DNA of 64,000 nt from Natronospira sp. (GTDB lineage Bacteria; Pseudomonadota; Gammaproteobacteria; Natronospirales; Natronospiraceae), in contig PWMQ01000073.1 of NCBI GenBank assembly GCA_003558125.1, positions 1 to 64,000 on the forward strand, read 5' to 3'. Positions 1-64,000 of this stretch are shown here, piece after piece. Within the stretch, counting starts at the first letter, position 1. The number at the start of each line of letters is the position of its first letter. The notes beneath the pieces were generated by a model that saw only the letters and a program-made list of their open reading frames with translations, did no database searches and was not told the DNA's origin. Both the position numbers and the translations under genes were made by a program.

Positions 1-353
1 CCTTCGTGATCCGCGCCATCGGCACCCGCCAGGCACGCCGCTTCTTCATGACCGGCGAAGCCATGGACGCCGAGCTGGCGGAGAAAGTGAACCTGGTCCA
101 CGAAGTGGTGGCCGCCGATCAGCTGGATGAAGCGGTGACGGTGCACGTCAAGCGCCTGCTCAAGGGTGGCCCCAACGCCCTGCGCGCCAGCAAGGAGTTG
201 ATCGACAGCATCCACGGCCAGGGTATCTCCGCCCGGGAAGCGGCAAAGATGAAAACCTCCCGACTGATTGCCCAGCTCAGGGTGTCGGAGGAGGGCCAGG
301 AGGGTCTGTCGGCGTTTCTGGAGAAGCGGGCTCCCAACTGGGTTGGGAAGTGA
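1..353 (+). CDS. Enoyl-CoA hydratase/isomerase, C-terminal part (probable methylglutaconyl-CoA hydratase)
   Basis: The reading frame is open to the left edge, so only the last 117 codons are present; the GTG at 6 is internal. The fragment has the C-terminal half typical of crotonases, with an ARRFFMTGE stretch, an NLVHEVV stretch and the helical C-terminal trimerisation region ending in EKRAPNW. The next genes encode methylcrotonyl-CoA carboxylase alpha and HMG-CoA lyase. Context therefore suggests hydration of 3-methylglutaconyl-CoA in leucine degradation (LiuC role). The catalytic glutamates would lie upstream of the window and cannot be checked. The stop codon at 351-353 sits inside the first heptad of the repeat that follows. 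Confidence 0.85.
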   Translation, partial: FVIRAIGTRQARRFFMTGEAMDAELAEKVNLVHEVVAADQLDEAVTVHVKRLLKGGPNALRASKELIDSIHGQGISAREAAKMKTSRLIAQLRVSEEGQEGLSAFLEKRAPNWVGK

Positions 354-568
354 ACAGTTCCCAGTGAACAGTCGGCCGTGCCTGCCGAAAGGCCTACTGT
401 TTCCTGATAGGCAGCTGCCATGCTGCTCGCAATCTTAAGCAAATAACAGTGGGAGCAGCATTCCTGCCGCGACAGGAGGCATATAGAAGCCCTGATCGCG
501 GCAGAAATGCCGCTCCCACAGTAGAACAGCGCCCCGCCCACTGTTCACTGGGAACTGGGAACTGTTCC
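349..568. repeat. Composite repeat A1: inverted heptad arrays around a conserved core and a REP pair
   Basis: This non-coding element fills most of the gap before the carboxylase gene. Its left edge (349-371) is a tandem array of 7-bp units, AGTGAAC and AGTTCCC. Its right edge (541-568) carries the complementary units CTGTTCA and CTGGGAA, so the arrays form an inverted terminal structure. Inside are a core of about 50 bp (374-422) and two opposed REP-like units at about 449-472 and 494-519, beginning GTGGGAGC and ending in its complement. The same parts recur in order at 2631-2859, and the core recurs inverted at 10458-10503. No open frame or transposase is present. Confidence 0.8.
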
Positions 569-627
569 CTTATCTTTACAAAGCCGGGGCAGCGAATACC
601 GGCCCAATGACCTGAGGAAGGAAAACC

Positions 628-2616
628 ATGTTCCGGAAAGTCCTCATAGCCAACCGCGGTGAAATCGCCTGCCGCGTCATGGATACCTGCCGGGATCTCG
701 GCGTGAAAACGGTGGCGGTTTATTCCGATGCCGATGCCGGTGCCCGTCATGTGCGTCTGGCGGATGAGGCCGTGCACATCGGCCCGGCGGCCGCGGCCGA
801 ATCCTATCTCAATGCCGAGCGCATTCTTGAGGTGGCGAAGGAGACGGGCGCCGAGGCCGTGCACCCCGGTTATGGCTTCCTGTCCGAGAACACCGACTTT
901 GCCCGAGCCTGCGACAAGGCCGGCATCGTCTTCATTGGTCCCAGGCCGGACAGCATCGACCAGATGGGTTCCAAGTCTGCCTCCAAGCACATCATGGAGA
1001 AAGCGGGTGTGCCGGTGGTGCCGGGGTATCACGGCGAGGACCAGAGCGACGAGACCCTGACCGCTGAAGCCGAGAAAATCGGCTACCCCTTGATGATCAA
1101 GGCCGTCTCCGGTGGCGGCGGCAAGGGCATGCGGGTGGTGCATGAGGCTGGCGAATTCAAGGCCGCGCTGGACGGCGCCCGCCGCGAGGGCAAATCCAGC
1201 TTCGGGGATGACCGGGTGCTGCTGGAGAAATTCATCCAGCAGCCACGGCATATCGAGTTCCAGGTCTTTGCCGACAGCCAGGGCAACACCATTCACCTGT
1301 TCGAGCGGGAATGCTCCCTGCAGCGCCGCTACCAGAAGATCGTGGAAGAGACCCCCTCCCCCGCCCTTGATGACAGCCTGCGGGCCAAGATGGGCGAAGC
1401 GGCGGTCAATGCCGCGAAAGCGGTGAGCTATGTCAATGCCGGCACGGTGGAGTTCATCATGGGGGCCGATGGCGGCTTCTACTTCATGGAGATGAACACC
1501 CGTCTGCAGGTGGAACATCCGGTGACCGAGATGACCACCGGCCTGGATCTGGTGGAATGGCAGCTGCGGGTGGCCGCCGGCGAGCCGCTGCCCCTGGACC
1601 AGGACGAGATCGAGCAGTTCGGCCATGCCTTCGAGGTGCGTCTCTACGCCGAGAAGGTGGCGGAAGGCTTTCTGCCCTCCACCGGTACGGTCCGGGGTTT
1701 CGACTGTCCCGATGACGAGGAAGGCGTGCGTCTGGACACCGGCGTCGAGCCCGGTGATGAAATCAGCATCCACTACGACCCCATGGTGGCCAAGCTGATC
1801 GTCTTTGACGAGGATCGCGAGCTCTCCCTGCGCCGCCTGCGGGAGACCCTGGCCCGCACCGCCGTGTTCGGTGTGGAGACCAATCTGTCCCTGCTGCGTG
1901 CCATCGCCGCCGATGAGCGCTTCGCCGCCGGCGACATGGACACCGGCATGGTGGATGAGCGCCTGGCCGACTGGACCACGATCCCGGCGCCCTCCACCGG
2001 CGTGCTGGCCGCGGCCGCCGTGTACCGGCAGATGGAACTGCAGCTGGACAACGAGGACGAGGAAGACCCTACCTCCCCCTGGACCCAGCCGGATGGCTGG
2101 CGCGTCTCGGGCGACGGCGGCCTGCGGGTGCGCCTGGCGGCGGCGGGCGAGGAACAGGATGTCTGGCTGCAGAGTGTGGGCCCCGAGCAGTGGGCCCTGA
2201 GCATCGGCGAGGACTCCCTGGCCGTGGAGCTGGTGGAAGTGGAGCCGGAGGCCCTGGTGCTGGCCATCGACGGCCATGTGCAGCGCTTTGATGTGCTGGC
2301 CGACGCGCAAGACCTGCAAATCACCGAGGCCGGCGTGAGCCATGTCCTGAAACGAATCGACCCCTATGCCACCGCCGGTGGTGCCGCCGCCGACGAAGCC
2401 CACCCCGGCAGCCCCATGCCCGGCCGCATCGTTGCCGTGCATGTGAAGGAAGGCGACCGGGTGGAAACCGGCGACCCCATCCTGGTGCTGGAAGGCATGA
2501 AGATGGAATTCACCGTCAAGGCCGGCGTGGCCGGCACGGTTGAAAAGCTGAAATACGGCGAAGGCGACATGGTCGAAGCCGAAGTGCCTTTGGTTGATAT
2601 TCAGGCTGACGCCTGA
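628..2616 (+). CDS. liuD: Methylcrotonyl-CoA carboxylase, biotin-containing alpha subunit
   Basis: The 662-residue protein has the layout of acyl-CoA carboxylase alpha chains: a biotin carboxylase ATP-grasp region (about 1-445, glycine-rich loop GGGGKGMR at 162-169), a linker domain, and a C-terminal biotinyl domain with the acceptor lysine at K625 in EGMKMEF. It would carboxylate biotin with ATP and bicarbonate; a beta subunit (expected upstream, outside the window) would transfer CO2 to 3-methylcrotonyl-CoA. Substrate is inferred from the HMG-CoA lyase next door; by sequence alone propionyl- or geranyl-CoA carboxylase is possible. The ATG has a good Shine-Dalgarno (GAGGAAGG). The stop codon lies within a perfect 20-bp inverted repeat. 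Confidence 0.9.
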   Translation: MFRKVLIANRGEIACRVMDTCRDLGVKTVAVYSDADAGARHVRLADEAVHIGPAAAAESYLNAERILEVAKETGAEAVHPGYGFLSENTDFARACDKAGIVFIGPRPDSIDQMGSKSASKHIMEKAGVPVVPGYHGEDQSDETLTAEAEKIGYPLMIKAVSGGGGKGMRVVHEAGEFKAALDGARREGKSSFGDDRVLLEKFIQQPRHIEFQVFADSQGNTIHLFERECSLQRRYQKIVEETPSPALDDSLRAKMGEAAVNAAKAVSYVNAGTVEFIMGADGGFYFMEMNTRLQVEHPVTEMTTGLDLVEWQLRVAAGEPLPLDQDEIEQFGHAFEVRLYAEKVAEGFLPSTGTVRGFDCPDDEEGVRLDTGVEPGDEISIHYDPMVAKLIVFDEDRELSLRRLRETLARTAVFGVETNLSLLRAIAADERFAAGDMDTGMVDERLADWTTIPAPSTGVLAAAAVYRQMELQLDNEDEEDPTSPWTQPDGWRVSGDGGLRVRLAAAGEEQDVWLQSVGPEQWALSIGEDSLAVELVEVEPEALVLAIDGHVQRFDVLADAQDLQITEAGVSHVLKRIDPYATAGGAAADEAHPGSPMPGRIVAVHVKEGDRVETGDPILVLEGMKMEFTVKAGVAGTVEKLKYGEGDMVEAEVPLVDIQADA

Positions 2617-2630
2617 ATATCAACCAAAGG
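2587..2630. repeat. Perfect 20-bp inverted repeat spanning the carboxylase stop codon
   Basis: Positions 2587-2606 and 2611-2630 are exact reverse complements with a TGAC loop. The left arm is the last coding sequence of the carboxylase gene, and the TGA stop (2614-2616) lies in the right arm. No T-run follows, so it is not a standard intrinsic terminator, although the mRNA hairpin would be very stable and could protect the 3' end. The heptad array of repeat A2 starts at the next base. Confidence 0.9.
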
Positions 2631-2859
2631 AGTGAACAGTGAACAGTTCCCAGTGAACAGCTGGCCGCGCCAGCCGAGAGGCCTACTGTTTCCTGGCAGA
2701 CAGTCGCCATGCTGCCAGCGGTACTAGCCGGATAACCGTGGGAGCGGCATTCCTGCCGCGACAGGAGGCTTATCGAAGCCCAGATCGCGGCAGGAATGCC
2801 GCTCCCGCAAAAGAACGGCCACATGCTCACTGTTCACTGGGAACTGGGAACTGTTCACT
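2631..2859. repeat. Composite repeat A2 (same family as A1)
   Basis: The left array (2631-2660) has four 7-bp units in the order AGTGAAC, AGTGAAC, AGTTCCC, AGTGAAC. The right array (2830-2859) carries the complementary CTGTTCA/CTGGGAA units. Between them lie the conserved core (about 2663-2711) and an opposed REP pair starting GTGGGAGC near 2739 and ending in its complement near 2808. The arrangement and much of the sequence match A1, in the same orientation. It has no credible coding potential. Confidence 0.8.
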
Positions 2860-2904
2860 CAGAACGCTTCCCATAAGGCAGATGAACACAACGCGAGTAC
2901 CCAA

Positions 2905-3831
2905 ATGGCAAACTACCCCCAATCCGTGAAACTCGTCGAGGTGGGCCCCCGCGATGGCCTGCAGAACGAGGCCGAGCCGATACCCACGGCGACCAAGCGT
3001 GAGCTGATCCATCGCCTGGCCGGTGCCGGCCTGCCGGTGGTGGAAGCGACCAGTTTTGTCAGCCCAAAGTGGATTCCGCAGCTGGGCGATGCCGCCGAGC
3101 TGTTCCCGTCCATTGAGCGCAAGGCGGGTGTTCACTACCCCGTGCTGGTACCCAACATGAAGGGCATGGAGCGGGCGGTGGAAGCCGGGGTGGAGGAAGT
3201 TGCCGTATTCACCGCAGCCTCGGAAAGCTTCAACAAGAAGAACATCAATGCCTCCATTGCCGAATCCCTGGAACGCTTCGAGCCGGTCATGGCGCTGGCG
3301 CAGGAAAAGGGTATTCGGGTGCGGGGCTATGTCTCCTGTGTGCTGGGCTGCCCCTATGAAGGGCATATCAAGCCACAGGCCGTGGCGGAGGTCAGCGAAA
3401 AGCTGATGGAAATGGGCTGCTATGAGGTGTCCCTGGGCGACACCATCGGCTCCGGCACACCGCTCAAGGCACAGACCATGCTGGCCGCCGTGGCCCAACG
3501 CGTTGCCATGGACAGGCTGGCCATTCATTTCCACGATACCCGCGGCCAGGCGCTTGCCAACATCCAGGCCTGCCTGGAACTGGGGGTGGCCACGGTGGAT
3601 GCCTCGGTGGCCGGTCTGGGTGGCTGTCCCTATGCCGACGGTGCCTCCGGCAACGTGGCCACTGAAGACGTGGTCTTCATGCTGGAAGGCATGGGCATCA
3701 ACACCGGCGTGGACCTGGAAAAGCTCCACGCCACCGCCGTCTGGATCAGCCAGGAACTGGGCCGGGAGCCGGCCAGCAAGCTGGGGCGAATCCCGGTGGA
3801 GAAGGCCATCGCGCCTCTCGGCTGGAAATAA
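2905..3831 (+). CDS. liuE: Hydroxymethylglutaryl-CoA lyase
   Basis: This 308-residue TIM-barrel enzyme cleaves HMG-CoA to acetoacetate and acetyl-CoA, the last step of leucine degradation. The N-terminal GPRDGLQNE motif (14-22) is the DRE-TIM metallolyase signature. The SVAGLGGCPYA loop near the C-terminus carries the active-site cysteine (C241) of HMG-CoA lyases and separates it from homocitrate and isopropylmalate synthases. Length is normal for the bacterial enzyme. It follows the carboxylase in the same direction after repeat A2. The ATG at 2905 is preceded only by a weak purine stretch, but the next amino acids match the usual family start. Confidence 0.93.
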   Translation: MANYPQSVKLVEVGPRDGLQNEAEPIPTATKRELIHRLAGAGLPVVEATSFVSPKWIPQLGDAAELFPSIERKAGVHYPVLVPNMKGMERAVEAGVEEVAVFTAASESFNKKNINASIAESLERFEPVMALAQEKGIRVRGYVSCVLGCPYEGHIKPQAVAEVSEKLMEMGCYEVSLGDTIGSGTPLKAQTMLAAVAQRVAMDRLAIHFHDTRGQALANIQACLELGVATVDASVAGLGGCPYADGASGNVATEDVVFMLEGMGINTGVDLEKLHATAVWISQELGREPASKLGRIPVEKAIAPLGWK

Positions 3832-3845
3832 ACCGAAAAGCACCT

Positions 3846-3960
3846 GTAGGAGCGAATTCATTCGCGATCAAGGCCATCGGGTACCACGGCAAGCTCAACG
3901 TGGAATCGCGGATAAATCCGCTCCCACGGCTTCTTTTATCGCGAATGAATTCGCTCCTAC
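3846..3960. repeat. REP cluster B1 (three GTRG-type REP units)
   Basis: Three imperfectly palindromic units of about 22 bp lie between the HMG-CoA lyase and SDR genes. One is direct (3846-3867, starting GTAGGAGCG and ending TTCGCGA). Two are inverted (3906-3927 ending CTCCCAC; 3939-3960 ending CTCCTAC). A leading GTAG/GTGG tetranucleotide followed by a palindrome is the hallmark of REP sequences moved by RAYT (IS200-like) enzymes. The spacer between units 1 and 2 is alignable with that of B2. Confidence 0.85.
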
Positions 3961-4005
3961 GGTAGATACACCTGTTTTGAATGCAATCCATCGAAGGAGA
4001 ACACA

Positions 4006-4773
4006 ATGAAATTCGAAAACCTGAATGCCGTCATCAGCGGCGGTGCCTCCGGGCTGGGTTTTGCCACGGCCAAGCGCTTTGTGGAAGCCGGCGGTTCGGT
4101 GGCGCTGCTGGACGTGAACGAGGAACAGGGTCAGGCCGCGGTGAAGGAACTGGGCGACAAGGCCATCTTCGTGCAGACCGATGTCACCTCGGAAGAGGCC
4201 GTGAACGGCGCGGTGGCCCAGGCGGTAGAGAAGTTTGGCCGCATTGATGTGGCCGTTGCCTGTGCCGGCATCATCGGCGCCGGCAAGGTGCTCTCCCGCA
4301 AGGGTCCCATGCCCAGTGATTTCTTCGCCAAGGTCATTTCCGTCAATCTCGTGGGCACCTTCAACCTGTTCAAGGCCGCTGCCGAGAAGATGGCCGAGAA
4401 CGAGGCCCGCGAGGATGGCGAGCGCGGTCTGCTGGTAAGCACCGCCTCCGTGGCTGCCTTCGAGGGCCAGATCGGCCAGGCCGCCTACTCCGCCTCCAAG
4501 GGCGGCGTGTCCTCCATGATGCTGCCCATGGCCCGCGAATTCTCGAAGATCGGTGTGCGTGCCGTGTCCATCGCCCCCGGGATCTTCTACACCCCGATGA
4601 TGGAAGGCCTGCCGGAAGAGGTGCAGGAATCGCTCAACAAGCAGATCCCCTTCCCCTCCCGCATGGGCAAGCCCGAAGAGTTCGGCCAGATGGTCGAGGC
4701 GGTGTGCGAGAACATCAACCTCAATGGCACCACCATCCGCCTGGACGGCGGCATTCGCATGCAGGCGAAATAA
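4006..4773 (+). CDS. SDR-family 3-hydroxyacyl-CoA dehydrogenase (type II, HSD10-like)
   Basis: The 255-residue protein has a classical short-chain dehydrogenase fold: NAD-binding loop GGASGLG at 12-18, a CAG motif, catalytic Ser148, Tyr161 and Lys165 (YSASK). The insert after CAGII and the segment ending NGTTIRLDGG resemble type II 3-hydroxyacyl-CoA dehydrogenases, which oxidise 2-methyl-3-hydroxybutyryl-CoA in isoleucine breakdown or other short 3-hydroxyacyl-CoAs. Its place after leucine-degradation genes supports a branched-chain acyl-CoA role, but the substrate is inferred. A strong ribosome site (AAGGAG) precedes the ATG. Repeats B1 and B2 flank the gene, so it may be a separate transcription unit. 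Confidence 0.85.
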   Translation: MKFENLNAVISGGASGLGFATAKRFVEAGGSVALLDVNEEQGQAAVKELGDKAIFVQTDVTSEEAVNGAVAQAVEKFGRIDVAVACAGIIGAGKVLSRKGPMPSDFFAKVISVNLVGTFNLFKAAAEKMAENEAREDGERGLLVSTASVAAFEGQIGQAAYSASKGGVSSMMLPMAREFSKIGVRAVSIAPGIFYTPMMEGLPEEVQESLNKQIPFPSRMGKPEEFGQMVEAVCENINLNGTTIRLDGGIRMQAK

Positions 4774-4792
4774 TCGCTTGATCGAAACCCGC

Positions 4793-4874
4793 GTAGGAGC
4801 GAATTTATTCGCGATCCAGCCTATCGGCTGCCTCGGCAACTGAACGTTGGAATCGCGGATGAATCCGCTCCTAC
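4793..4874. repeat. REP doublet B2
   Basis: Two opposed REP units start GTAGGAGCG at 4793 and end CTCCTAC at 4874, with a spacer of about 36 bp clearly related to that of B1. The element begins 20 bp after the SDR stop codon and marks the boundary between the catabolic genes and pilR. Confidence 0.85.
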
Positions 4875-4930
4875 GGGGGCGTTGATGAAGCAGTATAGCT
4901 TGTCGGCTGCCGCTGCATTACCATCCCCCC

Positions 4931-6301
4931 ATGACCAAACCCGTCGCCCTCATCGTTGATGACGAGCCCGACATCCTGGAGCTGCTGGGTCTGACCCTGG
5001 AGCAGATGGATGTGGACACCGTGCCTGCCAGTGACCTGGCCTCGGCTCGTGCCGCCCTGGAGCGGCATCATTTCGACCTCTGTCTCACCGACATGCGCCT
5101 GCCGGATGGCGACGGCATGGAACTGCTGAGCCTGATGCAAGATGCCCACCCGGATGTCCCGGTGGCGGTCATTACCGCTCACGGCAATGTGGAAGCGGCA
5201 GTGAAGGCACTCAAGGCGGGAGCCTTTGACTTCGTCTCCAAGCCGGTGGACCTGCAGGACCTGCGGGCCCTGGTGCGGACGGCGCTCAAGCTGCGCGGCG
5301 GGCCGGATCAGGATGCCGATGATGACGGCGTCGATGCCGGCAGCCGTCTGATCGGCGACAGCAGCGGCATGCAGCACCTGCGCCAGCTTATCCGTCGGGT
5401 CGCCCGCAGTCAGGCACCGGTACTCATCACCGGGGAATCGGGCACCGGCAAGGAACTGGTGGCGCGCCTGGTGCACGAACAAAGTCCGCGGGCCGATGCC
5501 CCCTTCGTGCCGGTGAACTGTGGCGCCATCCCCGCCGAATTGATGGAGAGCGAGTTCTTCGGCCACCGCAAGGGCAGCTTCACCGGGGCCACGGCGGATC
5601 GGGATGGCCTGTTTCAGGCCGCCCAGGGCGGCACCCTGTTCCTGGACGAAGTGGGCGAACTGCCCTTGGCGATGCAGGTCAAGCTGCTGCGGGTGATCCA
5701 GGAACGCGCCGTTCGCCCGGTGGGCGGTCGCGAGGAAATCCCGGTGGATGTGCGTATTCTCAGCGCCACCCATCGCAACCTGGCCAAGGCCGTTCAGGCC
5801 GGCGAGTTCCGCGAGGATATCTTTTATCGCCTGAATGTCATCGAACTGCAGGTGCCGCCCCTGCGCGAACGCATGGCCGACCTGGCCATGCTGGTGGAAT
5901 CCATCCTCGCCCGCCTGGCCTTGCGCCTGGAAATGAACAAGCCCGACGTCTCGCCTGAGGCCTGGCAGAAACTTTCCGCCCACCACTTCCCGGGCAATGT
6001 CCGGGAGCTGGAAAACGTGCTGGAACGGGCCATTACCCTGTCCGAGGGCGGGCGCATCGGCGCCGAGGATATCTTCATCAAGACCCCGGCCCGCAGCACC
6101 GGACCCGGCCTCGCGGAATGGGTTCTGCCCCCGGACAATGGCCAGAGCCTGCCGGAATTCCTGGAAGACCTGGAACGGGAATGTATCCGCCGCGCCCTGT
6201 CCCAGTGTCGCTACAACAAGACCGAGGCCGCCCAGCGCCTGGGCATGACCTTCCGCCAACTGCGCTACCGGATCAGCAAGCTGGGCCTGGAATCGGAATG
6301 A
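4931..6301 (+). CDS. pilR: Sigma-54-dependent response regulator PilR
   Basis: The 456-residue protein has three parts: a receiver domain (about 1-120, phospho-acceptor D54 in LTDMRLPDG), an AAA+ domain (Walker A GESGTGKE at 168-175; sigma-54 contact loop GSFTGA at 215-220), and a C-terminal Fis-type helix-turn-helix (about 415-456). It would activate RpoN-dependent transcription once phosphorylated. The consensus sigma-54 promoter and pilA directly downstream identify it as PilR rather than NtrC. No partner histidine kinase (PilS) lies upstream, where it usually sits; an SDR gene and a REP doublet are found instead. No clear Shine-Dalgarno precedes the ATG, only a run of C residues. Confidence 0.88.
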   Translation: MTKPVALIVDDEPDILELLGLTLEQMDVDTVPASDLASARAALERHHFDLCLTDMRLPDGDGMELLSLMQDAHPDVPVAVITAHGNVEAAVKALKAGAFDFVSKPVDLQDLRALVRTALKLRGGPDQDADDDGVDAGSRLIGDSSGMQHLRQLIRRVARSQAPVLITGESGTGKELVARLVHEQSPRADAPFVPVNCGAIPAELMESEFFGHRKGSFTGATADRDGLFQAAQGGTLFLDEVGELPLAMQVKLLRVIQERAVRPVGGREEIPVDVRILSATHRNLAKAVQAGEFREDIFYRLNVIELQVPPLRERMADLAMLVESILARLALRLEMNKPDVSPEAWQKLSAHHFPGNVRELENVLERAITLSEGGRIGAEDIFIKTPARSTGPGLAEWVLPPDNGQSLPEFLEDLERECIRRALSQCRYNKTEAAQRLGMTFRQLRYRISKLGLESE

Positions 6302-6382
6302 ACCGATTCCGACCGCCACGAGTCGCGACTGCTTGCCTGGGCAGGTTCCTTACATAATTCCACTAGCAGCCCCGTGGTGGAC

Positions 6383-6445
6383 AATTTTTGTCAGTCCCTG
6401 CCGAATTTGGTCAGTAAAATACAACAAGGGGGGCAAAATTGTCGC
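6383..6445 (+). promoter_or_regulatory. Candidate PilR upstream activating sites before pilA
   Basis: Three A/T-rich half-sites ending in GTC occur at about 6383-6394 (AATTTTTGTCAG), 6404-6415 (AATTTGGTCAGT) and 6435-6445 (AAAATTGTCGC). The GTC trinucleotides begin at 6390, 6410 and 6441, close to two and three helical turns apart. They lie upstream of the -24 element, where a sigma-54 activator would bind. The link to PilR is inferred from position. Confidence 0.45.
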
Positions 6446-6464
6446 TCCTCCGGGGGTTTCTTTC

Positions 6465-6480
6465 TGGCACAGGCTTTGCT
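6465..6480 (+). promoter_or_regulatory. Sigma-54 (-24/-12) promoter of pilA
   Basis: TGGCAC (6465-6470), a 5-nt spacer and TTGCT (6476-6480) match the RpoN consensus TGGCAC-N5-TTGCW exactly. Transcription should start near 6492, giving a leader of about 60 nt before pilA. The RpoN gene is at 59608-61056 of this window and the presumed activator PilR is encoded immediately upstream. Confidence 0.9.
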
Positions 6481-6550
6481 TAATATACAGGCAGAGGTGG
6501 CAAGCACCTTGAATACCCCAGATAACGGAACCTGTCCTGAGGAGGTCCTG

Positions 6551-7090
6551 ATGAAAATGCAACAGCAAAAGGGTTTCACCCTGATCGAACTGATGATCGT
6601 GGTCGCGATTATCGGCATCCTGGCGGCCATCGCCATTCCGCAGTACAACATCTACGTTGCCCGCACCCAGCTGCAGGAGTCCAACCAGCTCCTGAACGGT
6701 CTGGCCCCCGACATCGAAGACTGTGTGGCCCGCCGTGGCTTTGATGCCTGCAGCACCCGAAACGGTTACCAAAGTCGGGAAGAGTTTGCTGAAGTGCTGG
6801 GTGTGCAGACCGATGGCCAGCACGGCGCCATCACGGACGTCGAGTGGAGTGGCGACCAAGTAGACATCACCTACGCCATTGGTGACGACGGCATTCGCAA
6901 TGAAGCCACCTCCAATCACCCGGAACTGGACAACGTCACGGTAACCTGGACCTACGCAAACATTGCCGATGCCGGCGACGCCCCCCTCTACGAGTGGCAC
7001 TGTGACGGTGGTGACGGCGTTTCCGGCGGCAACGCGACCGACGCCGGCTGGCGTGAGCGTTATGTCCGCGGTCTCTGTGAGCCCGATTAA
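6551..7090 (+). CDS. pilA: Type IV pilin PilA (major pilin candidate)
   Basis: The 179-residue prepilin has a short positively charged leader (MKMQQQKG), a PilD cleavage site between G8 and F9, the conserved glutamate at mature position 5, and the hydrophobic N-terminal helix. Two cysteines near the C-terminus (in EWHCDGG and GLCEPD) could form the D-region disulfide of type IVa pilins. An ATG at 6374 in the same frame lies upstream of the sigma-54 promoter and is not the start. The chosen ATG has AGGAGGT 4 nt upstream; ATG 6557 is the alternative. A single-gene transcript is likely, given its own promoter and a strong terminator. Confidence 0.92.
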
Positions 7091-7144
7091 TCCAGGCTGA
7101 TTAATCACCGGGTTGAGACCTGAACAGGGTTGATACCCAGGCAG

Positions 7145-7175
7145 AATGCCCCCGCCTCGGCGGGGGCATTTTTTT
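7145..7175 (+). terminator. Intrinsic terminator of pilA
   Basis: A 10-bp stem (AATGCCCCCG at 7145-7154 pairing with 7161-7170), a 6-nt loop and a run of seven T form a textbook rho-independent terminator. It separates abundant pilin transcription from pilB. Confidence 0.93.
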
Positions 7176-7291
7176 GGTCAGGCCCCGGAAGCCGGGCCAC
7201 CCCGGAATTTACTTTCCCCGCTGCCGGTAGGCAGGGGCGCAGGCTTGTTGTAATCTTGTTTGCATAGCTACCTGATTTCGGGGCAATTACC

Positions 7292-9010
7292 ATGTCGGCA
7301 ACCCAGAACAAACTACGCCTGAGCGGCCTGGCCCGACGGCTGGTGAATGACGGGCTTCTCAGCGAGGAGGCCGCGGGCGCCGCCAATCAGGCCGCGGTCA
7401 AGGCCGGGCAGTCGCTGATCAGCCATCTGGTGGCGGAAAAGAAGATGGATGCCCGCACCCTGGCCCACCTGGCTTCCGAGGAATTCGGCGCGCCCCTGCT
7501 CGACCTCTCGGTGATGGACCTGTCTCAGGCCCCGGTCAAGGATGTGGAGGAAAAACTCCTTCGCCGCCACCACGCCCTGCCCCTGTTCAAGCGGGGCAAG
7601 CGCCTCTTCCTGGGCCTCTCCGACCCCACCAATCTCCAGGCCCAGGACGAAATCAAGTTTCATACCGGCTGCATGGTGGAGCCGGTGGTGGTGGAGGATG
7701 ACAAGCTCATGCAGGCCCTGGACCGGGCCTTTGAAAGCATGGACGACGCCCTGGGCGACTTCGATGACGATGAACTCGACCTGGAGGTTGGCGCCGACGA
7801 AGAGAAGGATGATAGTGGCGCGGTCAGTGCCGCCAGCGATGCCGACGATGCGCCGGTGGTGCGTTTCGTCAACAAGGTCTTGCTGGATGCCATCAAGCAG
7901 GGGGCCTCGGATATCCACTTCGAGCCCTACGAGAAATTCTACCGGGTCCGCTTCCGCCAGGACGGGATGCTGCGGGAAGTGGCCAAGCCACCGGTCAATC
8001 TCTCCACCAAGCTCGCCGCCCGCCTCAAGGTGATGTCCCGACTGGACATTTCCGAACGGCGCATCCCCCAGGACGGGCGCATCAAGATGAAGCTGTCCAA
8101 GAACCGGGCCATCGACTTCCGTGTCAGCACCTGCCCGACCCTGTTCGGCGAGAAGATCGTGATGCGTATCCTCGATCCCAGCAGCGCCATGCTGGGGATC
8201 GATGCCCTGGGTTATGAAGAACATCAGAAGAATCTTTATCTGGAAGCACTGGAAAAACCCTACGGCATGATTCTGGTCACCGGCCCCACCGGTAGCGGTA
8301 AGACGGTGTCCCTCTATACCGGGGTGAATATTCTCAATACCCCGGACCGCAATATCTCCACCGCCGAAGACCCGGCGGAAATTCAGTTGCCCGGGGTCAA
8401 CCAGGTCAACGTCCAGCCCAAGGTGGGCCTGACCTTCGCCGCCGCCCTGCGCGCCTTTCTGCGCCAGGATCCGGATATCATTCTGGTGGGTGAGATTCGT
8501 GACCTGGAAACGGCCGAGATTGCCATCAAGGCCTCCCAGACAGGCCACCTGGTGCTGTCCACCCTGCACACCAATGATGCGCCCAAGACCCTGTCTCGAC
8601 TGGTGGACATGGGGGTGCAGCCCTATGCCATTGCCAGCTCCGTGACCCTGATCATCGCTCAGCGCCTGGGGCGCCGTCTGTGCAGCAATTGCAAGAAACC
8701 GGTGGACATCCCCAAGGAGGCCTTGCTGCGGGCAGGGTTCAGCGAGAAAGAGGTGGATGATGGTCTCAAGCCCCTGGGCCCGGTGGGCTGTGAGCAATGC
8801 AATGAAGGCTACAAGGGCCGGGTGGGGATCTACCAGGTGATGCCGGTCACCGAGAACATCGGTCGGATCATCATGGAAGGCGGCAACTCCATGGACATTG
8901 CCAAGGTGGCCGAGGAGGATGGTGTCCAGGATCTGCGCCGTTCCGGGCTGAACCGGGTGGCAGACGGCACCACCAGTCTGGACGAAATCATCCGCGTGAC
9001 CACCGATTAA
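7292..9010 (+). CDS. pilB: Type IV pilus extension ATPase PilB
   Basis: The 572-residue GspE/PilB-family secretion ATPase powers pilus assembly at the inner membrane. It has an N-terminal MshEN-type domain, Walker A GPTGSGKT at 331-338, a Walker B/Asp-box region (IILVGEIRD, about 396-404), a His-box stretch (TGHLVLSTLHTNDA), and the paired CxxC zinc site (C464/C467 and C500/C503) typical of PilB and absent from the retraction ATPases PilT/PilU. An acidic linker at about 150-185 is rich in D and E. It precedes pilC and pilD in the usual order. The ribosome site is weak. Confidence 0.95.
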   Translation: MSATQNKLRLSGLARRLVNDGLLSEEAAGAANQAAVKAGQSLISHLVAEKKMDARTLAHLASEEFGAPLLDLSVMDLSQAPVKDVEEKLLRRHHALPLFKRGKRLFLGLSDPTNLQAQDEIKFHTGCMVEPVVVEDDKLMQALDRAFESMDDALGDFDDDELDLEVGADEEKDDSGAVSAASDADDAPVVRFVNKVLLDAIKQGASDIHFEPYEKFYRVRFRQDGMLREVAKPPVNLSTKLAARLKVMSRLDISERRIPQDGRIKMKLSKNRAIDFRVSTCPTLFGEKIVMRILDPSSAMLGIDALGYEEHQKNLYLEALEKPYGMILVTGPTGSGKTVSLYTGVNILNTPDRNISTAEDPAEIQLPGVNQVNVQPKVGLTFAAALRAFLRQDPDIILVGEIRDLETAEIAIKASQTGHLVLSTLHTNDAPKTLSRLVDMGVQPYAIASSVTLIIAQRLGRRLCSNCKKPVDIPKEALLRAGFSEKEVDDGLKPLGPVGCEQCNEGYKGRVGIYQVMPVTENIGRIIMEGGNSMDIAKVAEEDGVQDLRRSGLNRVADGTTSLDEIIRVTTD

Positions 9011-9121
9011 GACAGACCGTCAGAACATGGGAAGCCATTCCCGGAAAACTGTTATGCTGTGTGAGCAAGACCCACGACCGTCCCCCAGCCGGGGCGGCTC
9101 AGCCTGTACGGGGAAGATGTG

Positions 9122-10357
9122 ATGGCCAAGGCAGCGAGCAAGACCAAGCCCAAGAAGGAGTACAAGTTCAAGTGGGAGGGCACGGACCAGAAGGGCAACA
9201 AGGTGTCCGGCACCACCACGGCGGGCTCCGAGGCGGCTGTCAAGCAGGAGGTGCGCCAAAAGGGCATCATCCCCGCCAAGGTACGTCGGGAGAGCGCCCT
9301 GGCCGGGATTGGCAAGGGCAAGAAGGTGAGCGCTGCCGACATTGCCATCTTCTCTCGCCAGATGGCCACCATGATGAGTTCCGGGGTGCCCCTGGTGCAG
9401 TCCTTCGAAATCGTCGGACGAGGCAGTGACAACCCGAAATTCCGGGACTTGATGCAAGCCATTCGCGAGGACATCGAAGCCGGCACCAACCTGGCCGACG
9501 CCCTCGCCAAGCACCCCCAGCACTTCGACAAGCTCTACATCAATCTGGTCCGTTCCGGTGAGCAGTCCGGTGCCCTCGAGGCGCTGCTGGACAAGATTGC
9601 CACCTACAAGGAAAAGACCGAAGCCCTCAAGGCCAAGATCAAGAAGGCCCTGTTCTACCCGGCCGCGGTCATGGTCGTGGCCATCATCGTCACGATTATT
9701 CTGCTGATCTACGTGGTGCCCCAGTTCGAGGATCTGTTTGGTGGCTTCGGCGCCGATCTGCCCGCTTTCACCCGGATGGTGCTGGATCTCTCGGAGTTCG
9801 TTCAGACCCGGGGGTGGATGATACTGATTGGGGTTGTTGCGGTAATCAGTGCCCTCATTACTTTGAAAAAGCGCAGCCCGGCCTTTCAGCGCCTGATTGA
9901 CCGCATGGTCCTCAAGATCCCCCAGCTCGGCCCCATCATGCAGGATGCGGCCGTGGCGCGCTTCTCCCGCACCCTGGCGACCATGTTCAGTGCCGGTGTG
10001 CCGCTGGTGGAAGCATTGGAATCAGTGGCGGGGGCCACCGGTAATGTGGTCTATGAGGAAGCCATTCTCAAGATGCGGGATCAGGTCGCCACCGGCCAGC
10101 AGCTCAATGTGGCCATGAATGAGGTCGACCTCTTCCCCAACATGGTGACCCAGATGATCTCCATTGGTGAGGAGGCCGGTTCCATCGACACCATGGCCTC
10201 CAAGGTCGCGGATATCTACGAGGAGCGGGTGGACAATGCCGTTGACGCCCTCTCCAGTCTTTTGGAGCCGCTCATCATGGCGGTTCTCGGTGTCCTCGTG
10301 GGTGGTCTGGTGATTGCCATGTACCTGCCGATCTTCCAGATGGGCTCCGTCGTTTAA
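9122..10357 (+). CDS. pilC: Type IV pilus inner-membrane platform protein PilC
   Basis: The 411-residue protein has two GspF-type cytoplasmic helical domains (about 75-200 and 280-400) and three membrane helices: one near 180-200 (VVAIIVTIILLIYVV), one near 230, and one close to the C-terminus (IMAVLGVLVGGLVIAMY). It anchors the assembly machine and couples PilB to pilin polymerisation. The lysine-rich N-terminus is usual. GTG at 9119 is in frame, but ATG 9122 has better spacing from GGGGAAG. The stop codon lies 4 nt before repeat A3. Confidence 0.94.
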   Translation: MAKAASKTKPKKEYKFKWEGTDQKGNKVSGTTTAGSEAAVKQEVRQKGIIPAKVRRESALAGIGKGKKVSAADIAIFSRQMATMMSSGVPLVQSFEIVGRGSDNPKFRDLMQAIREDIEAGTNLADALAKHPQHFDKLYINLVRSGEQSGALEALLDKIATYKEKTEALKAKIKKALFYPAAVMVVAIIVTIILLIYVVPQFEDLFGGFGADLPAFTRMVLDLSEFVQTRGWMILIGVVAVISALITLKKRSPAFQRLIDRMVLKIPQLGPIMQDAAVARFSRTLATMFSAGVPLVEALESVAGATGNVVYEEAILKMRDQVATGQQLNVAMNEVDLFPNMVTQMISIGEEAGSIDTMASKVADIYEERVDNAVDALSSLLEPLIMAVLGVLVGGLVIAMYLPIFQMGSVV

Positions 10358-10361
10358 GGGA

Positions 10362-10535
10362 AGTTCCCAGTGAACAGTTCCCAGTGAACAGTGGGGTCGC
10401 GGCCGCTAGAATGCTGTGAAACTCCGGCTGAAGCCGCACAAGACGCTGCCCACAGGTGGCAACTGCCTGGCAGAAAGCTGTAGGCTTTTCGGCTGGCACG
10501 GCCGGCTGTTCACTGGGAACTGTTCACTGGGAACT
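10362..10535. repeat. Composite repeat A3: heptad arrays with inverted core, no REP pair
   Basis: The left array (10362-10391) alternates AGTTCCC and AGTGAAC four times. The right array (10506-10535) alternates CTGTTCA and CTGGGAA. The internal core shared with A1 and A2 is present but in the opposite orientation (10458-10503). The REP pair found in the other two copies is missing. The element fills the whole pilC-pilD gap, so its last heptads act as the upstream region of pilD. Confidence 0.8.
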
Positions 10536-10540
10536 CTTTT

Positions 10541-11425
10541 ATGATCGAATTTCTGTCTGCCTTTCGAGCCGAATTCACATGGGTATTCTGGTTCGGGGTG
10601 GTTGCCTTTGGCTTGATTGTCGGCAGTTTCATCAATGTGGTGATCCATCGCCTGCCCATCATGATGATGCAGGGCTGGCAGAGGGAATGTGCCGAACTCC
10701 TGCAGTGCCCTGACAAGGCCCCCACCGAGTCCGACCGCTATGACCTGGTCAAACCGCGCTCGGCCTGCCCGGGCTGTGGCCGCATGATAAAGGCCTGGGA
10801 GAACATCCCGGTGATCAGTTTCCTCCTGCTGCGGGCCCGCTGCCCGGGCTGCGGCATGCGCATTTCCCTGCGTTACCCCCTGGTCGAGATTCTGGTGGCG
10901 GTGCTTACCACCGGCGTTATTCTGGCCTTCGGTCTCAGTCTCCACAGCCTGGCCTTGCTGCCCCTGGTCTGGGCCCTGGTGGCCATGAGCTTCATCGATC
11001 TGGAGCACCAGTTACTGCCTGATCAGCTCACCCTGCCCCTGCTGTGGCTGGGGCTGGGGATCAGCCTCCATCCCAGTGCGCCACTGGATCCCGGCCAGGC
11101 AGTGATCGGCGCCGCAGTGGGTTATCTCTCCCTTTGGTCGGTCTACCACCTCTATCGCCTGCTCACCGGCAAGGAAGGCATGGGCTATGGCGATTTCAAG
11201 CTCATGGGCCTGCTCGGCGCCTGGATGGGCTGGACGGTGATTCCCCTGGTGGTATTGCTGGGATCCGGGCTGGGGGTGCTGGCGGCCATTGGCATGGCCC
11301 TGGCGGGACGGACCGTACGTGACCGGCCCATGCCTTTCGGGCCCTATCTGGCTGGCGCCGGACTGGTCGCCCTGCTCTGGGGCGATGCCATCATCAGCGG
11401 CTATCTGCGTTTCTCGGGCATCTAG
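10541..11425 (+). CDS. pilD: Prepilin peptidase / N-methyltransferase PilD
   Basis: The 294-residue polytopic membrane protein cleaves prepilin leaders and methylates the new N-terminus. It has the two zinc-binding CxxC pairs (C76/C79 and C101/C104) of the methyltransferase domain and both aspartates of the peptidase site: D153 in FIDLEHQLLPD and D218 in GMGYGDFK (GxGD motif). About eight hydrophobic segments are visible. It also likely processes type II secretion pseudopilins if present. Translation signals are unusual: the sequence before the ATG is the end of a heptad array, whose GGGA offers only a weak Shine-Dalgarno. Confidence 0.95.
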   Translation: MIEFLSAFRAEFTWVFWFGVVAFGLIVGSFINVVIHRLPIMMMQGWQRECAELLQCPDKAPTESDRYDLVKPRSACPGCGRMIKAWENIPVISFLLLRARCPGCGMRISLRYPLVEILVAVLTTGVILAFGLSLHSLALLPLVWALVAMSFIDLEHQLLPDQLTLPLLWLGLGISLHPSAPLDPGQAVIGAAVGYLSLWSVYHLYRLLTGKEGMGYGDFKLMGLLGAWMGWTVIPLVVLLGSGLGVLAAIGMALAGRTVRDRPMPFGPYLAGAGLVALLWGDAIISGYLRFSGI

Positions 11426-11440
11426 GCTCAAATCCGGGAC

Positions 11441-12061
11441 ATGGCCACAAACGGACAGAAGCAGCCCCCCTTGTGGATTGCCCTGACCGGCGGCGCCGGC
11501 AGCGGGAAGTCGGCGGTGGCGGATCATTTGCGCTCCCTGGGTGTGACCGTCGTCGACACCGATCAACTGGCCCGGGAAGTGGTGGCGCCGGGTGAAGCAG
11601 GCCTGGCCGCGGTGGTGGCCGCCTTTGGTGATCAACTCTTGACCGCGGATGGTGAACTGGACCGCCGACGACTGCGGGAGCAGATCCTTGCCGATGACAA
11701 TACACGCCATCGGCTGGAAAGCATTCTTCACCCCTTGATCATGGAGCGCCTGACAAGACAGCTGGCACAGGCCGAGGGACCCTATGCCGTGGCCGAAATT
11801 CCGCTGCTGGTGGAATCCGGGCAGCAGGAACATTTCGATCGCGTGATTACCGTGGAAGCCCCCATGGCCGAGCGGATACAGCGGCTGATGCAGCGCGATC
11901 AGGTGGATGAGTCGGCGGCCCGCCGTCTGATTGCCGCCCAGGCGGATGAGTCGGCACGACGGGCCATCGCCGACCAGGTCATCGAGAATGATCAGGATCT
12001 GGCTGCCCTGAAAGAGCGGGTCGAGGCACTCCATCAAGAACTGTTGTCATCAAGACTTTAA
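11441..12061 (+). CDS. coaE: Dephospho-CoA kinase
   Basis: The 206-residue P-loop kinase phosphorylates dephospho-CoA at the ribose 3' hydroxyl, the last step of coenzyme A synthesis. The P-loop GGAGSGKS is at 17-24, followed by the DTDQLAREVV substrate motif and the lid region (QRLMQRDQ). The loop has Ala where many orthologs have Ile. It starts 15 nt after pilD, in the pilD-coaE-zapD-yacG order common in gammaproteobacteria. Confidence 0.95.
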   Translation: MATNGQKQPPLWIALTGGAGSGKSAVADHLRSLGVTVVDTDQLAREVVAPGEAGLAAVVAAFGDQLLTADGELDRRRLREQILADDNTRHRLESILHPLIMERLTRQLAQAEGPYAVAEIPLLVESGQQEHFDRVITVEAPMAERIQRLMQRDQVDESAARRLIAAQADESARRAIADQVIENDQDLAALKERVEALHQELLSSRL

Positions 12062-12093
12062 AAACTTCCCCCGCTCCGGGAGAATACCCGCGC

Positions 12094-12876
12094 ATGAGCG
12101 CCGGCAGCAGTCATTCACGCATTGTTTTCGAACAGCCCTTCAGCGAACAGATCCGGACCTTTCTGCGTCTGGAACACCTGTTTCGCCGGGCCCGTCATGG
12201 CCTGTCACGCCAATCACCCTGGGATAGCCTGAGCGGCGCCGAGACCGTGCTGGAGATCCTGGCCCTTCTGGGCCGCGGCGATGTTCGCCGCGCCCTCCTA
12301 AAGGAAACCGATCGCATCAGCCAGGCCCTGCAGGATTACAGTCATCGGGACGGCGTGGACGAGACACGTCTGGCGGGGGTACTCGAGGAACTTCGTACCG
12401 TTCGGGAGAACCTGGGCCGGGACCAGATATCCCCGGATCGGCCACTGCGTGAAAATGATTTCCTGGCCATGATCCAGCAGCGGCTGAGCATCCCGGGCGG
12501 CACCTGCGGCTTTGACCTGCCCCGCCTGCATGCCTGGCTCGAACTGGCCGCCGATCAACGCAAGCCCGAGCTGGCCGGTTGGCTGGACCAGCTCAGCCCG
12601 CTGGAGGACGCGGTGCGGGAGCTGCTGCAATTGATCCGTGGCAGTGCGGTGGAACAGCCGGAGTTGGCGAAGCGGGGGTTCTACATGCAGTCTCCCAGCG
12701 GTAGCCAGGACTGTCGGATGGTTCGGGTGGTGGTCCGGGAGGCCGGACTCTACCCGGAGATCAGCGGCAACCGGCATCGTTTCACTGTCCGCTTTCTTAA
12801 ATTGGGCGAGCTTGCAGGCCAGGCCGAACCGGTGGCGGAGGATGTCAGCTTCGGACTCGCCCTTTGCCAACTTTGA
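12094..12876 (+). CDS. zapD: Cell division protein ZapD
   Basis: The 260-residue protein matches the ZapD (YacF) family throughout, including the N-terminal FEQPFSEQIRTFLRLEHLF region and the conserved GGTCGFDLP segment. ZapD cross-links FtsZ filaments at the Z-ring through the FtsZ C-terminal tail. Length and position between coaE and yacG are canonical. FtsZ is encoded about 7 kb downstream on the other strand. Confidence 0.94.
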   Translation: MSAGSSHSRIVFEQPFSEQIRTFLRLEHLFRRARHGLSRQSPWDSLSGAETVLEILALLGRGDVRRALLKETDRISQALQDYSHRDGVDETRLAGVLEELRTVRENLGRDQISPDRPLRENDFLAMIQQRLSIPGGTCGFDLPRLHAWLELAADQRKPELAGWLDQLSPLEDAVRELLQLIRGSAVEQPELAKRGFYMQSPSGSQDCRMVRVVVREAGLYPEISGNRHRFTVRFLKLGELAGQAEPVAEDVSFGLALCQL

Positions 12877-12886
12877 ATGGAGCCCC

Positions 12887-13072
12887 ATGAGCAAGACGCC
12901 AATACAGGTCAATTGCCCCCATTGCGGCCGCAAATCGACTTTCAGCCCGGACAACCGCTGGCGTCCCTTCTGCAGCGAACGCTGCCGCATGGTGGATCTG
13001 GGGGAGTGGTTCGAGGAAGAAAAACGCATTCCCGAGGATGCCCCGGACTGGCCCGAATCCGGGCACGATTAG
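12887..13072 (+). CDS. yacG: DNA gyrase inhibitor YacG
   Basis: The 61-residue zinc finger protein has four cysteines at C10, C13, C29 and C33 (CPHCG and FCSERC), the YacG signature, followed by an acidic tail. YacG binds GyrB and blocks DNA binding by gyrase. The frame extends far upstream, but the ATG at 12887, 10 nt after the zapD stop, gives the family-standard length. It converges with the Nudix gene 22 nt downstream. Confidence 0.92.
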   Translation: MSKTPIQVNCPHCGRKSTFSPDNRWRPFCSERCRMVDLGEWFEEEKRIPEDAPDWPESGHD

Positions 13073-13094
13073 GCTGGCTCGCCGGAGAGCTTCC

Positions 13095-14057
13095 CTAAGC
13101 GAACAGCTGCCTGCCCAGACCGCGTATGGCGGCGATGCCCTGGATGCTCTGCTGATGGAGCGCGGGCAGATCCGCCACCCCCATCCCGCCGATGGCGTAG
13201 ACCGGCAGGCTTGCACTGCCGGCCAGGGCCAGGAAGCGATCCATCCCCAAGGGCTCGGCCCCGGGATGGCTGGGGGTGGGCCGGACATGGCCGAGTGTGA
13301 CGAAATCGGCCCCCAGAGCCTCTGCATGGCGCAATTCCGCCTCATCGTGGCAGGACACGCCCACCAAGCCGGGTCGGACCACAGGGCGGCTCTCAAGACC
13401 TGCTGCGAGCCGTGCCGGCAGGTGGACACCATCGGCCTGGCACTTTTCCGCCAGGCCCGGATCGCCATTGATCAGAACACTGGCGCCCGCCGCTCGGGCC
13501 CGTGCCACCGCTTCCTTGGCCGCCACCTGCCCCCCCGACTGCCGCAACCAGTCTCCTCGCAACTGGATCAGGGAAATACCCCGGCGGGCGGCCGCCTCCA
13601 CACCGGCGACCAAATCCTCGAGGCGGGCGAAATCCGGTGGCGTCACCAGATACCGGTCAGGCAGGCGAGCGGCGGTGACAATGGGGGTGTTGGCGGCGAG
13701 AAAATCCAGCCGCGACAGGGCTTCCGGCGCAAACCAGTCGAATTGCTGGCCCTCGAGGGCTCGTGGTGCCCCTTCCCAGGCGGTGACCAGCCAGACATCC
13801 AGGTCCACCGCAGGGCCGTCGGGATAGTCATGCTGGATGCGAATCAGCGGGCGGCCCTCAACAAGGTGGAGATCCAGCTCCTCGCTCAACTCCCGGACCA
13901 GGGCGGCCCAGCGTCCTTCCCCTGGCTCCCGCTTGCCGCCGGGAAATTCCCAGCGCCCGCTCATGCTCCGTCCGGCCGGGCGAGTGGATACCAGTATGCG
14001 TCCGTCCTGATCTCGCAGGACGGCGGCAACAATGCGCAAGCGTTCACCGCGAGCCAT
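13095..14057 (-). CDS. Nudix hydrolase fused to a ThiE/TenI-like domain
   Basis: The 320-residue protein joins an N-terminal MutT-type Nudix domain to a thiamine-phosphate-synthase-like barrel (about 140-320). The Nudix box is complete: G41, E47, R55, E56, E59 and E60. The first half probably hydrolyses oxidised nucleotides such as 8-oxo-dGTP. The second half keeps the QxR of the ThiE active-site motif (IQLRGD), but the usual lysine two residues after the arginine is replaced by aspartate, so it may not be a working ThiE. Such fusions are known near secA in Pseudomonas-like genomes. The start MARGERLR is chosen over an upstream in-frame codon because it begins at the Nudix fold. Confidence 0.85.
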   Translation of the reverse strand: MARGERLRIVAAVLRDQDGRILVSTRPAGRSMSGRWEFPGGKREPGEGRWAALVRELSEELDLHLVEGRPLIRIQHDYPDGPAVDLDVWLVTAWEGAPRALEGQQFDWFAPEALSRLDFLAANTPIVTAARLPDRYLVTPPDFARLEDLVAGVEAAARRGISLIQLRGDWLRQSGGQVAAKEAVARARAAGASVLINGDPGLAEKCQADGVHLPARLAAGLESRPVVRPGLVGVSCHDEAELRHAEALGADFVTLGHVRPTPSHPGAEPLGMDRFLALAGSASLPVYAIGGMGVADLPALHQQSIQGIAAIRGLGRQLFA

Positions 14058-14095
14058 GGGGAGTCCTAACAGCGGGTTGGAACGATTTCGGGCGC

Positions 14096-14119
14096 AGCCC
14101 CGGGCAGGCACCCGGGGCT
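14096..14119 (-). terminator. GC-rich hairpin downstream of secA
   Basis: A perfect 9-bp stem (AGCCCCGGG at 14096-14104 with its complement at 14111-14119) and a 6-nt loop lie just after the secA stop codon. There is no U-tract, so it may be a weak or Rho-assisted terminator, or a 3' stability element. Confidence 0.4.
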
Positions 14120-14130
14120 GACCGCTCGGC

Positions 14131-16875
14131 CTAGCTCAGCTTGCCGCAGCAATGCTTGTACTTCTTGCCCGAGCCGCAGGGACAGGCCTCGTTGCGGCCA
14201 ACCTTGGGCTGGTCACGGACGACCGTCTCCGGACGCTCCTGACCGGGCTGGGCCCGACCACCCGCCTGGCCGGCGGCGGCCGCACCGCCGCCCGCCGCCG
14301 CGGCAGCGGTGGCGCTGCCGGCCGCGGCATGCTGAAACTGCAGCCGGCTTTCATCCTGACGGCGCTGCTCCTCCACGGCCTGAACGTCCTGCTGGTCCCG
14401 TACCTGAACCTTGGCCAGGATGCTGATCACCTCTGCCTTGTAGCGCTCGAGCATGTCGGCGAACATGGCGAAGGCTTCCTTCTTGTATTCATGCTTGGGG
14501 TTCTTCTGGGCGAAACCACGCAGGTTGATGCCCTGGCGCAGGAAGTCCATGGCGGCCAGATGCTCCTTCCAGTGGTTATCCAGTACCCGCAGCATGACCG
14601 CCTTCTCGAAGTGCCTCAGCACGGAGCTGCCGACCAGCTTCTCTTTCTCCTGGTAGGCCTCGTCGGCGGCAGCGATGATCCGCTTGCGCAGCCCTTCTTC
14701 GTCCAGCTCGTCGTCTTCGTCCAGCCACTGCTGAAGGGGCAGCTTGAGATGGAAGTCCCGCTCCAGTGCCTCGGTCAGCCCGGCGATATCCCACATTTCC
14801 TCCAGGCTCTCCGGGGGCACATAGGTATCGATGGTCTGGTTGACCACATCGTCCCGAATACCTTCCACGGCCTCAGAGACGTCATCCGTGGACATCAACT
14901 CATTGCGCTGCTCGTAAATGACCTTGCGCTGGTCGTTGGCGACATTGTCATATTCCAGCAGGTTCTTTCGAATATCGAAGTTATGCTGTTCCACCTTGCG
15001 CTGGGCATTCTCTATGGTCCGGGTCACCCAGGGATGCTCAATGGCTTCCCCTTCCTTCATGCCCAGGCGCTGGAGAATGGACTTGACCTTGTCCTTGGCG
15101 AAGATCCGCATGAGGCTGTCTTCAAGAGACAGATAGAAGCGGCTGGAACCAGGGTCACCCTGACGACCGGAACGACCACGCAACTGGTTGTCGATCCGCC
15201 GTGATTCGTGCCGTTCGGTACCGATGATGTGCAGGCCACCGGCTTCCAGCACCTCCTGGTGGCGCTGCTCCCATTGGGCACGGATCTTCTTGCGCTCTTC
15301 CTCGCTCTTGGCTTCTTCAAGCTGCTTGTCGGGATTGCCACCCAGAACAATATCGGTACCACGACCGGCCATGTTGGTGGCAATGGTCACGGCCCCGGGC
15401 ATGCCGGCGTCAGCGATGACGTCGGCTTCCTTGGCATGCATCTTGGCGTTGAGCACGTTGTGCTTGATCTTGTGCTTCCTGAGGATGCCGGAAAGATACT
15501 CCGACACCTCGATGGAGGTAGTCCCCACCAGCACCGGCTGCCCCCGTTCGTGACAGTCCTTGATGTCCTCAATGATGGCCTGGTACTTGTCCTCCTTGGA
15601 GAGATAGACCAGGTCGGGCATGTCTTCCCGAATCATGGGCTTGTGGGTAGGCACCTGGACCACTTCCAGACCATAGATCTGATGAAACTCCACCGCTTCG
15701 GTATCGGCCGTGCCCGTCATGCCGGCCAGTTTCTCGTACATGCGGAAATAGTTCTGGAAGGTGATGGACGCCAGGGTCTGGTTCTCGGCCTGGATGCGCA
15801 CCCCTTCCTTGGCTTCCACCGCCTGATGCAGACCGTCGGACCAGCGCCGCCCCGGCATGGTGCGGCCGGTGAACTCGTCTACAATCACGATGCTGCCGTC
15901 GTTGACCACGTAATGCACGTCCTTCTCGAACAGGGCGTGGGCGCGCAATGCGGCGTTGAGGTGGTGCACCAGATTCATGTTGGCGGCATCGTAGAGGTTC
16001 TGGTCGTCGCCCAGCAGCCCCATCTTCACCAACTCCTGCTCCACCGTTTCATGGCCTTGCTCGGTGAGGTGAACCTGGCGGGCCTTCTCATCCACGGTGT
16101 AGTCACCGGGATCGGTCTCATCCACTTCCCGCTTCAGCTTGGGGACCAGCTTGTCCATCTTGGTATAGAGATCGGTGGAGTCATCCACCGGCCCGGAGAT
16201 GATCAGAGGCGTCCGGGCTTCGTCAATGAGGATGGAATCCACTTCGTCGATGATGCCGAAGCCCAGATCCCGCTGCGCCCGGTCATCGGCCCGGAAGGCC
16301 ATGTTGTCGCGCAGATAGTCGAAGCCGAACTCATTGTTGGTGCCATAAACGATCTCGCACTGATAGGCGGCGCGTTTCTCCTCGCTGGGCTGGCCACCGC
16401 TGTAGATGACCCCCACGTTCATGTCCAGTGCGTTATAGACCGGCTCCATCCACTTGGCATCACGCTCGGCCAGGTAATCATTGACCGTGACGACATGAAC
16501 GCCCTTTCCCGAAATGGCATTGAGGTAAACCGGCAGGGTGGCCACCAGGGTCTTGCCTTCACCGGTCTTCATTTCGGAAATCTTGCCCTGGTGAAGGACC
16601 ATGCCCCCGATCATCTGAACATCGTAATGGCGCAAGCCCAGGGTGCGCTTTGAGGCCTCTCGCACGGCAGCGAACGCTTCCGGAAGCAGCTGGTCAAGGC
16701 TTTCCCCCTTCTCGTGCCGCTCACGGAACTCCGCGGTCTTGGCCCGCAGGGCATCATCATCCAGCGCCTCGTAATCAGGCTCCAGGGCGTTGATGCGCTC
16801 CACATTGGTGCGCAACTTCTTGATCAGCCGCTCATTGCGGCTGCCGACGATCCGCTTGACGAGTTTTCCTAGCAT
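14131..16875 (-). CDS. secA: Preprotein translocase ATPase SecA
   Basis: The 914-residue motor drives post-translational export through SecYEG. Walker A is MKTGEGKT at 102-109, and the DEAD-like Walker B region reads [16 protein letters not shown]. The helicase-like second nucleotide domain and scaffold are complete. A linker rich in alanine and glycine (about 855-880) leads to the C-terminal zinc motif (C898, C900 and C909 in [13 protein letters not shown]), which binds SecB and lipids. Length is typical. The gene lies between the Nudix fusion and an M23 peptidase, as in pseudomonads. Confidence 0.98.
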
Positions 16876-16907
16876 GCTGTCCGTTCTGCCTCATTGAAAA
16901 TGATCGA

Positions 16908-16931
16908 GGCCGACCCCGGTCGAGGTCGGCC
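16908..16931 (-). terminator. Possible terminator after the M23 peptidase gene
   Basis: An 8-bp GC stem (GGCCGACC at 16908-16915 with 16924-16931) lies between the peptidase stop and secA. Reading on the minus strand it is followed by a moderately T-rich stretch (ATCATTTTC). It could end the peptidase transcript or attenuate read-through into secA. Confidence 0.4.
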
Positions 16932-16993
16932 CCTTGGAATCAGTGTCGGGCGGCCGCACGGCCGATGCGGGACAATTCCGCCCCCAGGCGTGC

Positions 16994-17926
16994 TCAGTTG
17001 CCGGCCCGGATGTACTCCACCGGGTTGACCGTGCGCCCATTGTAATGGACTTCGAAGTGGACATGGGGCCCGGTCGCCCGACCGGTCTGCCCCAGGTGGG
17101 CAATCACGTCTCCCTTCTGAACCATGTCGCCCACGGCAACCAGATTCTTCTGGTTGTGGGCGTAACGGGTGACATAACCGTTGCCGTGATTGATCTCCAC
17201 CATTTTGCCATATCCGTAACGGCGTCCGGACCAGGTAACGACCCCGGCCGCCACGGCCATGACATTGGTGCCCTTGTTGCCGGCAAAATCAATGCCACCG
17301 TGCCAGGCTCGCCGGCCACTGAAGGGGTCCGTGCGGGAGCCGTACCCGGAAGAGACCCAGCCACCTTCGATGGGGCGTCCCTGGGGCCGCACCCTGTCCT
17401 GAACATTGCGATTCATGAGCAATCTTTCAAGGACGGAAAGCTGACGTTCCCGATCACGAATCTGGTTGGAAAGATCCTCGACGCTGTCCTCAACACCCAT
17501 GCCGCCGACATCGCCAAGGGAAATATCGTCGAGCAGTTCTTCCGGACCACCCTGAGCGGGAATGGCCCCGAAATTGAACTCACCTTCTTCCAGCCCCGCC
17601 ATCCGGGTCAGGCGCTCGCCCAGGGCATTGAGACGGGTCACCTGGGCCTGCATTTCGCCCAGCTGTGCATTGAGGGCGGCCAGCTTCATTTCCGACTCGC
17701 GGGTGACATGCTCCAGCTTGGCCCGCTCGGCGGCGAGTTCGGACTTCCAGCGCTGGGCCTGCTCCTCGGGGGTTTCCACGTAGTAGGCATGGACCAGCAT
17801 GAAGGCAAGACCGAACATCAGGCCCAGGAACAGGACCAGACCGGAGAGGAAGGTGCTGAGATGGAGTGGCGATCCCAGATTGAACTGGCGGGACCCGCCC
17901 CGTCTTGTCCAGACGATAATGTTCAT
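16994..17926 (-). CDS. M23-family peptidoglycan metallopeptidase with N-terminal membrane anchor
   Basis: The 310-residue protein has a short cytoplasmic N-terminus, one membrane helix (about 25-47), a coiled-coil-like region rich in A, E and L (about 55-130), and a C-terminal LytM/M23 domain. Zinc-site residues are intact: H209 and D213 in WHGGIDFAG, and H288 and H290 in HVHFEVH. It is therefore probably an active endopeptidase that cuts peptide cross-links in the periplasm, unlike EnvC or NlpD, which are degenerate activators. Its position between secA and the divergent dciA is conserved in many gammaproteobacteria. The exact cell wall role is not known from sequence. Confidence 0.88.
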   Translation of the reverse strand: MNIIVWTRRGGSRQFNLGSPLHLSTFLSGLVLFLGLMFGLAFMLVHAYYVETPEEQAQRWKSELAAERAKLEHVTRESEMKLAALNAQLGEMQAQVTRLNALGERLTRMAGLEEGEFNFGAIPAQGGPEELLDDISLGDVGGMGVEDSVEDLSNQIRDRERQLSVLERLLMNRNVQDRVRPQGRPIEGGWVSSGYGSRTDPFSGRRAWHGGIDFAGNKGTNVMAVAAGVVTWSGRRYGYGKMVEINHGNGYVTRYAHNQKNLVAVGDMVQKGDVIAHLGQTGRATGPHVHFEVHYNGRTVNPVEYIRAGN

Positions 17927-18055
17927 GCGGCTGCCAGTCTCCAGATGTAGAATGGATGTGGGTCGTCAAAGTTCGCGACCCGCTAGTATCGACATCCTTG
18001 CCGCCCAGGTCAAAACCCGGGTGTCGATTCCCTAAAATTGGCCCGAATCAGGTAC

Positions 18056-18523
18056 ATGGTGGACAGATTTCCCACATCACTGCAAGTCCGGCTGTCGCGA
18101 GCGGGTGGTTCCCTGGGACGACTGGTGTCTCAGGCCGGCCATCAGCTCAGCCTGCTGGAACAGGTCCGTGCCTGTTTTCCCAGCCCCCTGGACCGCCACC
18201 TGATCGGCGCCGAACGCCGCTCGGGCGAGCTGCAACTGGTCATGGACAGCGCCGCCTGGACTGCTCGAGCCCGCTACATGAGTGGCGAACTGAAACGGCG
18301 TCTGGCCCGTGAGCTCAATCCGCCGCCCCAGCGCATTAGCGTGCGCGCCGGCCATGTCGGCCGCGAAGCGGCGATCCCCGACCGGGCCGCCACCAGAGGG
18401 CAGCGGCGGGGCAAAAGATCCCTGAGCGGCAACAGTCGCGAGCATATTCGCGAGGTGGCCCGCTACCTTGACGACCCCGAGCTGCGCGAGGCCCTGGAAC
18501 GTCTAGCGCGGGAAGGCGAATGA
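18056..18523 (+). CDS. dciA: DUF721 protein, probable DnaB helicase loader DciA
   Basis: The 155-residue basic protein has a KH-like DUF721 domain in its first half (LSLLEQVRACFPSPLDRHL, then LVMDSAAWTARARY) and a charged, probably flexible tail. DciA loads the replicative helicase DnaB in bacteria lacking DnaC. The gene sits divergent from the M23 peptidase and convergent with lpxC, the usual DUF721 locus. An upstream in-frame TTG at 18038 could add six residues; the ATG is preferred but neither start has a strong ribosome site. Confidence 0.75.
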   Translation: MVDRFPTSLQVRLSRAGGSLGRLVSQAGHQLSLLEQVRACFPSPLDRHLIGAERRSGELQLVMDSAAWTARARYMSGELKRRLARELNPPPQRISVRAGHVGREAAIPDRAATRGQRRGKRSLSGNSREHIREVARYLDDPELREALERLAREGE

Positions 18524-18563
18524 ACGATGCCGAATACCCCCTCAGACGTCGATGACCGCCCAC

Positions 18564-18589
18564 AAAAATGCCCCGCCGTGGCGGGGCAT
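18564..18589 (-). terminator. Intrinsic terminator of lpxC
   Basis: A 10-bp perfect stem (18568-18577 with 18580-18589) has a two-base loop at most. It is followed on the minus strand by a run of five T. It lies between the convergent dciA and lpxC genes and ends the long dcw-lpxC transcription block. Confidence 0.85.
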
Positions 18590-18622
18590 CCTGCCTGCCG
18601 AATCAGACCTCAGCCCATGGGA

Positions 18623-19540
18623 TCAGAGCTGAACGGCCTGTACCGGCGTCATGTAGGAAATCGGGGCGTCCTCAACGTCATCGAAGGTGACCGCCTCCCA
18701 GGCTGACTCATCGGCAACCAGGGCACGCAGCAACTTGTTGTTGGTGCTGTGGCCCGAGCGGCAACCAGTGAAGGAGCCAATCAGGCTGTGGCCCAGCAGA
18801 TAGAGGTCACCGATGGCGTCAAGCACCTTGTGCTTGACGAACTCATCCTCGTAACGGAGCCCATCCTCGTTCAGGATCCGGTAGTCATCCACCACGATGG
18901 CATTGTCGAGGCTTCCACCCAGAGCCAGGTTGCGCTCCCGCAGGGTTTCGATGTCACGCATGAAACCGAAGGTGCGGGCACGACTGACCTCCTTGACGAA
19001 GGACGTGGTGGAGAAGTCGATCAAGGCGTTCTGGCTGTGTTTCTTGAACACCGGATGCTGGAAATCAATTTCAAAATTCACCTTGAAGCCGTCGAAGGGT
19101 TCGAAAGCGGCCCACTTGCCCTCTTCCTCGACCCGTACGGGCTTCTTGATCCGGATGAACTGCTTGGGCGCATTCTGTTCCTCAATGCCGGCCGACTGCA
19201 GCAGGAACACAAAGGGACCAGCGCTACCGTCCATGATCGGCACTTCCGGTGCGCTCAGGTCCACATAGGCATTGTCGATACCCAGCCCGGCAAAGGCCGA
19301 CATCAGATGCTCAATGGTGGCCACGCGGACATCGCCCTGGACCAGGGTGGTGGAAAGCAGCGTATCACCGACATTCTCGGCGCGGGCCCGGATTTCCACC
19401 GGTTCCTCCAGATCCACCCTGCGAAAAACCACGCCGGTGTTGGGCTGGGCCGGACGCAGGGTCATGTAGACCTTCTCGCCGGTGTGCAGGCCCACGCCAG
19501 TGGCGCGGATCATGTTCTTCAGGGTACGCTGCTTCAGCAT
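18623..19540 (-). CDS. lpxC: UDP-3-O-acyl-N-acetylglucosamine deacetylase LpxC
   Basis: The 305-residue zinc enzyme carries out the committed step of lipid A synthesis. The zinc ligands are at family positions: H78 (IEHLMSA), H237 and D241 (HKVLDAIGD). The start [15 protein letters not shown] matches the family, so the in-frame GTG four codons upstream is rejected. It follows ftsZ after a 270-bp gap, which suggests its own promoter. In E. coli LpxC levels are controlled by FtsH; nothing in this sequence settles that here. Confidence 0.97.
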
Positions 19541-19682
19541 TCTTCTATTCACTCTCAGGCTCGGCAGCCACTCCGGGGGGACGGTCGCTGCCGGTCATAC
19601 ACGGCCGGATGAGACATAATCCCGGCCTTGTCTTTTGCATCGGGCAGGGGCAAGTGCCGCCGCACCGAGCGGATCGGCGGAC

Positions 19683-19710
19683 ATTATCACAGGCGCATAT
19701 ACCAATGCAA
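19683..19710 (-). promoter_or_regulatory. Candidate sigma-70 promoter for lpxC
   Basis: Reading on the minus strand, TTGCAT (19705-19710), a 16-bp spacer and GATAAT (19683-19688) give a plausible promoter about 140 bp before lpxC, within the long ftsZ-lpxC gap. The gap also holds a GC-rich inverted repeat (about 19753-19790) that might attenuate ftsZ read-through. Nothing else was recognised there. Confidence 0.4.
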
Positions 19711-19810
19711 GTTCCTGATTCGCCATTTGTTCCGCCAATGTCGGGGAAACAGAACCCGTCCCGACCTCCGGGGATCGGCCCGGACGGGTTGTGCTCCGCC
19801 GAGCAGCGGC

Positions 19811-20959
19811 TCAGTCGGCCTGGCGGCGCAGAAAGGCCGGAATATCGAGATACTCCGATTCCTTCTCGCTGTCGGCGGCGAAGTTTTCACCACCTGCTGC
19901 CTTGCGACGCATCACTGCCGGCCGCTCCAGCTCGGCGTAATCCACCTGACCATCGTTGCCCCGCTTGACCACCTTCATATCCGGCTTCTCTCGGTTGGCC
20001 TGCGGCGCACCCAGGCCAGTGGCGACAACGGTCACCCGGATCTCGCTGCTCATTTCCGGGTCGATCACCGCCCCCACCACCACGGTGGCATCATCGGAGG
20101 CGAACTCCTTGACTGTCTGGCCGACCTCGTCGAACTCGCCAATGGCCATGTCCATGCCGGCGGTCACATTCACCAGGATGCCGCGGGCACCGGAGAGATC
20201 GATGTCCTCCAGCAGCGGGCTGGCGACGGCCGCCTCGGCCGCTTCCCGACCACGATTCTCGCCGGTGGCCACACCCGAGCCCATCATGGCCATGCCCATT
20301 TCCGACATCACCGTACGCACATCGGCAAAGTCCACGTTGATCAGGCCCGGCCGGGTGATCAGCTCGGCAATGCCCTGGCAGGCCCCCAGCAGGATGTTGT
20401 TGGCCGACTTGAAGGCATCCAGCAGGCTGGTCTGCTTGCCCAGCACCGACAGCAGCTTGTCGTTGGGAATGGTGATCAGGGAATCCACATTACGGGCCAG
20501 CTCCTCGATGCCGTTGCTGGCGGATTCCATCCGCTTGCCGCCCTCGAAAACAAAGGGCTTGGTCACCACGGCCACGGTCAGGACGCCCAATTCGCGGGCC
20601 ACCTGAGCGACCACCGGCGCGGCCCCGGTGCCGGTACCGCCCCCCATGCCGGCGGTAATGAAGAGCATATCGGTACCCTCGATCACCTCGATCAGCCGGT
20701 CCCGGTCTTCCATGGCCGCCTGGCGACCGATCTCCGGGTTGGCACCCGCGCCCAGGCCCTTGGTGATATTGCAGCCAATCTGCAACTGGGTCTTGACGTT
20801 GGTGTTCTGCAGGGCCTGGGCATCGGTGTTGGCACAGATGAACTCCACACCCTCGATTCCGTTGTTGACCATATGGGACACGGCATTGCCACCGCCCCCG
20901 CCCACGCCGATCACCTTGATCACGGCGTTCTGACTGTATCCATCCATCAGCTCAAACAT
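19811..20959 (-). CDS. ftsZ: Cell division GTPase FtsZ
   Basis: The 382-residue tubulin homologue forms the Z-ring. The GTP-binding tubulin signature GGGTGTGA is at 106-113, and the T7-loop region is intact. A variable linker leads to the conserved C-terminal peptide (DIPAFLRRQ), which binds FtsA, ZipA and ZapD. The start MFELMDGYSQ is preceded by a strong GGGAGAAGG site. The frame continues upstream, but that is not coding. It follows ftsA after 108 bp, which could hold extra promoters. Confidence 0.98.
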   Translation of the reverse strand: MFELMDGYSQNAVIKVIGVGGGGGNAVSHMVNNGIEGVEFICANTDAQALQNTNVKTQLQIGCNITKGLGAGANPEIGRQAAMEDRDRLIEVIEGTDMLFITAGMGGGTGTGAAPVVAQVARELGVLTVAVVTKPFVFEGGKRMESASNGIEELARNVDSLITIPNDKLLSVLGKQTSLLDAFKSANNILLGACQGIAELITRPGLINVDFADVRTVMSEMGMAMMGSGVATGENRGREAAEAAVASPLLEDIDLSGARGILVNVTAGMDMAIGEFDEVGQTVKEFASDDATVVVGAVIDPEMSSEIRVTVVATGLGAPQANREKPDMKVVKRGNDGQVDYAELERPAVMRRKAAGGENFAADSEKESEYLDIPAFLRRQAD

Positions 20960-21067
20960 AACCTTCTCCCCGGTTTCGTCCGTCGTTACTGCCGAACAAT
21001 AAAAATTCACTCATTGCTGCTTGAAGATCCGCCACCTTGCAGGGGACGGGCCGACTTGTGTGCTGTA

Positions 21068-22295
21068 TTAGAAATTGCCCTGGAACCAACTCTTCATCCT
21101 GTCCCACACCTCCTTGAAGCCACCGCTCATGCTGTCCTGCGGCCGACCGGCGCTGAGGCCACGACTGCCGAACAGCAGCAGGCCCACGCCGGTGGCGTAA
21201 ACCGGATTGCGGACCACGTCGGACAGCCCCTGAACATGCTGGGGGGTGCCCAAACGCACCGGCATGTGGAATACCTCCTCGGCCAGTTCCACGGCCCCTT
21301 CCATCTTCGCGCTGCCGCCGGTAATCACCAGGCCGGCGGCGATCATGTCCTCGAATCCCGAGCGCCGGAGTTCCGCCTGGACCAGGCTGAACAGCTCCTC
21401 ATAACGGGGCTCAACCACTTCAGCCAGGGTCTGGCGCGCCAGACGCCGGGCCGGCCGGTCACCCACGCTGGGGACCTCAATGGTCTCGTCAGGGCTGGCC
21501 AGCTGCGGCAGGGCGCAGGCGTACTTGACCTTGATTTCCTCGGCATGGTGAGTGGGGGTCCGCAAGGCCACGGCGATATCGTTGGTGATCTGGTCGCCGG
21601 CTATGGGGATCACCGCGGTATGGCGAATGGAGCCATCGGTAAACACCGCCATATCAGTCGTGCCGCCGCCGATATCCACGATGCAGACACCGAGGTCCTT
21701 CTCATCCTCGGTCAGCACCGAGTAACTGGAAGCCAGCTGCTCCAGGATGATGTCGTCCACTTCCAGGCCACAGCGACGAACACACTTGACGATGTTCTGG
21801 GCGGCACTGGCCGCGCCGGTAACCATATGAACCTTGGCTTCCAGACGAACACCGGACATCCCGACCGGTTCCCTTATCCCGTCCTGATCATCAATGATGA
21901 ATTCCTGCGGCAGGATATGGAGTATCTTCTGATCCGCCGGAATGGCTACTGCGCGAGCGGCATCGATGACCCGCTCCACATCACCCGGTGTGACTTCCTT
22001 GTCGCGGATGGCGACAATCCCGTGGGAGTTGAGACTCTTGACGTGGCTGCCCGCAACCCCCGCGAAAACGGAATGGATCTCGCAGCCGGCCATCAACTCC
22101 GCCTCTTCCACCGCCCGCTGAATGGACTGGACCGTGGACTCGATATTGACCACCACCCCTTTCTTGAGGCCGCGGGATGGATGATGACCGATACCAATCA
22201 CCTCCACCTGGTCCTCACCCTTGATCTCGCCGACGATGGCGACGACCTTGGAGGTGCCAATGTCGAGCCCGACGATCAGGTTCTTTTCCGACTTC

Positions 22296-22303
<8 letters not shown>
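21068..22303 (-). CDS. ftsA: Cell division protein FtsA
   Basis: The 411-residue actin-like ATPase tethers FtsZ to the membrane. The phosphate-1 motif (VGLDIGTSK) lies at the N-terminus, and the phosphate-2 motif (IVDIGGGTTD) and adenosine motif (VITGGSAKMEG) follow in order. The C-terminal amphipathic helix ends in WFQGNF. The start MARKSEKN is chosen because it begins the actin fold and overlaps the ftsQ stop by 8 nt, as in other gammaproteobacteria; the longer upstream frame is antisense-like sequence over ftsQ. Confidence 0.97.
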
Positions 22304-25432
<3,129 letters not shown>

Positions 25433-25436
<4 letters not shown>

Positions 25437-26533
25437 GCCCCACCTCCCCGGCGCTCTGCGGCCACGGCTTCGCAGGCATCGGCCACCACCTGGTCGGCAT
25501 CGGGCCGCGCCATCAGACGCGCCCGCTTGGCCATCTCCAGCAGTTGTGAACGATTCCCCAGCAAGGGTTCCAGCAATTCCTTCAATTCACCGGCCTCCAG
25601 ACGATCCTGGGGCAGCAGGCGGGCGGCCCGAGACGCTTCCAGAAACTCGGCATTGGCGGTCTGATGGTCATCCACCGCCGCCGGGAAGGGAATCAGGATC
25701 GAAGCCACGCCCGCAGCGGCCAACTCGGAAACAGTCAGCGCCCCGCTCCGGCAGATGGCCAGATCTGCCCAGGCCCAGGCTTCCGCCATGTCATCAATGA
25801 AGGGCAGGACTTCCGCCTCGCCCCCCAGCGCTTGCCAGTGCTCACGGGTCTCCCCTTCCCAGCCCCGACCACATTGGTGACGAACCGCAAGGGCGACATC
25901 GCCACCGTGCGCGGCCAGGGCAGCCGGCACATGCTGATTGAGTGCCCGTGCCCCCCGGGAACCGCCCACGATCAGGACGCGGATGGGGCCGCTTCGCCCG
26001 GGCAAGCGGCGCTCCGGCGGGGTCGTTTGAGTCACCGCCCGACGAACCGGATTGCCCACCGTTTCAGCGCCCACCTTGTCCGGGAAGCTGCCCGGAAAAC
26101 CACACAGCACACGCTGGGCGAAATGGGCCAGGACACGATTGGTCAAGCCGGCGATGGCATTCTGCTCGTGAATCACCAGCGGCACCCGCAGCAGGCGGGC
26201 AGCCAGTCCACCCGGTCCGCTGGCAAAACCGCCCATGCCCAAAACCATGTCGGGGCGTCGGCGACGCAGCACCCGCAGGGCCTGCCAAACGGCCCGGCTC
26301 AGACGCAAGGGCAGCAACAGCCAGCCCAGGAGCCCACGCCCCCGGATGCCACTGACCTGGATGCAATCCAGTTCAATCTCCCGATCCGGCACCACACTGG
26401 CCTCCAGACCGGCACGGGTGCCCAGCCAACTGACCTCCCAGCCACGCTCACGGAGACAATCGGCCACTGCCAGCCCGGGAAAGACATGGCCGCCGGTGCC
26501 GCCGGCCATGATCACGATATGCCCTCGACTCAT
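25433..26533 (-). CDS. murG: UDP-N-acetylglucosamine--lipid I transferase MurG
   Basis: The 366-residue GT-B glycosyltransferase converts lipid I to lipid II at the inner membrane. Glycine-rich loops ([14 protein letters not shown] and [14 protein letters not shown]) and the donor-site region ([13 protein letters not shown], then [14 protein letters not shown]) match the family. The ATG overlaps ftsW by 4 nt; the frame extends upstream into ftsW, but that part is not coding. Confidence 0.96.
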
Positions 26534-27711
26534 GCCCGCACCTCCCCGCGGCTTTGCCGACGCCGGTTGCTCACCGGTGTCAGCTCCCGCGAAACGCGCA
26601 GCACCAGAGCCAGGGCACCCACGGTGACCAGCAGGCTGGAGCCGCCGTAGCTGATCAGAGGCAAGGTCAGCCCCTTGGTGGGCAGCAGGCCCATGTTCAC
26701 GCCCATGTTGATACCGGTCTGTACCGCCAGCCAGATGGCGATACCCCAGGCAACATAGGCACCGAAGAGCTGCCCCTGTTGCCAGGCCAGTGAGCCAATG
26801 CGAAAGCAGCGCCAGACCAGATAGGCGAACAGCCCCATGAGCACCAGGATGCCGATCAGGCCCACTTCCTCGAACAGGACCGCGAAGATGAAATCGGTGT
26901 GGGCTTCGGGCAGGTAGAACAGCTTCTGCACGCTGCCGCCAAGGCCCACGCCCCACCATTCCCCCCGGCCGATGGCAATCAGGGACTGGGTCAGCTGAAA
27001 ACCGCTGTTGAAGGGGTCGGCCCAGGGATTGAGGAAGGTGGTCATGCGCTCCACCCGATAGGGTGAGGAAAAGGCCAGCCCGGCCATGACCATGGCCCCT
27101 GCACCACCCAGAAAACTGAAATCCCGAATGCGCACGCCGCCAAGAAACAGCAGGGTCAGGACAGTGACCAGCAGGACAATGGCGGCACCGAAGTCCGGCT
27201 GCAGCAGGAGCAGGAAGCAGGCCAGGCCGACAACCAGTACCGGCTTGAAGAAACCGGCGAATCGCTCACTGAGTTCCTGCTGGCGCCGCACCATGTAGCC
27301 GGCCACATAAAGCAGCAGAAGAATGCGGGCCGGCTCGGAGACCTGCAGGTGGAAGGGGCCCACCGCAATCCAGCGCATGGCGCCGTTGACCTCTTTGCCC
27401 AGGCCGGGCACCAGCACCAGCAAGAGCAGGAAAAAGGCCAGCAGCATCAGCGCCAGGCCCGAACGCGCCCAGAGCCGCAGGGGAATCTGATAGATGATGA
27501 AACCGCCGATCAAGGCCAGCCCCAGAAAGGCACCTTGACGGCGAAGATAGTAGAAGGGATCACCCAGGTTGCGATCGGCAATGGAAATGCTGGCGGACGC
27601 CACGGCAATCAGGCCGATCATGACCAGGGCAGCGGCAACGGCCAGCAGCCGGCCATCCAGGCCGTGACCAATTCGATACAACCAGCGCTGATCGGTCACT
27701 GCCACGCTCAT
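26530..27711 (-). CDS. ftsW: Septal peptidoglycan glycosyltransferase FtsW
   Basis: The 393-residue SEDS protein has about ten membrane helices. The conserved TKGLTLPLISYGGSSLL stretch near the C-terminus is the SEDS signature. It polymerises septal glycan together with FtsI, encoded 5 kb upstream in the same cluster. The N-terminus has a short cytoplasmic tail. Both ends overlap neighbours (murD and murG) by 4 nt. RodA is the closest alternative, but the location between murD and murG identifies FtsW. Confidence 0.96.
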   Translation of the reverse strand: MSVAVTDQRWLYRIGHGLDGRLLAVAAALVMIGLIAVASASISIADRNLGDPFYYLRRQGAFLGLALIGGFIIYQIPLRLWARSGLALMLLAFFLLLLVLVPGLGKEVNGAMRWIAVGPFHLQVSEPARILLLLYVAGYMVRRQQELSERFAGFFKPVLVVGLACFLLLLQPDFGAAIVLLVTVLTLLFLGGVRIRDFSFLGGAGAMVMAGLAFSSPYRVERMTTFLNPWADPFNSGFQLTQSLIAIGRGEWWGVGLGGSVQKLFYLPEAHTDFIFAVLFEEVGLIGILVLMGLFAYLVWRCFRIGSLAWQQGQLFGAYVAWGIAIWLAVQTGINMGVNMGLLPTKGLTLPLISYGGSSLLVTVGALALVLRVSRELTPVSNRRRQSRGEVRA

Positions 27712-29057
27712 GCCCGCACCTCCCGAGCCTGAACGGCTTGCTCGAAGGCTTGTCCCCGCGCGGCGAAATCACGGAACTGATCGAAGCTGGCACAGGCGGG
27801 GGACAACAGGATCACATCACCCTCATGCGCCATCTCGGCGGCAGCGCTCACCGCCGCCGGCATGTCGGCGGCCCGACGCAGCGGCAGATCCGTGGGAGCC
27901 ACGGCGCTGAGCTGGTCGGCGGCCTCGCCGATCACTACCAAGCCCCGTGCCGAACGGGCCAGGGCCGGGCCCAGGGGCGCAAAATCCTGCCCCTTGGGCT
28001 GCCCACCCGCGATCAGCACGACAGGGGCATCCAGGCCGGCCAGGGCGGCCAGGGTGGCACCGAGGTTGGTGGCCTTGGAATCGTTGATCCAGCGCCGGCC
28101 GTCACGGCTGGGGACGGTCTGCATTCGGTGCGGCAGGCCGGAGAAGGTCTCCAGCCTGGCCAGAACCTCGTCCATCGCATAGCCAAGCAGTTCCAGGGTG
28201 GCCAGTGCTGCCAGCAGATTGAGCTGATTGTGACGGCCCGCCAGGGGCAGACGGTCTGCGGCCACCAGGCGGCGTTCACCGCGAACCAGCCAGAGGCCAT
28301 CATCCGCCTCAAGCAGGCCATACTCGGTCTCGCCCCTGGGTTGGCCGGCGCCGAACCAGACCACCGAGGACGCATCGCCGGCCATGGCCGCGACCCGCGG
28401 GTCATCCCGGTTCAGCACCAGGGTACGGGATTGGCCCACCAGGCGGGCCTTGGCGGCGGTGTATTGGTCCATGTCGCCATGGCGGTCCAGATGGTCTTCG
28501 CTGACGTTCAGCACCACGCCGACCCGGGCATCCAGACTGCTGGTGCTCTCAAGCTGAAAACTGGACAGTTCCAGCACACAGAGCTTCGGCTCGCTGGCCA
28601 GCAGATCCAGTGCAGGCTGGCCCAGGTTGCCACCGGCCAATACGCCGGCCGCCTCACCACCGGCCAGATGAGCGATCAGGCTGACCACGGTGCTCTTGCC
28701 ATTGGAGCCCGTGACCGCGACCAACGGGGCCTTGTGATGACGAGCGAACAGTTCCACATCGCCAATGACTTCAAGACCCTGAGCCCGAGCCTGTTGCAAC
28801 AGGGGAAGATCGGCGGCTACGCCAGGGGAAAGCAGGATGCGCTCACAGCCCGTCGGCGGCTGATCGGGAATCGGGCCCTGCCAGTCAGCGGCGGGATACT
28901 CGCGGTTCAGACGCTCCAGCATGGGCGGCCGGACTCGGCTGTCCACCACCGCCACCGACTCGCCCCGGGCGAGCAGATGACGAACCAGCGACAGCCCGGT
29001 GCGGCCGAGGCCGATCACCAGGTTTTGCCGTGGCTGTTTGTCCGCGATTGCCGCCAT
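27708..29057 (-). CDS. murD: UDP-N-acetylmuramoylalanine--D-glutamate ligase
   Basis: The 449-residue Mur ligase adds D-Glu to UDP-MurNAc-L-Ala in the cytoplasm. The N-terminal nucleotide fold (VIGLGRTGLSL), the ATP loop (VTGSNGKST), the LNVSEDHLDRH stretch and the INDSKATN motif typical of MurD are present. It starts 14 nt after mraY, one of the few gaps in this cluster. Confidence 0.96.
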   Translation of the reverse strand: MAAIADKQPRQNLVIGLGRTGLSLVRHLLARGESVAVVDSRVRPPMLERLNREYPAADWQGPIPDQPPTGCERILLSPGVAADLPLLQQARAQGLEVIGDVELFARHHKAPLVAVTGSNGKSTVVSLIAHLAGGEAAGVLAGGNLGQPALDLLASEPKLCVLELSSFQLESTSSLDARVGVVLNVSEDHLDRHGDMDQYTAAKARLVGQSRTLVLNRDDPRVAAMAGDASSVVWFGAGQPRGETEYGLLEADDGLWLVRGERRLVAADRLPLAGRHNQLNLLAALATLELLGYAMDEVLARLETFSGLPHRMQTVPSRDGRRWINDSKATNLGATLAALAGLDAPVVLIAGGQPKGQDFAPLGPALARSARGLVVIGEAADQLSAVAPTDLPLRRAADMPAAVSAAAEMAHEGDVILLSPACASFDQFRDFAARGQAFEQAVQAREVRA

Positions 29058-29071
29058 CTAGCGCTACACTC

Positions 29072-30160
29072 CTACCGCAGCTTGAGACTGGAAAGACCGA
29101 TCAACACCAGAATCACGGTGATGATCCAGAACCGCACGATCACCCGGGGCTCGGGCCAGCCCTTCAGTTCGAAATGGTGATGCAGCGGCGCCATCCGGAA
29201 TACGCGCCGCCCGGTCAACTTGTAAGATGTGACCTGCACAATCACCGACAGGGTTTCCACCACGAATACCCCGCCCATGATCACGAGAATGATTTCCTGA
29301 CGGGTAATCACTGCCAGCGTGCCCAGGGCAGCGCCCAGGGACAGCGCCCCGACATCCCCCATGAATACCTGGGCCGGATGGGTGTTGAACCACAGAAAGC
29401 CCAGACCGGCGCCCACCATGGCGGCACAGAAGACCACCACCTCACCGGCCCCGGGGATGAAGGGAATCCCCAGGTAGTCGGCGAACACCAGGTGACCGGA
29501 GGCATAACCGAAGATCCCCAACCCCCCGGCCACCATCACGGCCGGCAGGATGGCCAGGCCATCCAGGCCGTCGGTGAGATTGACCGCATTGCTGGTACCG
29601 ACGATCACGAAATAGGCCAGCAGGACATACAGGCCGCCCAGGGGGATGAGGACATCCTTGAGGAAGGGAATGAGCAGCGATGTCTCGGGGCCATTCCCCG
29701 CCGGAGCGGTGAAATAAAGAAAACCAGCCGTGGCCAGGGCAGCCAGGGACTGCCAGAAAATCTTGCTTCGAGCGGACAGGCCCTTGGAATTTCCAAGTGC
29801 CAGCTTGCGCCAGTCATCCACCCAGCCGATGGCACCAAATGCCAGCGTGACCCCGATCAGGACCCAGGTATAGCGGTTCTCAAGGTCCGCCCACAACAGG
29901 GTGCTGACCGTCACGGCCAGAAGAATCAGCGCTCCACCCATGGTGGGCGTACCGGCCTTGACCAGGTGGCTCTGGGGCCCGTCGTCGCGAACCTGCTGAC
30001 CAATCTGGTAGCGGCTCAGGTGTCGAATCATGGCCGGCCCCACCACAAAACAGAAGGCCAGCGCCGTCAGCACCCCGAGAATGGCTCGCATGGTCAAGTA
30101 CTGGAATACAGAGAATCCAGTGTGGAACTGGGTCAGATATTCAGTCAGCCAAAGCAGCAT
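29072..30160 (-). CDS. mraY: Phospho-N-acetylmuramoyl-pentapeptide transferase MraY
   Basis: The 362-residue polytopic enzyme transfers phospho-MurNAc-pentapeptide to undecaprenyl phosphate, making lipid I. About ten membrane helices are visible. Signature segments include the KAGTPTMGG loop, [13 protein letters not shown] with catalytic aspartates, [12 protein letters not shown], and the histidine loop [14 protein letters not shown]. The length equals the family norm. It begins 1 nt after murF. Confidence 0.97.
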
Positions 30161-30161
30161 C

Positions 30162-31541
30162 TCAGCCTCCCCTCCCGGTCATGAGCGCCGGACGGTCCCG
30201 GAGGCTGTCAATCAGCCGCTCCAATCCCATGGCACGTGACCCCTTGACCAACAGGGTCACGTCCTCGCGCAGTTCCTGGCGGAGAATTTCCACCAAACGA
30301 TCAACCCGGGCATACAGCTCGGCGCCGGCGCCGAAGGCGGCCGCGGCCTCGGCGGCGAGGTGGCCGATACAGAACAGCCTTTCCACGCCGGCCTCGCGAA
30401 TCAGGTGACCGGCCTGGCGATGGGCCTCGGCCGCCCCCAGCCCCAGCTCGCCCATGTCGCCGAGCACCACCCAGCGGGGTACGGGCCGTTGCTGCAGCCA
30501 CTCCAGGGCTACCGCCAGGGAGCCCGGGTTGGCGTTGTAACAGTCATTGACCAGCAGGCTGCCGTTGACACCCGACAGCGGCTGAAGCCGGCCGGGCTCG
30601 GGGCGGACAGCGGCCAGACCGCGGGCAATAACGGCCGGTGGCACGTCCATGGCGACGGCCGCGCAGATGGCGGCCAGGGCATTCTGCAGATTATGCCGCC
30701 CCGGCAGGGCCAGGTTCAGATCGAGGGTGCCGGCCGGCGTGGCGACCTGGGCACGAATGCCCTGCTCGTCCAATGCCGCCTCGCCTACGATATGGACATC
30801 ACCCCGATGGACGCCGAACTCCAGTCGGGGACGGTCGCCGGCCAGCTCACGCCAGACCGGGACCCGGGGGTCGTCGGCATTGAGCAGGGCAGTACCGTGA
30901 GCCGGCAGGCCGGCAATCAGCTCTCCCTTGGCTCGAGCCACACCGTCCAGATCGCCGAAGCCTTCCAGATGGGCGGGCCCGGCGTTGGTGATCAGGCCCA
31001 GGTCCGGCTGCGCAATAGCTGCCAGGCGGGCAATCTCGCCGTGATGGTTCGCCCCCATCTCGACCACCGCGGCACGATCCTCCGGCCGCAGGCGCAGCAG
31101 GGTCAGGGGCACACCGATCTCGTTGTTGAAATTACCCCGGGTGGCCAGCACCTGCTCCGGCCAATGGGCCTCGAGCACGGCCGCGATCAGGCTGCGCACC
31201 GTGGTCTTGCCGTTGGAGCCGGTCACGCCCACCAGGGGCCCCTGCAAGGTTTGTCGCCACCAGGCGGCAAAGCGCCCCAGGGCAGCCACAGTGTCCTCCA
31301 CCACCACTTGCGGCCCACCCAGCGCCGATAGATGGCGGGAAACCAGCACCGCGCAGGCGCCCTCTTGCAGGGCCCGGGAAGCGAAATCGTGTCCGTCGAA
31401 GTTTGGCCCGGCAATGGCGACAAAGAGGTCGCCGGCCTGGAGGCTGCGGCTGTCGGTGCAGACCCGATCGAAGGCCAGGTCATCGCCATGCAGGCGCCCA
31501 CCCGTCTGCTCGGCCAGCATTGCCAGGGTCCATCGGCTCAT
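30162..31541 (-). CDS. murF: UDP-MurNAc-tripeptide--D-Ala-D-Ala ligase
   Basis: The 459-residue Mur ligase attaches D-Ala-D-Ala (the Ddl product) to complete the pentapeptide. The ATP loop is VTGSNGKTT (about 106-114), followed by the [16 protein letters not shown] segment typical of MurF and a VLGDMGELG motif in the C-terminal domain. It overlaps murE by 4 nt. Confidence 0.96.
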
Positions 31542-33037
31542 GATCTTTCCTCCCCGGCCAGATCTCGGGCCAGCTCACGGTCGCTGAAGGGATGGGCCTG
31601 ATCACCCACGATCTGAACGCTTTCATGGCCCTTGCCGGCCACCAGCACGATGTCGCCGGGACGGGCTCGCGACCAGGCCTCCTTGATGGCCTCCGCTCGA
31701 TCCCGACAGACTCGCCCGGCGCGGCCAGTGCCACGCAGGATATCGGCCACGATCTGCTCACCCGCTTCGCCGCGGGGATTGTCGTCGGTTACGATCACCT
31801 CGTCGGCAAGCTGAGCCGCAATCCGGCCCATCTGTGGGCGCTTGGCCCGGTCGCGGTCACCGCCGCAGCCGAACACGCACCACAGGCGGCCGCGCAGATG
31901 CTCCCGCAGGGCCTCCAGGGCCTTGGCCAGGGCATCGGGGGTGTGGGCATAATCCACCACCAGCAGCGGCTGGCGACCACCGCCAAATCGTTCCATTCGA
32001 CCCGGCACCGGCGCGACGCGGGACAGCGCCTCGACCAGCGGTGCGGTGGCCACCCCTTCCAGGCGCAGGGCGGCAAATACCGCGGCAATGTTGGCGGCGT
32101 TGAAACGACCCAGCCAGGAAGAGTCAATCTCGGCCTCGCCCAGGCTGCCGCGAATCGCAATCTTCAGGCCCTGCGAGTGGGGGTGCGGCTCATACTGCAA
32201 GGCATCCCCGGCCTCGGCCGCGAGCACCTGCTGGCTGAAGAACAGGCGCCTCACCCCCGGCGCCAGGGCCGAGGCCATGTAGTCAGCCCAGTAGTCATCG
32301 CCATTGATCACCGCCCAGGACAGACCGGGATGGCGGAACAGCCCCTGCTTGGCCTCCGCGTAGGCGCTTTCACTGCCGTGGTAGTCCAGGTGATCGTGGC
32401 TGAGGTTGCTGAAAATGGCGCCGCGAAAATTGACTGCCGCAACCCGGTGCTGGGCCAGGCCATGGGAAGAGACCTCCATGGCCACATGGCGTACCCCTTG
32501 ATCCCGGAGATTGGCCAGGTGCGCCTGCAGACTCACCGCATCGGCCGTGGTGTGGCTGGCGACCGCGAGCGCGCCGGGCCGGCCGACACCCAGGGTGCCA
32601 AGACTGGCCGCAGGCATCTGAAGGGCTTCCAGGGTCGCCGCCATCAGCTGAACCATGGAGCTTTTGCCATTGGTTCCGGTCACCCCGATGACTGCCAGTG
32701 AGCGGGAGGGATCACCAAAGTAGCGAGCCGCGATCAGACTGGCGTGACGGGACAGGCCCGGAACCGGGATCAGCGGCACCGACAAACTGGGTGGCTGACG
32801 ATTCCCGGCGGGCTCGAACAGGACCAGGCCGGCACCCCGCGCCACCGCCTCCTCGACATGATCAATGCCATGCCGCCCGGAGACACCGGCACAGGCCAGA
32901 AACAGGCCCCCAGGCTCAAGCTGGCGACTGTCCAGACTCAAGCCCATGGGCACCCAGTCGGCATGCTGGCCGGGGTCGGCCAGGCCACTCAACAGCTCGG
33001 CCAGGGTCACCGCTTGTAGCTGTTCGGCGGCCATCAT
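31538..33037 (-). CDS. murE: UDP-MurNAc-dipeptide--meso-diaminopimelate ligase
   Basis: The 499-residue Mur ligase adds the third stem residue. The ATP loop is VTGTNGKSS. The DNPR motif in VTDDNPRGEAG indicates meso-diaminopimelate rather than lysine, as expected for a Gram-negative. Two adjacent ATG codons exist; the first (33037) is chosen because it makes the ATGA overlap with the ftsI stop seen at other junctions in this cluster. Confidence 0.96.
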   Translation of the reverse strand: MMAAEQLQAVTLAELLSGLADPGQHADWVPMGLSLDSRQLEPGGLFLACAGVSGRHGIDHVEEAVARGAGLVLFEPAGNRQPPSLSVPLIPVPGLSRHASLIAARYFGDPSRSLAVIGVTGTNGKSSMVQLMAATLEALQMPAASLGTLGVGRPGALAVASHTTADAVSLQAHLANLRDQGVRHVAMEVSSHGLAQHRVAAVNFRGAIFSNLSHDHLDYHGSESAYAEAKQGLFRHPGLSWAVINGDDYWADYMASALAPGVRRLFFSQQVLAAEAGDALQYEPHPHSQGLKIAIRGSLGEAEIDSSWLGRFNAANIAAVFAALRLEGVATAPLVEALSRVAPVPGRMERFGGGRQPLLVVDYAHTPDALAKALEALREHLRGRLWCVFGCGGDRDRAKRPQMGRIAAQLADEVIVTDDNPRGEAGEQIVADILRGTGRAGRVCRDRAEAIKEAWSRARPGDIVLVAGKGHESVQIVGDQAHPFSDRELARDLAGEERS

Positions 33038-34746
33038 GACTCACCCCCCACCCGCAGGATGACGCTTTCCATGCCGGCTTCCACTCGATCCCGGGGCACA
33101 TCCAGCAAGCGCATGGCGTCGCTCATCACCTGGCTGAACACCGGCCCGGCGACGGCACCGCCATAGAATTCCTCACCGCGTGGGTTGTCGATCATGACCA
33201 CGCCCACCAGGCGGGGCCGGGACGCGGGAATGGCGCCGACAAAGACGGATTGATACTCATCATCGGCGTAGCCGCCGGGTCCGCTGCGCTTCACCGTTCC
33301 GGTCTTGCCGGCGACCCGATAACCATCGACACGGGCGCGCAGGCCGGTGCCACCGGGCTCGGTCACGGCCTCCATCATGGCCATCAGCTCTGCCGCCAGT
33401 CCGGCCGAAATCACCCGCCGGGGTGACGGCGCATTCTCCCGATGCAGCAGGCTCGCCTCAGGCATTTGCCCCTCATTGGCAAGGGCGGCATAGGCCTGGG
33501 CCAATTGCAGTGCGGTCGTGGAGAGGCCATAGCCATAGGACAGGGTCACCCGGCCGATATCCCGCCATTCCTGCCAATGCCGGATGCGACCGGGGGCCTC
33601 GCCAGGGAAGGCGCTGGTGGTCAGTTCACCGATGCCGAAACGGGTCAGAGTGCGCCACAGGGCTTCCGGCTCGGTTTTCAGGGCAATCTTGGTCGCCCCG
33701 ATGTTGCTGGACTTCTGCATGATCCCGGTGAGATCCAGCTCACCGTAATTGCGAATATCACGGACCGTGTGGCCAGCCACCCGCATCTGGCCGGGGCTGG
33801 TGTCGAATCGAGCGTCGGAGCGAATATCCCCGGATTCCAGGGCGGCGGCCATGACGAAGGGTTTGATCGCCGACCCGGGTTCGATCAGATCCAGAGCCGC
33901 TCGGTTCCGCATCTGGGCAGGAGAAACATTGCTGCGGCTATTGGGGTTGTAACCGGGCTGGCTGGCCATGGCCAGCACTTCCCCGCTGCGCGGATCCATC
34001 AAGACAATGGCACCGGAGTCGGCGCCGTGCTCCCGCACCGCGGCCTTCAATTCCCGGTAGGCCACGTACTGCAATCGAAGATCGATACTGGTAACCAGAT
34101 CCGCACCCGGCCGTGGCGAGCGAATATTCTCCACGTCCGCAATCACCCGACCAAGGCGATCGCGCATCACGCGCTTGGCGCCCGGCTTGCCTTGCAACCA
34201 GCCATCAAAAGCCAGCTCGAGACCTTCCTGACCCTGGTCGTCAATATTGGTGAAGCCCAGCACATGGGCGGCCACCTCGCCGGCAGGATAGAAACGACGG
34301 TACTCGCGCTGGCTATAGACGCCGGGAATGCCAAGACTGATCACTGCCTCGGCCTCTTCCGGGGCGAGGTGGCGACGCAGGTAAAAGAATTCACGATTCA
34401 GTCGGGCTTCAAGCCGCATGCGCAGACGATTGGGCGACAGATCCAGGGCCTGGGCCAGTTCGTCCAGGCGCTCTCCCGCCGCCAGCAATTCACCGGGGTG
34501 AGCCCAGAGGGAGTCCACCGGGGTACTCACCGCCATGGGCTCACCGTGTCGGTCGGTGATCATGCCGCGGTGAGCGGGGACCTCCACCACCCGCATGTGA
34601 CGGGCCTGGCCCTGATCCTGGAGGAAATCCCGGTCCACCACCTGCAGCTCCACCGCTCGAGCGAGCAAGGCGAAGCCTGCCAGGAGGAATGCGGTAAGAA
34701 CCGCTCCCCGGCGCCATCGCCCTTCTTGTTGCTCGCGTTTTTTCAT
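33034..34746 (-). CDS. ftsI: Septal transpeptidase FtsI (penicillin-binding protein 3)
   Basis: The 570-residue class B PBP has one N-terminal membrane helix (about 15-33), a dimerisation/pedestal domain, and a transpeptidase domain with all three active-site motifs: SxxK at S292 (SAIKPF), SSN near 346-348 and KTG starting at K481. It cross-links septal peptidoglycan and works with FtsW. It overlaps ftsL upstream and murE downstream by 4 nt each. It would be the main target of aztreonam-like beta-lactams. Confidence 0.97.
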   Translation of the reverse strand: MKKREQQEGRWRRGAVLTAFLLAGFALLARAVELQVVDRDFLQDQGQARHMRVVEVPAHRGMITDRHGEPMAVSTPVDSLWAHPGELLAAGERLDELAQALDLSPNRLRMRLEARLNREFFYLRRHLAPEEAEAVISLGIPGVYSQREYRRFYPAGEVAAHVLGFTNIDDQGQEGLELAFDGWLQGKPGAKRVMRDRLGRVIADVENIRSPRPGADLVTSIDLRLQYVAYRELKAAVREHGADSGAIVLMDPRSGEVLAMASQPGYNPNSRSNVSPAQMRNRAALDLIEPGSAIKPFVMAAALESGDIRSDARFDTSPGQMRVAGHTVRDIRNYGELDLTGIMQKSSNIGATKIALKTEPEALWRTLTRFGIGELTTSAFPGEAPGRIRHWQEWRDIGRVTLSYGYGLSTTALQLAQAYAALANEGQMPEASLLHRENAPSPRRVISAGLAAELMAMMEAVTEPGGTGLRARVDGYRVAGKTGTVKRSGPGGYADDEYQSVFVGAIPASRPRLVGVVMIDNPRGEEFYGGAVAGPVFSQVMSDAMRLLDVPRDRVEAGMESVILRVGGES

Positions 34747-35009
34747 GGTTCCACCAACACCACTTCCACATCCACTGGCCGCCGCATCTCCAGCTCATCC
34801 CGGGCAAGCCGCTCGATTCGTCCCTTGGTGGCCCAGGCGCTCTGTTCCAGCTGCAAGCGCCCCCAGTCCACATTGAGTTCATCCCTTTCCGCTTCCAGGG
34901 CCTGCAGCTCCACAAACAGCACCCGCCCCTCGTGCCTCGTCCAGACCAGACTGATGGCACTGAGCAACAGCAGCATCACCACCACCGCAATGGCACCTCG
35001 CAGGCTCAC
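34743..35009 (-). CDS. ftsL: Cell division protein FtsL
   Basis: The 88-residue single-pass protein has a very short cytoplasmic N-terminus, a transmembrane helix (about 5-22) and a periplasmic coiled coil rich in E, L and R. It forms the FtsQBL complex, which activates FtsWI. The start is GTG, overlapping the rsmH stop as GTGA. Sequence conservation in this family is low, so position and topology carry most of the identification. Confidence 0.9.
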   Translation of the reverse strand: MSLRGAIAVVVMLLLLSAISLVWTRHEGRVLFVELQALEAERDELNVDWGRLQLEQSAWATKGRIERLARDELEMRRPVDVEVVLVEP

Positions 35010-35950
35010 GGGCGACGCTCCGCGACCCGCAACACCGCGCTACGAGCACGGGGGTTGCGATCCAGCTCGTCGGCCTCGGCCCGCTGCGCCCGTCCGATGG
35101 CACGGAAGGGCGGCGGTGCGGCCTCGGGCAGGGGCACACCCGCCACCACCTTGGGCCCGTCACTGCCGCCGCGAATGAACTGTTTGACCCGGCGGTCCTC
35201 AAGAGAATGAAAACTGATCACTGCAATTCGACCACCCGGCGCGACAATATCCGGCAACTGGGCCAACACCTGGTCCAGGGCTTCCAGCTCCCGATTGATT
35301 TGGATCCGGATGGCCTGGAAACTGCGGGTTGCCGGATGGCGTCCGGGCGGGGCCGAGGGCACGGCGGCGCGAATGATTTCCGCCAGCCTGGCCGTATCCT
35401 CAATCGGTGCCTCGGCCCGCTGGGCAACAATGGCGCGGGCAATTCGTTTCGCGAAACGTTCCTCGCCATAGACCCGCAGGACCCTGGCAATTTCCTTTTC
35501 CTCGGCCCGCGCCAGCCAATCGGCTGCACTCTCCCCGCTGTCCGGATTCATGCGCATGTCCAGGGGACCGCCGGCGGAAAAGGCGAAGCCCCGCGCCGGA
35601 TCGTCCAACTGCGGCGATGACACGCCGATATCCAGCAAAACGCCATCCACCCGCCCATCGAGACCAAGCTCAGCGACAAGCTCGCCCATCTCGGCAAAGG
35701 ATCGATGGTGAATGGAGACCCGGTCGTCATCCGCAAAATTTTCGCGTGCATGGGCGATCGCTTCCGGGTCCTGGTCAATCAGGACCAAGCGACCACCCTC
35801 ACCCAGGCTGGCCTGCAACAAGGCCGCATGCCCACCCCGGCCGTAGGTACCATCCACGTAAATACCCCCGGGACGGAGGGCCAGGGCGTCGACAGCGGCT
35901 TGCGCCAACACCGGCAGGTGATCTTGGCTGACTGCTTGCCTTGGCGGCAT
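35006..35950 (-). CDS. rsmH: 16S rRNA (cytosine-1402 N4) methyltransferase RsmH
   Basis: The 314-residue SAM-dependent enzyme methylates N4 of C1402 in the ribosomal P site. It has the N-terminal HLPVLAQAAVDAL segment, the SAM loop GTYGRGGHA, and the ISFHSLEDRRVK stretch near the C-terminus. The ATG at 35950 fits the usual family N-terminus. A GTG at 36013 overlaps the mraZ stop (GTGA) and would add 21 residues; that arrangement matches other junctions here, so the start is uncertain. Confidence 0.93.
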   Translation of the reverse strand: MPPRQAVSQDHLPVLAQAAVDALALRPGGIYVDGTYGRGGHAALLQASLGEGGRLVLIDQDPEAIAHARENFADDDRVSIHHRSFAEMGELVAELGLDGRVDGVLLDIGVSSPQLDDPARGFAFSAGGPLDMRMNPDSGESAADWLARAEEKEIARVLRVYGEERFAKRIARAIVAQRAEAPIEDTARLAEIIRAAVPSAPPGRHPATRSFQAIRIQINRELEALDQVLAQLPDIVAPGGRIAVISFHSLEDRRVKQFIRGGSDGPKVVAGVPLPEAAPPPFRAIGRAQRAEADELDRNPRARSAVLRVAERRP

Positions 35951-36009
35951 ATGCCTCGCCTCCACCGCTCCCGCGGAGCGGTTTCGCCCATCCGATCCAG
36001 CACCCACCG

Positions 36010-36468
36010 TCACAGGGACAGGGATTCGAGTTCGGCTGGCAGCTCCAGGTTCTCGTCGTCCAGCTCCTCCTGCATCCAGGCCTCGCGCTGCTCCTTCCAG
36101 CGCGCCTCATCCCAAAGCTCGAACTTGTTGCCCTGGCCGATCATGACCACTTTCTTTTCCAGTCCCGCGAATTCCCGCAGCGGCCCGGGCAGAAGCACGC
36201 GACCATGGCCATCCATTTCCACCTCGGTGGCATGCCCGACCAGCAGACGTTGAAGGCGGCGAGCCTGGCGATTGAAACTGGGCAGACGATTGAGCTTGCG
36301 CTCGATCTCCTCCCACTCCGACAAGGGATAAATCAGCAAACAGGCATCACGATACACGGTGACCACGAGTTGCCCCTCGTGCTCTGCCCGCAGATGCTCT
36401 CGATACCGGGACGGAATGGCCATCCGTCCCTTGGTATCCAGCGCAATATTGTTGACGCCTCTGAACAC
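36010..36468 (-). CDS. mraZ: Transcriptional regulator MraZ
   Basis: The 152-residue protein has two SpoVT/AbrB-like MraZ domains with the DTKGRMAIPSRYR and DGHGRVLLPGPLR motifs. MraZ forms large rings and binds tandem repeats in its own promoter, repressing the dcw operon in E. coli. Matching repeats are present upstream here. The start is GTG, preceded by AAGGCGG at proper spacing. It is the first gene of the cell-wall/division cluster that runs to ftsZ. Confidence 0.96.
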   Translation of the reverse strand: MFRGVNNIALDTKGRMAIPSRYREHLRAEHEGQLVVTVYRDACLLIYPLSEWEEIERKLNRLPSFNRQARRLQRLLVGHATEVEMDGHGRVLLPGPLREFAGLEKKVVMIGQGNKFELWDEARWKEQREAWMQEELDDENLELPAELESLSL

Positions 36469-36587
36469 CGTGCCGCCTTGCTCCCTGCGTTACGAGTGAG
36501 TGTCTGACCGGGACTATCTGAATCGGGTCCTGTTGGATTCGAGTCAGGATCGCGCCGGCGAGAGGTGAATTCGGGTCGGGGCCCTTG
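36469..36587 (-). other. mraZ 5' leader
   Basis: About 120 nt of untranslated leader separate the MraZ boxes from the mraZ GTG. Apart from the ribosome binding site (AAGGCGG) I recognise no riboswitch, attenuator or open frame here. Beyond the promoter, 36652-36800 likewise shows only unassigned sequence before the rnpB terminator. Confidence 0.5.
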
Positions 36588-36612
36588 CCCCATTTTTCCC
36601 CACTTTTCACCA
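36588..36612 (-). promoter_or_regulatory. MraZ operator: three phased boxes
   Basis: On the minus strand three 5-bp boxes TGGTG, TGGGG and TGGGG lie at 36608-36612, 36598-36602 and 36588-36592, separated by exactly 5 bp (10-bp period). This is the arrangement described for MraZ targets (TGGGN repeats with 5-bp spacers). They lie immediately downstream of the -10 element, where a bound MraZ ring would block initiation. Confidence 0.82.
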
Positions 36613-36621
36613 CTTCATGAC

Positions 36622-36651
36622 ACTATAGGTAGCGTTTCTACCTACTGTCAA
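36622..36651 (-). promoter_or_regulatory. Sigma-70 promoter of the mraZ (dcw) operon
   Basis: TTGACA (36646-36651), an 18-bp spacer and TATAGT (36622-36627) on the minus strand form a near-consensus promoter. The start would fall around 36615, next to the first MraZ box. The spacer contains a perfect 7-bp inverted repeat (TAGGTAG, five bases, CTACCTA), which may be an additional operator. Confidence 0.85.
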
Positions 36652-36800
36652 GGAAAAATCCCACCGCCAGTCAAATAGTTACGGCAATTTCCCACCCTTA
36701 ACCCACGTCCATCATGGAGCGAAAAATCAGTCACTTACGGGGACTAGTTCAGGCGGGATTGGAAGAGTGTCGACAGGAATGGTCAGTGACGGGTGAGCAC

Positions 36801-36833
36801 AAAAAAGGCCGCCTCCCCTGGGAAGCGGCCTTT
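36801..36833 (-). terminator. Intrinsic terminator of rnpB
   Basis: On the minus strand a GC-rich stem (AAAGGCCGC pairing with GCGGCCTTT, plus an inner TCCC/GGGA pairing) is followed by six T. It lies 16 bp after the RNase P RNA 3' end and insulates rnpB from the mraZ promoter. Confidence 0.9.
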
Positions 36834-36848
36834 CTCGGCGGATAGCAA

Positions 36849-37220
36849 GAGTCGGCCTGTAAGCCGGGTTCTGTCGAGGACGGTCATTCCTCTGGGTCGG
36901 ACGTCACCGTCCGCCTCAAGCAGCCTACCCGGGAACCCGTGCGGGCCGCACGTTGCGCACCGAAGCGCTCGCTCCCCTATTTGGCCTTGCTCCGGGTGGG
37001 GTTTACCGTGCCGCGAGCTGTTGCCAGCCGCGCGGTGCGCTCTTACCGCACCTTTTCACCCTTGCCTGTGCCCCGAGGGGCCATCGGCGGTCTGTTTTCT
37101 GTGGCACTTTCCGTGGGCTCACGCCCCCCAGGCGTTACCTGGCACCCTGCCCTGCGGAGCCCGGACTTTCCTCCGCGGATCGGATCAGATCCGATTCGCC
37201 GCGACCGCCCGGCCGACTCC
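36849..37220 (-). ncRNA. rnpB: RNase P RNA (M1 RNA, type A)
   Basis: The transcript of about 372 nt is the catalytic RNA that removes 5' leaders from tRNA precursors. Its ends pair as helix P1 (GGAGTCGGCC at the 5' end with GGCCGACTC at the 3' end). Hallmark conserved stretches are present, including GAGGAAAGTCCGGGCTCC (37156-37173), the following GGCAGGGTGCCAGG region, CAAGGGTGAAA, GGTAAGAGCGCACCG, GGAGCAAGGCCAAATAG and the 3' GACAGAACCCGGCTTA. The position between rsmI and mraZ is usual for gammaproteobacteria, except for the sulfotransferase gene inserted upstream. Confidence 0.98.
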
Positions 37221-37226
37221 AGGCGC

Positions 37227-37256
37227 ATTGGACACCGAATCACCCCGGCGGTTCAA
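37227..37256 (-). promoter_or_regulatory. Candidate rnpB promoter
   Basis: TTGAAC (37251-37256), an 18-bp spacer and a weak TCCAAT (37227-37232) precede the RNase P RNA 5' end by about 6 nt. The -35 element overlaps the stop codon of the sulfotransferase gene. The -10 is poor, so the assignment rests on position. Confidence 0.4.
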
Positions 37257-38764
37257 GCCCAATCCTGATAATCGGCCAACCATTTCTCATAGCGGCGCCA
37301 GCGCGCCACCGCATGGCGGTAGAACGGCTGGCGGACCTGCCAGACACTGGGGGTCTCGACACGGTTGCGACTGGATTCATGGCCTGGCCCCGAATCCCCG
37401 CTCATCCCCAGGAAATCACGCAACTCACGACCTTGCCCCTCGGGATCTGTCACCAGGGCCTCGTAATCCAGGTCCAGGATGCGATCCGGAAACAGGGTCC
37501 GCCATTGGGCCATCAGGTCTTCATACAGAGCACGAAAATGGAAGATATCGTCCAGATCCGTGGTATAGGCGAATCGCTCGGCGAAGTTCTCGAAATAGAT
37601 GGATACCGCCACATCCAGAGGGTGGCGGCGCAGGTTCACCACATGCCCCCGGGGAAAGAGGAGCAGAAACAGGCCGATGTAAAAGAAATTGGTCGGCACC
37701 TTGTTGATGATACGCTCCCCGGAGAAATTGATGAATCCACGAAAGTATTCCAGATAGGCCTCGGCGAAGGCATCCAGGTCAAAATCCTGGCCCCGCTGCA
37801 AGGCCTGAAACACCGTTTGCCCCTGGGGAATCCTGGCCATGGTCCGTTCAAAGGCGGGGACCTCACCGCCGGGATAAAAGCGGGGATTGTCCGCCAGCAT
37901 CTGCTCCACCAGCGTGGTGCCACTGCGCGGCATGCCAACGATCAGCAGGGGGGCTTCGGATCGATCGCTGCGACGACCGTCGGCCAGGGCCTGGCGCGCG
38001 GATGCCAGGACCAGGTCCTTCTGCGCCTCCACCGCCCGCCGATCATGGCCGGCCAGGCGACGCTTGAGGCCGTTGGCTTCGCGAGCCGCTTGCCAGGCGG
38101 CATCGTAATCGCGCCAGTCATTGAAAACCTTGGCACGGGCAAAATGCAGCCGGGCACGATCGGGATTCTTCTGCCCCGGGACATCGGCCCGCTCGATCCA
38201 GTCGAGGATATCTTCCCCAGGCTCGAAGCGCCGGCACTTGACCAGGCCGGCGATGGCCCCACTTCGATGGGGCTCGGCTTCCAGTACGGCGCGATAACGG
38301 CGCTCGGCCTGCTCAAAGTCTCCCGCCTGCGCGTCGAGGGAGGCCAACTGGACGGCCGCCGTGGCATCACCGGCATTGTGCGACAACAGATGCAAACAAG
38401 CCTGGCGTGCCGTTTCGGGATCCCGACCTTCCACGGCCAGACGGGCCAGATGCCCCCAGGCCTGTCGGTCTCCCGGGGATTGCTCGGTCGCAATTCTTGC
38501 CTGCGCGATTGCCGGCCCAAAACAATCCTGCATGAAGTAAAGCGTGGAGAGATCCAGGCGCTGCCTTGGGTCAAGATCACAGGCGGCTGCTCGCCCCAAC
38601 AGATCGAGGCTTTCAGTGTGGCGACAAAGGGCCATTGCCAGGCGGCCACCGTGCAGCAGCACCAGTGGATCGTTGTTGCCGGCCGATGTCAGTCGACGAA
38701 TCGCCTCATAGGCAGCCTGGGGATCACCCTGCTTCTCCCTTGCCAACGCCTGATCGAGCTGCAT
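37253..38764 (-). CDS. TPR-repeat sulfotransferase
   Basis: The 503-residue protein has an N-terminal half of tetratricopeptide-like helices (about 1-250) and a C-terminal sulfotransferase domain. The 5'-phosphosulfate loop is MPRSGTTLVEQ starting at residue 278; a 3'-phosphate-binding region (NLRRHPLDVAVSIY) follows about 100 residues later. Such proteins transfer sulfate from PAPS to unknown acceptors, possibly surface glycans, lipids or peptides. It lies between rsmI and rnpB, a spot normally without a gene in relatives, 13 nt after rsmI. The start MQLDQALAREKQG is the first ATG that begins the TPR region. The true acceptor is unknown. Confidence 0.85.
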   Translation of the reverse strand: MQLDQALAREKQGDPQAAYEAIRRLTSAGNNDPLVLLHGGRLAMALCRHTESLDLLGRAAACDLDPRQRLDLSTLYFMQDCFGPAIAQARIATEQSPGDRQAWGHLARLAVEGRDPETARQACLHLLSHNAGDATAAVQLASLDAQAGDFEQAERRYRAVLEAEPHRSGAIAGLVKCRRFEPGEDILDWIERADVPGQKNPDRARLHFARAKVFNDWRDYDAAWQAAREANGLKRRLAGHDRRAVEAQKDLVLASARQALADGRRSDRSEAPLLIVGMPRSGTTLVEQMLADNPRFYPGGEVPAFERTMARIPQGQTVFQALQRGQDFDLDAFAEAYLEYFRGFINFSGERIINKVPTNFFYIGLFLLLFPRGHVVNLRRHPLDVAVSIYFENFAERFAYTTDLDDIFHFRALYEDLMAQWRTLFPDRILDLDYEALVTDPEGQGRELRDFLGMSGDSGPGHESSRNRVETPSVWQVRQPFYRHAVARWRRYEKWLADYQDWA

Positions 38765-38777
38765 TGATGTCGACACC

Positions 38778-39653
38778 TCAGTTTCCCTTCTCGCCGCTGG
38801 AACCATCACTGTCTGACTGGATGGCCAAAAGCCGCTTGTAAAGCCGGTTGCGTGGCAGGCCACTGACCTCGGCGGCCACCCGGGCCGCCTCCCGTGGCGG
38901 CAAGCGGCCAGACAGTGCCCGCAACCAGGCATCCACTTCGCTCTGCTCGGCGTCTGCCGAGTCCGCGGCTGCCCCGCCCACGATCAGTACAAGCTCACCC
39001 TTGCGGGCCTGCGAAGATTGCCTGGCCCATGCCAACAGCTCGGACAGGGTGCCATGCCTGAGCTGCTCATGCAGCTTGCTGATTTCCCGGCCAAGGAAGG
39101 CCGGGCGATCCGGCCCGAAGGCCTTCGACATGGCCTCCAGTGATCCCGCCAGTCGGTGAACGGATTCATAAAAGATCAATGTCTCCGTCGCCGCCGACAG
39201 GGACTGGAAATAGCGTGCCCTCGCCGTTGTCTGGCGAGGCGGAAAACCCAGAAAGCGGAACGGCTCCGGCGGCAATCCGGACACGGAAAGGGCCGCGATG
39301 GCGGCGTTTGGGCCGGGGATGGGGCAAAGATCAATGCCGGCAGCCACCGCCGCGCGAACCAGCGGAAAACCCGGATCACTGAGCAGCGGCGTGCCGGCAT
39401 CGGAGATCAGAGCCAGGCTCTCGCCCCCGCGCAGTGCCTCGATCAGGCCTTCCACCCGCGCATTCTCGTTGTGCTCATGCAGGGAAATCAGCTGCCCGCG
39501 AATACCAAAGCGGGAGAGCAGGCGCCGGGCATGGCGGGTGTCCTCACAGGCAATCCGGTCCACGCTGGCAAGCACCTCCCGCATGCGGGGCGAGGCATCA
39601 GACAGATTGCCGATGGGCGTGGCGACCACGTAAAGCTTTCCGCTATCAGACAA
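38778..39653 (-). CDS. rsmI: 16S rRNA (cytidine-1402 2'-O) methyltransferase RsmI
   Basis: The 291-residue SAM enzyme modifies the same nucleotide (C1402) as RsmH, encoded 3 kb downstream. The LYVVATPIGNLSD start, CEDTRHARRLL, ISDAGTPLLSDPG and PGPNAAIAALSVSGLP segments are the family signature. The start is assigned to TTG 39653: it has GGAGG seven nt upstream and yields the normal N-terminus, while the ATG at 39758 would add 35 unrelated residues. It is divergent from lpoA, as in E. coli. Confidence 0.94.
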   Translation of the reverse strand: MSDSGKLYVVATPIGNLSDASPRMREVLASVDRIACEDTRHARRLLSRFGIRGQLISLHEHNENARVEGLIEALRGGESLALISDAGTPLLSDPGFPLVRAAVAAGIDLCPIPGPNAAIAALSVSGLPPEPFRFLGFPPRQTTARARYFQSLSAATETLIFYESVHRLAGSLEAMSKAFGPDRPAFLGREISKLHEQLRHGTLSELLAWARQSSQARKGELVLIVGGAAADSADAEQSEVDAWLRALSGRLPPREAARVAAEVSGLPRNRLYKRLLAIQSDSDGSSGEKGN

Positions 39654-39783
39654 GAAACAACCTCCCCGGGGAATGGCAAGTCGACAGCCTGTCGCAAACA
39701 GGCGGTATCCGGTGGTCCGGCCTGATAAGATAAGGCACTTAGCTCCCACCCCTTGCAATCAGGACGCCGCCGAGCACGCAAGC

Positions 39784-41724
39784 ATGATGACAAGCGCACA
39801 GCATAAGCCAAGCCCCCCGCAAACTGCAGCCATTCTGCGCCCCGCCGGCCTGTTGCTGGCAGCGCTGCTGCTCTGGTCCTGCGCGCCCACGCCGGTGGAG
39901 CGCGAACCGCTGCCGGAGACCGAAATCGAACTCATGGCCGACAGTGCCGAGTTGATGCGGGATACCGGCGACCCGGAAGCGGCGGCGTCCATTTATCAGG
40001 AAATCGCGGCCAGCGTCCCGGACGCGGAGCGGCCGAAGTGGCTATTCCAGGCCATGGAGGCCTGGATTGAAGCCGGCGAAACCGATCGGGCCCGGGGCAT
40101 TGGCGGCAGCCTGGTCCCGGCCGAGCTGCCCCGTGAGGAACGGTTTCGCCTGGCGGTCACCCTGGCCCGTGCTGATCTGATGGATAATCGGCCACAGGAG
40201 GCCCTGGCCCGCATCGACGTGCGCGAGGAAGGCATTCCACGGGCCGTCGCCCCCGAGCTCCTGGCGGTCAGGGGCGAGGCCCGCTTCCGCCTTGAGGATG
40301 CCGTCGCCGGCATCGCTGACCTGCAGCGCCGAGCGGACCTCCTGGGCGGGGACGACCGACTTGCAGCCCTGCAGACCATCTGGGACCGCCTCATGGCTCT
40401 GCCATCACTGCCCGACCGTGAACAGGCGGCTGGCCGGCCCTTGATCAGCGGCTGGCTCAACCTGGCCCGTGCCGGCCAGCAAAGCTGGCAACGCCCCGAT
40501 CAGTTTGACCGCGCGGTGGCCGAGTGGGAGGCCCTGCACCGCGACCATCCGGCAAGCGAACTCATGGACCAACTGCTGGCCGACCATCGGGAACGCTTCC
40601 GCTATCCGGACCGGGTTGCCCTGCTACTGCCCCTGAGTGGACGATTCGCCGCCCCGGCCGAGGCGGTGCGCGATGGATTCCTGGCGGCCCATTTCAATCA
40701 GCCCGGCACCCGCCGGCCCGCGGTCCGGGTTTACGATACCGGCGATGAAACAGAGGGTGTTCTGGAGGTTTATCAGCAAGCGGTAGCGGACGGCGCCGGT
40801 ATTGTCATCGGCCCCCTTACCCGCCCGGCACTGTCCGAGCTTAGACGTGCCGAGGATCGGCCCGTGACGGTGCTGGGCCTGAACTACCTGGATGAAGAGG
40901 AAGGCGGCGTTGACGGCCTGGTGCAGTTTGGCCTGCGGCCCGAGTCCGAAGCACGCCAGGTCGCCCAGCGCATGGTACGCGAAGGCCATCGGCACAATAT
41001 TGCCCTGATCCCTGAGACCGAGTGGGGCTACCGCATGCTGGATGCCTATCGCGAGGCACTGGCGGACATGGATGCCGAGCTGCTGGACTTTGAAAGCTAC
41101 CTGCCCCAGCAGCGGGATTTCTCCGACCGCATCACGCGCTTGATGGGTCTGAATCGCAGCCATGACCGCCGCCGGGAGCTGGCCGGCGTGCTTCAGGAAT
41201 CGCTGGAATTTGAACCGCGCCGCCGACAGGACATTGACGGGATTTTCCTCGCCTCCCAGGATGGCCAGGCCTCGCTCATCAAGCCCCAGCTTCGCTTCCA
41301 TCGCGCCATCGGCATCCCCGTATTTGCCAGCTCCCATGTCTATCGCCCCGGACAATCGGCGGACACGGACCTGGACGGTATTCGCTTCGCGGATATGCCC
41401 TGGTCCATCGCCCAGGAAGGGGAGGCCCGTGATGAACGGGAACGGATATCCGGACTCTGGCCGGAATTGTTTGATCAGCACGGGCGCCTGTTTGCGCTCG
41501 GTTTCGATGCCTATCGCCTGGTCCCGGTACTGAGCAACTTCGAAGATCCCCTGCGCCCGCCCCTGGCCGCCATGACCGGTGTATTGAGCCTGGACGAGCA
41601 CAATCGGGTTCAACGTGAATTGGGCTGGGCCATGTTTTCACGCGGACAGCCCATCCCTCTGGAGCCCATTGAGGAACAACCACAGATCCCGGAGCCGGCG
41701 CCCCTTGACCTGGAAGCCCCCTGA
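39784..41724 (+). CDS. lpoA: Outer-membrane lipoprotein activator of PBP1a (LpoA family)
   Basis: The 646-residue lipoprotein has a signal peptide with a lipobox ending in C33 (LLLWSC), an N-terminal TPR-like domain (about 40-280) and a C-terminal periplasmic-binding-protein-like domain (about 285-610, starting RVALLLPLSGRFA). LpoA reaches through the periplasm to stimulate the bifunctional synthase PBP1a. It heads lpoA-yraN-diaA, the classic arrangement. ATG 39784 or 39787 may be used. A proline-rich tail follows the last domain. Confidence 0.9.
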   Translation: MMTSAQHKPSPPQTAAILRPAGLLLAALLLWSCAPTPVEREPLPETEIELMADSAELMRDTGDPEAAASIYQEIAASVPDAERPKWLFQAMEAWIEAGETDRARGIGGSLVPAELPREERFRLAVTLARADLMDNRPQEALARIDVREEGIPRAVAPELLAVRGEARFRLEDAVAGIADLQRRADLLGGDDRLAALQTIWDRLMALPSLPDREQAAGRPLISGWLNLARAGQQSWQRPDQFDRAVAEWEALHRDHPASELMDQLLADHRERFRYPDRVALLLPLSGRFAAPAEAVRDGFLAAHFNQPGTRRPAVRVYDTGDETEGVLEVYQQAVADGAGIVIGPLTRPALSELRRAEDRPVTVLGLNYLDEEEGGVDGLVQFGLRPESEARQVAQRMVREGHRHNIALIPETEWGYRMLDAYREALADMDAELLDFESYLPQQRDFSDRITRLMGLNRSHDRRRELAGVLQESLEFEPRRRQDIDGIFLASQDGQASLIKPQLRFHRAIGIPVFASSHVYRPGQSADTDLDGIRFADMPWSIAQEGEARDERERISGLWPELFDQHGRLFALGFDAYRLVPVLSNFEDPLRPPLAAMTGVLSLDEHNRVQRELGWAMFSRGQPIPLEPIEEQPQIPEPAPLDLEAP

Positions 41725-41735
41725 GGTATGCCGTC

Positions 41736-42095
41736 ATGAGTCGGGAACGGGGCAAGGCGGCGGAGACTTTCGCGGAACAGTGGCTGGCCCAGAAAGGGCT
41801 GCAACCCCTGGAGCGCAACCTGCATCTGGCCGGAGCCGAACTGGACCTGGTGATGCTGGATGGTGACACGGTGGTCTTCGTGGAAGTCAGGCATCGACAA
41901 CAGGATGATTACGGCGATGGCATCGAAACCGTCTCCCGCCGCAAGCGCCGATTGATGGCCCGGGCCGCGGAATGCTTCATGGCCACGCGCGGCCCGGACC
42001 GTGATGGCCGTTTTGATCTCATCGCCATTGATGGCAGTCTGGAATCACCCCGGATTGACTGGCTGCCGGACGCTTTCGACTTGGACGATATCTAG
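41736..42095 (+). CDS. yraN: YraN family (UPF0102) putative endonuclease
   Basis: The 119-residue protein has the restriction-endonuclease-like core of the family: the GAELDLVMLDGDTVVFVEVRHR stretch holds the E-D-ExK-like metal site, with arginine replacing the usual lysine (EVR). The cellular role is not established. It lies 11 nt after lpoA and 15 nt before diaA, consistent with one operon. Confidence 0.9.
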   Translation: MSRERGKAAETFAEQWLAQKGLQPLERNLHLAGAELDLVMLDGDTVVFVEVRHRQQDDYGDGIETVSRRKRRLMARAAECFMATRGPDRDGRFDLIAIDGSLESPRIDWLPDAFDLDDI

Positions 42096-42704
<609 letters not shown>

Positions 42705-42719
42705 AGCGGCTGTTCTGAC

Positions 42720-44126
42720 ATGGCCCAAAAGCCCTCCCCCATTACCCGACTGTCAGCCGAGGCGGAGTCACGACTCAAAGCCGTATTGCCTGCCGATCGA
42801 CTGCTGACCGAAGCGGCGGATTGCTGGGCCTATGGCTATGACAACAGCCGCCGTCAGGTCTGCCCCCAGGCGGTGGCCTTTCCCGAATCCAGCGAGGAAG
42901 TGGCGGCTCTTGTCCGAGTCTGCCATGACCTCAAGTTGCCTGTGGTCGGCCGCGGTCGTGGCAGCGGGACCGCCGGGGCCGCGGTTCCCGTCGAGGGGGG
43001 CCTGGTGCTGTCCATGGAACGCATGGACCGAATCATCGAGATCAACCCGGATGATCGTCTGGAGGTGGTTGAAGCCGGGGTCACCAATGGCGACCTCCAA
43101 CGGGCCCTGGCCCGGCACGGTTTCTTCTGGCCCCCTGATCCCACCTCGGCGGATTACTGCAGTGTGGGTGGCAACCTGGCCTGCAATGCCGCCGGCCCCA
43201 GGGCGGTGAAATACGGCACGCCGAGAGACAACATCCTCGGGCTGACCGCAGTCAGCGGTGCCGGTCAGATTCTGCGCACGGGGGTCCATACCACCAAGGG
43301 CGTCGTGGGTTATGACCTCACCCGACTGCTGGTCGGGTCCGAAGGCACCCTGGGGGTGATAACCCAGGCCACATTGCGGATCACCCCCCTGCCGGAGGCG
43401 CGCCGCAGCCTGCGCGCGGTTTACGATGGCATGGCCGATGCGGCGGCGGCGGTTTCCCGGATCATGGCCCAACCCCTCACCCCCTGTATCCTGGAGTTCA
43501 TCGATGGCCGGGCCATTAAGATGATCCGGGATTATGCCGAGACCGACTTGCCGGAAGGTGCTGGGGCCATGCTGATGATCGAAGTGGATGGCTCGGCCGA
43601 GCAGCTGGATCTCGCCGAACAGGCGGTCTCAAGAGCGGCGGCCGGCCCGGGGCTACGGGAGTTGCGCAGCGCCAGGGATGAAGCAGAGCGCAAGGCCCTG
43701 TGGGCCGCGCGCAAGGCCCTGTCGCCGGCCCAGCGCAAGATTGCCCCGAAGAAGATCAATGAAGATGTGGTTGTGCCGGTCTCCCGCATGGCGGATCTGA
43801 TCGGCGGGCTGGAAGCATTGTCGGAACGCTTCGGTATTCTCATCGTCAACTTTGGCCATGCCGGCAACGGCAACATCCATGTCAATCTATTGGTGGATCC
43901 CGATGACCCCAAGCAGATGGCGGTGGTGGATGAATGCCTGGATCAGGTATTCCGGCTGGTCCTGTCCCTGCGCGGAACCCTGTCCGGCGAGCATGGCATC
44001 GGCTACGACAAGAAACAGTTTGTCGTGCTGGAAATCGAACCGGCCGCACTTGAGCTGATGAAACAAATCAAGAAACAGTTTGACCCTGCCGGCATCCTCA
44101 ATCCCGGCAAGCTATTCCCCGAATAG
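42720..44126 (+). CDS. FAD-binding oxidase, GlcD/D-lactate dehydrogenase type
   Basis: The 468-residue flavoprotein has a VAO/PCMH FAD domain (GRGSGTAGAAVPVEGG; TKGVVGYDLTRLLVGSEGTLG) and the C-terminal oxidase domain with metal-site histidines (NFGHAGNGNIHVN; LSGEHGIGYDKK). It oxidises a D-2-hydroxy acid: glycolate, D-lactate or D-2-hydroxyglutarate are candidates. No glcE or glcF partner genes are adjacent, which argues against a standard glycolate oxidase and for a stand-alone D-lactate or D-2-hydroxyglutarate dehydrogenase. The family is certain; the substrate is not. Confidence 0.88.
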   Translation: MAQKPSPITRLSAEAESRLKAVLPADRLLTEAADCWAYGYDNSRRQVCPQAVAFPESSEEVAALVRVCHDLKLPVVGRGRGSGTAGAAVPVEGGLVLSMERMDRIIEINPDDRLEVVEAGVTNGDLQRALARHGFFWPPDPTSADYCSVGGNLACNAAGPRAVKYGTPRDNILGLTAVSGAGQILRTGVHTTKGVVGYDLTRLLVGSEGTLGVITQATLRITPLPEARRSLRAVYDGMADAAAAVSRIMAQPLTPCILEFIDGRAIKMIRDYAETDLPEGAGAMLMIEVDGSAEQLDLAEQAVSRAAAGPGLRELRSARDEAERKALWAARKALSPAQRKIAPKKINEDVVVPVSRMADLIGGLEALSERFGILIVNFGHAGNGNIHVNLLVDPDDPKQMAVVDECLDQVFRLVLSLRGTLSGEHGIGYDKKQFVVLEIEPAALELMKQIKKQFDPAGILNPGKLFPE

Positions 44127-44140
44127 GCCGAGGGCGCCTC

Positions 44141-44785
44141 GTGAAACAGAAGCATTTCATTGACAGCCACAAGGGCATAACCGGACTGGCGGTGCTGGCA
44201 ATGATGGCCTGGCATGGCGCCTGGGATCAGGCAGCGGCCTGGCTCTATCTCGCCCTGCACGGCAGCTACGGCCTGTTCTGGATATTGAAGAGCCGCCTGT
44301 TTGGCGATCGCAGCTGGGAGGCGCCCTGTGGACTGGGCTACGGCCTGGTGATTTGGGCGGGCCTGAGTCTCTACTGGATCGCTCCCTGGCTGCTCATGAG
44401 TCGGGCGATCGAGCCGGCTGCGTGGCTACTGGCGCTTTGCGTCGGCCTCTACGCCCTGGGGGTCTTCCTGCACTTCAGCGCCGACATGCAAAAGCATTTG
44501 CACATGAAATATCGGCCGGGGAAGCTACTCAATGATGGGCTATGGGCGCGCAGCCGCAACCCAAACTACCTGGGGGAACTGCTGATTTACGGGAGTTTCG
44601 TCACCCTGCCACTGCACTGGGCCCCGCCGCTGATATTGCTGCTTTTCTTCAGCGTCGTCTGGCTGCCCAATATGCGGCGCAAGGATCGTTCTCTGGCGCG
44701 CTACCCCGAGTTCGCCGAGTGGAAGGCCCGGAGCGGACTGCTCTTTCCCCGCCTACTCCCCCGGCGGGGCCGCATTCGAGGGTGA
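44141..44785 (+). CDS. Integral membrane protein, DUF1295/isoprenylcysteine methyltransferase-like
   Basis: The 214-residue protein has about five hydrophobic segments. Its C-terminal half contains GLWARSRNPNYLGELLIYGSF, the SAM-binding region of membrane methyltransferases (ICMT/PEMT) and steroid-reductase-like DUF1295 proteins, followed by RKDRSLARYPEFAEWKARS. The substrate is unknown. The start is GTG 14 nt after the oxidase stop, so co-transcription is likely. Its stop codon directly abuts the convergent sspB stop with no base between. Confidence 0.75.
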   Translation: MKQKHFIDSHKGITGLAVLAMMAWHGAWDQAAAWLYLALHGSYGLFWILKSRLFGDRSWEAPCGLGYGLVIWAGLSLYWIAPWLLMSRAIEPAAWLLALCVGLYALGVFLHFSADMQKHLHMKYRPGKLLNDGLWARSRNPNYLGELLIYGSFVTLPLHWAPPLILLLFFSVVWLPNMRRKDRSLARYPEFAEWKARSGLLFPRLLPRRGRIRG

Positions 44786-45202
44786 CTACTTGATGACCCG
44801 GAGATTGGGTCGACGGGCCTTGTCCGCCTCTTTGCTGGGTTTCTTGCCGGGCTTGTCGTTCCCGTCATCCCCATCAGGGGGGGTGGGCCCGTCGTCTTCC
44901 TCATTGAAGAGCATGCCCTGACCCGATTCCCGGGAGTAAATGGCAAGGACCGCCGAGGGAGGCAAGGCGATGGCCATGGGCTGACCACCAAAGCGGGCAT
45001 TGAAGCTGATCTCCTGATTATCCAGGAGCAGGTTCTGCACCGCGCTGGGGCTGATATTCAGGATAATCTTGCCGTTCTGAACATAGTCCACCGGGACCAT
45101 GACACCATCATGCTCGGCATCAACGAGCAGATGGGGTGTCTCGCCACTATCCACCATCCACTGGTGCATGGCACGAATCAGATAGGGTCGCCTCGGGACC
45201 AT
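44786..45202 (-). CDS. sspB: ClpXP adaptor SspB
   Basis: The 138-residue protein has the SspB fold for ssrA-tag binding (RPYLIRAMHQWMVDSG; GKIILNISPSAV; ISFNARFGG), then a low-complexity acidic/basic linker and a C-terminal ClpX-binding peptide (RRPNLRVIK). It delivers ssrA-tagged and selected proteins to ClpXP. ATG 45202 is preferred over the adjoining TTG. It follows sspA after 55 nt. Confidence 0.94.
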   Translation of the reverse strand: MVPRRPYLIRAMHQWMVDSGETPHLLVDAEHDGVMVPVDYVQNGKIILNISPSAVQNLLLDNQEISFNARFGGQPMAIALPPSAVLAIYSRESGQGMLFNEEDDGPTPPDGDDGNDKPGKKPSKEADKARRPNLRVIK

Positions 45203-45257
45203 CAAACCCCCAGTGTCGAAATCATGAACTTACAATGAAGCGGAACTCGGAGGGCTG

Positions 45258-45878
45258 TCAAACGCCGTCACGTTCCCGCGGGGTCAGACTATCGCGGAAG
45301 GAACCTCGGGAAAACAGCCTGTCGGTATAATTGCGCAGATTCCGGGCCCGAGGCGGCAGCTTGATGCCGTAACGCTCCAGGCGCCAGAGCACGGGGGCGA
45401 CGGTGCAATCGGCCAGACTGAACTCATCTTCGACCAGCGCCGGACGGGAAAAAATGGGGTCGGCCGCAATCACGTTCTCTTCCAGGGCCTTGCGGGCCTT
45501 TTCCACCTTCTTTGGCGTGCCCGTTTCGATCTCTTCCGCCAGGCGGTACCAGTCCTGTTCCGTCTGGTAGACGAAGAGACGAACCCGCGCCCGCCCCACC
45601 GGATCAACCGGCATCAAGGGCGGGTGCGGAAAGCGCTCATCCAGGTATTCCATGATCACGGCGGGACCATGCAGCACCAGCTCACGATCCACCAGAGTGG
45701 GCACTGACTGGTATGGGTTGAGGTCGATCAGGTCCTCCGGAACTCGACCTTCCTCAACGTCCACCGTGTCATGGCTAATCCCTTTTTCCGCCAGCACAAA
45801 ACGTACCCGATGACTCTCGATGGAATCGGGATGGGAAAACAGGGTCATTACTGACCGACGATTCGCGACCACCGCCAT
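45258..45878 (-). CDS. sspA: Stringent starvation protein A
   Basis: The 206-residue protein has a glutathione S-transferase fold, with a thioredoxin-like N-terminal domain and a helical C-terminal domain. The N-terminus MAVVANRRSVMTLFS closely matches E. coli SspA, fixing the start. SspA binds RNA polymerase and alters transcription in stationary phase and acid stress. It lies between petC and sspB, the standard gene order. Confidence 0.95.
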   Translation of the reverse strand: MAVVANRRSVMTLFSHPDSIESHRVRFVLAEKGISHDTVDVEEGRVPEDLIDLNPYQSVPTLVDRELVLHGPAVIMEYLDERFPHPPLMPVDPVGRARVRLFVYQTEQDWYRLAEEIETGTPKKVEKARKALEENVIAADPIFSRPALVEDEFSLADCTVAPVLWRLERYGIKLPPRARNLRNYTDRLFSRGSFRDSLTPRERDGV

Positions 45879-45915
45879 TTGACGTTCTCCCTCGCTAGGC
45901 TGACGGATACCGGCA

Positions 45916-46662
45916 TTACTTCACGTCGCGCCAGTAATCCTTGTAGAGCAGATAGGACAGGAAGGTGAAGACGCCAATAAAGGCCAACACCCAGAAACCG
46001 ATGCGCTTGCGATCAGTCTGGATAGGCTCACCAACATAGTCCAGGAAATTGACGATGTCCCGCACGGTTCGATCGTATTCCTCATGGCTCATGCGGCCTT
46101 CCCGCACCGTCTCGAATCCGACGAAACTGCCCTCCTCGTCATAATGAGCCTTCTGCAGTCCCTGAAGGGACCACAGGACATGCGGCATGGCTGCATTGTC
46201 CAGCATCCGGTTATTGGTTCCGGCAACCGTCCTGTCATCAATATAAAAACTGTGCAGGAAGTTGTAGATCCAGTCCGGGCCACGACTCCGGGACACCAGG
46301 GTCAGATCCGGAGCCGCCATGCCAAACCAGTCTTCGGCGTCCTCTGGTGGCATGGCGATCTTGACCATGTCCGCCAACTCATCGCCGGTAAAGGCCAGAT
46401 TCTCGAGAGCAAGATCTTCAGGCAGCTCCAGGTCATCGGCAATCCGCTGGTAGCGCTTGTACTCCAGGGAATGGCAGCCGAGGCAATAATTCATGTAGTA
46501 CCTGGCTCCCCTCTGCAGGGAAGCCAGGTTGGTCACGTCATTATTCGCCGCGGAGGGGCGCCATTCCCGCACGGCATCCTCGTCCGCGATCACGGCACCG
46601 GATCCGGCCGCGATGACCAGCACCAGCGCACTCAGTGACAGTTTCCTGATTGTTCTCATCAT
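45916..46662 (-). CDS. petC: Cytochrome c1 of the bc1 complex
   Basis: The 248-residue protein has a Sec signal peptide (cleavage near residue 26), a single CxxCH heme site (C60, C63 and H64) and a C-terminal membrane anchor (about 218-238). An AMPHVLW segment provides the candidate methionine ligand. It passes electrons from the Rieske centre to soluble cytochrome c. It overlaps petB by 4 nt. Confidence 0.95.
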   Translation of the reverse strand: MMRTIRKLSLSALVLVIAAGSGAVIADEDAVREWRPSAANNDVTNLASLQRGARYYMNYCLGCHSLEYKRYQRIADDLELPEDLALENLAFTGDELADMVKIAMPPEDAEDWFGMAAPDLTLVSRSRGPDWIYNFLHSFYIDDRTVAGTNNRMLDNAAMPHVLWSLQGLQKAHYDEEGSFVGFETVREGRMSHEEYDRTVRDIVNFLDYVGEPIQTDRKRIGFWVLAFIGVFTFLSYLLYKDYWRDVK

Positions 46663-48053
46663 GAGGTCAACCTCTCCGGCACCGGCTTGGATTCATTCAG
46701 TCGGGTATGAGCGGGCAGCAACAGGAAGAAGGCAGTGACCGCAATCATCACCAACAGTGCAATCCAGCTGATGCCTGCCATATCCCTGACCAGGTCAATT
46801 ACCGCAATCAGCGCCACCACGATGGCAAAGGCGCCGTAATAGTAGTTACGGCTCCGTGGCTCCGAGTACACCCACGAAATGATGAAAAACATGAAGTAGA
46901 ACTCGGTAAAGCGCAGCGCCAGCTCATTGTAGAGCGTAGTCGCCGGCTTCAGCCCCAGATACCCAAGGACAATGAAGCCAAAGGCAAAGCTCATGAGCAG
47001 CGCCTTGTAAAGGAAGCTGCGATAACGAATGGACTTGACCGGATGCCGATCGATCCAGGGCATGGCAAACAGCACCAGGATGGCCAGACCCATGGCAATC
47101 ACACCACCCACCTGATCCGGGATCGCCGCCAGAATGGCGTAGAACGGGGTGAAGTACCAGACCGGCGGCACGTATTCAGGCGTCTGCAGAGGGTCGGCCG
47201 GAATGAAGTTGGCCGGCTTGAGGAACAGGTCCAGGAATGTGGGCGCAAAGAAGACAATGGCGAAGAAAAGCGCCAGGAACACACCCACGCCGACGATATC
47301 CTTCACCGTGTAATACGGGTGGAAGGGAATGCCGTCCACGGGCTTGCCGTCAGGACCCTTGTTTTCCTTGATCTCAATACCGTCCGGGTTGTTGGACCCG
47401 GTCTGGCGCAGGGCGACCAGATGGAAGAAGATCAGGCCGATCAGCACCAGGGGCAGCGCCACCACATGCAGCGCAAAGAAGCGGTTCAGGGTGACATCGG
47501 AAATCAGGTAGTCACCGCGAATCCATATAGCCAATGGCTCACCAATACCCGGCAGAACGCTGAACAGGGAAATAATCACCTGAGCGCCCCAGTAGGACAT
47601 CTGACCCCAGGGCAGCAGATAACCGAAGAAGGCCTCGGCCATCAGCACCACGTAGATCAGCATGCCGAAGATCCACAGCAGTTCACGGGGTTTCTTGTAG
47701 GAGCCGTACATCAGCCCCCGGAACATATGCAGATAGACCACCAGGAAGAACATGGATGCCCCGGTGGAGTGCATATATCGAATGAGCCAACCCCATTCCA
47801 CATCCCGCATGATGTATTCCACGGAGGCGAAGGCACCGTCCGCGGAGGGCTTGTAGCTCATGGTCAGAAAAATACCGGTGACGATCTGAATGACCAGCAC
47901 CAGCAGGGCCAGTGACCCGAAGAAATACCAAAAGTTAAAGTTCTTCGGCGCGTAGTAGCCGGTAAGCTGATCTTCGACGAACTGCCGATAAGGCAGGCGA
48001 TCGTTGATCCAGTCACCGACGGTACCGCCGCCCTGGTTGCTCTTGTTCTGCAT
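46659..48053 (-). CDS. petB: Cytochrome b of the bc1 complex
   Basis: The 464-residue protein has about eight to ten membrane helices and the four heme-b histidines H95, H109, H196 and H211. It oxidises ubiquinol at the Qo site and reduces quinone at Qi. The Qo motif, PEWY in mitochondria and alphaproteobacteria, reads PVWY at 297-300; this is a recognised variant in some beta- and gammaproteobacteria. An extra C-terminal pair of hydrophobic segments extends past 400. It overlaps petA by one base and petC by four. Confidence 0.96.
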   Translation of the reverse strand: MQNKSNQGGGTVGDWINDRLPYRQFVEDQLTGYYAPKNFNFWYFFGSLALLVLVIQIVTGIFLTMSYKPSADGAFASVEYIMRDVEWGWLIRYMHSTGASMFFLVVYLHMFRGLMYGSYKKPRELLWIFGMLIYVVLMAEAFFGYLLPWGQMSYWGAQVIISLFSVLPGIGEPLAIWIRGDYLISDVTLNRFFALHVVALPLVLIGLIFFHLVALRQTGSNNPDGIEIKENKGPDGKPVDGIPFHPYYTVKDIVGVGVFLALFFAIVFFAPTFLDLFLKPANFIPADPLQTPEYVPPVWYFTPFYAILAAIPDQVGGVIAMGLAILVLFAMPWIDRHPVKSIRYRSFLYKALLMSFAFGFIVLGYLGLKPATTLYNELALRFTEFYFMFFIISWVYSEPRSRNYYYGAFAIVVALIAVIDLVRDMAGISWIALLVMIAVTAFFLLLPAHTRLNESKPVPERLTS

Positions 48054-48643
48054 CAGGCGACCTCTGCGTCTTCACCAACGATAAGGGTGTTGTCATCGAC
48101 AAAGCGATGGGGCGGGATGTCCATATTGGTCGGTGCCGGCACGCCCCGATAAACACGACCGGCGAGGTCGAATCGGGAACCGTGGCAGGCACAAAAATAA
48201 CCACCAGGCCAGTCACTGCCCATGGCCGGGTCGGCCGGATCCGGGTGGAAGGACGGTGAACAGCCCAGATGGGTACAAACCGCCACCATTACCAGATACT
48301 CCGGCTTCAGGGAGCGATACTCGTTCTTGGCGTACTCGGGCTGATCGGAGGAGTCGGAATCCGGATCCCGCAGGCGATCACGGATCTCCCCCAGCCTCTC
48401 AATGGCATCCTCGCCACGCCGCACCACATGGATGGGGCGTCCACGCCAGCTCAGGGTGATTCGCTCACCCTCATCCATCTTGCTCACGTCCACTTCCACC
48501 GGGGCACCGGCCAGACGGGCTCGGGCACTGGGCCGCAGGGAGGCAAGGAAGGGAGCCGCCATGGCCGCCACCCCGATCCCCCCGACCACCGAGGTGGCCA
48601 CGGTGAGGAAATGACGCCTGTTATTGTCAACGCCGTTACTCAT
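48053..48643 (-). CDS. petA: Rieske iron-sulfur subunit of the bc1 complex
   Basis: The 196-residue protein has a Tat-type N-terminus (RRHFLT) that also serves as membrane anchor, and the Rieske cluster motifs CTHLGC (C123, H125, C128) and CACHGS (C151, C153, H154). C123, H125, C151 and H154 should bind the 2Fe-2S cluster, and C128-C153 should form the disulfide. First gene of petABC, with ribosome site AGGAG. It carries electrons from quinol to cytochrome c1. Confidence 0.96.
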   Translation of the reverse strand: MSNGVDNNRRHFLTVATSVVGGIGVAAMAAPFLASLRPSARARLAGAPVEVDVSKMDEGERITLSWRGRPIHVVRRGEDAIERLGEIRDRLRDPDSDSSDQPEYAKNEYRSLKPEYLVMVAVCTHLGCSPSFHPDPADPAMGSDWPGGYFCACHGSRFDLAGRVYRGVPAPTNMDIPPHRFVDDNTLIVGEDAEVA

Positions 48644-48812
48644 TCTCCGGTTCTCCTGGAGCTCATTTCGGACTGCCGGATCGGTCCCGTCTCGGTCGCC
48701 GTCTCACGGGAGCGCGGGGAAACGCCCTGACGGCAAGCTGTCGGGCCGGTCCAGCCACCCCATGCGACCGAGCGGACGCGGGCGGGGCACGCTGAATCGA
48801 CATAAAGCGGGG

Positions 48813-48818
48813 ATTATA
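48813..48818 (-). promoter_or_regulatory. Candidate -10 element of the petABC promoter
   Basis: A perfect TATAAT on the minus strand lies about 170 bp before petA, in the 279-bp gap shared with the divergent degS gene. The expected -35 region (about 48836-48841) is GC-rich and poor, so an activator may be needed, or the element may be coincidental. Confidence 0.4.
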
Positions 48819-48922
48819 CACAGTTCAACTCACGCCTCGCCACCAGCCCGGCACGCCACGCTTGTCACCAGCCCGGCGGGACGCTACCTTACTTGCCCCA
48901 CAGGCCGAGCAAGCGACTTCTC

Positions 48923-50038
48923 ATGGGCGAGACAGCAGGCAGAATCACAGGCTGGTTGGACTTCCTGGTCCGCTCGGTAGTACTGGGCCTGGCCGCCGCC
49001 TTCGTGGTCGTGTTCTTTCGCCCCGAACTGTTGGAGCGCAACGGCCAGGTGGACAGTTTCGCCGATGCGGTGGAGCAATCCGCCCCCTCCGTGGTGAACG
49101 TCCACACCGCCCGCCGATTGGACGACATCGACCCCGAGTTCATACCGGATTATTGGCGCCGCTACTTCGACGACCGCCCCGGCGAGCATCGGGACCGGGT
49201 GGAGAGCAGTCTTGGCTCGGGTGTGATCGTTTCCCCGGACGGCCATATTCTGACCAGCAATCACATTATTGAGGATGCCGAGGAGATCCGCGTTGCCCTG
49301 CATGACGGCCGGATTGAGGCCGCCGAGGTGGTGGGCACCGACCCGGAAACCGACTTGGCCCTGCTGCGGATCGAGGCAGCGGATCTTCCCGTCATCCGCT
49401 TTGGTCGCTCCGACCGGCTGCGGGTGGGTGACATCGCTCTCGCCATCGGCAATCCGGTGGGGCTGGGACAGGCCGTGACCCAGGGCATCATCAGCGCCAC
49501 CGGTCGCAGTCAGCTGGGTATCACCACCTTCGAAAACTTCATCCAGACCGACGCGGCCATCAACTTCGGCAATTCCGGGGGCGCGCTTGTGGACACCCGG
49601 GGCCGTCTGGTGGGCATCAACACCGCCATGCTCTCCTCCGAAAACGGGGGCTCGGGGGTGGGTTTCGCCATTCCGGTCAGCCTGGCCCAGGGAGTGATGA
49701 ACCAGCTGATCGAGCACGGTCGCGTGATCCGCGGCTACCTTGGCATCGCCCCCCAGAGCCTGACCCTGGAGCTGGCCGAATCCTTCGGACTGGACGAGCT
49801 GGTGGGCGTGGTTGTCACCAATGTCCAGCGGGGCAGCCCGGCCCACGAGGCCGGCATCATCCCCGGGGATGTGGTCACCCACATCAACGGCAATGAGGTG
49901 ACGGACTATTACGACGCCCTCAACAAAGTTGCCAGCCTGCAACCGGGTGACAGCGCCGAGATTCGGGTGATCCGCGACGAGGAAGTCCGATATTTTTCCG
50001 CCGTCATTGCCGAGCGGCAGGTACCGGGGCAGAACTAA
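48923..50038 (+). CDS. degS: Periplasmic serine endoprotease DegS (HtrA family)
   Basis: The 371-residue protein has a single N-terminal membrane anchor (about 14-35), a trypsin-like protease domain with the triad H114, D144 and S218 (NSGGAL), and one C-terminal PDZ domain (about 270-365). One PDZ and a membrane anchor indicate DegS/AlgW, which senses misfolded outer-membrane proteins and cuts anti-sigma factor RseA, rather than the two-PDZ DegP. The upstream TTG at 48893 gives no better signals. It converges with hisC. Confidence 0.92.
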   Translation: MGETAGRITGWLDFLVRSVVLGLAAAFVVVFFRPELLERNGQVDSFADAVEQSAPSVVNVHTARRLDDIDPEFIPDYWRRYFDDRPGEHRDRVESSLGSGVIVSPDGHILTSNHIIEDAEEIRVALHDGRIEAAEVVGTDPETDLALLRIEAADLPVIRFGRSDRLRVGDIALAIGNPVGLGQAVTQGIISATGRSQLGITTFENFIQTDAAINFGNSGGALVDTRGRLVGINTAMLSSENGGSGVGFAIPVSLAQGVMNQLIEHGRVIRGYLGIAPQSLTLELAESFGLDELVGVVVTNVQRGSPAHEAGIIPGDVVTHINGNEVTDYYDALNKVASLQPGDSAEIRVIRDEEVRYFSAVIAERQVPGQN

Positions 50039-50058
50039 GGAACCTCTGAGGCCGGATG

Positions 50059-51141
50059 CTAGCGAATGGCTGCTGCCAGGGCCTCGAATAGGATCTCATT
50101 GTCGGCAGGCGAACCCACGGTCAAGCGTAGACAGCCGCTCAATGCCGGGTGAGCGCCGTCGAGACATTTCACCAGCACGCCAGCGGCCTTCATGCGAGCA
50201 TGAACCGTCGGGGCATCGGCTACCCGCAGCAACAGGAAGTTGGCCTCACTGGGCCAGACATGCACGCCGTCCAGGCCTTGCAGGCGCTGATACAGCCTGG
50301 CCCTTTCCTCTCGCACCAACTCGGCTTGAGAGCGCCACCAATCCCCATTCTCCAGGGCAAACCGGGCGGCTGCCTGGGTCAGGACGTTGATATTGTAGGG
50401 CATCCTCAGCCGTTCCAGGGCATCGATCCAGGCCGGATCGGCGACCAGCCAACCCAGACGCAAACCGGCCATGCCGGCCTTGGAAAGGGTCCGCATCACC
50501 GCCAGATTGGCGGGACGACCGGCGCGGTCGAGACAGTGGATATCGGTGTGGGGGAAATAGGCCTCATCCACCACCACCAGACCGGGGGCGGCGTCGGCAA
50601 TCGCCTGGAGCTGATCCGGGGAAAATGCATTGCCGGTGGGGTTGTTGGGGTTGGCAATGAAGATCAAGGCAGGGCGAAGCCGCTCCATTTCCGCAAGGGC
50701 CCGATCCAGGTCCAGACTGAAATCTTGTTCGTCCAGCGGCAGCGCATGATAGTCCATGCCCGCGTTACGGGCAGCGACCTTGTAGATGGCGAAGCCGGGT
50801 TCCGGTGTCATCAGGCCGGCCCCGCGCCGGGCCAGCGCCAGGGTCAGCATCTGAATGATTTCGTCGGAGCCATTGCCCAGCAACAGGCCAAGCCTGTCAT
50901 CGATGGCGAATTGTTCACGCAGGGCGGCTTTGAGGGCACTGGCCTGGCTGTCGGGATAGCGATGCCAGTCCAGCCCGGCGACCCGCGCCTGCCAGTCTGC
51001 CTCGAGCGCTGCCGGCAGGCCCGCCGGCGCCTCCATGGCATCGAGCTTGAGCAATCCACGGGCATCGGCAACCTGATAGGGACTGCCCGCGAGGATTTCG
51101 GGCCGAACCAGGTCCTGCACCCGAACCCCTTGCCCGCTCAC
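50059..51141 (-). CDS. hisC: Histidinol-phosphate aminotransferase
   Basis: The 360-residue fold-type I PLP enzyme converts imidazole acetol phosphate to histidinol phosphate. The PLP lysine lies in [15 protein letters not shown], and NPNNPTGN and DEAYFPH motifs are present. The start is GTG overlapping the hisD stop (GTGA), a coupled arrangement. It is the last gene of hisGDC. Confidence 0.94.
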
Positions 51142-52448
51142 CCCTGCTCCCCTCCGCCACGCAGGGCGGCAGAACGGGCATGAGCAGCCAGACCTTCAAT
51201 CTCTGCCATCTTTTCGGAGGCCGATACCAACGCCCGACCGCCGTGAGCGGAGCAATGAATCACGCTGCTGCGCTTTTGAAAGTCCTGCACCCCGAGGGGC
51301 GAGGAAAAACGTGCGGTACCCGCGGTGGGCAGAACATGGTTGGGGCCGGCGCAGTAATCGCCAAAGGCCTCGGGGCTGTGATGCCCCATGAAGATGGCAC
51401 CCGCATGGCGGATCAAGGGCAACACCGCCTCGGGATCGGCAAAGGCCAACTCCAGGTGCTCCGGGGCAATACGATTGATGATGGCGGCACCATCAGCCAG
51501 GTCCCGGGACTGAATCAGGCCACCCCGCTCCGCCAGCGAAGCGCGGATGATATCGGCTCTCGGCTGGCCATCAAGATGGGCCTCAATGGCCTTCTCAACC
51601 CGATCCAGGTAATCCGGGTCTGAACAGACCAGCAGCGACTGGGCCATCTCATCGTGCTCAGCCTGTGCAAAGAGGTCCATGGCCGCCCACTCCGGATCCA
51701 GGCTGCCGTCAGTGAGCACCGCCACCTCCGAAGGGCCGGCAATGCTGTCGATCCCCACTTGACCGAAGACCTGACGCTTGGCGGAAGCTACATAGGCATT
51801 ACCCGGCCCCACGATCTTGTCCACTGGCGGCACGGTGTCGGTGCCATAGGCCAGGGCCGCAACCGCCTGAGCGCCGCCAAGGGTGAACACCCGGTCGGCG
51901 CCGGCCAGGGCCGCGGCCGCCAGCACCATATCGCTCACCACCCCGCCAGGGGCCGGCACCACCATGATGATTTCGCCCACGCCGGCCACCCTGGCCGGGA
52001 CCACATTCATCAGCACCGAGGAGGGATAGGCCGCACGGCCACCGGGTACGTAGACACCCACCCGATCCAGGGGCGTGACTCGCTGGCCCAGACGATTGCC
52101 GTAGTCGTCCTCGTAGTGCCAGTCTCCTTCCCTTTGGCGTTCGGCATACTCACGAATGCGCTGAGCCGAGAACTCCAGAGCCTGGCGCGCCTCCCCGTCC
52201 AGGGCCTCCAGGGCCCCGTGCAAGCGGGTGGCGGGAACCTCAAGCTCGGCCACCTCACCGCAGCGAATCTGATCCAGCTCTCGGGTGTAATCCAATAGCG
52301 CTGCATCACCCCTTGCGCGGACCTGGGCGATAATCTCGGCTACCCGCGCATCGATGTCGCGGGATTGTTCATCGCCCCGGTCAAGCAAGGCCGACAGTCT
52401 CTGCTCGAAATCGGCCTGATCGCTGGCCAGTCGATTGATCAGGCTCAT
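51138..52448 (-). CDS. hisD: Histidinol dehydrogenase
   Basis: The 436-residue zinc enzyme oxidises histidinol to histidine in two NAD-dependent steps. Conserved regions include [44 protein letters not shown] and the zinc-binding [11 protein letters not shown]. Length is canonical. It overlaps hisG and hisC by 4 nt each. Confidence 0.96.
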
Positions 52449-53101
52449 GCCCCAACCCTCCCCTTGCGGCCTTCGGCAACTCGGGCGGCAATGGCATCCA
52501 CGATGCCCCTGATCTGGGAGTGGCGGGTCTTCATGGCGGCCTTGTTGACCACCAGCCGGGCACTGATATCAGCCACGGTTTCCACGGCTTCCAGGCCATT
52601 GGCCCGCAGGGTGTTGCCGGTGTCGACCAGATCCACGATCTCATCGGCCAAGCCCACCAGGGGGGCAAGCTCCACCGAACCGTAAAGTTTGATCAACTCC
52701 ACCTGCAGACCAAGACGGGCGTAATGACGGCGGGCCGAAGCAATGAACTTGGTTGCCACGCGCAGTCGCCGCCGTGGGCGCTCACTGCCCGCGGGGCGAG
52801 CGACCATCAATCGGCAATGGGCCAGGTCCAGATCCAGGGGTTCATAGAGCCCCACACCATCGTGCTCCAGCAGAACATCCTTGCCGACGATGCCCAGGTG
52901 GGCAGCCCCGTGTTCCACATAGGTCGGCACATCACTGGTGCGCACCTGGAGGATGCGAATGTCGTCCCGGGACGTGGACAGGATCAAGCGGCGGCTGGCC
53001 TTGGGATCCTCGGCCAGCTCAATGCCCGCTGCCTCCAGAAGAGGCAGTGTGTCTTCCAGCACCCGCCCCTTGGACACGGCAATGGTGAGTTGATTGCTCA
53101 T
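52445..53101 (-). CDS. hisG: ATP phosphoribosyltransferase, short form
   Basis: The 218-residue enzyme catalyses the first step of histidine synthesis. It has only the catalytic domains (N-terminal [19 protein letters not shown]-terminal [14 protein letters not shown]) and lacks the ACT-like regulatory domain of the long E. coli type. Short HisG works with the regulatory subunit HisZ, which is not in this window and must be encoded elsewhere. It heads hisGDC. Confidence 0.95.
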
Positions 53102-53163
53102 GATCAGTTCTTCTTGCCAGAGCTAATGGTTAATGGATCAGCCTCGGGGGCTGTAAGCGAGGG

Positions 53164-53298
53164 CTAGGAGCTTCGAGCGGCGAACAACGAGCCCGCCATC
53201 GGCTCTGCAGCGGCTGAATCATGGCCAAGGTGCCAGGCCAAGGTGCCAGGCCAAGGCGCGGCCAGCTCGCCGCTCGTAGCTCGTAGCTCGTAGCTGTC
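53164..53298. repeat. Repeat element C: second type with inverted heptad-like ends
   Basis: The murA-hisG gap holds a terminal inverted repeat of about 18 bp (53164-53181 against 53269-53286, 16 matches). It continues on the right as five 7-bp units (AGCTCGT or close variants, 53264-53298) and on the left as degenerate heptads (GAGCTTC, GAGCGGC, GAACAAC, GAGCCCG). The interior has a 13-bp tandem repeat (GGCCAAGGTGCCA, slightly over two copies, from about 53223). The right end lies 2 nt from the murA stop codon. No coding potential was recognised. Confidence 0.75.
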
Positions 53299-53300
53299 CT

Positions 53301-54632
<1,332 letters not shown>

Positions 54633-54866
54633 TCAGCGCCCGGCTTCTTCCGGCGTCAGTGTCTGCATGGACAGCGCATGGATCTCGCGCCCCATCTTTT
54701 CTCCCAGGGTGCGATAAACCATCTGGTGTCGCTGAATGGTGCGCTTGCCTTCGAAAGCCGGAGAAATGATGACCGCCTCAAAGTGGGTGTGGTCTTCACC
54801 CCGAACTTCCACCTGGGCCTCGGGCATGCCGGCCTCGATCAGGGACTTCACCATCTGGGGATCCAT
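54633..54866 (-). CDS. ibaG: BolA-family protein IbaG
   Basis: The 77-residue protein has the BolA/IbaG fold with the conserved FEAVIISPAFEGKRTIQRHQMVY region, including the histidine of the Fe-S ligand site. IbaG works with monothiol glutaredoxins in iron-sulfur trafficking and acid response. The start MDPQMVKSL has a GAGGAG ribosome site; the longer frame is rejected. It is divergent from yrbG, and the mla genes usual at this spot are missing. Confidence 0.9.
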   Translation of the reverse strand: MDPQMVKSLIEAGMPEAQVEVRGEDHTHFEAVIISPAFEGKRTIQRHQMVYRTLGEKMGREIHALSMQTLTPEEAGR

Positions 54867-55108
54867 AGGCTCCTCAACAGCTATTGCGGGCAAAAATGCG
54901 AACCACCGCCACAGCGGCGGCGCGCAAGGACACTCTCAAACCCGATCAATCAATCGCCGTCTTTGGCAGGCGCAAATGAATGGATCAGGGGTGCACAATG
55001 ATAAAGGAAGCCGCCGGCAATTCCTACGCGAAGCGCCAGAGCGCTATGCCTCTGGCTGGCTTGAAAGGCAGAATGGGCCGGTGGAAGTCGTAACAGGGAG
55101 ATCCGGAT

Positions 55109-56080
55109 TTGAGCGCAGTGCTTCAAACGGCAACCATCCTGCTCGGCATCGGGATAACGATCTGGGCCGCTGACCGCTTTGTGGACGGCGCGGCGCAGAC
55201 CGCCCGGGCCCTGGGCGTTCCCGCCCTGGTGGTGGGCCTGACAGTCATGGCCCTGGGCACCTCAGGCCCTGAAATCGCCGCCTCCATCCTGGCCGCCGCA
55301 CAGGGTTACCCGGCCCTCGCCATTGGCAATGCCCTGGGATCGAACATTGCCAACATCGGCCTGATCATCGGTCTCACCGCCATGATCGTGCCGCTCAAGC
55401 TGGCCTCCGCCTCCCTGCGCCGAGAGCTGCCCCTGCTGGTCCTGGTCAAGCTGGTGACCATTCTGCTTATCGCCAACGGGGAGCTGGGCCGGGCCGAGGG
55501 CCTGGCAATGTTGGTGATGCTGGTGCTGGCCCTGCTGTGGATCATTCGAATCGCACTCACCCCCGGCCGGGATGATCCCTTGCTGGCCGAACTCAATAGC
55601 GAGCTACCTGCTGAAACCCGAATGGCCCCCGCCCTGTTCAATCTGTTCCTGGGGTTGTTGCTGTTGCTGGGCGCTGCCCAGTTGCTGGTCTGGGGTGCCG
55701 TCGGTCTGGCCGGCAGCCTGGGTGTCAGCGACCTGGTAATCGGCCTGAGTATCGTCGCCATCGGCACGAGTCTGCCTGAACTGGCCACCTGCATCGCCGC
55801 CGTGCTCAAACGCCAGCACGATATCGCCGTGGGCAATGTCATTGGCTCCAATCTCTTCAATCTGCTGGCGGTACTGCCGCTACCGGCCCTGATCGCCCCC
55901 GGTCCATTACCAAGCGGGATTCTGGGCCGTGATTTTCCCGTGATGCTGGGGCTGACTCTGTTGTTGATTATCCTCGCACGGGGCTTTACCCGCCATGGCA
56001 GCATCAGCCGGGGCCAGGGCCTGCTGCTGTTCGCACTCTTTATCGCCTACCAGCTCGGGATCTTCATCGCCTGGAACTGA
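55109..56080 (+). CDS. yrbG: Calcium/sodium antiporter YrbG (CaCA family)
   Basis: The 323-residue membrane protein has about ten helices in two homologous halves. Each half carries the alpha-repeat motif: ALGTSGPEIAASI with GNALGSNIANIGL, and AIGTSLPELATCI with GNVIGSNLFNLLA. The first repeat has GTSGPE where many have GTSLPE. It probably exchanges Na+ or H+ for Ca2+. The start is TTG, supported by AGGGAGA upstream. It begins the yrbG-kdsD-kdsC-lptCAB run. Confidence 0.92.
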   Translation: MSAVLQTATILLGIGITIWAADRFVDGAAQTARALGVPALVVGLTVMALGTSGPEIAASILAAAQGYPALAIGNALGSNIANIGLIIGLTAMIVPLKLASASLRRELPLLVLVKLVTILLIANGELGRAEGLAMLVMLVLALLWIIRIALTPGRDDPLLAELNSELPAETRMAPALFNLFLGLLLLLGAAQLLVWGAVGLAGSLGVSDLVIGLSIVAIGTSLPELATCIAAVLKRQHDIAVGNVIGSNLFNLLAVLPLPALIAPGPLPSGILGRDFPVMLGLTLLLIILARGFTRHGSISRGQGLLLFALFIAYQLGIFIAWN

Positions 56081-56163
56081 GCGCGGCCCTGACTTCGGCC
56101 ACGGGCGGCTACTATGAGATAATCGTGCCACTTGATTCATTGAAGCAGAGCAGGATTCAGTCA

Positions 56164-57165
56164 ATGGCCAGCCAGTCCTCCGGAAAACCCATCGCCGATG
56201 CCGACCGTGCCCTGGCACTGGCCCGTGAGGTCCTGCACCTGGAAGCCGATTGCGTCCGTGACCTGGCCGGACGTCTGGGCGAGGATTTCTCGCGTGCCTG
56301 GCAGATCTGTCTGGACTGCCGGGGACGGGTGATTGTCACGGGCATGGGCAAGTCCGGACACGTGGCAGGCAAGATAGCCGCCACCCTGGCCAGCACCGGC
56401 ACCCCGGCCTTTTTCGTCCATCCGGGCGAGGCCAGTCACGGGGATCTGGGCATGATTACCGGCGACGATGCCGTGCTTGCCCTGTCCAACTCCGGCGAGA
56501 CCAGCGAGGTTCTCACCATCCTGCCCCTGATCAAGCGCCTGGGCGTTCCGCTGATCAGCATGACCGGTCGCCCCGAGTCCACCCTGGCCCGGGCCGCCTC
56601 GGTCAACCTGGATGTCACGGTGCAAAGAGAGGCCTGCCCTCTCAACCTTGCGCCCACCTCCAGCACCACCGCCTCCCTGGCCATGGGCGATGCCCTGGCG
56701 GTTGCCCTGCTGGAGAGCCGCGGTTTCACGCAGGAGGATTTCGCCCGCTCCCACCCCGGTGGCAGCCTGGGACGACGGTTGCTCCTGCGCCTGGAAGACC
56801 TGATGCACAAGGGAGAGCGAGTCCCGGCAGTGGCCGCTGAGACCCCCTTCCGTGACGCCCTGCTGGAAATGACCCAAAAGGGCCTGGGCATGACCGCCGT
56901 GGTCAATGAGAAACGCCAGGTGGTCGGCATCTTCACTGACGGTGACCTGCGTCGGAGTCTGGACCGGCAATTGGACGTGCACCGCACCACCATCGGCCAG
57001 GTGATGACGCCGAGGCCCCGTACGGCACCGCCGGAAATGCTGGCCGGCGAGGCCCTGAAGATGATGGAGACCCATCGGATCAACCAGGTCCTGGTGACCG
57101 ACGCAGAGGGCTGCCTTGTCGGCGCACTCAACATGCATGACATGCTGCGGGCAGGAGTGGTCTGA
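56164..57165 (+). CDS. kdsD: Arabinose-5-phosphate isomerase KdsD
   Basis: The 333-residue protein has an N-terminal SIS isomerase domain (about 40-180; GMGKSGHVAGKIAATLASTG and SNSGETSEVL) and a C-terminal pair of CBS domains (about 210-333). It makes arabinose 5-phosphate, the first precursor of Kdo for LPS. The upstream frame adds 13 residues without merit. The stop overlaps the kdsC start by one base (TGATG). Confidence 0.96.
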   Translation: MASQSSGKPIADADRALALAREVLHLEADCVRDLAGRLGEDFSRAWQICLDCRGRVIVTGMGKSGHVAGKIAATLASTGTPAFFVHPGEASHGDLGMITGDDAVLALSNSGETSEVLTILPLIKRLGVPLISMTGRPESTLARAASVNLDVTVQREACPLNLAPTSSTTASLAMGDALAVALLESRGFTQEDFARSHPGGSLGRRLLLRLEDLMHKGERVPAVAAETPFRDALLEMTQKGLGMTAVVNEKRQVVGIFTDGDLRRSLDRQLDVHRTTIGQVMTPRPRTAPPEMLAGEALKMMETHRINQVLVTDAEGCLVGALNMHDMLRAGVV

Positions 57166-57686
57166 TGACGGGGCAATCAGCCGAGGCCCGCGCGGCACAA
57201 ATACGCCTGGCGGTCTTTGATGTCGATGGCGTGCTCACCGACGGCCGTCTCTATCTGGGACCCGATGGCTTCGAGATGAAAGTTTTCCATACCCGGGACG
57301 GACACGGTCTCAAGGCCCTGCGGCGTCAGGACATTGAGGTCGCGATCATCTCGGGGCGGGCATCCCAGGCGGTGGAGTCACGCATGGCCCAGCTGGGCAT
57401 CGAGCATGTCTTTCTGGGCGTGGATGACAAGTTGCCCTGCTTCGAGAAACTGCGACAGAGACTGTCTGTACCCAGGGAACATTGCGCTTTCATGGGCGAT
57501 GATGTGGTGGATTTGCCGGTGATGCGTGAAGTGGGCCTGGCCGCCGCTCCGGCCGATGCCCATCCTGACGTGGCCCGCATGGCCCATTGGCAGAGTCACC
57601 GCCCGGGTGGCTTTGGCGCGGCACGCGAATGTTGTGATCTGCTGCTGGCGGCCCGGGGCATCGACACCGCCTACGCGGGGAACTGA
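57165..57686 (+). CDS. kdsC: Kdo-8-phosphate phosphatase KdsC
   Basis: The 173-residue HAD-family enzyme has the nucleophile motif DVDGVLTDG (D19 and D21) and the MGDDVVDLPVM motif, with no cap domain, as in tetrameric KdsC. It removes phosphate from Kdo 8-phosphate. Translation is coupled at both ends by one-base overlaps with kdsD and lptC. Confidence 0.95.
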   Translation: MTGQSAEARAAQIRLAVFDVDGVLTDGRLYLGPDGFEMKVFHTRDGHGLKALRRQDIEVAIISGRASQAVESRMAQLGIEHVFLGVDDKLPCFEKLRQRLSVPREHCAFMGDDVVDLPVMREVGLAAAPADAHPDVARMAHWQSHRPGGFGAARECCDLLLAARGIDTAYAGN

Positions 57687-58252
57687 TGGCTCGCTGGGCG
57701 CTTGGACTTCTGCTGGCGATTGGCTTGATCCTCAGCCTTTGGCTGATGGGGGACCGGGAGGCACCCTCCCTGCCGCAACCCGAACCACCGCCTGAGGCGG
57801 CGGTGCACCCGGACTACTGGATCAGCGGGGCGCAAATCCAGCGGTATGATGCCGATGGCCAGCCCCTGGCCCGGCTCAATGCCGAAGAATTGGCCAATTA
57901 CCCGGATGATCAGCGCAGCGAATTGCGCCAGGTTCAAATCCATCGTGAGCCGGTGGCGGGCCTGAGCTGGGATATCCGTGCCGATCATGGCATGGTTTCC
58001 GGCGACAGTGACCATGTACATCTCTACGGCGATGTGCGCATCGAACGGCATCGGCAGACCCGGCTGACCGCCAGTCTGTTCAGCGACAGCCTGGATTATT
58101 TCCCGGAGCAGGAGCTGCTCCTGACTGATGAGCCGGTACGGATGGAACAGGGCCCAAGCCAGACCACGGGCCGGGGCATGCGTGCCGAGCTCGACAAGGA
58201 CCGTATCAAAATCTTATCGGAGGTAAGGACCCGACATGTTCCCCGTGACTAG
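57686..58252 (+). CDS. lptC: LPS export periplasmic anchor LptC
   Basis: The 188-residue bitopic protein has an N-terminal membrane helix (about 5-22) and a periplasmic beta-jellyroll domain. It links the LptB2FG transporter to the LptA bridge. The family is weakly conserved; identification rests on topology, the beta-rich middle and its place between kdsC and lptA. It overlaps lptA by 17 nt. Confidence 0.9.
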   Translation: MARWALGLLLAIGLILSLWLMGDREAPSLPQPEPPPEAAVHPDYWISGAQIQRYDADGQPLARLNAEELANYPDDQRSELRQVQIHREPVAGLSWDIRADHGMVSGDSDHVHLYGDVRIERHRQTRLTASLFSDSLDYFPEQELLLTDEPVRMEQGPSQTTGRGMRAELDKDRIKILSEVRTRHVPRD

Positions 58253-58763
58253 GTCTGGAAACGGCCCCCTGCTCTTCTGGCTACTGCTCTTGCTGCTGAC
58301 CCCCGCTGCCGTGAACGCGGACAGCGAAGAGCTGGAAATCGATGCCGATCACTGGGAAGTGGACGGTCGTGAAGGCATTTCCATCTACGAAGGCAACGTG
58401 GTCATTCGTCACAAGGAACTGCTCATTCAGGCGGACCGGGCTGTGTTCACCGAACGGGAACCGGGCGTTTTCGAGAAGGCGGAGATGACCGGGTCCCCGG
58501 TGACCCTGGTGATTACCCCAGAGGACGGCCCCCGGACCGAAGGCGAGGCAGAGTTCATGCGCTATCGCTTTGAGGACGAGGTGCTGCTGATGGAAGGGAC
58601 TGCCCGCCTCAAGCGACCACGCCAGACCTTGAGCGCCGAAAGCATCGAATACACCATCCCCGGCGAACGCATCCGGGCGCAGCGTGGCGAGGATGACGAA
58701 GGCCGGGTTCGGACCCGTTTCGAACGGGGCGAAGACAGTGAGCAACAGGGAGGGGGGGCATGA
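58236..58763 (+). CDS. lptA: LPS transport periplasmic bridge protein LptA
   Basis: The 175-residue secreted protein has a signal peptide (about 1-28, ending AVNADS) and an OstA-like beta-jellyroll (from [23 protein letters not shown]). LptA oligomers carry LPS across the periplasm between LptC and LptD. A charged tail follows. It overlaps lptB by 4 nt. Confidence 0.93.
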
Positions 58764-59488
58764 GCAAGCAGCTCGACGCTCGCGGTCTGGCCAAGCAGTA
58801 CGGGAAAGTGCGCGCGGTTCGGGACGTGAGCATGCGAGTCGAGCCGGGCGAAATCGTCGGACTGCTGGGTCCGAATGGGGCCGGCAAGACCACCTCCTTC
58901 TACATGATCGTCGGCCTGGTCCAGCCGGATGCCGGCCATATCGAACTCAATGGACGAGACATTACCCATTTGCCGGTCCATGCCCGTGCCCAGGCCGGCC
59001 TGGGCTACCTGCCCCAGGAAGCCTCGGTCTTTCGCAAGCTGAGTGTGGAGCAGAACATCCGGGCCGTACTGGAGGTGCGGCCGGAACTGAGCCGGGACGA
59101 GCGCGACAGCAAGCTCGAATCCCTGCTCGAGGAACTGAATATCGCCCATGTGCGGGAAAGCCTGGGCATGAGCCTGTCCGGTGGCGAGCGCCGACGGGTG
59201 GAGATCGCCCGGGCCCTGGCCGCCGAGCCGGCCTTCATGCTGCTGGATGAGCCCTTTGCCGGCGTCGACCCCATCTCCGTTGGCGAGATCCAAAGGATTA
59301 TCAGACACTTGCGGGACCGGGGGATTGGCGTACTGATTACCGACCACAATGTCCGTGAAACACTGGGCATCTGCGGGCGGTCCTATATCATCAGCGAGGG
59401 CGCGGTCATCGCCGAGGGTACCGCCGAGGAGGTACTTGAACACCGCCAGGTCAGAGAGGTCTATCTGGGTGAGGACTTTCGACTCTAA
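58760..59488 (+). CDS. lptB: LPS export ABC transporter ATPase LptB
   Basis: The 242-residue ABC ATPase has Walker [10 protein letters not shown] at 37-45, the signature [15 protein letters not shown] and Walker [14 protein letters not shown]. It powers LPS extraction from the inner membrane with LptF and LptG, which are not in this window. It precedes rpoN as in most gammaproteobacteria. Confidence 0.97.
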
Positions 59489-59607
59489 ACACCCCCACGA
59501 CGCTGCCAGATGGGCTATAAATAGAATGAAGAAGCAAAATCGAGGGCCATTCCGGGCCCCATTCCTGCAACGGGAGCCAACTTTGTCGGAAATCTTCTTA
59601 AAATCCG

Positions 59608-61056
59608 ATGCTTAAACCGGCACTGCAGCTAAAGATCGGCCAGAAACTGGCCATGACCCCGCAACTGCAGCAGGCCATCCGTCTGTTGCAGCTCTCCTCC
59701 ATTGAACTGGAAACCGAGATTCGCCAGGCGCTGGACAGCAACGTCATGCTGGAAAGCGAGGACAGCGATGACAGTGATGGCGCCGAAACCGGCCAGTCAG
59801 ATTCCGACGCCAGCCAGGACCGGGGCGGCGACAAAACCGAGACTAGCACCGAACCCGCCGTGGAAGCCCAATACGAAGCCCCGGAGTACTACTACGCCGG
59901 TGCCACCGGTGGCGGTTGGCAGGAGGAGATCGACGAAGACCGTCGGGCGGAGAACGCCGATGGCACCTCCCTCCACGACCACCTGCTGTGGCAGCTCGAC
60001 ATGGCCTCTTTCAGTGATCGGGACCAGAGCATTGCCCGGGCGGTGATCGACGGGATCGACGCCACCGGCTATCTGCGAGAAACACCGGAGGACCTCCGCC
60101 AGGCCCTACGGAACAGCCTGGAGGACCTGGAGGACGACGAGATCGAGATGGTGACCCGCCGGGTTCAGTGTTTCGACCCGGCCGGCGTCGCCGCCCGTGA
60201 CCTTCGCGAGTGCCTGCTGCTGCAACTGCAGGCACTGGCCCGGGAAGGGGCCGAGACCAAACTGGCGGAACAGCTGGTGCGGGAGCAACTCGACGGCGTG
60301 GGCCGGCAGCCTCTCGATCGCCTGGCCAGCCGCCTGAATTCGGATCCCGACAGTGTGCAGGAGGCGGTTCAGCTCATTCGCACGCTCAACCCTCACCCGG
60401 GTCACCGCATTCAGCCGGAAAGCACCGAATACATCGCCCCCGATGTGGTGGTTCGAAAGCGGGAGGGCCGCTGGACGGTGGAACTGAACCAGGAGGTGAC
60501 CCCCGGCATCCGGGTGAATCGTCTCTACGCCGACCTGGTGGCGAAACGCCAGGGTGGCGCCGACTCCCAGGCCATGCGCGGACAACTCCAGGAGGCCCGC
60601 TGGCTGGTGCGCAGCCTGGAGATGCGCAATGACACTCTTCTGCGGGTCGCCACGGCCATCATTGAACACCAGCAAGCCTTCATGGAACAGGGCGAGGAAT
60701 ACATGAAGCCCCTGGTCCTGGCCGATATTGCCGAGGCGGTGGATCTTCATGAATCCACCATTTCACGGGTGACGACCCGCAAATACATGCTCACCCCCCG
60801 GGGTGTATTCGAGTTCAAGTACTTCTTTTCGACCCAGCTTTCCCGTGAGGATGGCGGTGAGACTTCCGCCACTGCGGTCCGGGCCCGGATTCGCCGCATG
60901 GTCGGCGCCGAAGATCCGGCCAAGCCCCTGAGCGACTCCCGGCTGGCCCAGTTGCTCAAGGATGACGGCTTCCGGGTTGCTCGCCGGACCGTGGCCAAAT
61001 ACCGCGAAGCCCTGGGCATTCCGCCCTCTCACGAACGCAAGCGGGTCAACGCTTAG
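59608..61056 (+). CDS. rpoN: RNA polymerase sigma-54 factor RpoN
   Basis: The 482-residue sigma factor has the glutamine/leucine-rich activator-interacting region (1-50, QLKIGQKLAMTPQLQQAIRL), an acidic region II (about 50-115), the core-binding domain and the DNA-binding domain with the RpoN box ARRTVAKYRE at 458-467. It recognises -24/-12 promoters such as the one before pilA. The 119-bp upstream gap has a TATAAA-like stretch and little Shine-Dalgarno sequence. Confidence 0.98.
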   Translation: MLKPALQLKIGQKLAMTPQLQQAIRLLQLSSIELETEIRQALDSNVMLESEDSDDSDGAETGQSDSDASQDRGGDKTETSTEPAVEAQYEAPEYYYAGATGGGWQEEIDEDRRAENADGTSLHDHLLWQLDMASFSDRDQSIARAVIDGIDATGYLRETPEDLRQALRNSLEDLEDDEIEMVTRRVQCFDPAGVAARDLRECLLLQLQALAREGAETKLAEQLVREQLDGVGRQPLDRLASRLNSDPDSVQEAVQLIRTLNPHPGHRIQPESTEYIAPDVVVRKREGRWTVELNQEVTPGIRVNRLYADLVAKRQGGADSQAMRGQLQEARWLVRSLEMRNDTLLRVATAIIEHQQAFMEQGEEYMKPLVLADIAEAVDLHESTISRVTTRKYMLTPRGVFEFKYFFSTQLSREDGGETSATAVRARIRRMVGAEDPAKPLSDSRLAQLLKDDGFRVARRTVAKYREALGIPPSHERKRVNA

Positions 61057-61274
61057 GCCGGATGCGGATTGTCGCCTCCGGCCAGGGTTCCACTGGAACC
61101 TGACGCTGTAGCGCGGCAGTGACATCCCTGTTCCCGGCCACCGGGGCAGGACGCGCGAGCAAACGGCCCGTGACGATACGGTCGACGGGACGGGGAAATC
61201 TGATTGGCAATGAACGCGGGCCTGCCAAGCATTCCCCGCTTCCCCGCGGCCGCATCACGAGAGGAGTCCAGACC

Positions 61275-61625
61275 ATGCAAATGAACCTGACCGGCCATCA
61301 CGTGGACATCACCCCCTCCCTGCGCGAATACGTGGGCACCAAGATGGAGCGCCTTGAGCGCCATTTCGACCACATCACCGGCATGCACGTCATCCTGACT
61401 GTGGAACGCCTGAAGCATAAGGCGGAAGCCAAGGTGGACGTGGTGGGCAAGCCCCTGTTCGCTGACGCCAAGGAGGAGGATATGTACGCGGCCATTGACC
61501 GGCTGGTCGACAAGCTGGACAGGCAGGTCAAAAAGCACAAGGAAAAGCTCAAGGACCACCACGCCGCGCAGGTCGACAAGGCAGACCGCATGCCCCCCCA
61601 TCCGGATGAATTGGGCCCGAGCTAG
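61275..61625 (+). CDS. hpf: Ribosome hibernation-promoting factor, short form
   Basis: The 116-residue protein has the beta-alpha-beta-beta-beta-alpha fold of HPF/RaiA (MNLTGHHVDITPSLREYV; AEAKVDVVGKPLFADAKEEDMYAAIDRLVDKLDRQ) and no C-terminal dimerisation domain. It inactivates ribosomes in stationary phase. The ATG with AGAGGAG upstream is chosen; the longer frame is not coding. Standard place after rpoN. Confidence 0.94.
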   Translation: MQMNLTGHHVDITPSLREYVGTKMERLERHFDHITGMHVILTVERLKHKAEAKVDVVGKPLFADAKEEDMYAAIDRLVDKLDRQVKKHKEKLKDHHAAQVDKADRMPPHPDELGPS

Positions 61626-61647
61626 GCCCGGTTTCACAGCCACCAGC

Positions 61648-61677
61648 ACCGAGGCCGGCAATGCCGCCGGCCTCGGT
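61648..61677 (+). terminator. Hairpin terminator after hpf
   Basis: A perfect 12-bp stem (61648-61659 with 61666-61677) and 6-nt loop is followed by only two to three T. It is probably a terminator or 3' stabiliser for hpf, isolating it from ptsN. Confidence 0.65.
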
Positions 61678-61721
61678 TTCGGGCCGATAAGCCCAAACTT
61701 GAGCGCAGCACTGTGACAGGC

Positions 61722-61750
61722 TTGAGACGCAGACAGAGGAGGTCTAGACT
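61722..61750 (+). promoter_or_regulatory. Candidate sigma-70 promoter of the ptsN-rapZ-npr unit
   Basis: TTGAGA (61722-61727), a 17-bp spacer and TAGACT (61745-61750) lie 90 bp before ptsN and after the hpf hairpin. Spacing is optimal and both hexamers match at four positions. Confidence 0.45.
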
Positions 61751-61840
61751 GTGCGGCTTTTCCAGCCGCGCTGGTTTCATCATCCACTGTCGGTCGCGGC
61801 TCACCGAGCCCCCGGCAATACCGAATCTGGCAGTCAGACC

Positions 61841-62317
61841 ATGAAGATCAGCGAACTATTAGCACCGGAACGCATCCGGATTGCCGCCGAGGCCGGTGGC
61901 AAGAAGCGTGCGCTGGAAATCCTCAGCGAGCTGCTGGCGGACACCAGCCAGGACCTGAGCCGAAATCAGGTGTTTACCAGCATGCTCGGTCGGGAACGAC
62001 TGGGGAGTACCGCCATCGGCTCCGGCATCGCCATCCCCCATGGCCGCATTGAAGGCCTTGAAGAGAGCATCGGCGCCTTCATTCGTCTCCAGGACGCGGT
62101 GGACTTCGATGCGGCGGATGGTGCCCCAGTGGATATGCTGTTCGCACTCATCGTGCCCTCCCAATGCGCCGAGGAGCATCTCAATGCCCTCGCCGCTCTT
62201 GCCCATATGTTTTCTCACGCCGATTTCTGCGACATGCTCCGCAAGGCCGAGGGCCCAGAGGATATCTGCAAGCTGTTGCGTGGATTCGAGACCGAAGCCC
62301 AGCAATCCCCCGCCTAG
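61841..62317 (+). CDS. ptsN: Nitrogen PTS EIIA component PtsN
   Basis: The 158-residue EIIA-Ntr protein has the phosphorylatable histidine H67 in IAIPHGRIEG. It receives phosphate from NPr and regulates potassium transport, sigma-54-linked metabolism and other targets. ATG 61841 begins the family-standard MKISELLAPE; the upstream 30 codons are rejected. It belongs to the rpoN-linked PTS-Ntr cluster. Confidence 0.95.
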   Translation: MKISELLAPERIRIAAEAGGKKRALEILSELLADTSQDLSRNQVFTSMLGRERLGSTAIGSGIAIPHGRIEGLEESIGAFIRLQDAVDFDAADGAPVDMLFALIVPSQCAEEHLNALAALAHMFSHADFCDMLRKAEGPEDICKLLRGFETEAQQSPA

Positions 62318-62392
62318 GACTCCCTTTCCCCTCCCCCGAGCCCCCTTTCGGTCTGTTATATTGGGTGGCCGCCCGCCATCGGAGCGAGAGGA

Positions 62393-63250
62393 ATGAAACT
62401 CACCATCGTCAGCGGACTGTCGGGTTCCGGCAAGAGTGTGGCTCTGCACATGCTCGAAGACATGGGCTATTACTGCATCGATAACCTGCCCGTGGCGGTG
62501 CTCCGCAACTTTGTCCGCGAGACCGTCGCCACCGGCGACCCGGCCTACAGCCTGATGGCGGTAGGCGTTGACGCTCGCAACCGTCCCGAGGAAGTGGAGA
62601 CTCTGCCCGATCTGCTGGAGACCTTCGCCCAGGAAGGCATCCATTGTGAGCTGGTCTTCCTTGATGCTGATGAGGATGTGCTGTTGCGCCGCTACAGCGA
62701 AACCCGTCGGCGCCACCCCCTGGCCGGAGAGCAGCGGACCCTTCCCGACGCCATCCGGGAGGAACGCCGTATCCTGTCGGCGATTGCCGAGCGCGCCGAT
62801 CTGGTCATCGACACCTCTCGCCTGACCGCCAATCGCCTGCGGGAACTGGTTCATGATCGTCTGGGCCGGGAAGGCAAGACCAACCTCTCTCTGATGTTCG
62901 AAAGCTTCGGATTCAAGCACGGCGTCCCCCGCGATGCGGATTTCGTCTTCGATGTGCGCTGCCTTCCCAATCCCCACTGGGAACCCGCCTTGCGCCCCCG
63001 CACCGGACGAGACCAGGAAGTGATCGAGTACCTGGAAAAGTCGGAACTGGCCACTCGCATGGTGGGAGATCTGATTGATTTTCTGGACCAGTGGCTGCCA
63101 CCCTTTGAGGTGGGCAGGCGCAGTTATGTGACCGTCGCCGTGGGTTGTACCGGTGGCCAGCACCGCTCTGTCTACGTGGTGGATAAATTGGCGGCGCATT
63201 TTCGCGAGAAGTGGGGCCAGGTACTGACCCGCCACATCAGTCTGGACTGA
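62393..63250 (+). CDS. rapZ: RNase adapter protein RapZ
   Basis: The 285-residue protein has an N-terminal P-loop (GLSGSGKS at 8-15) and a C-terminal domain with the CTGGQHRSVYV motif. In E. coli RapZ guides RNase E to the GlmZ small RNA and so controls GlmS and amino sugar supply for the cell envelope. Whether GlmZ-type RNAs exist here cannot be told. It sits between ptsN and npr as usual. Confidence 0.95.
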   Translation: MKLTIVSGLSGSGKSVALHMLEDMGYYCIDNLPVAVLRNFVRETVATGDPAYSLMAVGVDARNRPEEVETLPDLLETFAQEGIHCELVFLDADEDVLLRRYSETRRRHPLAGEQRTLPDAIREERRILSAIAERADLVIDTSRLTANRLRELVHDRLGREGKTNLSLMFESFGFKHGVPRDADFVFDVRCLPNPHWEPALRPRTGRDQEVIEYLEKSELATRMVGDLIDFLDQWLPPFEVGRRSYVTVAVGCTGGQHRSVYVVDKLAAHFREKWGQVLTRHISLD

Positions 63251-63257
63251 ACAGAAA

Positions 63258-63548
63258 ATGAACGAACAGGCAAACCATCAGGCCGAGGCCGATGTAACCA
63301 TTTGCAACAAGCTGGGCATGCATGCCCGGGCGGCCACCCGCTTTGTCACCGAGGCGTCGCGCTTTCAATCGGATATTCGGGTACGCAAGGATCAACGGGA
63401 AGTCAGTGGCAAGAGCATCATGGGCCTGATGATGCTCGCCGCCAGCAAGGGCACTGACATTCATATCGAGGCCAGTGGCACGGATGCGGAAGCGGCCATC
63501 GAGCACTTGCGGCAGCTTGTTGAGAACCGCTTCGACGAAGGCGAATAG
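63258..63548 (+). CDS. ptsO: HPr-family phosphocarrier NPr
   Basis: The 96-residue HPr-like protein has the active histidine H22 in LGMHARAA and the SGKSIMGLMMLAA helix. It passes phosphate from enzyme I to PtsN. An N-terminal extension of about seven residues is present relative to typical HPr. It starts 7 nt after rapZ. Confidence 0.94.
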   Translation: MNEQANHQAEADVTICNKLGMHARAATRFVTEASRFQSDIRVRKDQREVSGKSIMGLMMLAASKGTDIHIEASGTDAEAAIEHLRQLVENRFDEGE

Positions 63549-63560
63549 AGGGGACGGGAT

Positions 63561-64000
63561 TTGAGCCTATTGCTGACCGGAATCGGCGTTTCCAGGGGCA
63601 TCGTCATCGGCCAGGCCCACGTGGCCGATGGCGAACCCATGGAGATTCTGGAGTACAACCTGCCTCGCGCCGAAATCGGCAGCGAGGTGGAGCGCTTTCA
63701 TCAGGCACGGGAATCAGCCAAGGCTCAACTACAGAACGTTCGCAAGCAGATTCCCACCGACGCACCCGCCGAGATCGGTGCCTTCATCGATACCCACCTG
63801 CTGATGCTCGACGACGAAGCCTTGTCCGAGGCAGTGGCAAGAATCATTCGGCAGGAGCAGTGCAATGCGGAATGGGCCCTGCAGGCTCAGCGGGACGAGC
63901 TGGTGGCCGTTTTTGACCAGATGGAGGACCCCTACCTCCGTACCCGCAGGGATGACGTGGATCACGTGGTCAGCCGGGTCCAGCGTCTGCTGATGCGGGG
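63561..64000 (+). CDS. PTS enzyme I (phosphoenolpyruvate--protein phosphotransferase), N-terminal part
   Basis: The frame is open to the right edge, giving 146 codons. It starts at TTG 63561, with GAGGGGA upstream, 12 nt after npr. The protein begins directly with the enzyme I N-terminal domain (LLTGIGVSRGIVIGQAHV; later FIDTHLLMLDD and the LRTRRDDVDHV region). There is no N-terminal GAF domain, unlike PtsP (EI-Ntr) of E. coli. It would phosphorylate NPr using PEP. The active-site histidine lies beyond the window. Confidence 0.88.
   Translation, partial: MSLLLTGIGVSRGIVIGQAHVADGEPMEILEYNLPRAEIGSEVERFHQARESAKAQLQNVRKQIPTDAPAEIGAFIDTHLLMLDDEALSEAVARIIRQEQCNAEWALQAQRDELVAVFDQMEDPYLRTRRDDVDHVVSRVQRLLMR

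Follow-up and report, generated by a model that had tools for sequence, protein, structure and literature searches.

The analysed stretch of 64,000 nucleotides of Natronospira sp. DNA (contig PWMQ01000073.1, positions 1 to 64,000; hereafter the window) contained three elements bounded by inverted arrays of 7-bp units, A1, A2 and A3, which are probably non-autonomous copies of a mobile element of the intervening sequence (IVS) type. We call them non-autonomous copies and not full IVS members because the gene of the 23S rRNA-intervening sequence protein (S23p, PF05635) is absent from all three, whereas one element of a sister species that shares their ends carries it. S23p genes lie as a rule inside heptad-bounded units across phyla, and in Nostoc plasmids whole units, both S23p-bearing and gene-less, were present in some records and absent from others. 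From this we infer that S23p causes the movement and that A1-A3 were moved by S23p. Paired heptamers and rRNA IVS were already known; new here are IVS-type elements outside rRNA, together with gene-less derivatives. No paper linking heptad arrays to PF05635 units was found in the open-licence literature.

Architecture of the elements in the window

Inverted AGTGAAC/AGTTCCC arrays had been proposed as the bounds of A1, A2 and A3 in a preliminary description of this DNA, and they were found at those places. Two adjacent heptads occurred 16 times in the window, all within the three elements, while 100 dinucleotide shuffles of the window gave an expectation of 0.00. No strand was assigned to the elements, to their REP-type pairs or to the palindrome beside A2.

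The paired-array search placed A1 at 349-570 (222 bp); the start at 349 agreed with the preliminary description, which had put the end at 568. In the sequence, the left array AGTGAAC-AGTTCCC-AGTGAAC was located at 349-369 on the plus strand and the complementary right array, GTTCACT GGGAACT GGGAACT GTTCCCT, at 543-570 on the minus strand. The stop codon of the upstream gene is the first TGA of the left array, and this reading frame extends 5 nt into the array.

A2 (2631-2859, 229 bp) had four heptads on each side: AGTGAAC-AGTGAAC-AGTTCCC-AGTGAAC at 2631-2658 on the plus strand, and the right array at 2832-2859 on the minus strand. Flush with its outer edge, a 20-bp perfect palindrome (2587-2630) surrounds the stop codon of the preceding gene, whose 3' end forms the left palindrome arm. 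The counterpart in the sister species is 21 bp and also perfect, and it differs in sequence through compensating changes. The opposed REP pair described for A1 and A2 was located inside the core of both, at 446-522 (inverted repeat I14) and 2740-2806 (inverted repeat I17).

A3 (10362-10535, 174 bp) contained no REP pair and lay between a pilC-like and a pilD-like gene (names inferred from reading frames). Its left array AGTTCCC-AGTGAAC-AGTTCCC-AGTGAAC (10362-10389, plus strand) has an exact complement in the right array (10508-10535, minus strand; inverted repeat I6, 30 nt, 100% complementary).

The similarity of the copies persisted on alignment. A1 and A2 shared 84% identity over 222 bp, and the right half of A3 is the reverse complement of the left half of A1 and A2; therefore the three elements have a common core in opposite orientations, the core of A3 being of class I and turned against those of A1 and A2. 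The inverted terminal arms can form a long stem, and the long RNA hairpins suggested earlier were borne out by folding, which was far more stable than in shuffles (z -9.6 for A1, -14.9 for A2 with the neighbouring palindrome, -10.2 for A3). All three elements are intergenic, none is in 23S rRNA, and none contains a PF05635 gene. The window also held REP-like inverted pairs, GTAGGAGCGAATT..ATTCGCTCCTACGG, at 3846-3962 and 4776-4891, both without heptads.

The element family in the genus and its S23p-coding copy

We compared the window's genome (G000; 2.78 Mb, 110 contigs) with three others of the genus, the sister species G001, G002 and G003. The search of the genome and its relatives, recommended with the preliminary description, revealed that the elements are not unique to three sites: 46 paired AGT-type elements were found in three genomes, with 34 in the examined parts of G001, eleven in G000 and one in G002. 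The most frequent arm length was four heptads (54 of 92 arms), and the commonest order from outside to inside was AGTGAAC, AGTGAAC or AGTTCCC, AGTTCCC, AGTGAAC. A conserved core of about 50 bp had been described; a shared core was confirmed, but in place of the fixed 50 bp we found a family of about 118 nt in both orientations, most members starting with AG(C/T)nGGCCGTGCC and ending with the complement of this start. By short motifs, 13 cores pointed one way and 13 the other, with 19 unclassified. Some copies carried the REP pair inside the ~118-nt core or instead of it, a few had cores of just 21-34 nt, and the pair was missing from A3 and most other copies.

The gene-less copies are short, end in inverted repeats of some 30 bp and were dispersed in both orientations between genes, and their array length differed between copies and between relatives. 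In many cases the array began at the stop codon of the upstream gene or no more than about 20 nt from it. Upstream reading frames ended at offsets of -5, -12 and -19, using the TGA of an AGTGAAC unit as stop codon; because 7 is not divisible by 3, the TGA changes frame from one AGTGAAC unit to the next. Perfect palindromes of 7-21 bp abutted the array in 11 of 91 flanks of AGT elements, compared with 0.46% at random positions, and the allele without an element at one site was also without a perfect palindrome. For S23p units, 3 of 73 flanks had an abutting palindrome (0.7% at random).

Several further explanations were tried and rejected. The two arms of an AGT element resembled each other no better than arms drawn from separate elements (p ~0.5), so that homogenisation within elements was discarded and the pairing of AGT arms is attributed to an end sequence that is family-wide. 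RNAalifold gave almost no covariation for the class I core (-0.11 kcal/mol, 18 sequences), and a conserved RNA fold was not retained; RNA families gave only chance, sub-threshold matches to the elements. Clustering of copies in G001 had raised integron-like cassette arrays; this idea was set aside since the units lie among ordinary operon genes and the heptads do not seem to match the integron core site.

In one element of the sister species (G001:C3:170117-170632), AGTGAAC/AGTTCCC ends enclose a 453-nt core that encodes a 122-aa PF05635 protein (111.6 bits, cut-off 33.8; 104 bits against TIGR02436), with PDB 2gsc (XCC0516) and 2rld as relatives of solved structure. The left subterminal 39 nt of this copy align in place with the core of the short elements, weakly (6.5 bits). 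S23p was carried by only this one of the 46 AGT-type elements, and a search of 117 further contigs that contain AGT arrays revealed no S23p. The genus profile searches comprised PF05635, PF00078 and PF01797; no PF05635 match was found in G002 and G003, both of which hold many AAGC-type arrays. No match to reverse transcriptase (RVT_1, PF00078) was obtained in G000, G001 or G003, and spread by reverse transcription was rejected on this ground. No S23p was found in phage records. We know of no enzymatic activity of PF05635 proteins.

The surrounding intergenic sequence was too diverged between genomes to give a clean empty site for A1-A3 in relatives, which had been proposed as a check; other sites revealed turnover of the heptads. 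G002 contained AAGCnnC arrays and G000 additionally GAGCnnC arrays. At about five of 14 compared sites an AAGC element was found in G002 where G001 has an AGT element; at the A1 and A2 sites the AGT form stands in G000 as well. The sequence GC(T/A)GGCCG just inside the array was retained in at least two of these shared sites. One GAGC element carried the class I core (E 1.5e-10). At one site three heptads were seen: AGT in G001, AAGC in G000 contig 39 and GAGC in G000 contig 38; these two contigs (L228 and L227) cover one locus at 81-92% identity and may be strain variants in the assembly or a duplication. Several AGT copies of G001 were missing from G000 or G002. Sites and cores thus seem to last longer than the ends, which are apparently exchanged, unless insertion occurred twice at the same places. 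REP-like inverted pair elements filled some G002 sites where G001 has heptad elements, and on a gammaproteobacterial contig (L143, 3906-4100) a TTAGCTA heptad array was directly followed by a TTCACTG-type array.

Heptad-bounded S23p units in several phyla

Fifty PF05635 loci were inspected: the genus contributed five, the class 30, and plasmids of Cyanobacteria, Bacteroidota and one alphaproteobacterium 15. A period-7 array was found at the left end of 36, at the right end of 37 and at both ends of 30. Counted by gene ends, this is 73 of 100 for PF05635 genes and 14 of 107 for control genes of the same loci, and each of the periods 4-6 and 8-12 occurred at no more than three of 50 loci per side. 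As the 30 class loci are the best-scoring PF05635 matches, the array rate may be lower in diverged members. Of the 30 two-armed loci, 25 had arms that agreed as inverted repeats at 12 or more of 14 positions, while arms taken from different loci matched in 6%, and S23p pairs of at least 55% identity shared their heptad in 31% of cases, against 2% of the remaining pairs; this arm match and heptad sharing among close S23p indicate that the S23p unit ends in the arrays and passes them on when it is inherited.

The remaining PF05635 genes in G000 and G001 also have inverted arrays of short tandem repeats beside them or on both sides, with AGTTCTG, TGAGGAC, an octamer or a hexamer as the unit; the flanking arrays at L270 and L274 are of period 8 and period 6, not 7. 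Of the loci scanned with Rfam, L314 was with rRNA and the 40 others were not. In L270 (G000:C22:1872-5183) the S23p unit lies between Cas4-Cas1-like and cas2-like genes, as read from open reading frames, and three more S23p units were located in CRISPR-cas operons (L311, L313 and L319), namely cas6/cas4 in Pseudanabaena and Anabaena plasmids and cas10/cmr3 in Picosynechococcus. A genome of 1.5 Mb (G340:C1) contained eleven weak PF05635 matches, most with identical scores, perhaps the result of a recent expansion.

Filled and empty sites were found in Nostoc plasmids sharing a conserved gene trio. Between genes 1 and 2, three records contain an S23p unit (L317, L332 and L325), which begins at the stop codon of the upstream gene, and five records have 3 nt only (L305 and L326-L329); a further record has a different S23p unit with a different heptad between genes 2 and 3. 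In Nostoc sp. N6 (L325) the S23p gene itself is interrupted by a gene-less unit of 182 bp with four heptads per arm, and the flanks of this insertion continue without loss or duplication. Similar sequence was found at 100 places in 43 plasmid records. The unit has the architecture of A1-A3 and the heptad family of its host S23p unit; phylum and heptad family are other than those of A1-A3. In Azospirillum lipoferum 4B, one 23S rRNA copy contains S23p with arms of about four degenerate heptads each (by eye). This insert replaces a hairpin tip that is kept in another 23S copy of the strain, which has neither S23p nor heptads.

The suggestion of a non-autonomous mobile element is thus supported by dispersed copies in both orientations, by the same ends on a protein-coding copy and by the clean Nostoc insertion, and a recombination product, offered as the other option, is not needed as a reading. 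Four other explanations were weighed. The arrays might be passive microsatellites without any mobility, their 7-nt units being favoured by polymerase slippage and their inverted pairing preserved by the geometry of the hairpin. Heptamers are over-represented among bacterial tandem repeats, for which slippage has been proposed as cause (cited in PMC4692102 and PMC4679880), and the variable array length fits; we nevertheless consider this unlikely, as the arms are paired with a mode of four, the PF05635 association exists at period 7 only, related cores are dispersed and a complete unit was cleanly inserted into coding sequence in L325.

Ordinary MITEs of a conventional DDE transposon with an unseen autonomous copy, S23p being an occasional passenger, would equally be short and dispersed in both orientations with ~30-bp terminal inverted repeats. 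This reading is quite improbable, since direct repeats of at least 3 bp flush with the element edges were found in none of the 46 AGT copies, the gene that recurs in heptad-bounded units across several phyla is PF05635, and the heptad varies together with the S23p lineage. The differences from MITEs are the arms built of heptads, with no target-site duplication seen and no known DDE partner; short size, lack of genes, dispersal and terminal inverted repeats are shared with them.

Just as improbable is that these are non-mobile regulatory elements, terminators or mRNA-stabilising hairpins, held at operon junctions by selection. The gene-end location, the very stable folds and the occupation of about five of 14 compared sites in G002 too would agree with this, yet shared sites are unlike in their heptad and often in their core, G000 or G002 lacks several of the G001 copies, and whole units are present in some Nostoc plasmids and absent in others. 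Secondary regulatory use of mobile elements is possible.

That a REP/RAYT system is at work, with the opposed REP pair of A1, A2 and some other copies as the mobile part and the heptads as decoration, is very improbable even with a Y1-type transposase (PF01797) in each of G000 (two matches, one partial), G001 and G002 (one each), because A3 and most copies are without the pair, the same genomes have REP pairs without heptads (window 3846-3962 and 4776-4891), and heptad units accompany S23p in many genomes and exist in G003 (83% complete), where no Y1 transposase was found. The Y1-type transposase of G001 and G002 is probably a RAYT, which fits the REP pairs and not the heptads; a RAYT or a tyrosine recombinase had been named as a possible partner of the elements, but neither seems the best candidate. 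The partner that recurs is the PF05635 protein, and the REP pair travels in the core of only some copies, as a passenger.

Known relatives and a possible mechanism

The preliminary description knew of no named element with this layout. This holds in part, since paired four-unit heptamers are reported from Xanthomonas (PMC4692102) and tandem heptamers from the Coxiella IVS (PMC4990558). The rRNA IVS with S23p, such as that of Coxiella burnetii, has stem-forming inverted arms as do A1-A3, and in Coxiella S23p is accompanied by tandem GACAGAT heptamers on the 5' side (PMC4990558); A1-A3 have heptad arrays in both arms. Full-length copies of rRNA IVS contain the PF05635 gene; A1-A3 are gene-less, lie between protein genes and are built of AGTGAAC/AGTTCCC.

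The GGGAATC arrays of Xanthomonas (PMC4692102) are intergenic tandem heptamers, mostly of four units, in convergent inverted pairs near the upstream gene. Two species have them at mostly shared loci but with altered sequence, and the AGT elements agree in all of this. They are described there as G-quadruplex-forming repeats, and the parts consulted give no link to a mobile unit or S23p. Units of the A1-A3 type reach at most GGG, in some units, and we found no G-quadruplex capacity: neither strand of AGTGAAC contains a run of G, AGTTCCC has GGG solely on its opposite strand, and the units alternate. The TAACTGA repeats of Beggiatoaceae, Cyanobacteria and Bacteroidetes (PMC4679880) are likewise intergenic tandem heptamers, but they stand almost always as direct arrays ahead of start codons, a single case being inverted, whereas A1-A3 are inverted pairs. 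PF05635 proteins resemble Avd, the accessory protein of diversity-generating retroelements (PMC10053308: 4DWL and 2GSC); in contrast to Avd systems, the PF00078 search gave no reverse transcriptase for G001 or for the genome that contains the window.

For the mobile element of the IVS type, the following mechanism may be proposed. Full-length copies would make S23p, which would act in trans on the heptad ends, either as DNA or as hairpin RNA, and might help new copies to settle beside stop codons and, in some cases, at the base of a hairpin. Transcripts of the host operon would include the element, whose paired arms would form a double-stranded stem that RNase III could cut, and this would render the insertion tolerable. 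RNase III cuts the Coxiella rRNA element in vitro (PMC4990558), and by analogy it may process transcripts of the A1-A3 type. More tentatively, and with doubt prevailing, S23p could be the sole protein of a cross-phylum mobile class without known transposase or recombinase fold, its action rewriting resident heptads in place and giving a lineage-specific seven-base word at conserved sites.

This reading joins three puzzles: the scattered seven-base tandem repeats of bacteria, the function of S23p and the origin of rRNA intervening sequences. S23p is a widespread protein, also annotated as "four helix bundle" or "S23 ribosomal", and was so far known mainly from insertions in rRNA genes; its likeness to Avd adds interest to the mechanism. 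If the reading is true, rRNA intervening sequences would be those members of a general mobile element that lie in rRNA, and gene-less offspring of the IVS-type element would account for many of the intergenic repeats that lack an explanation.
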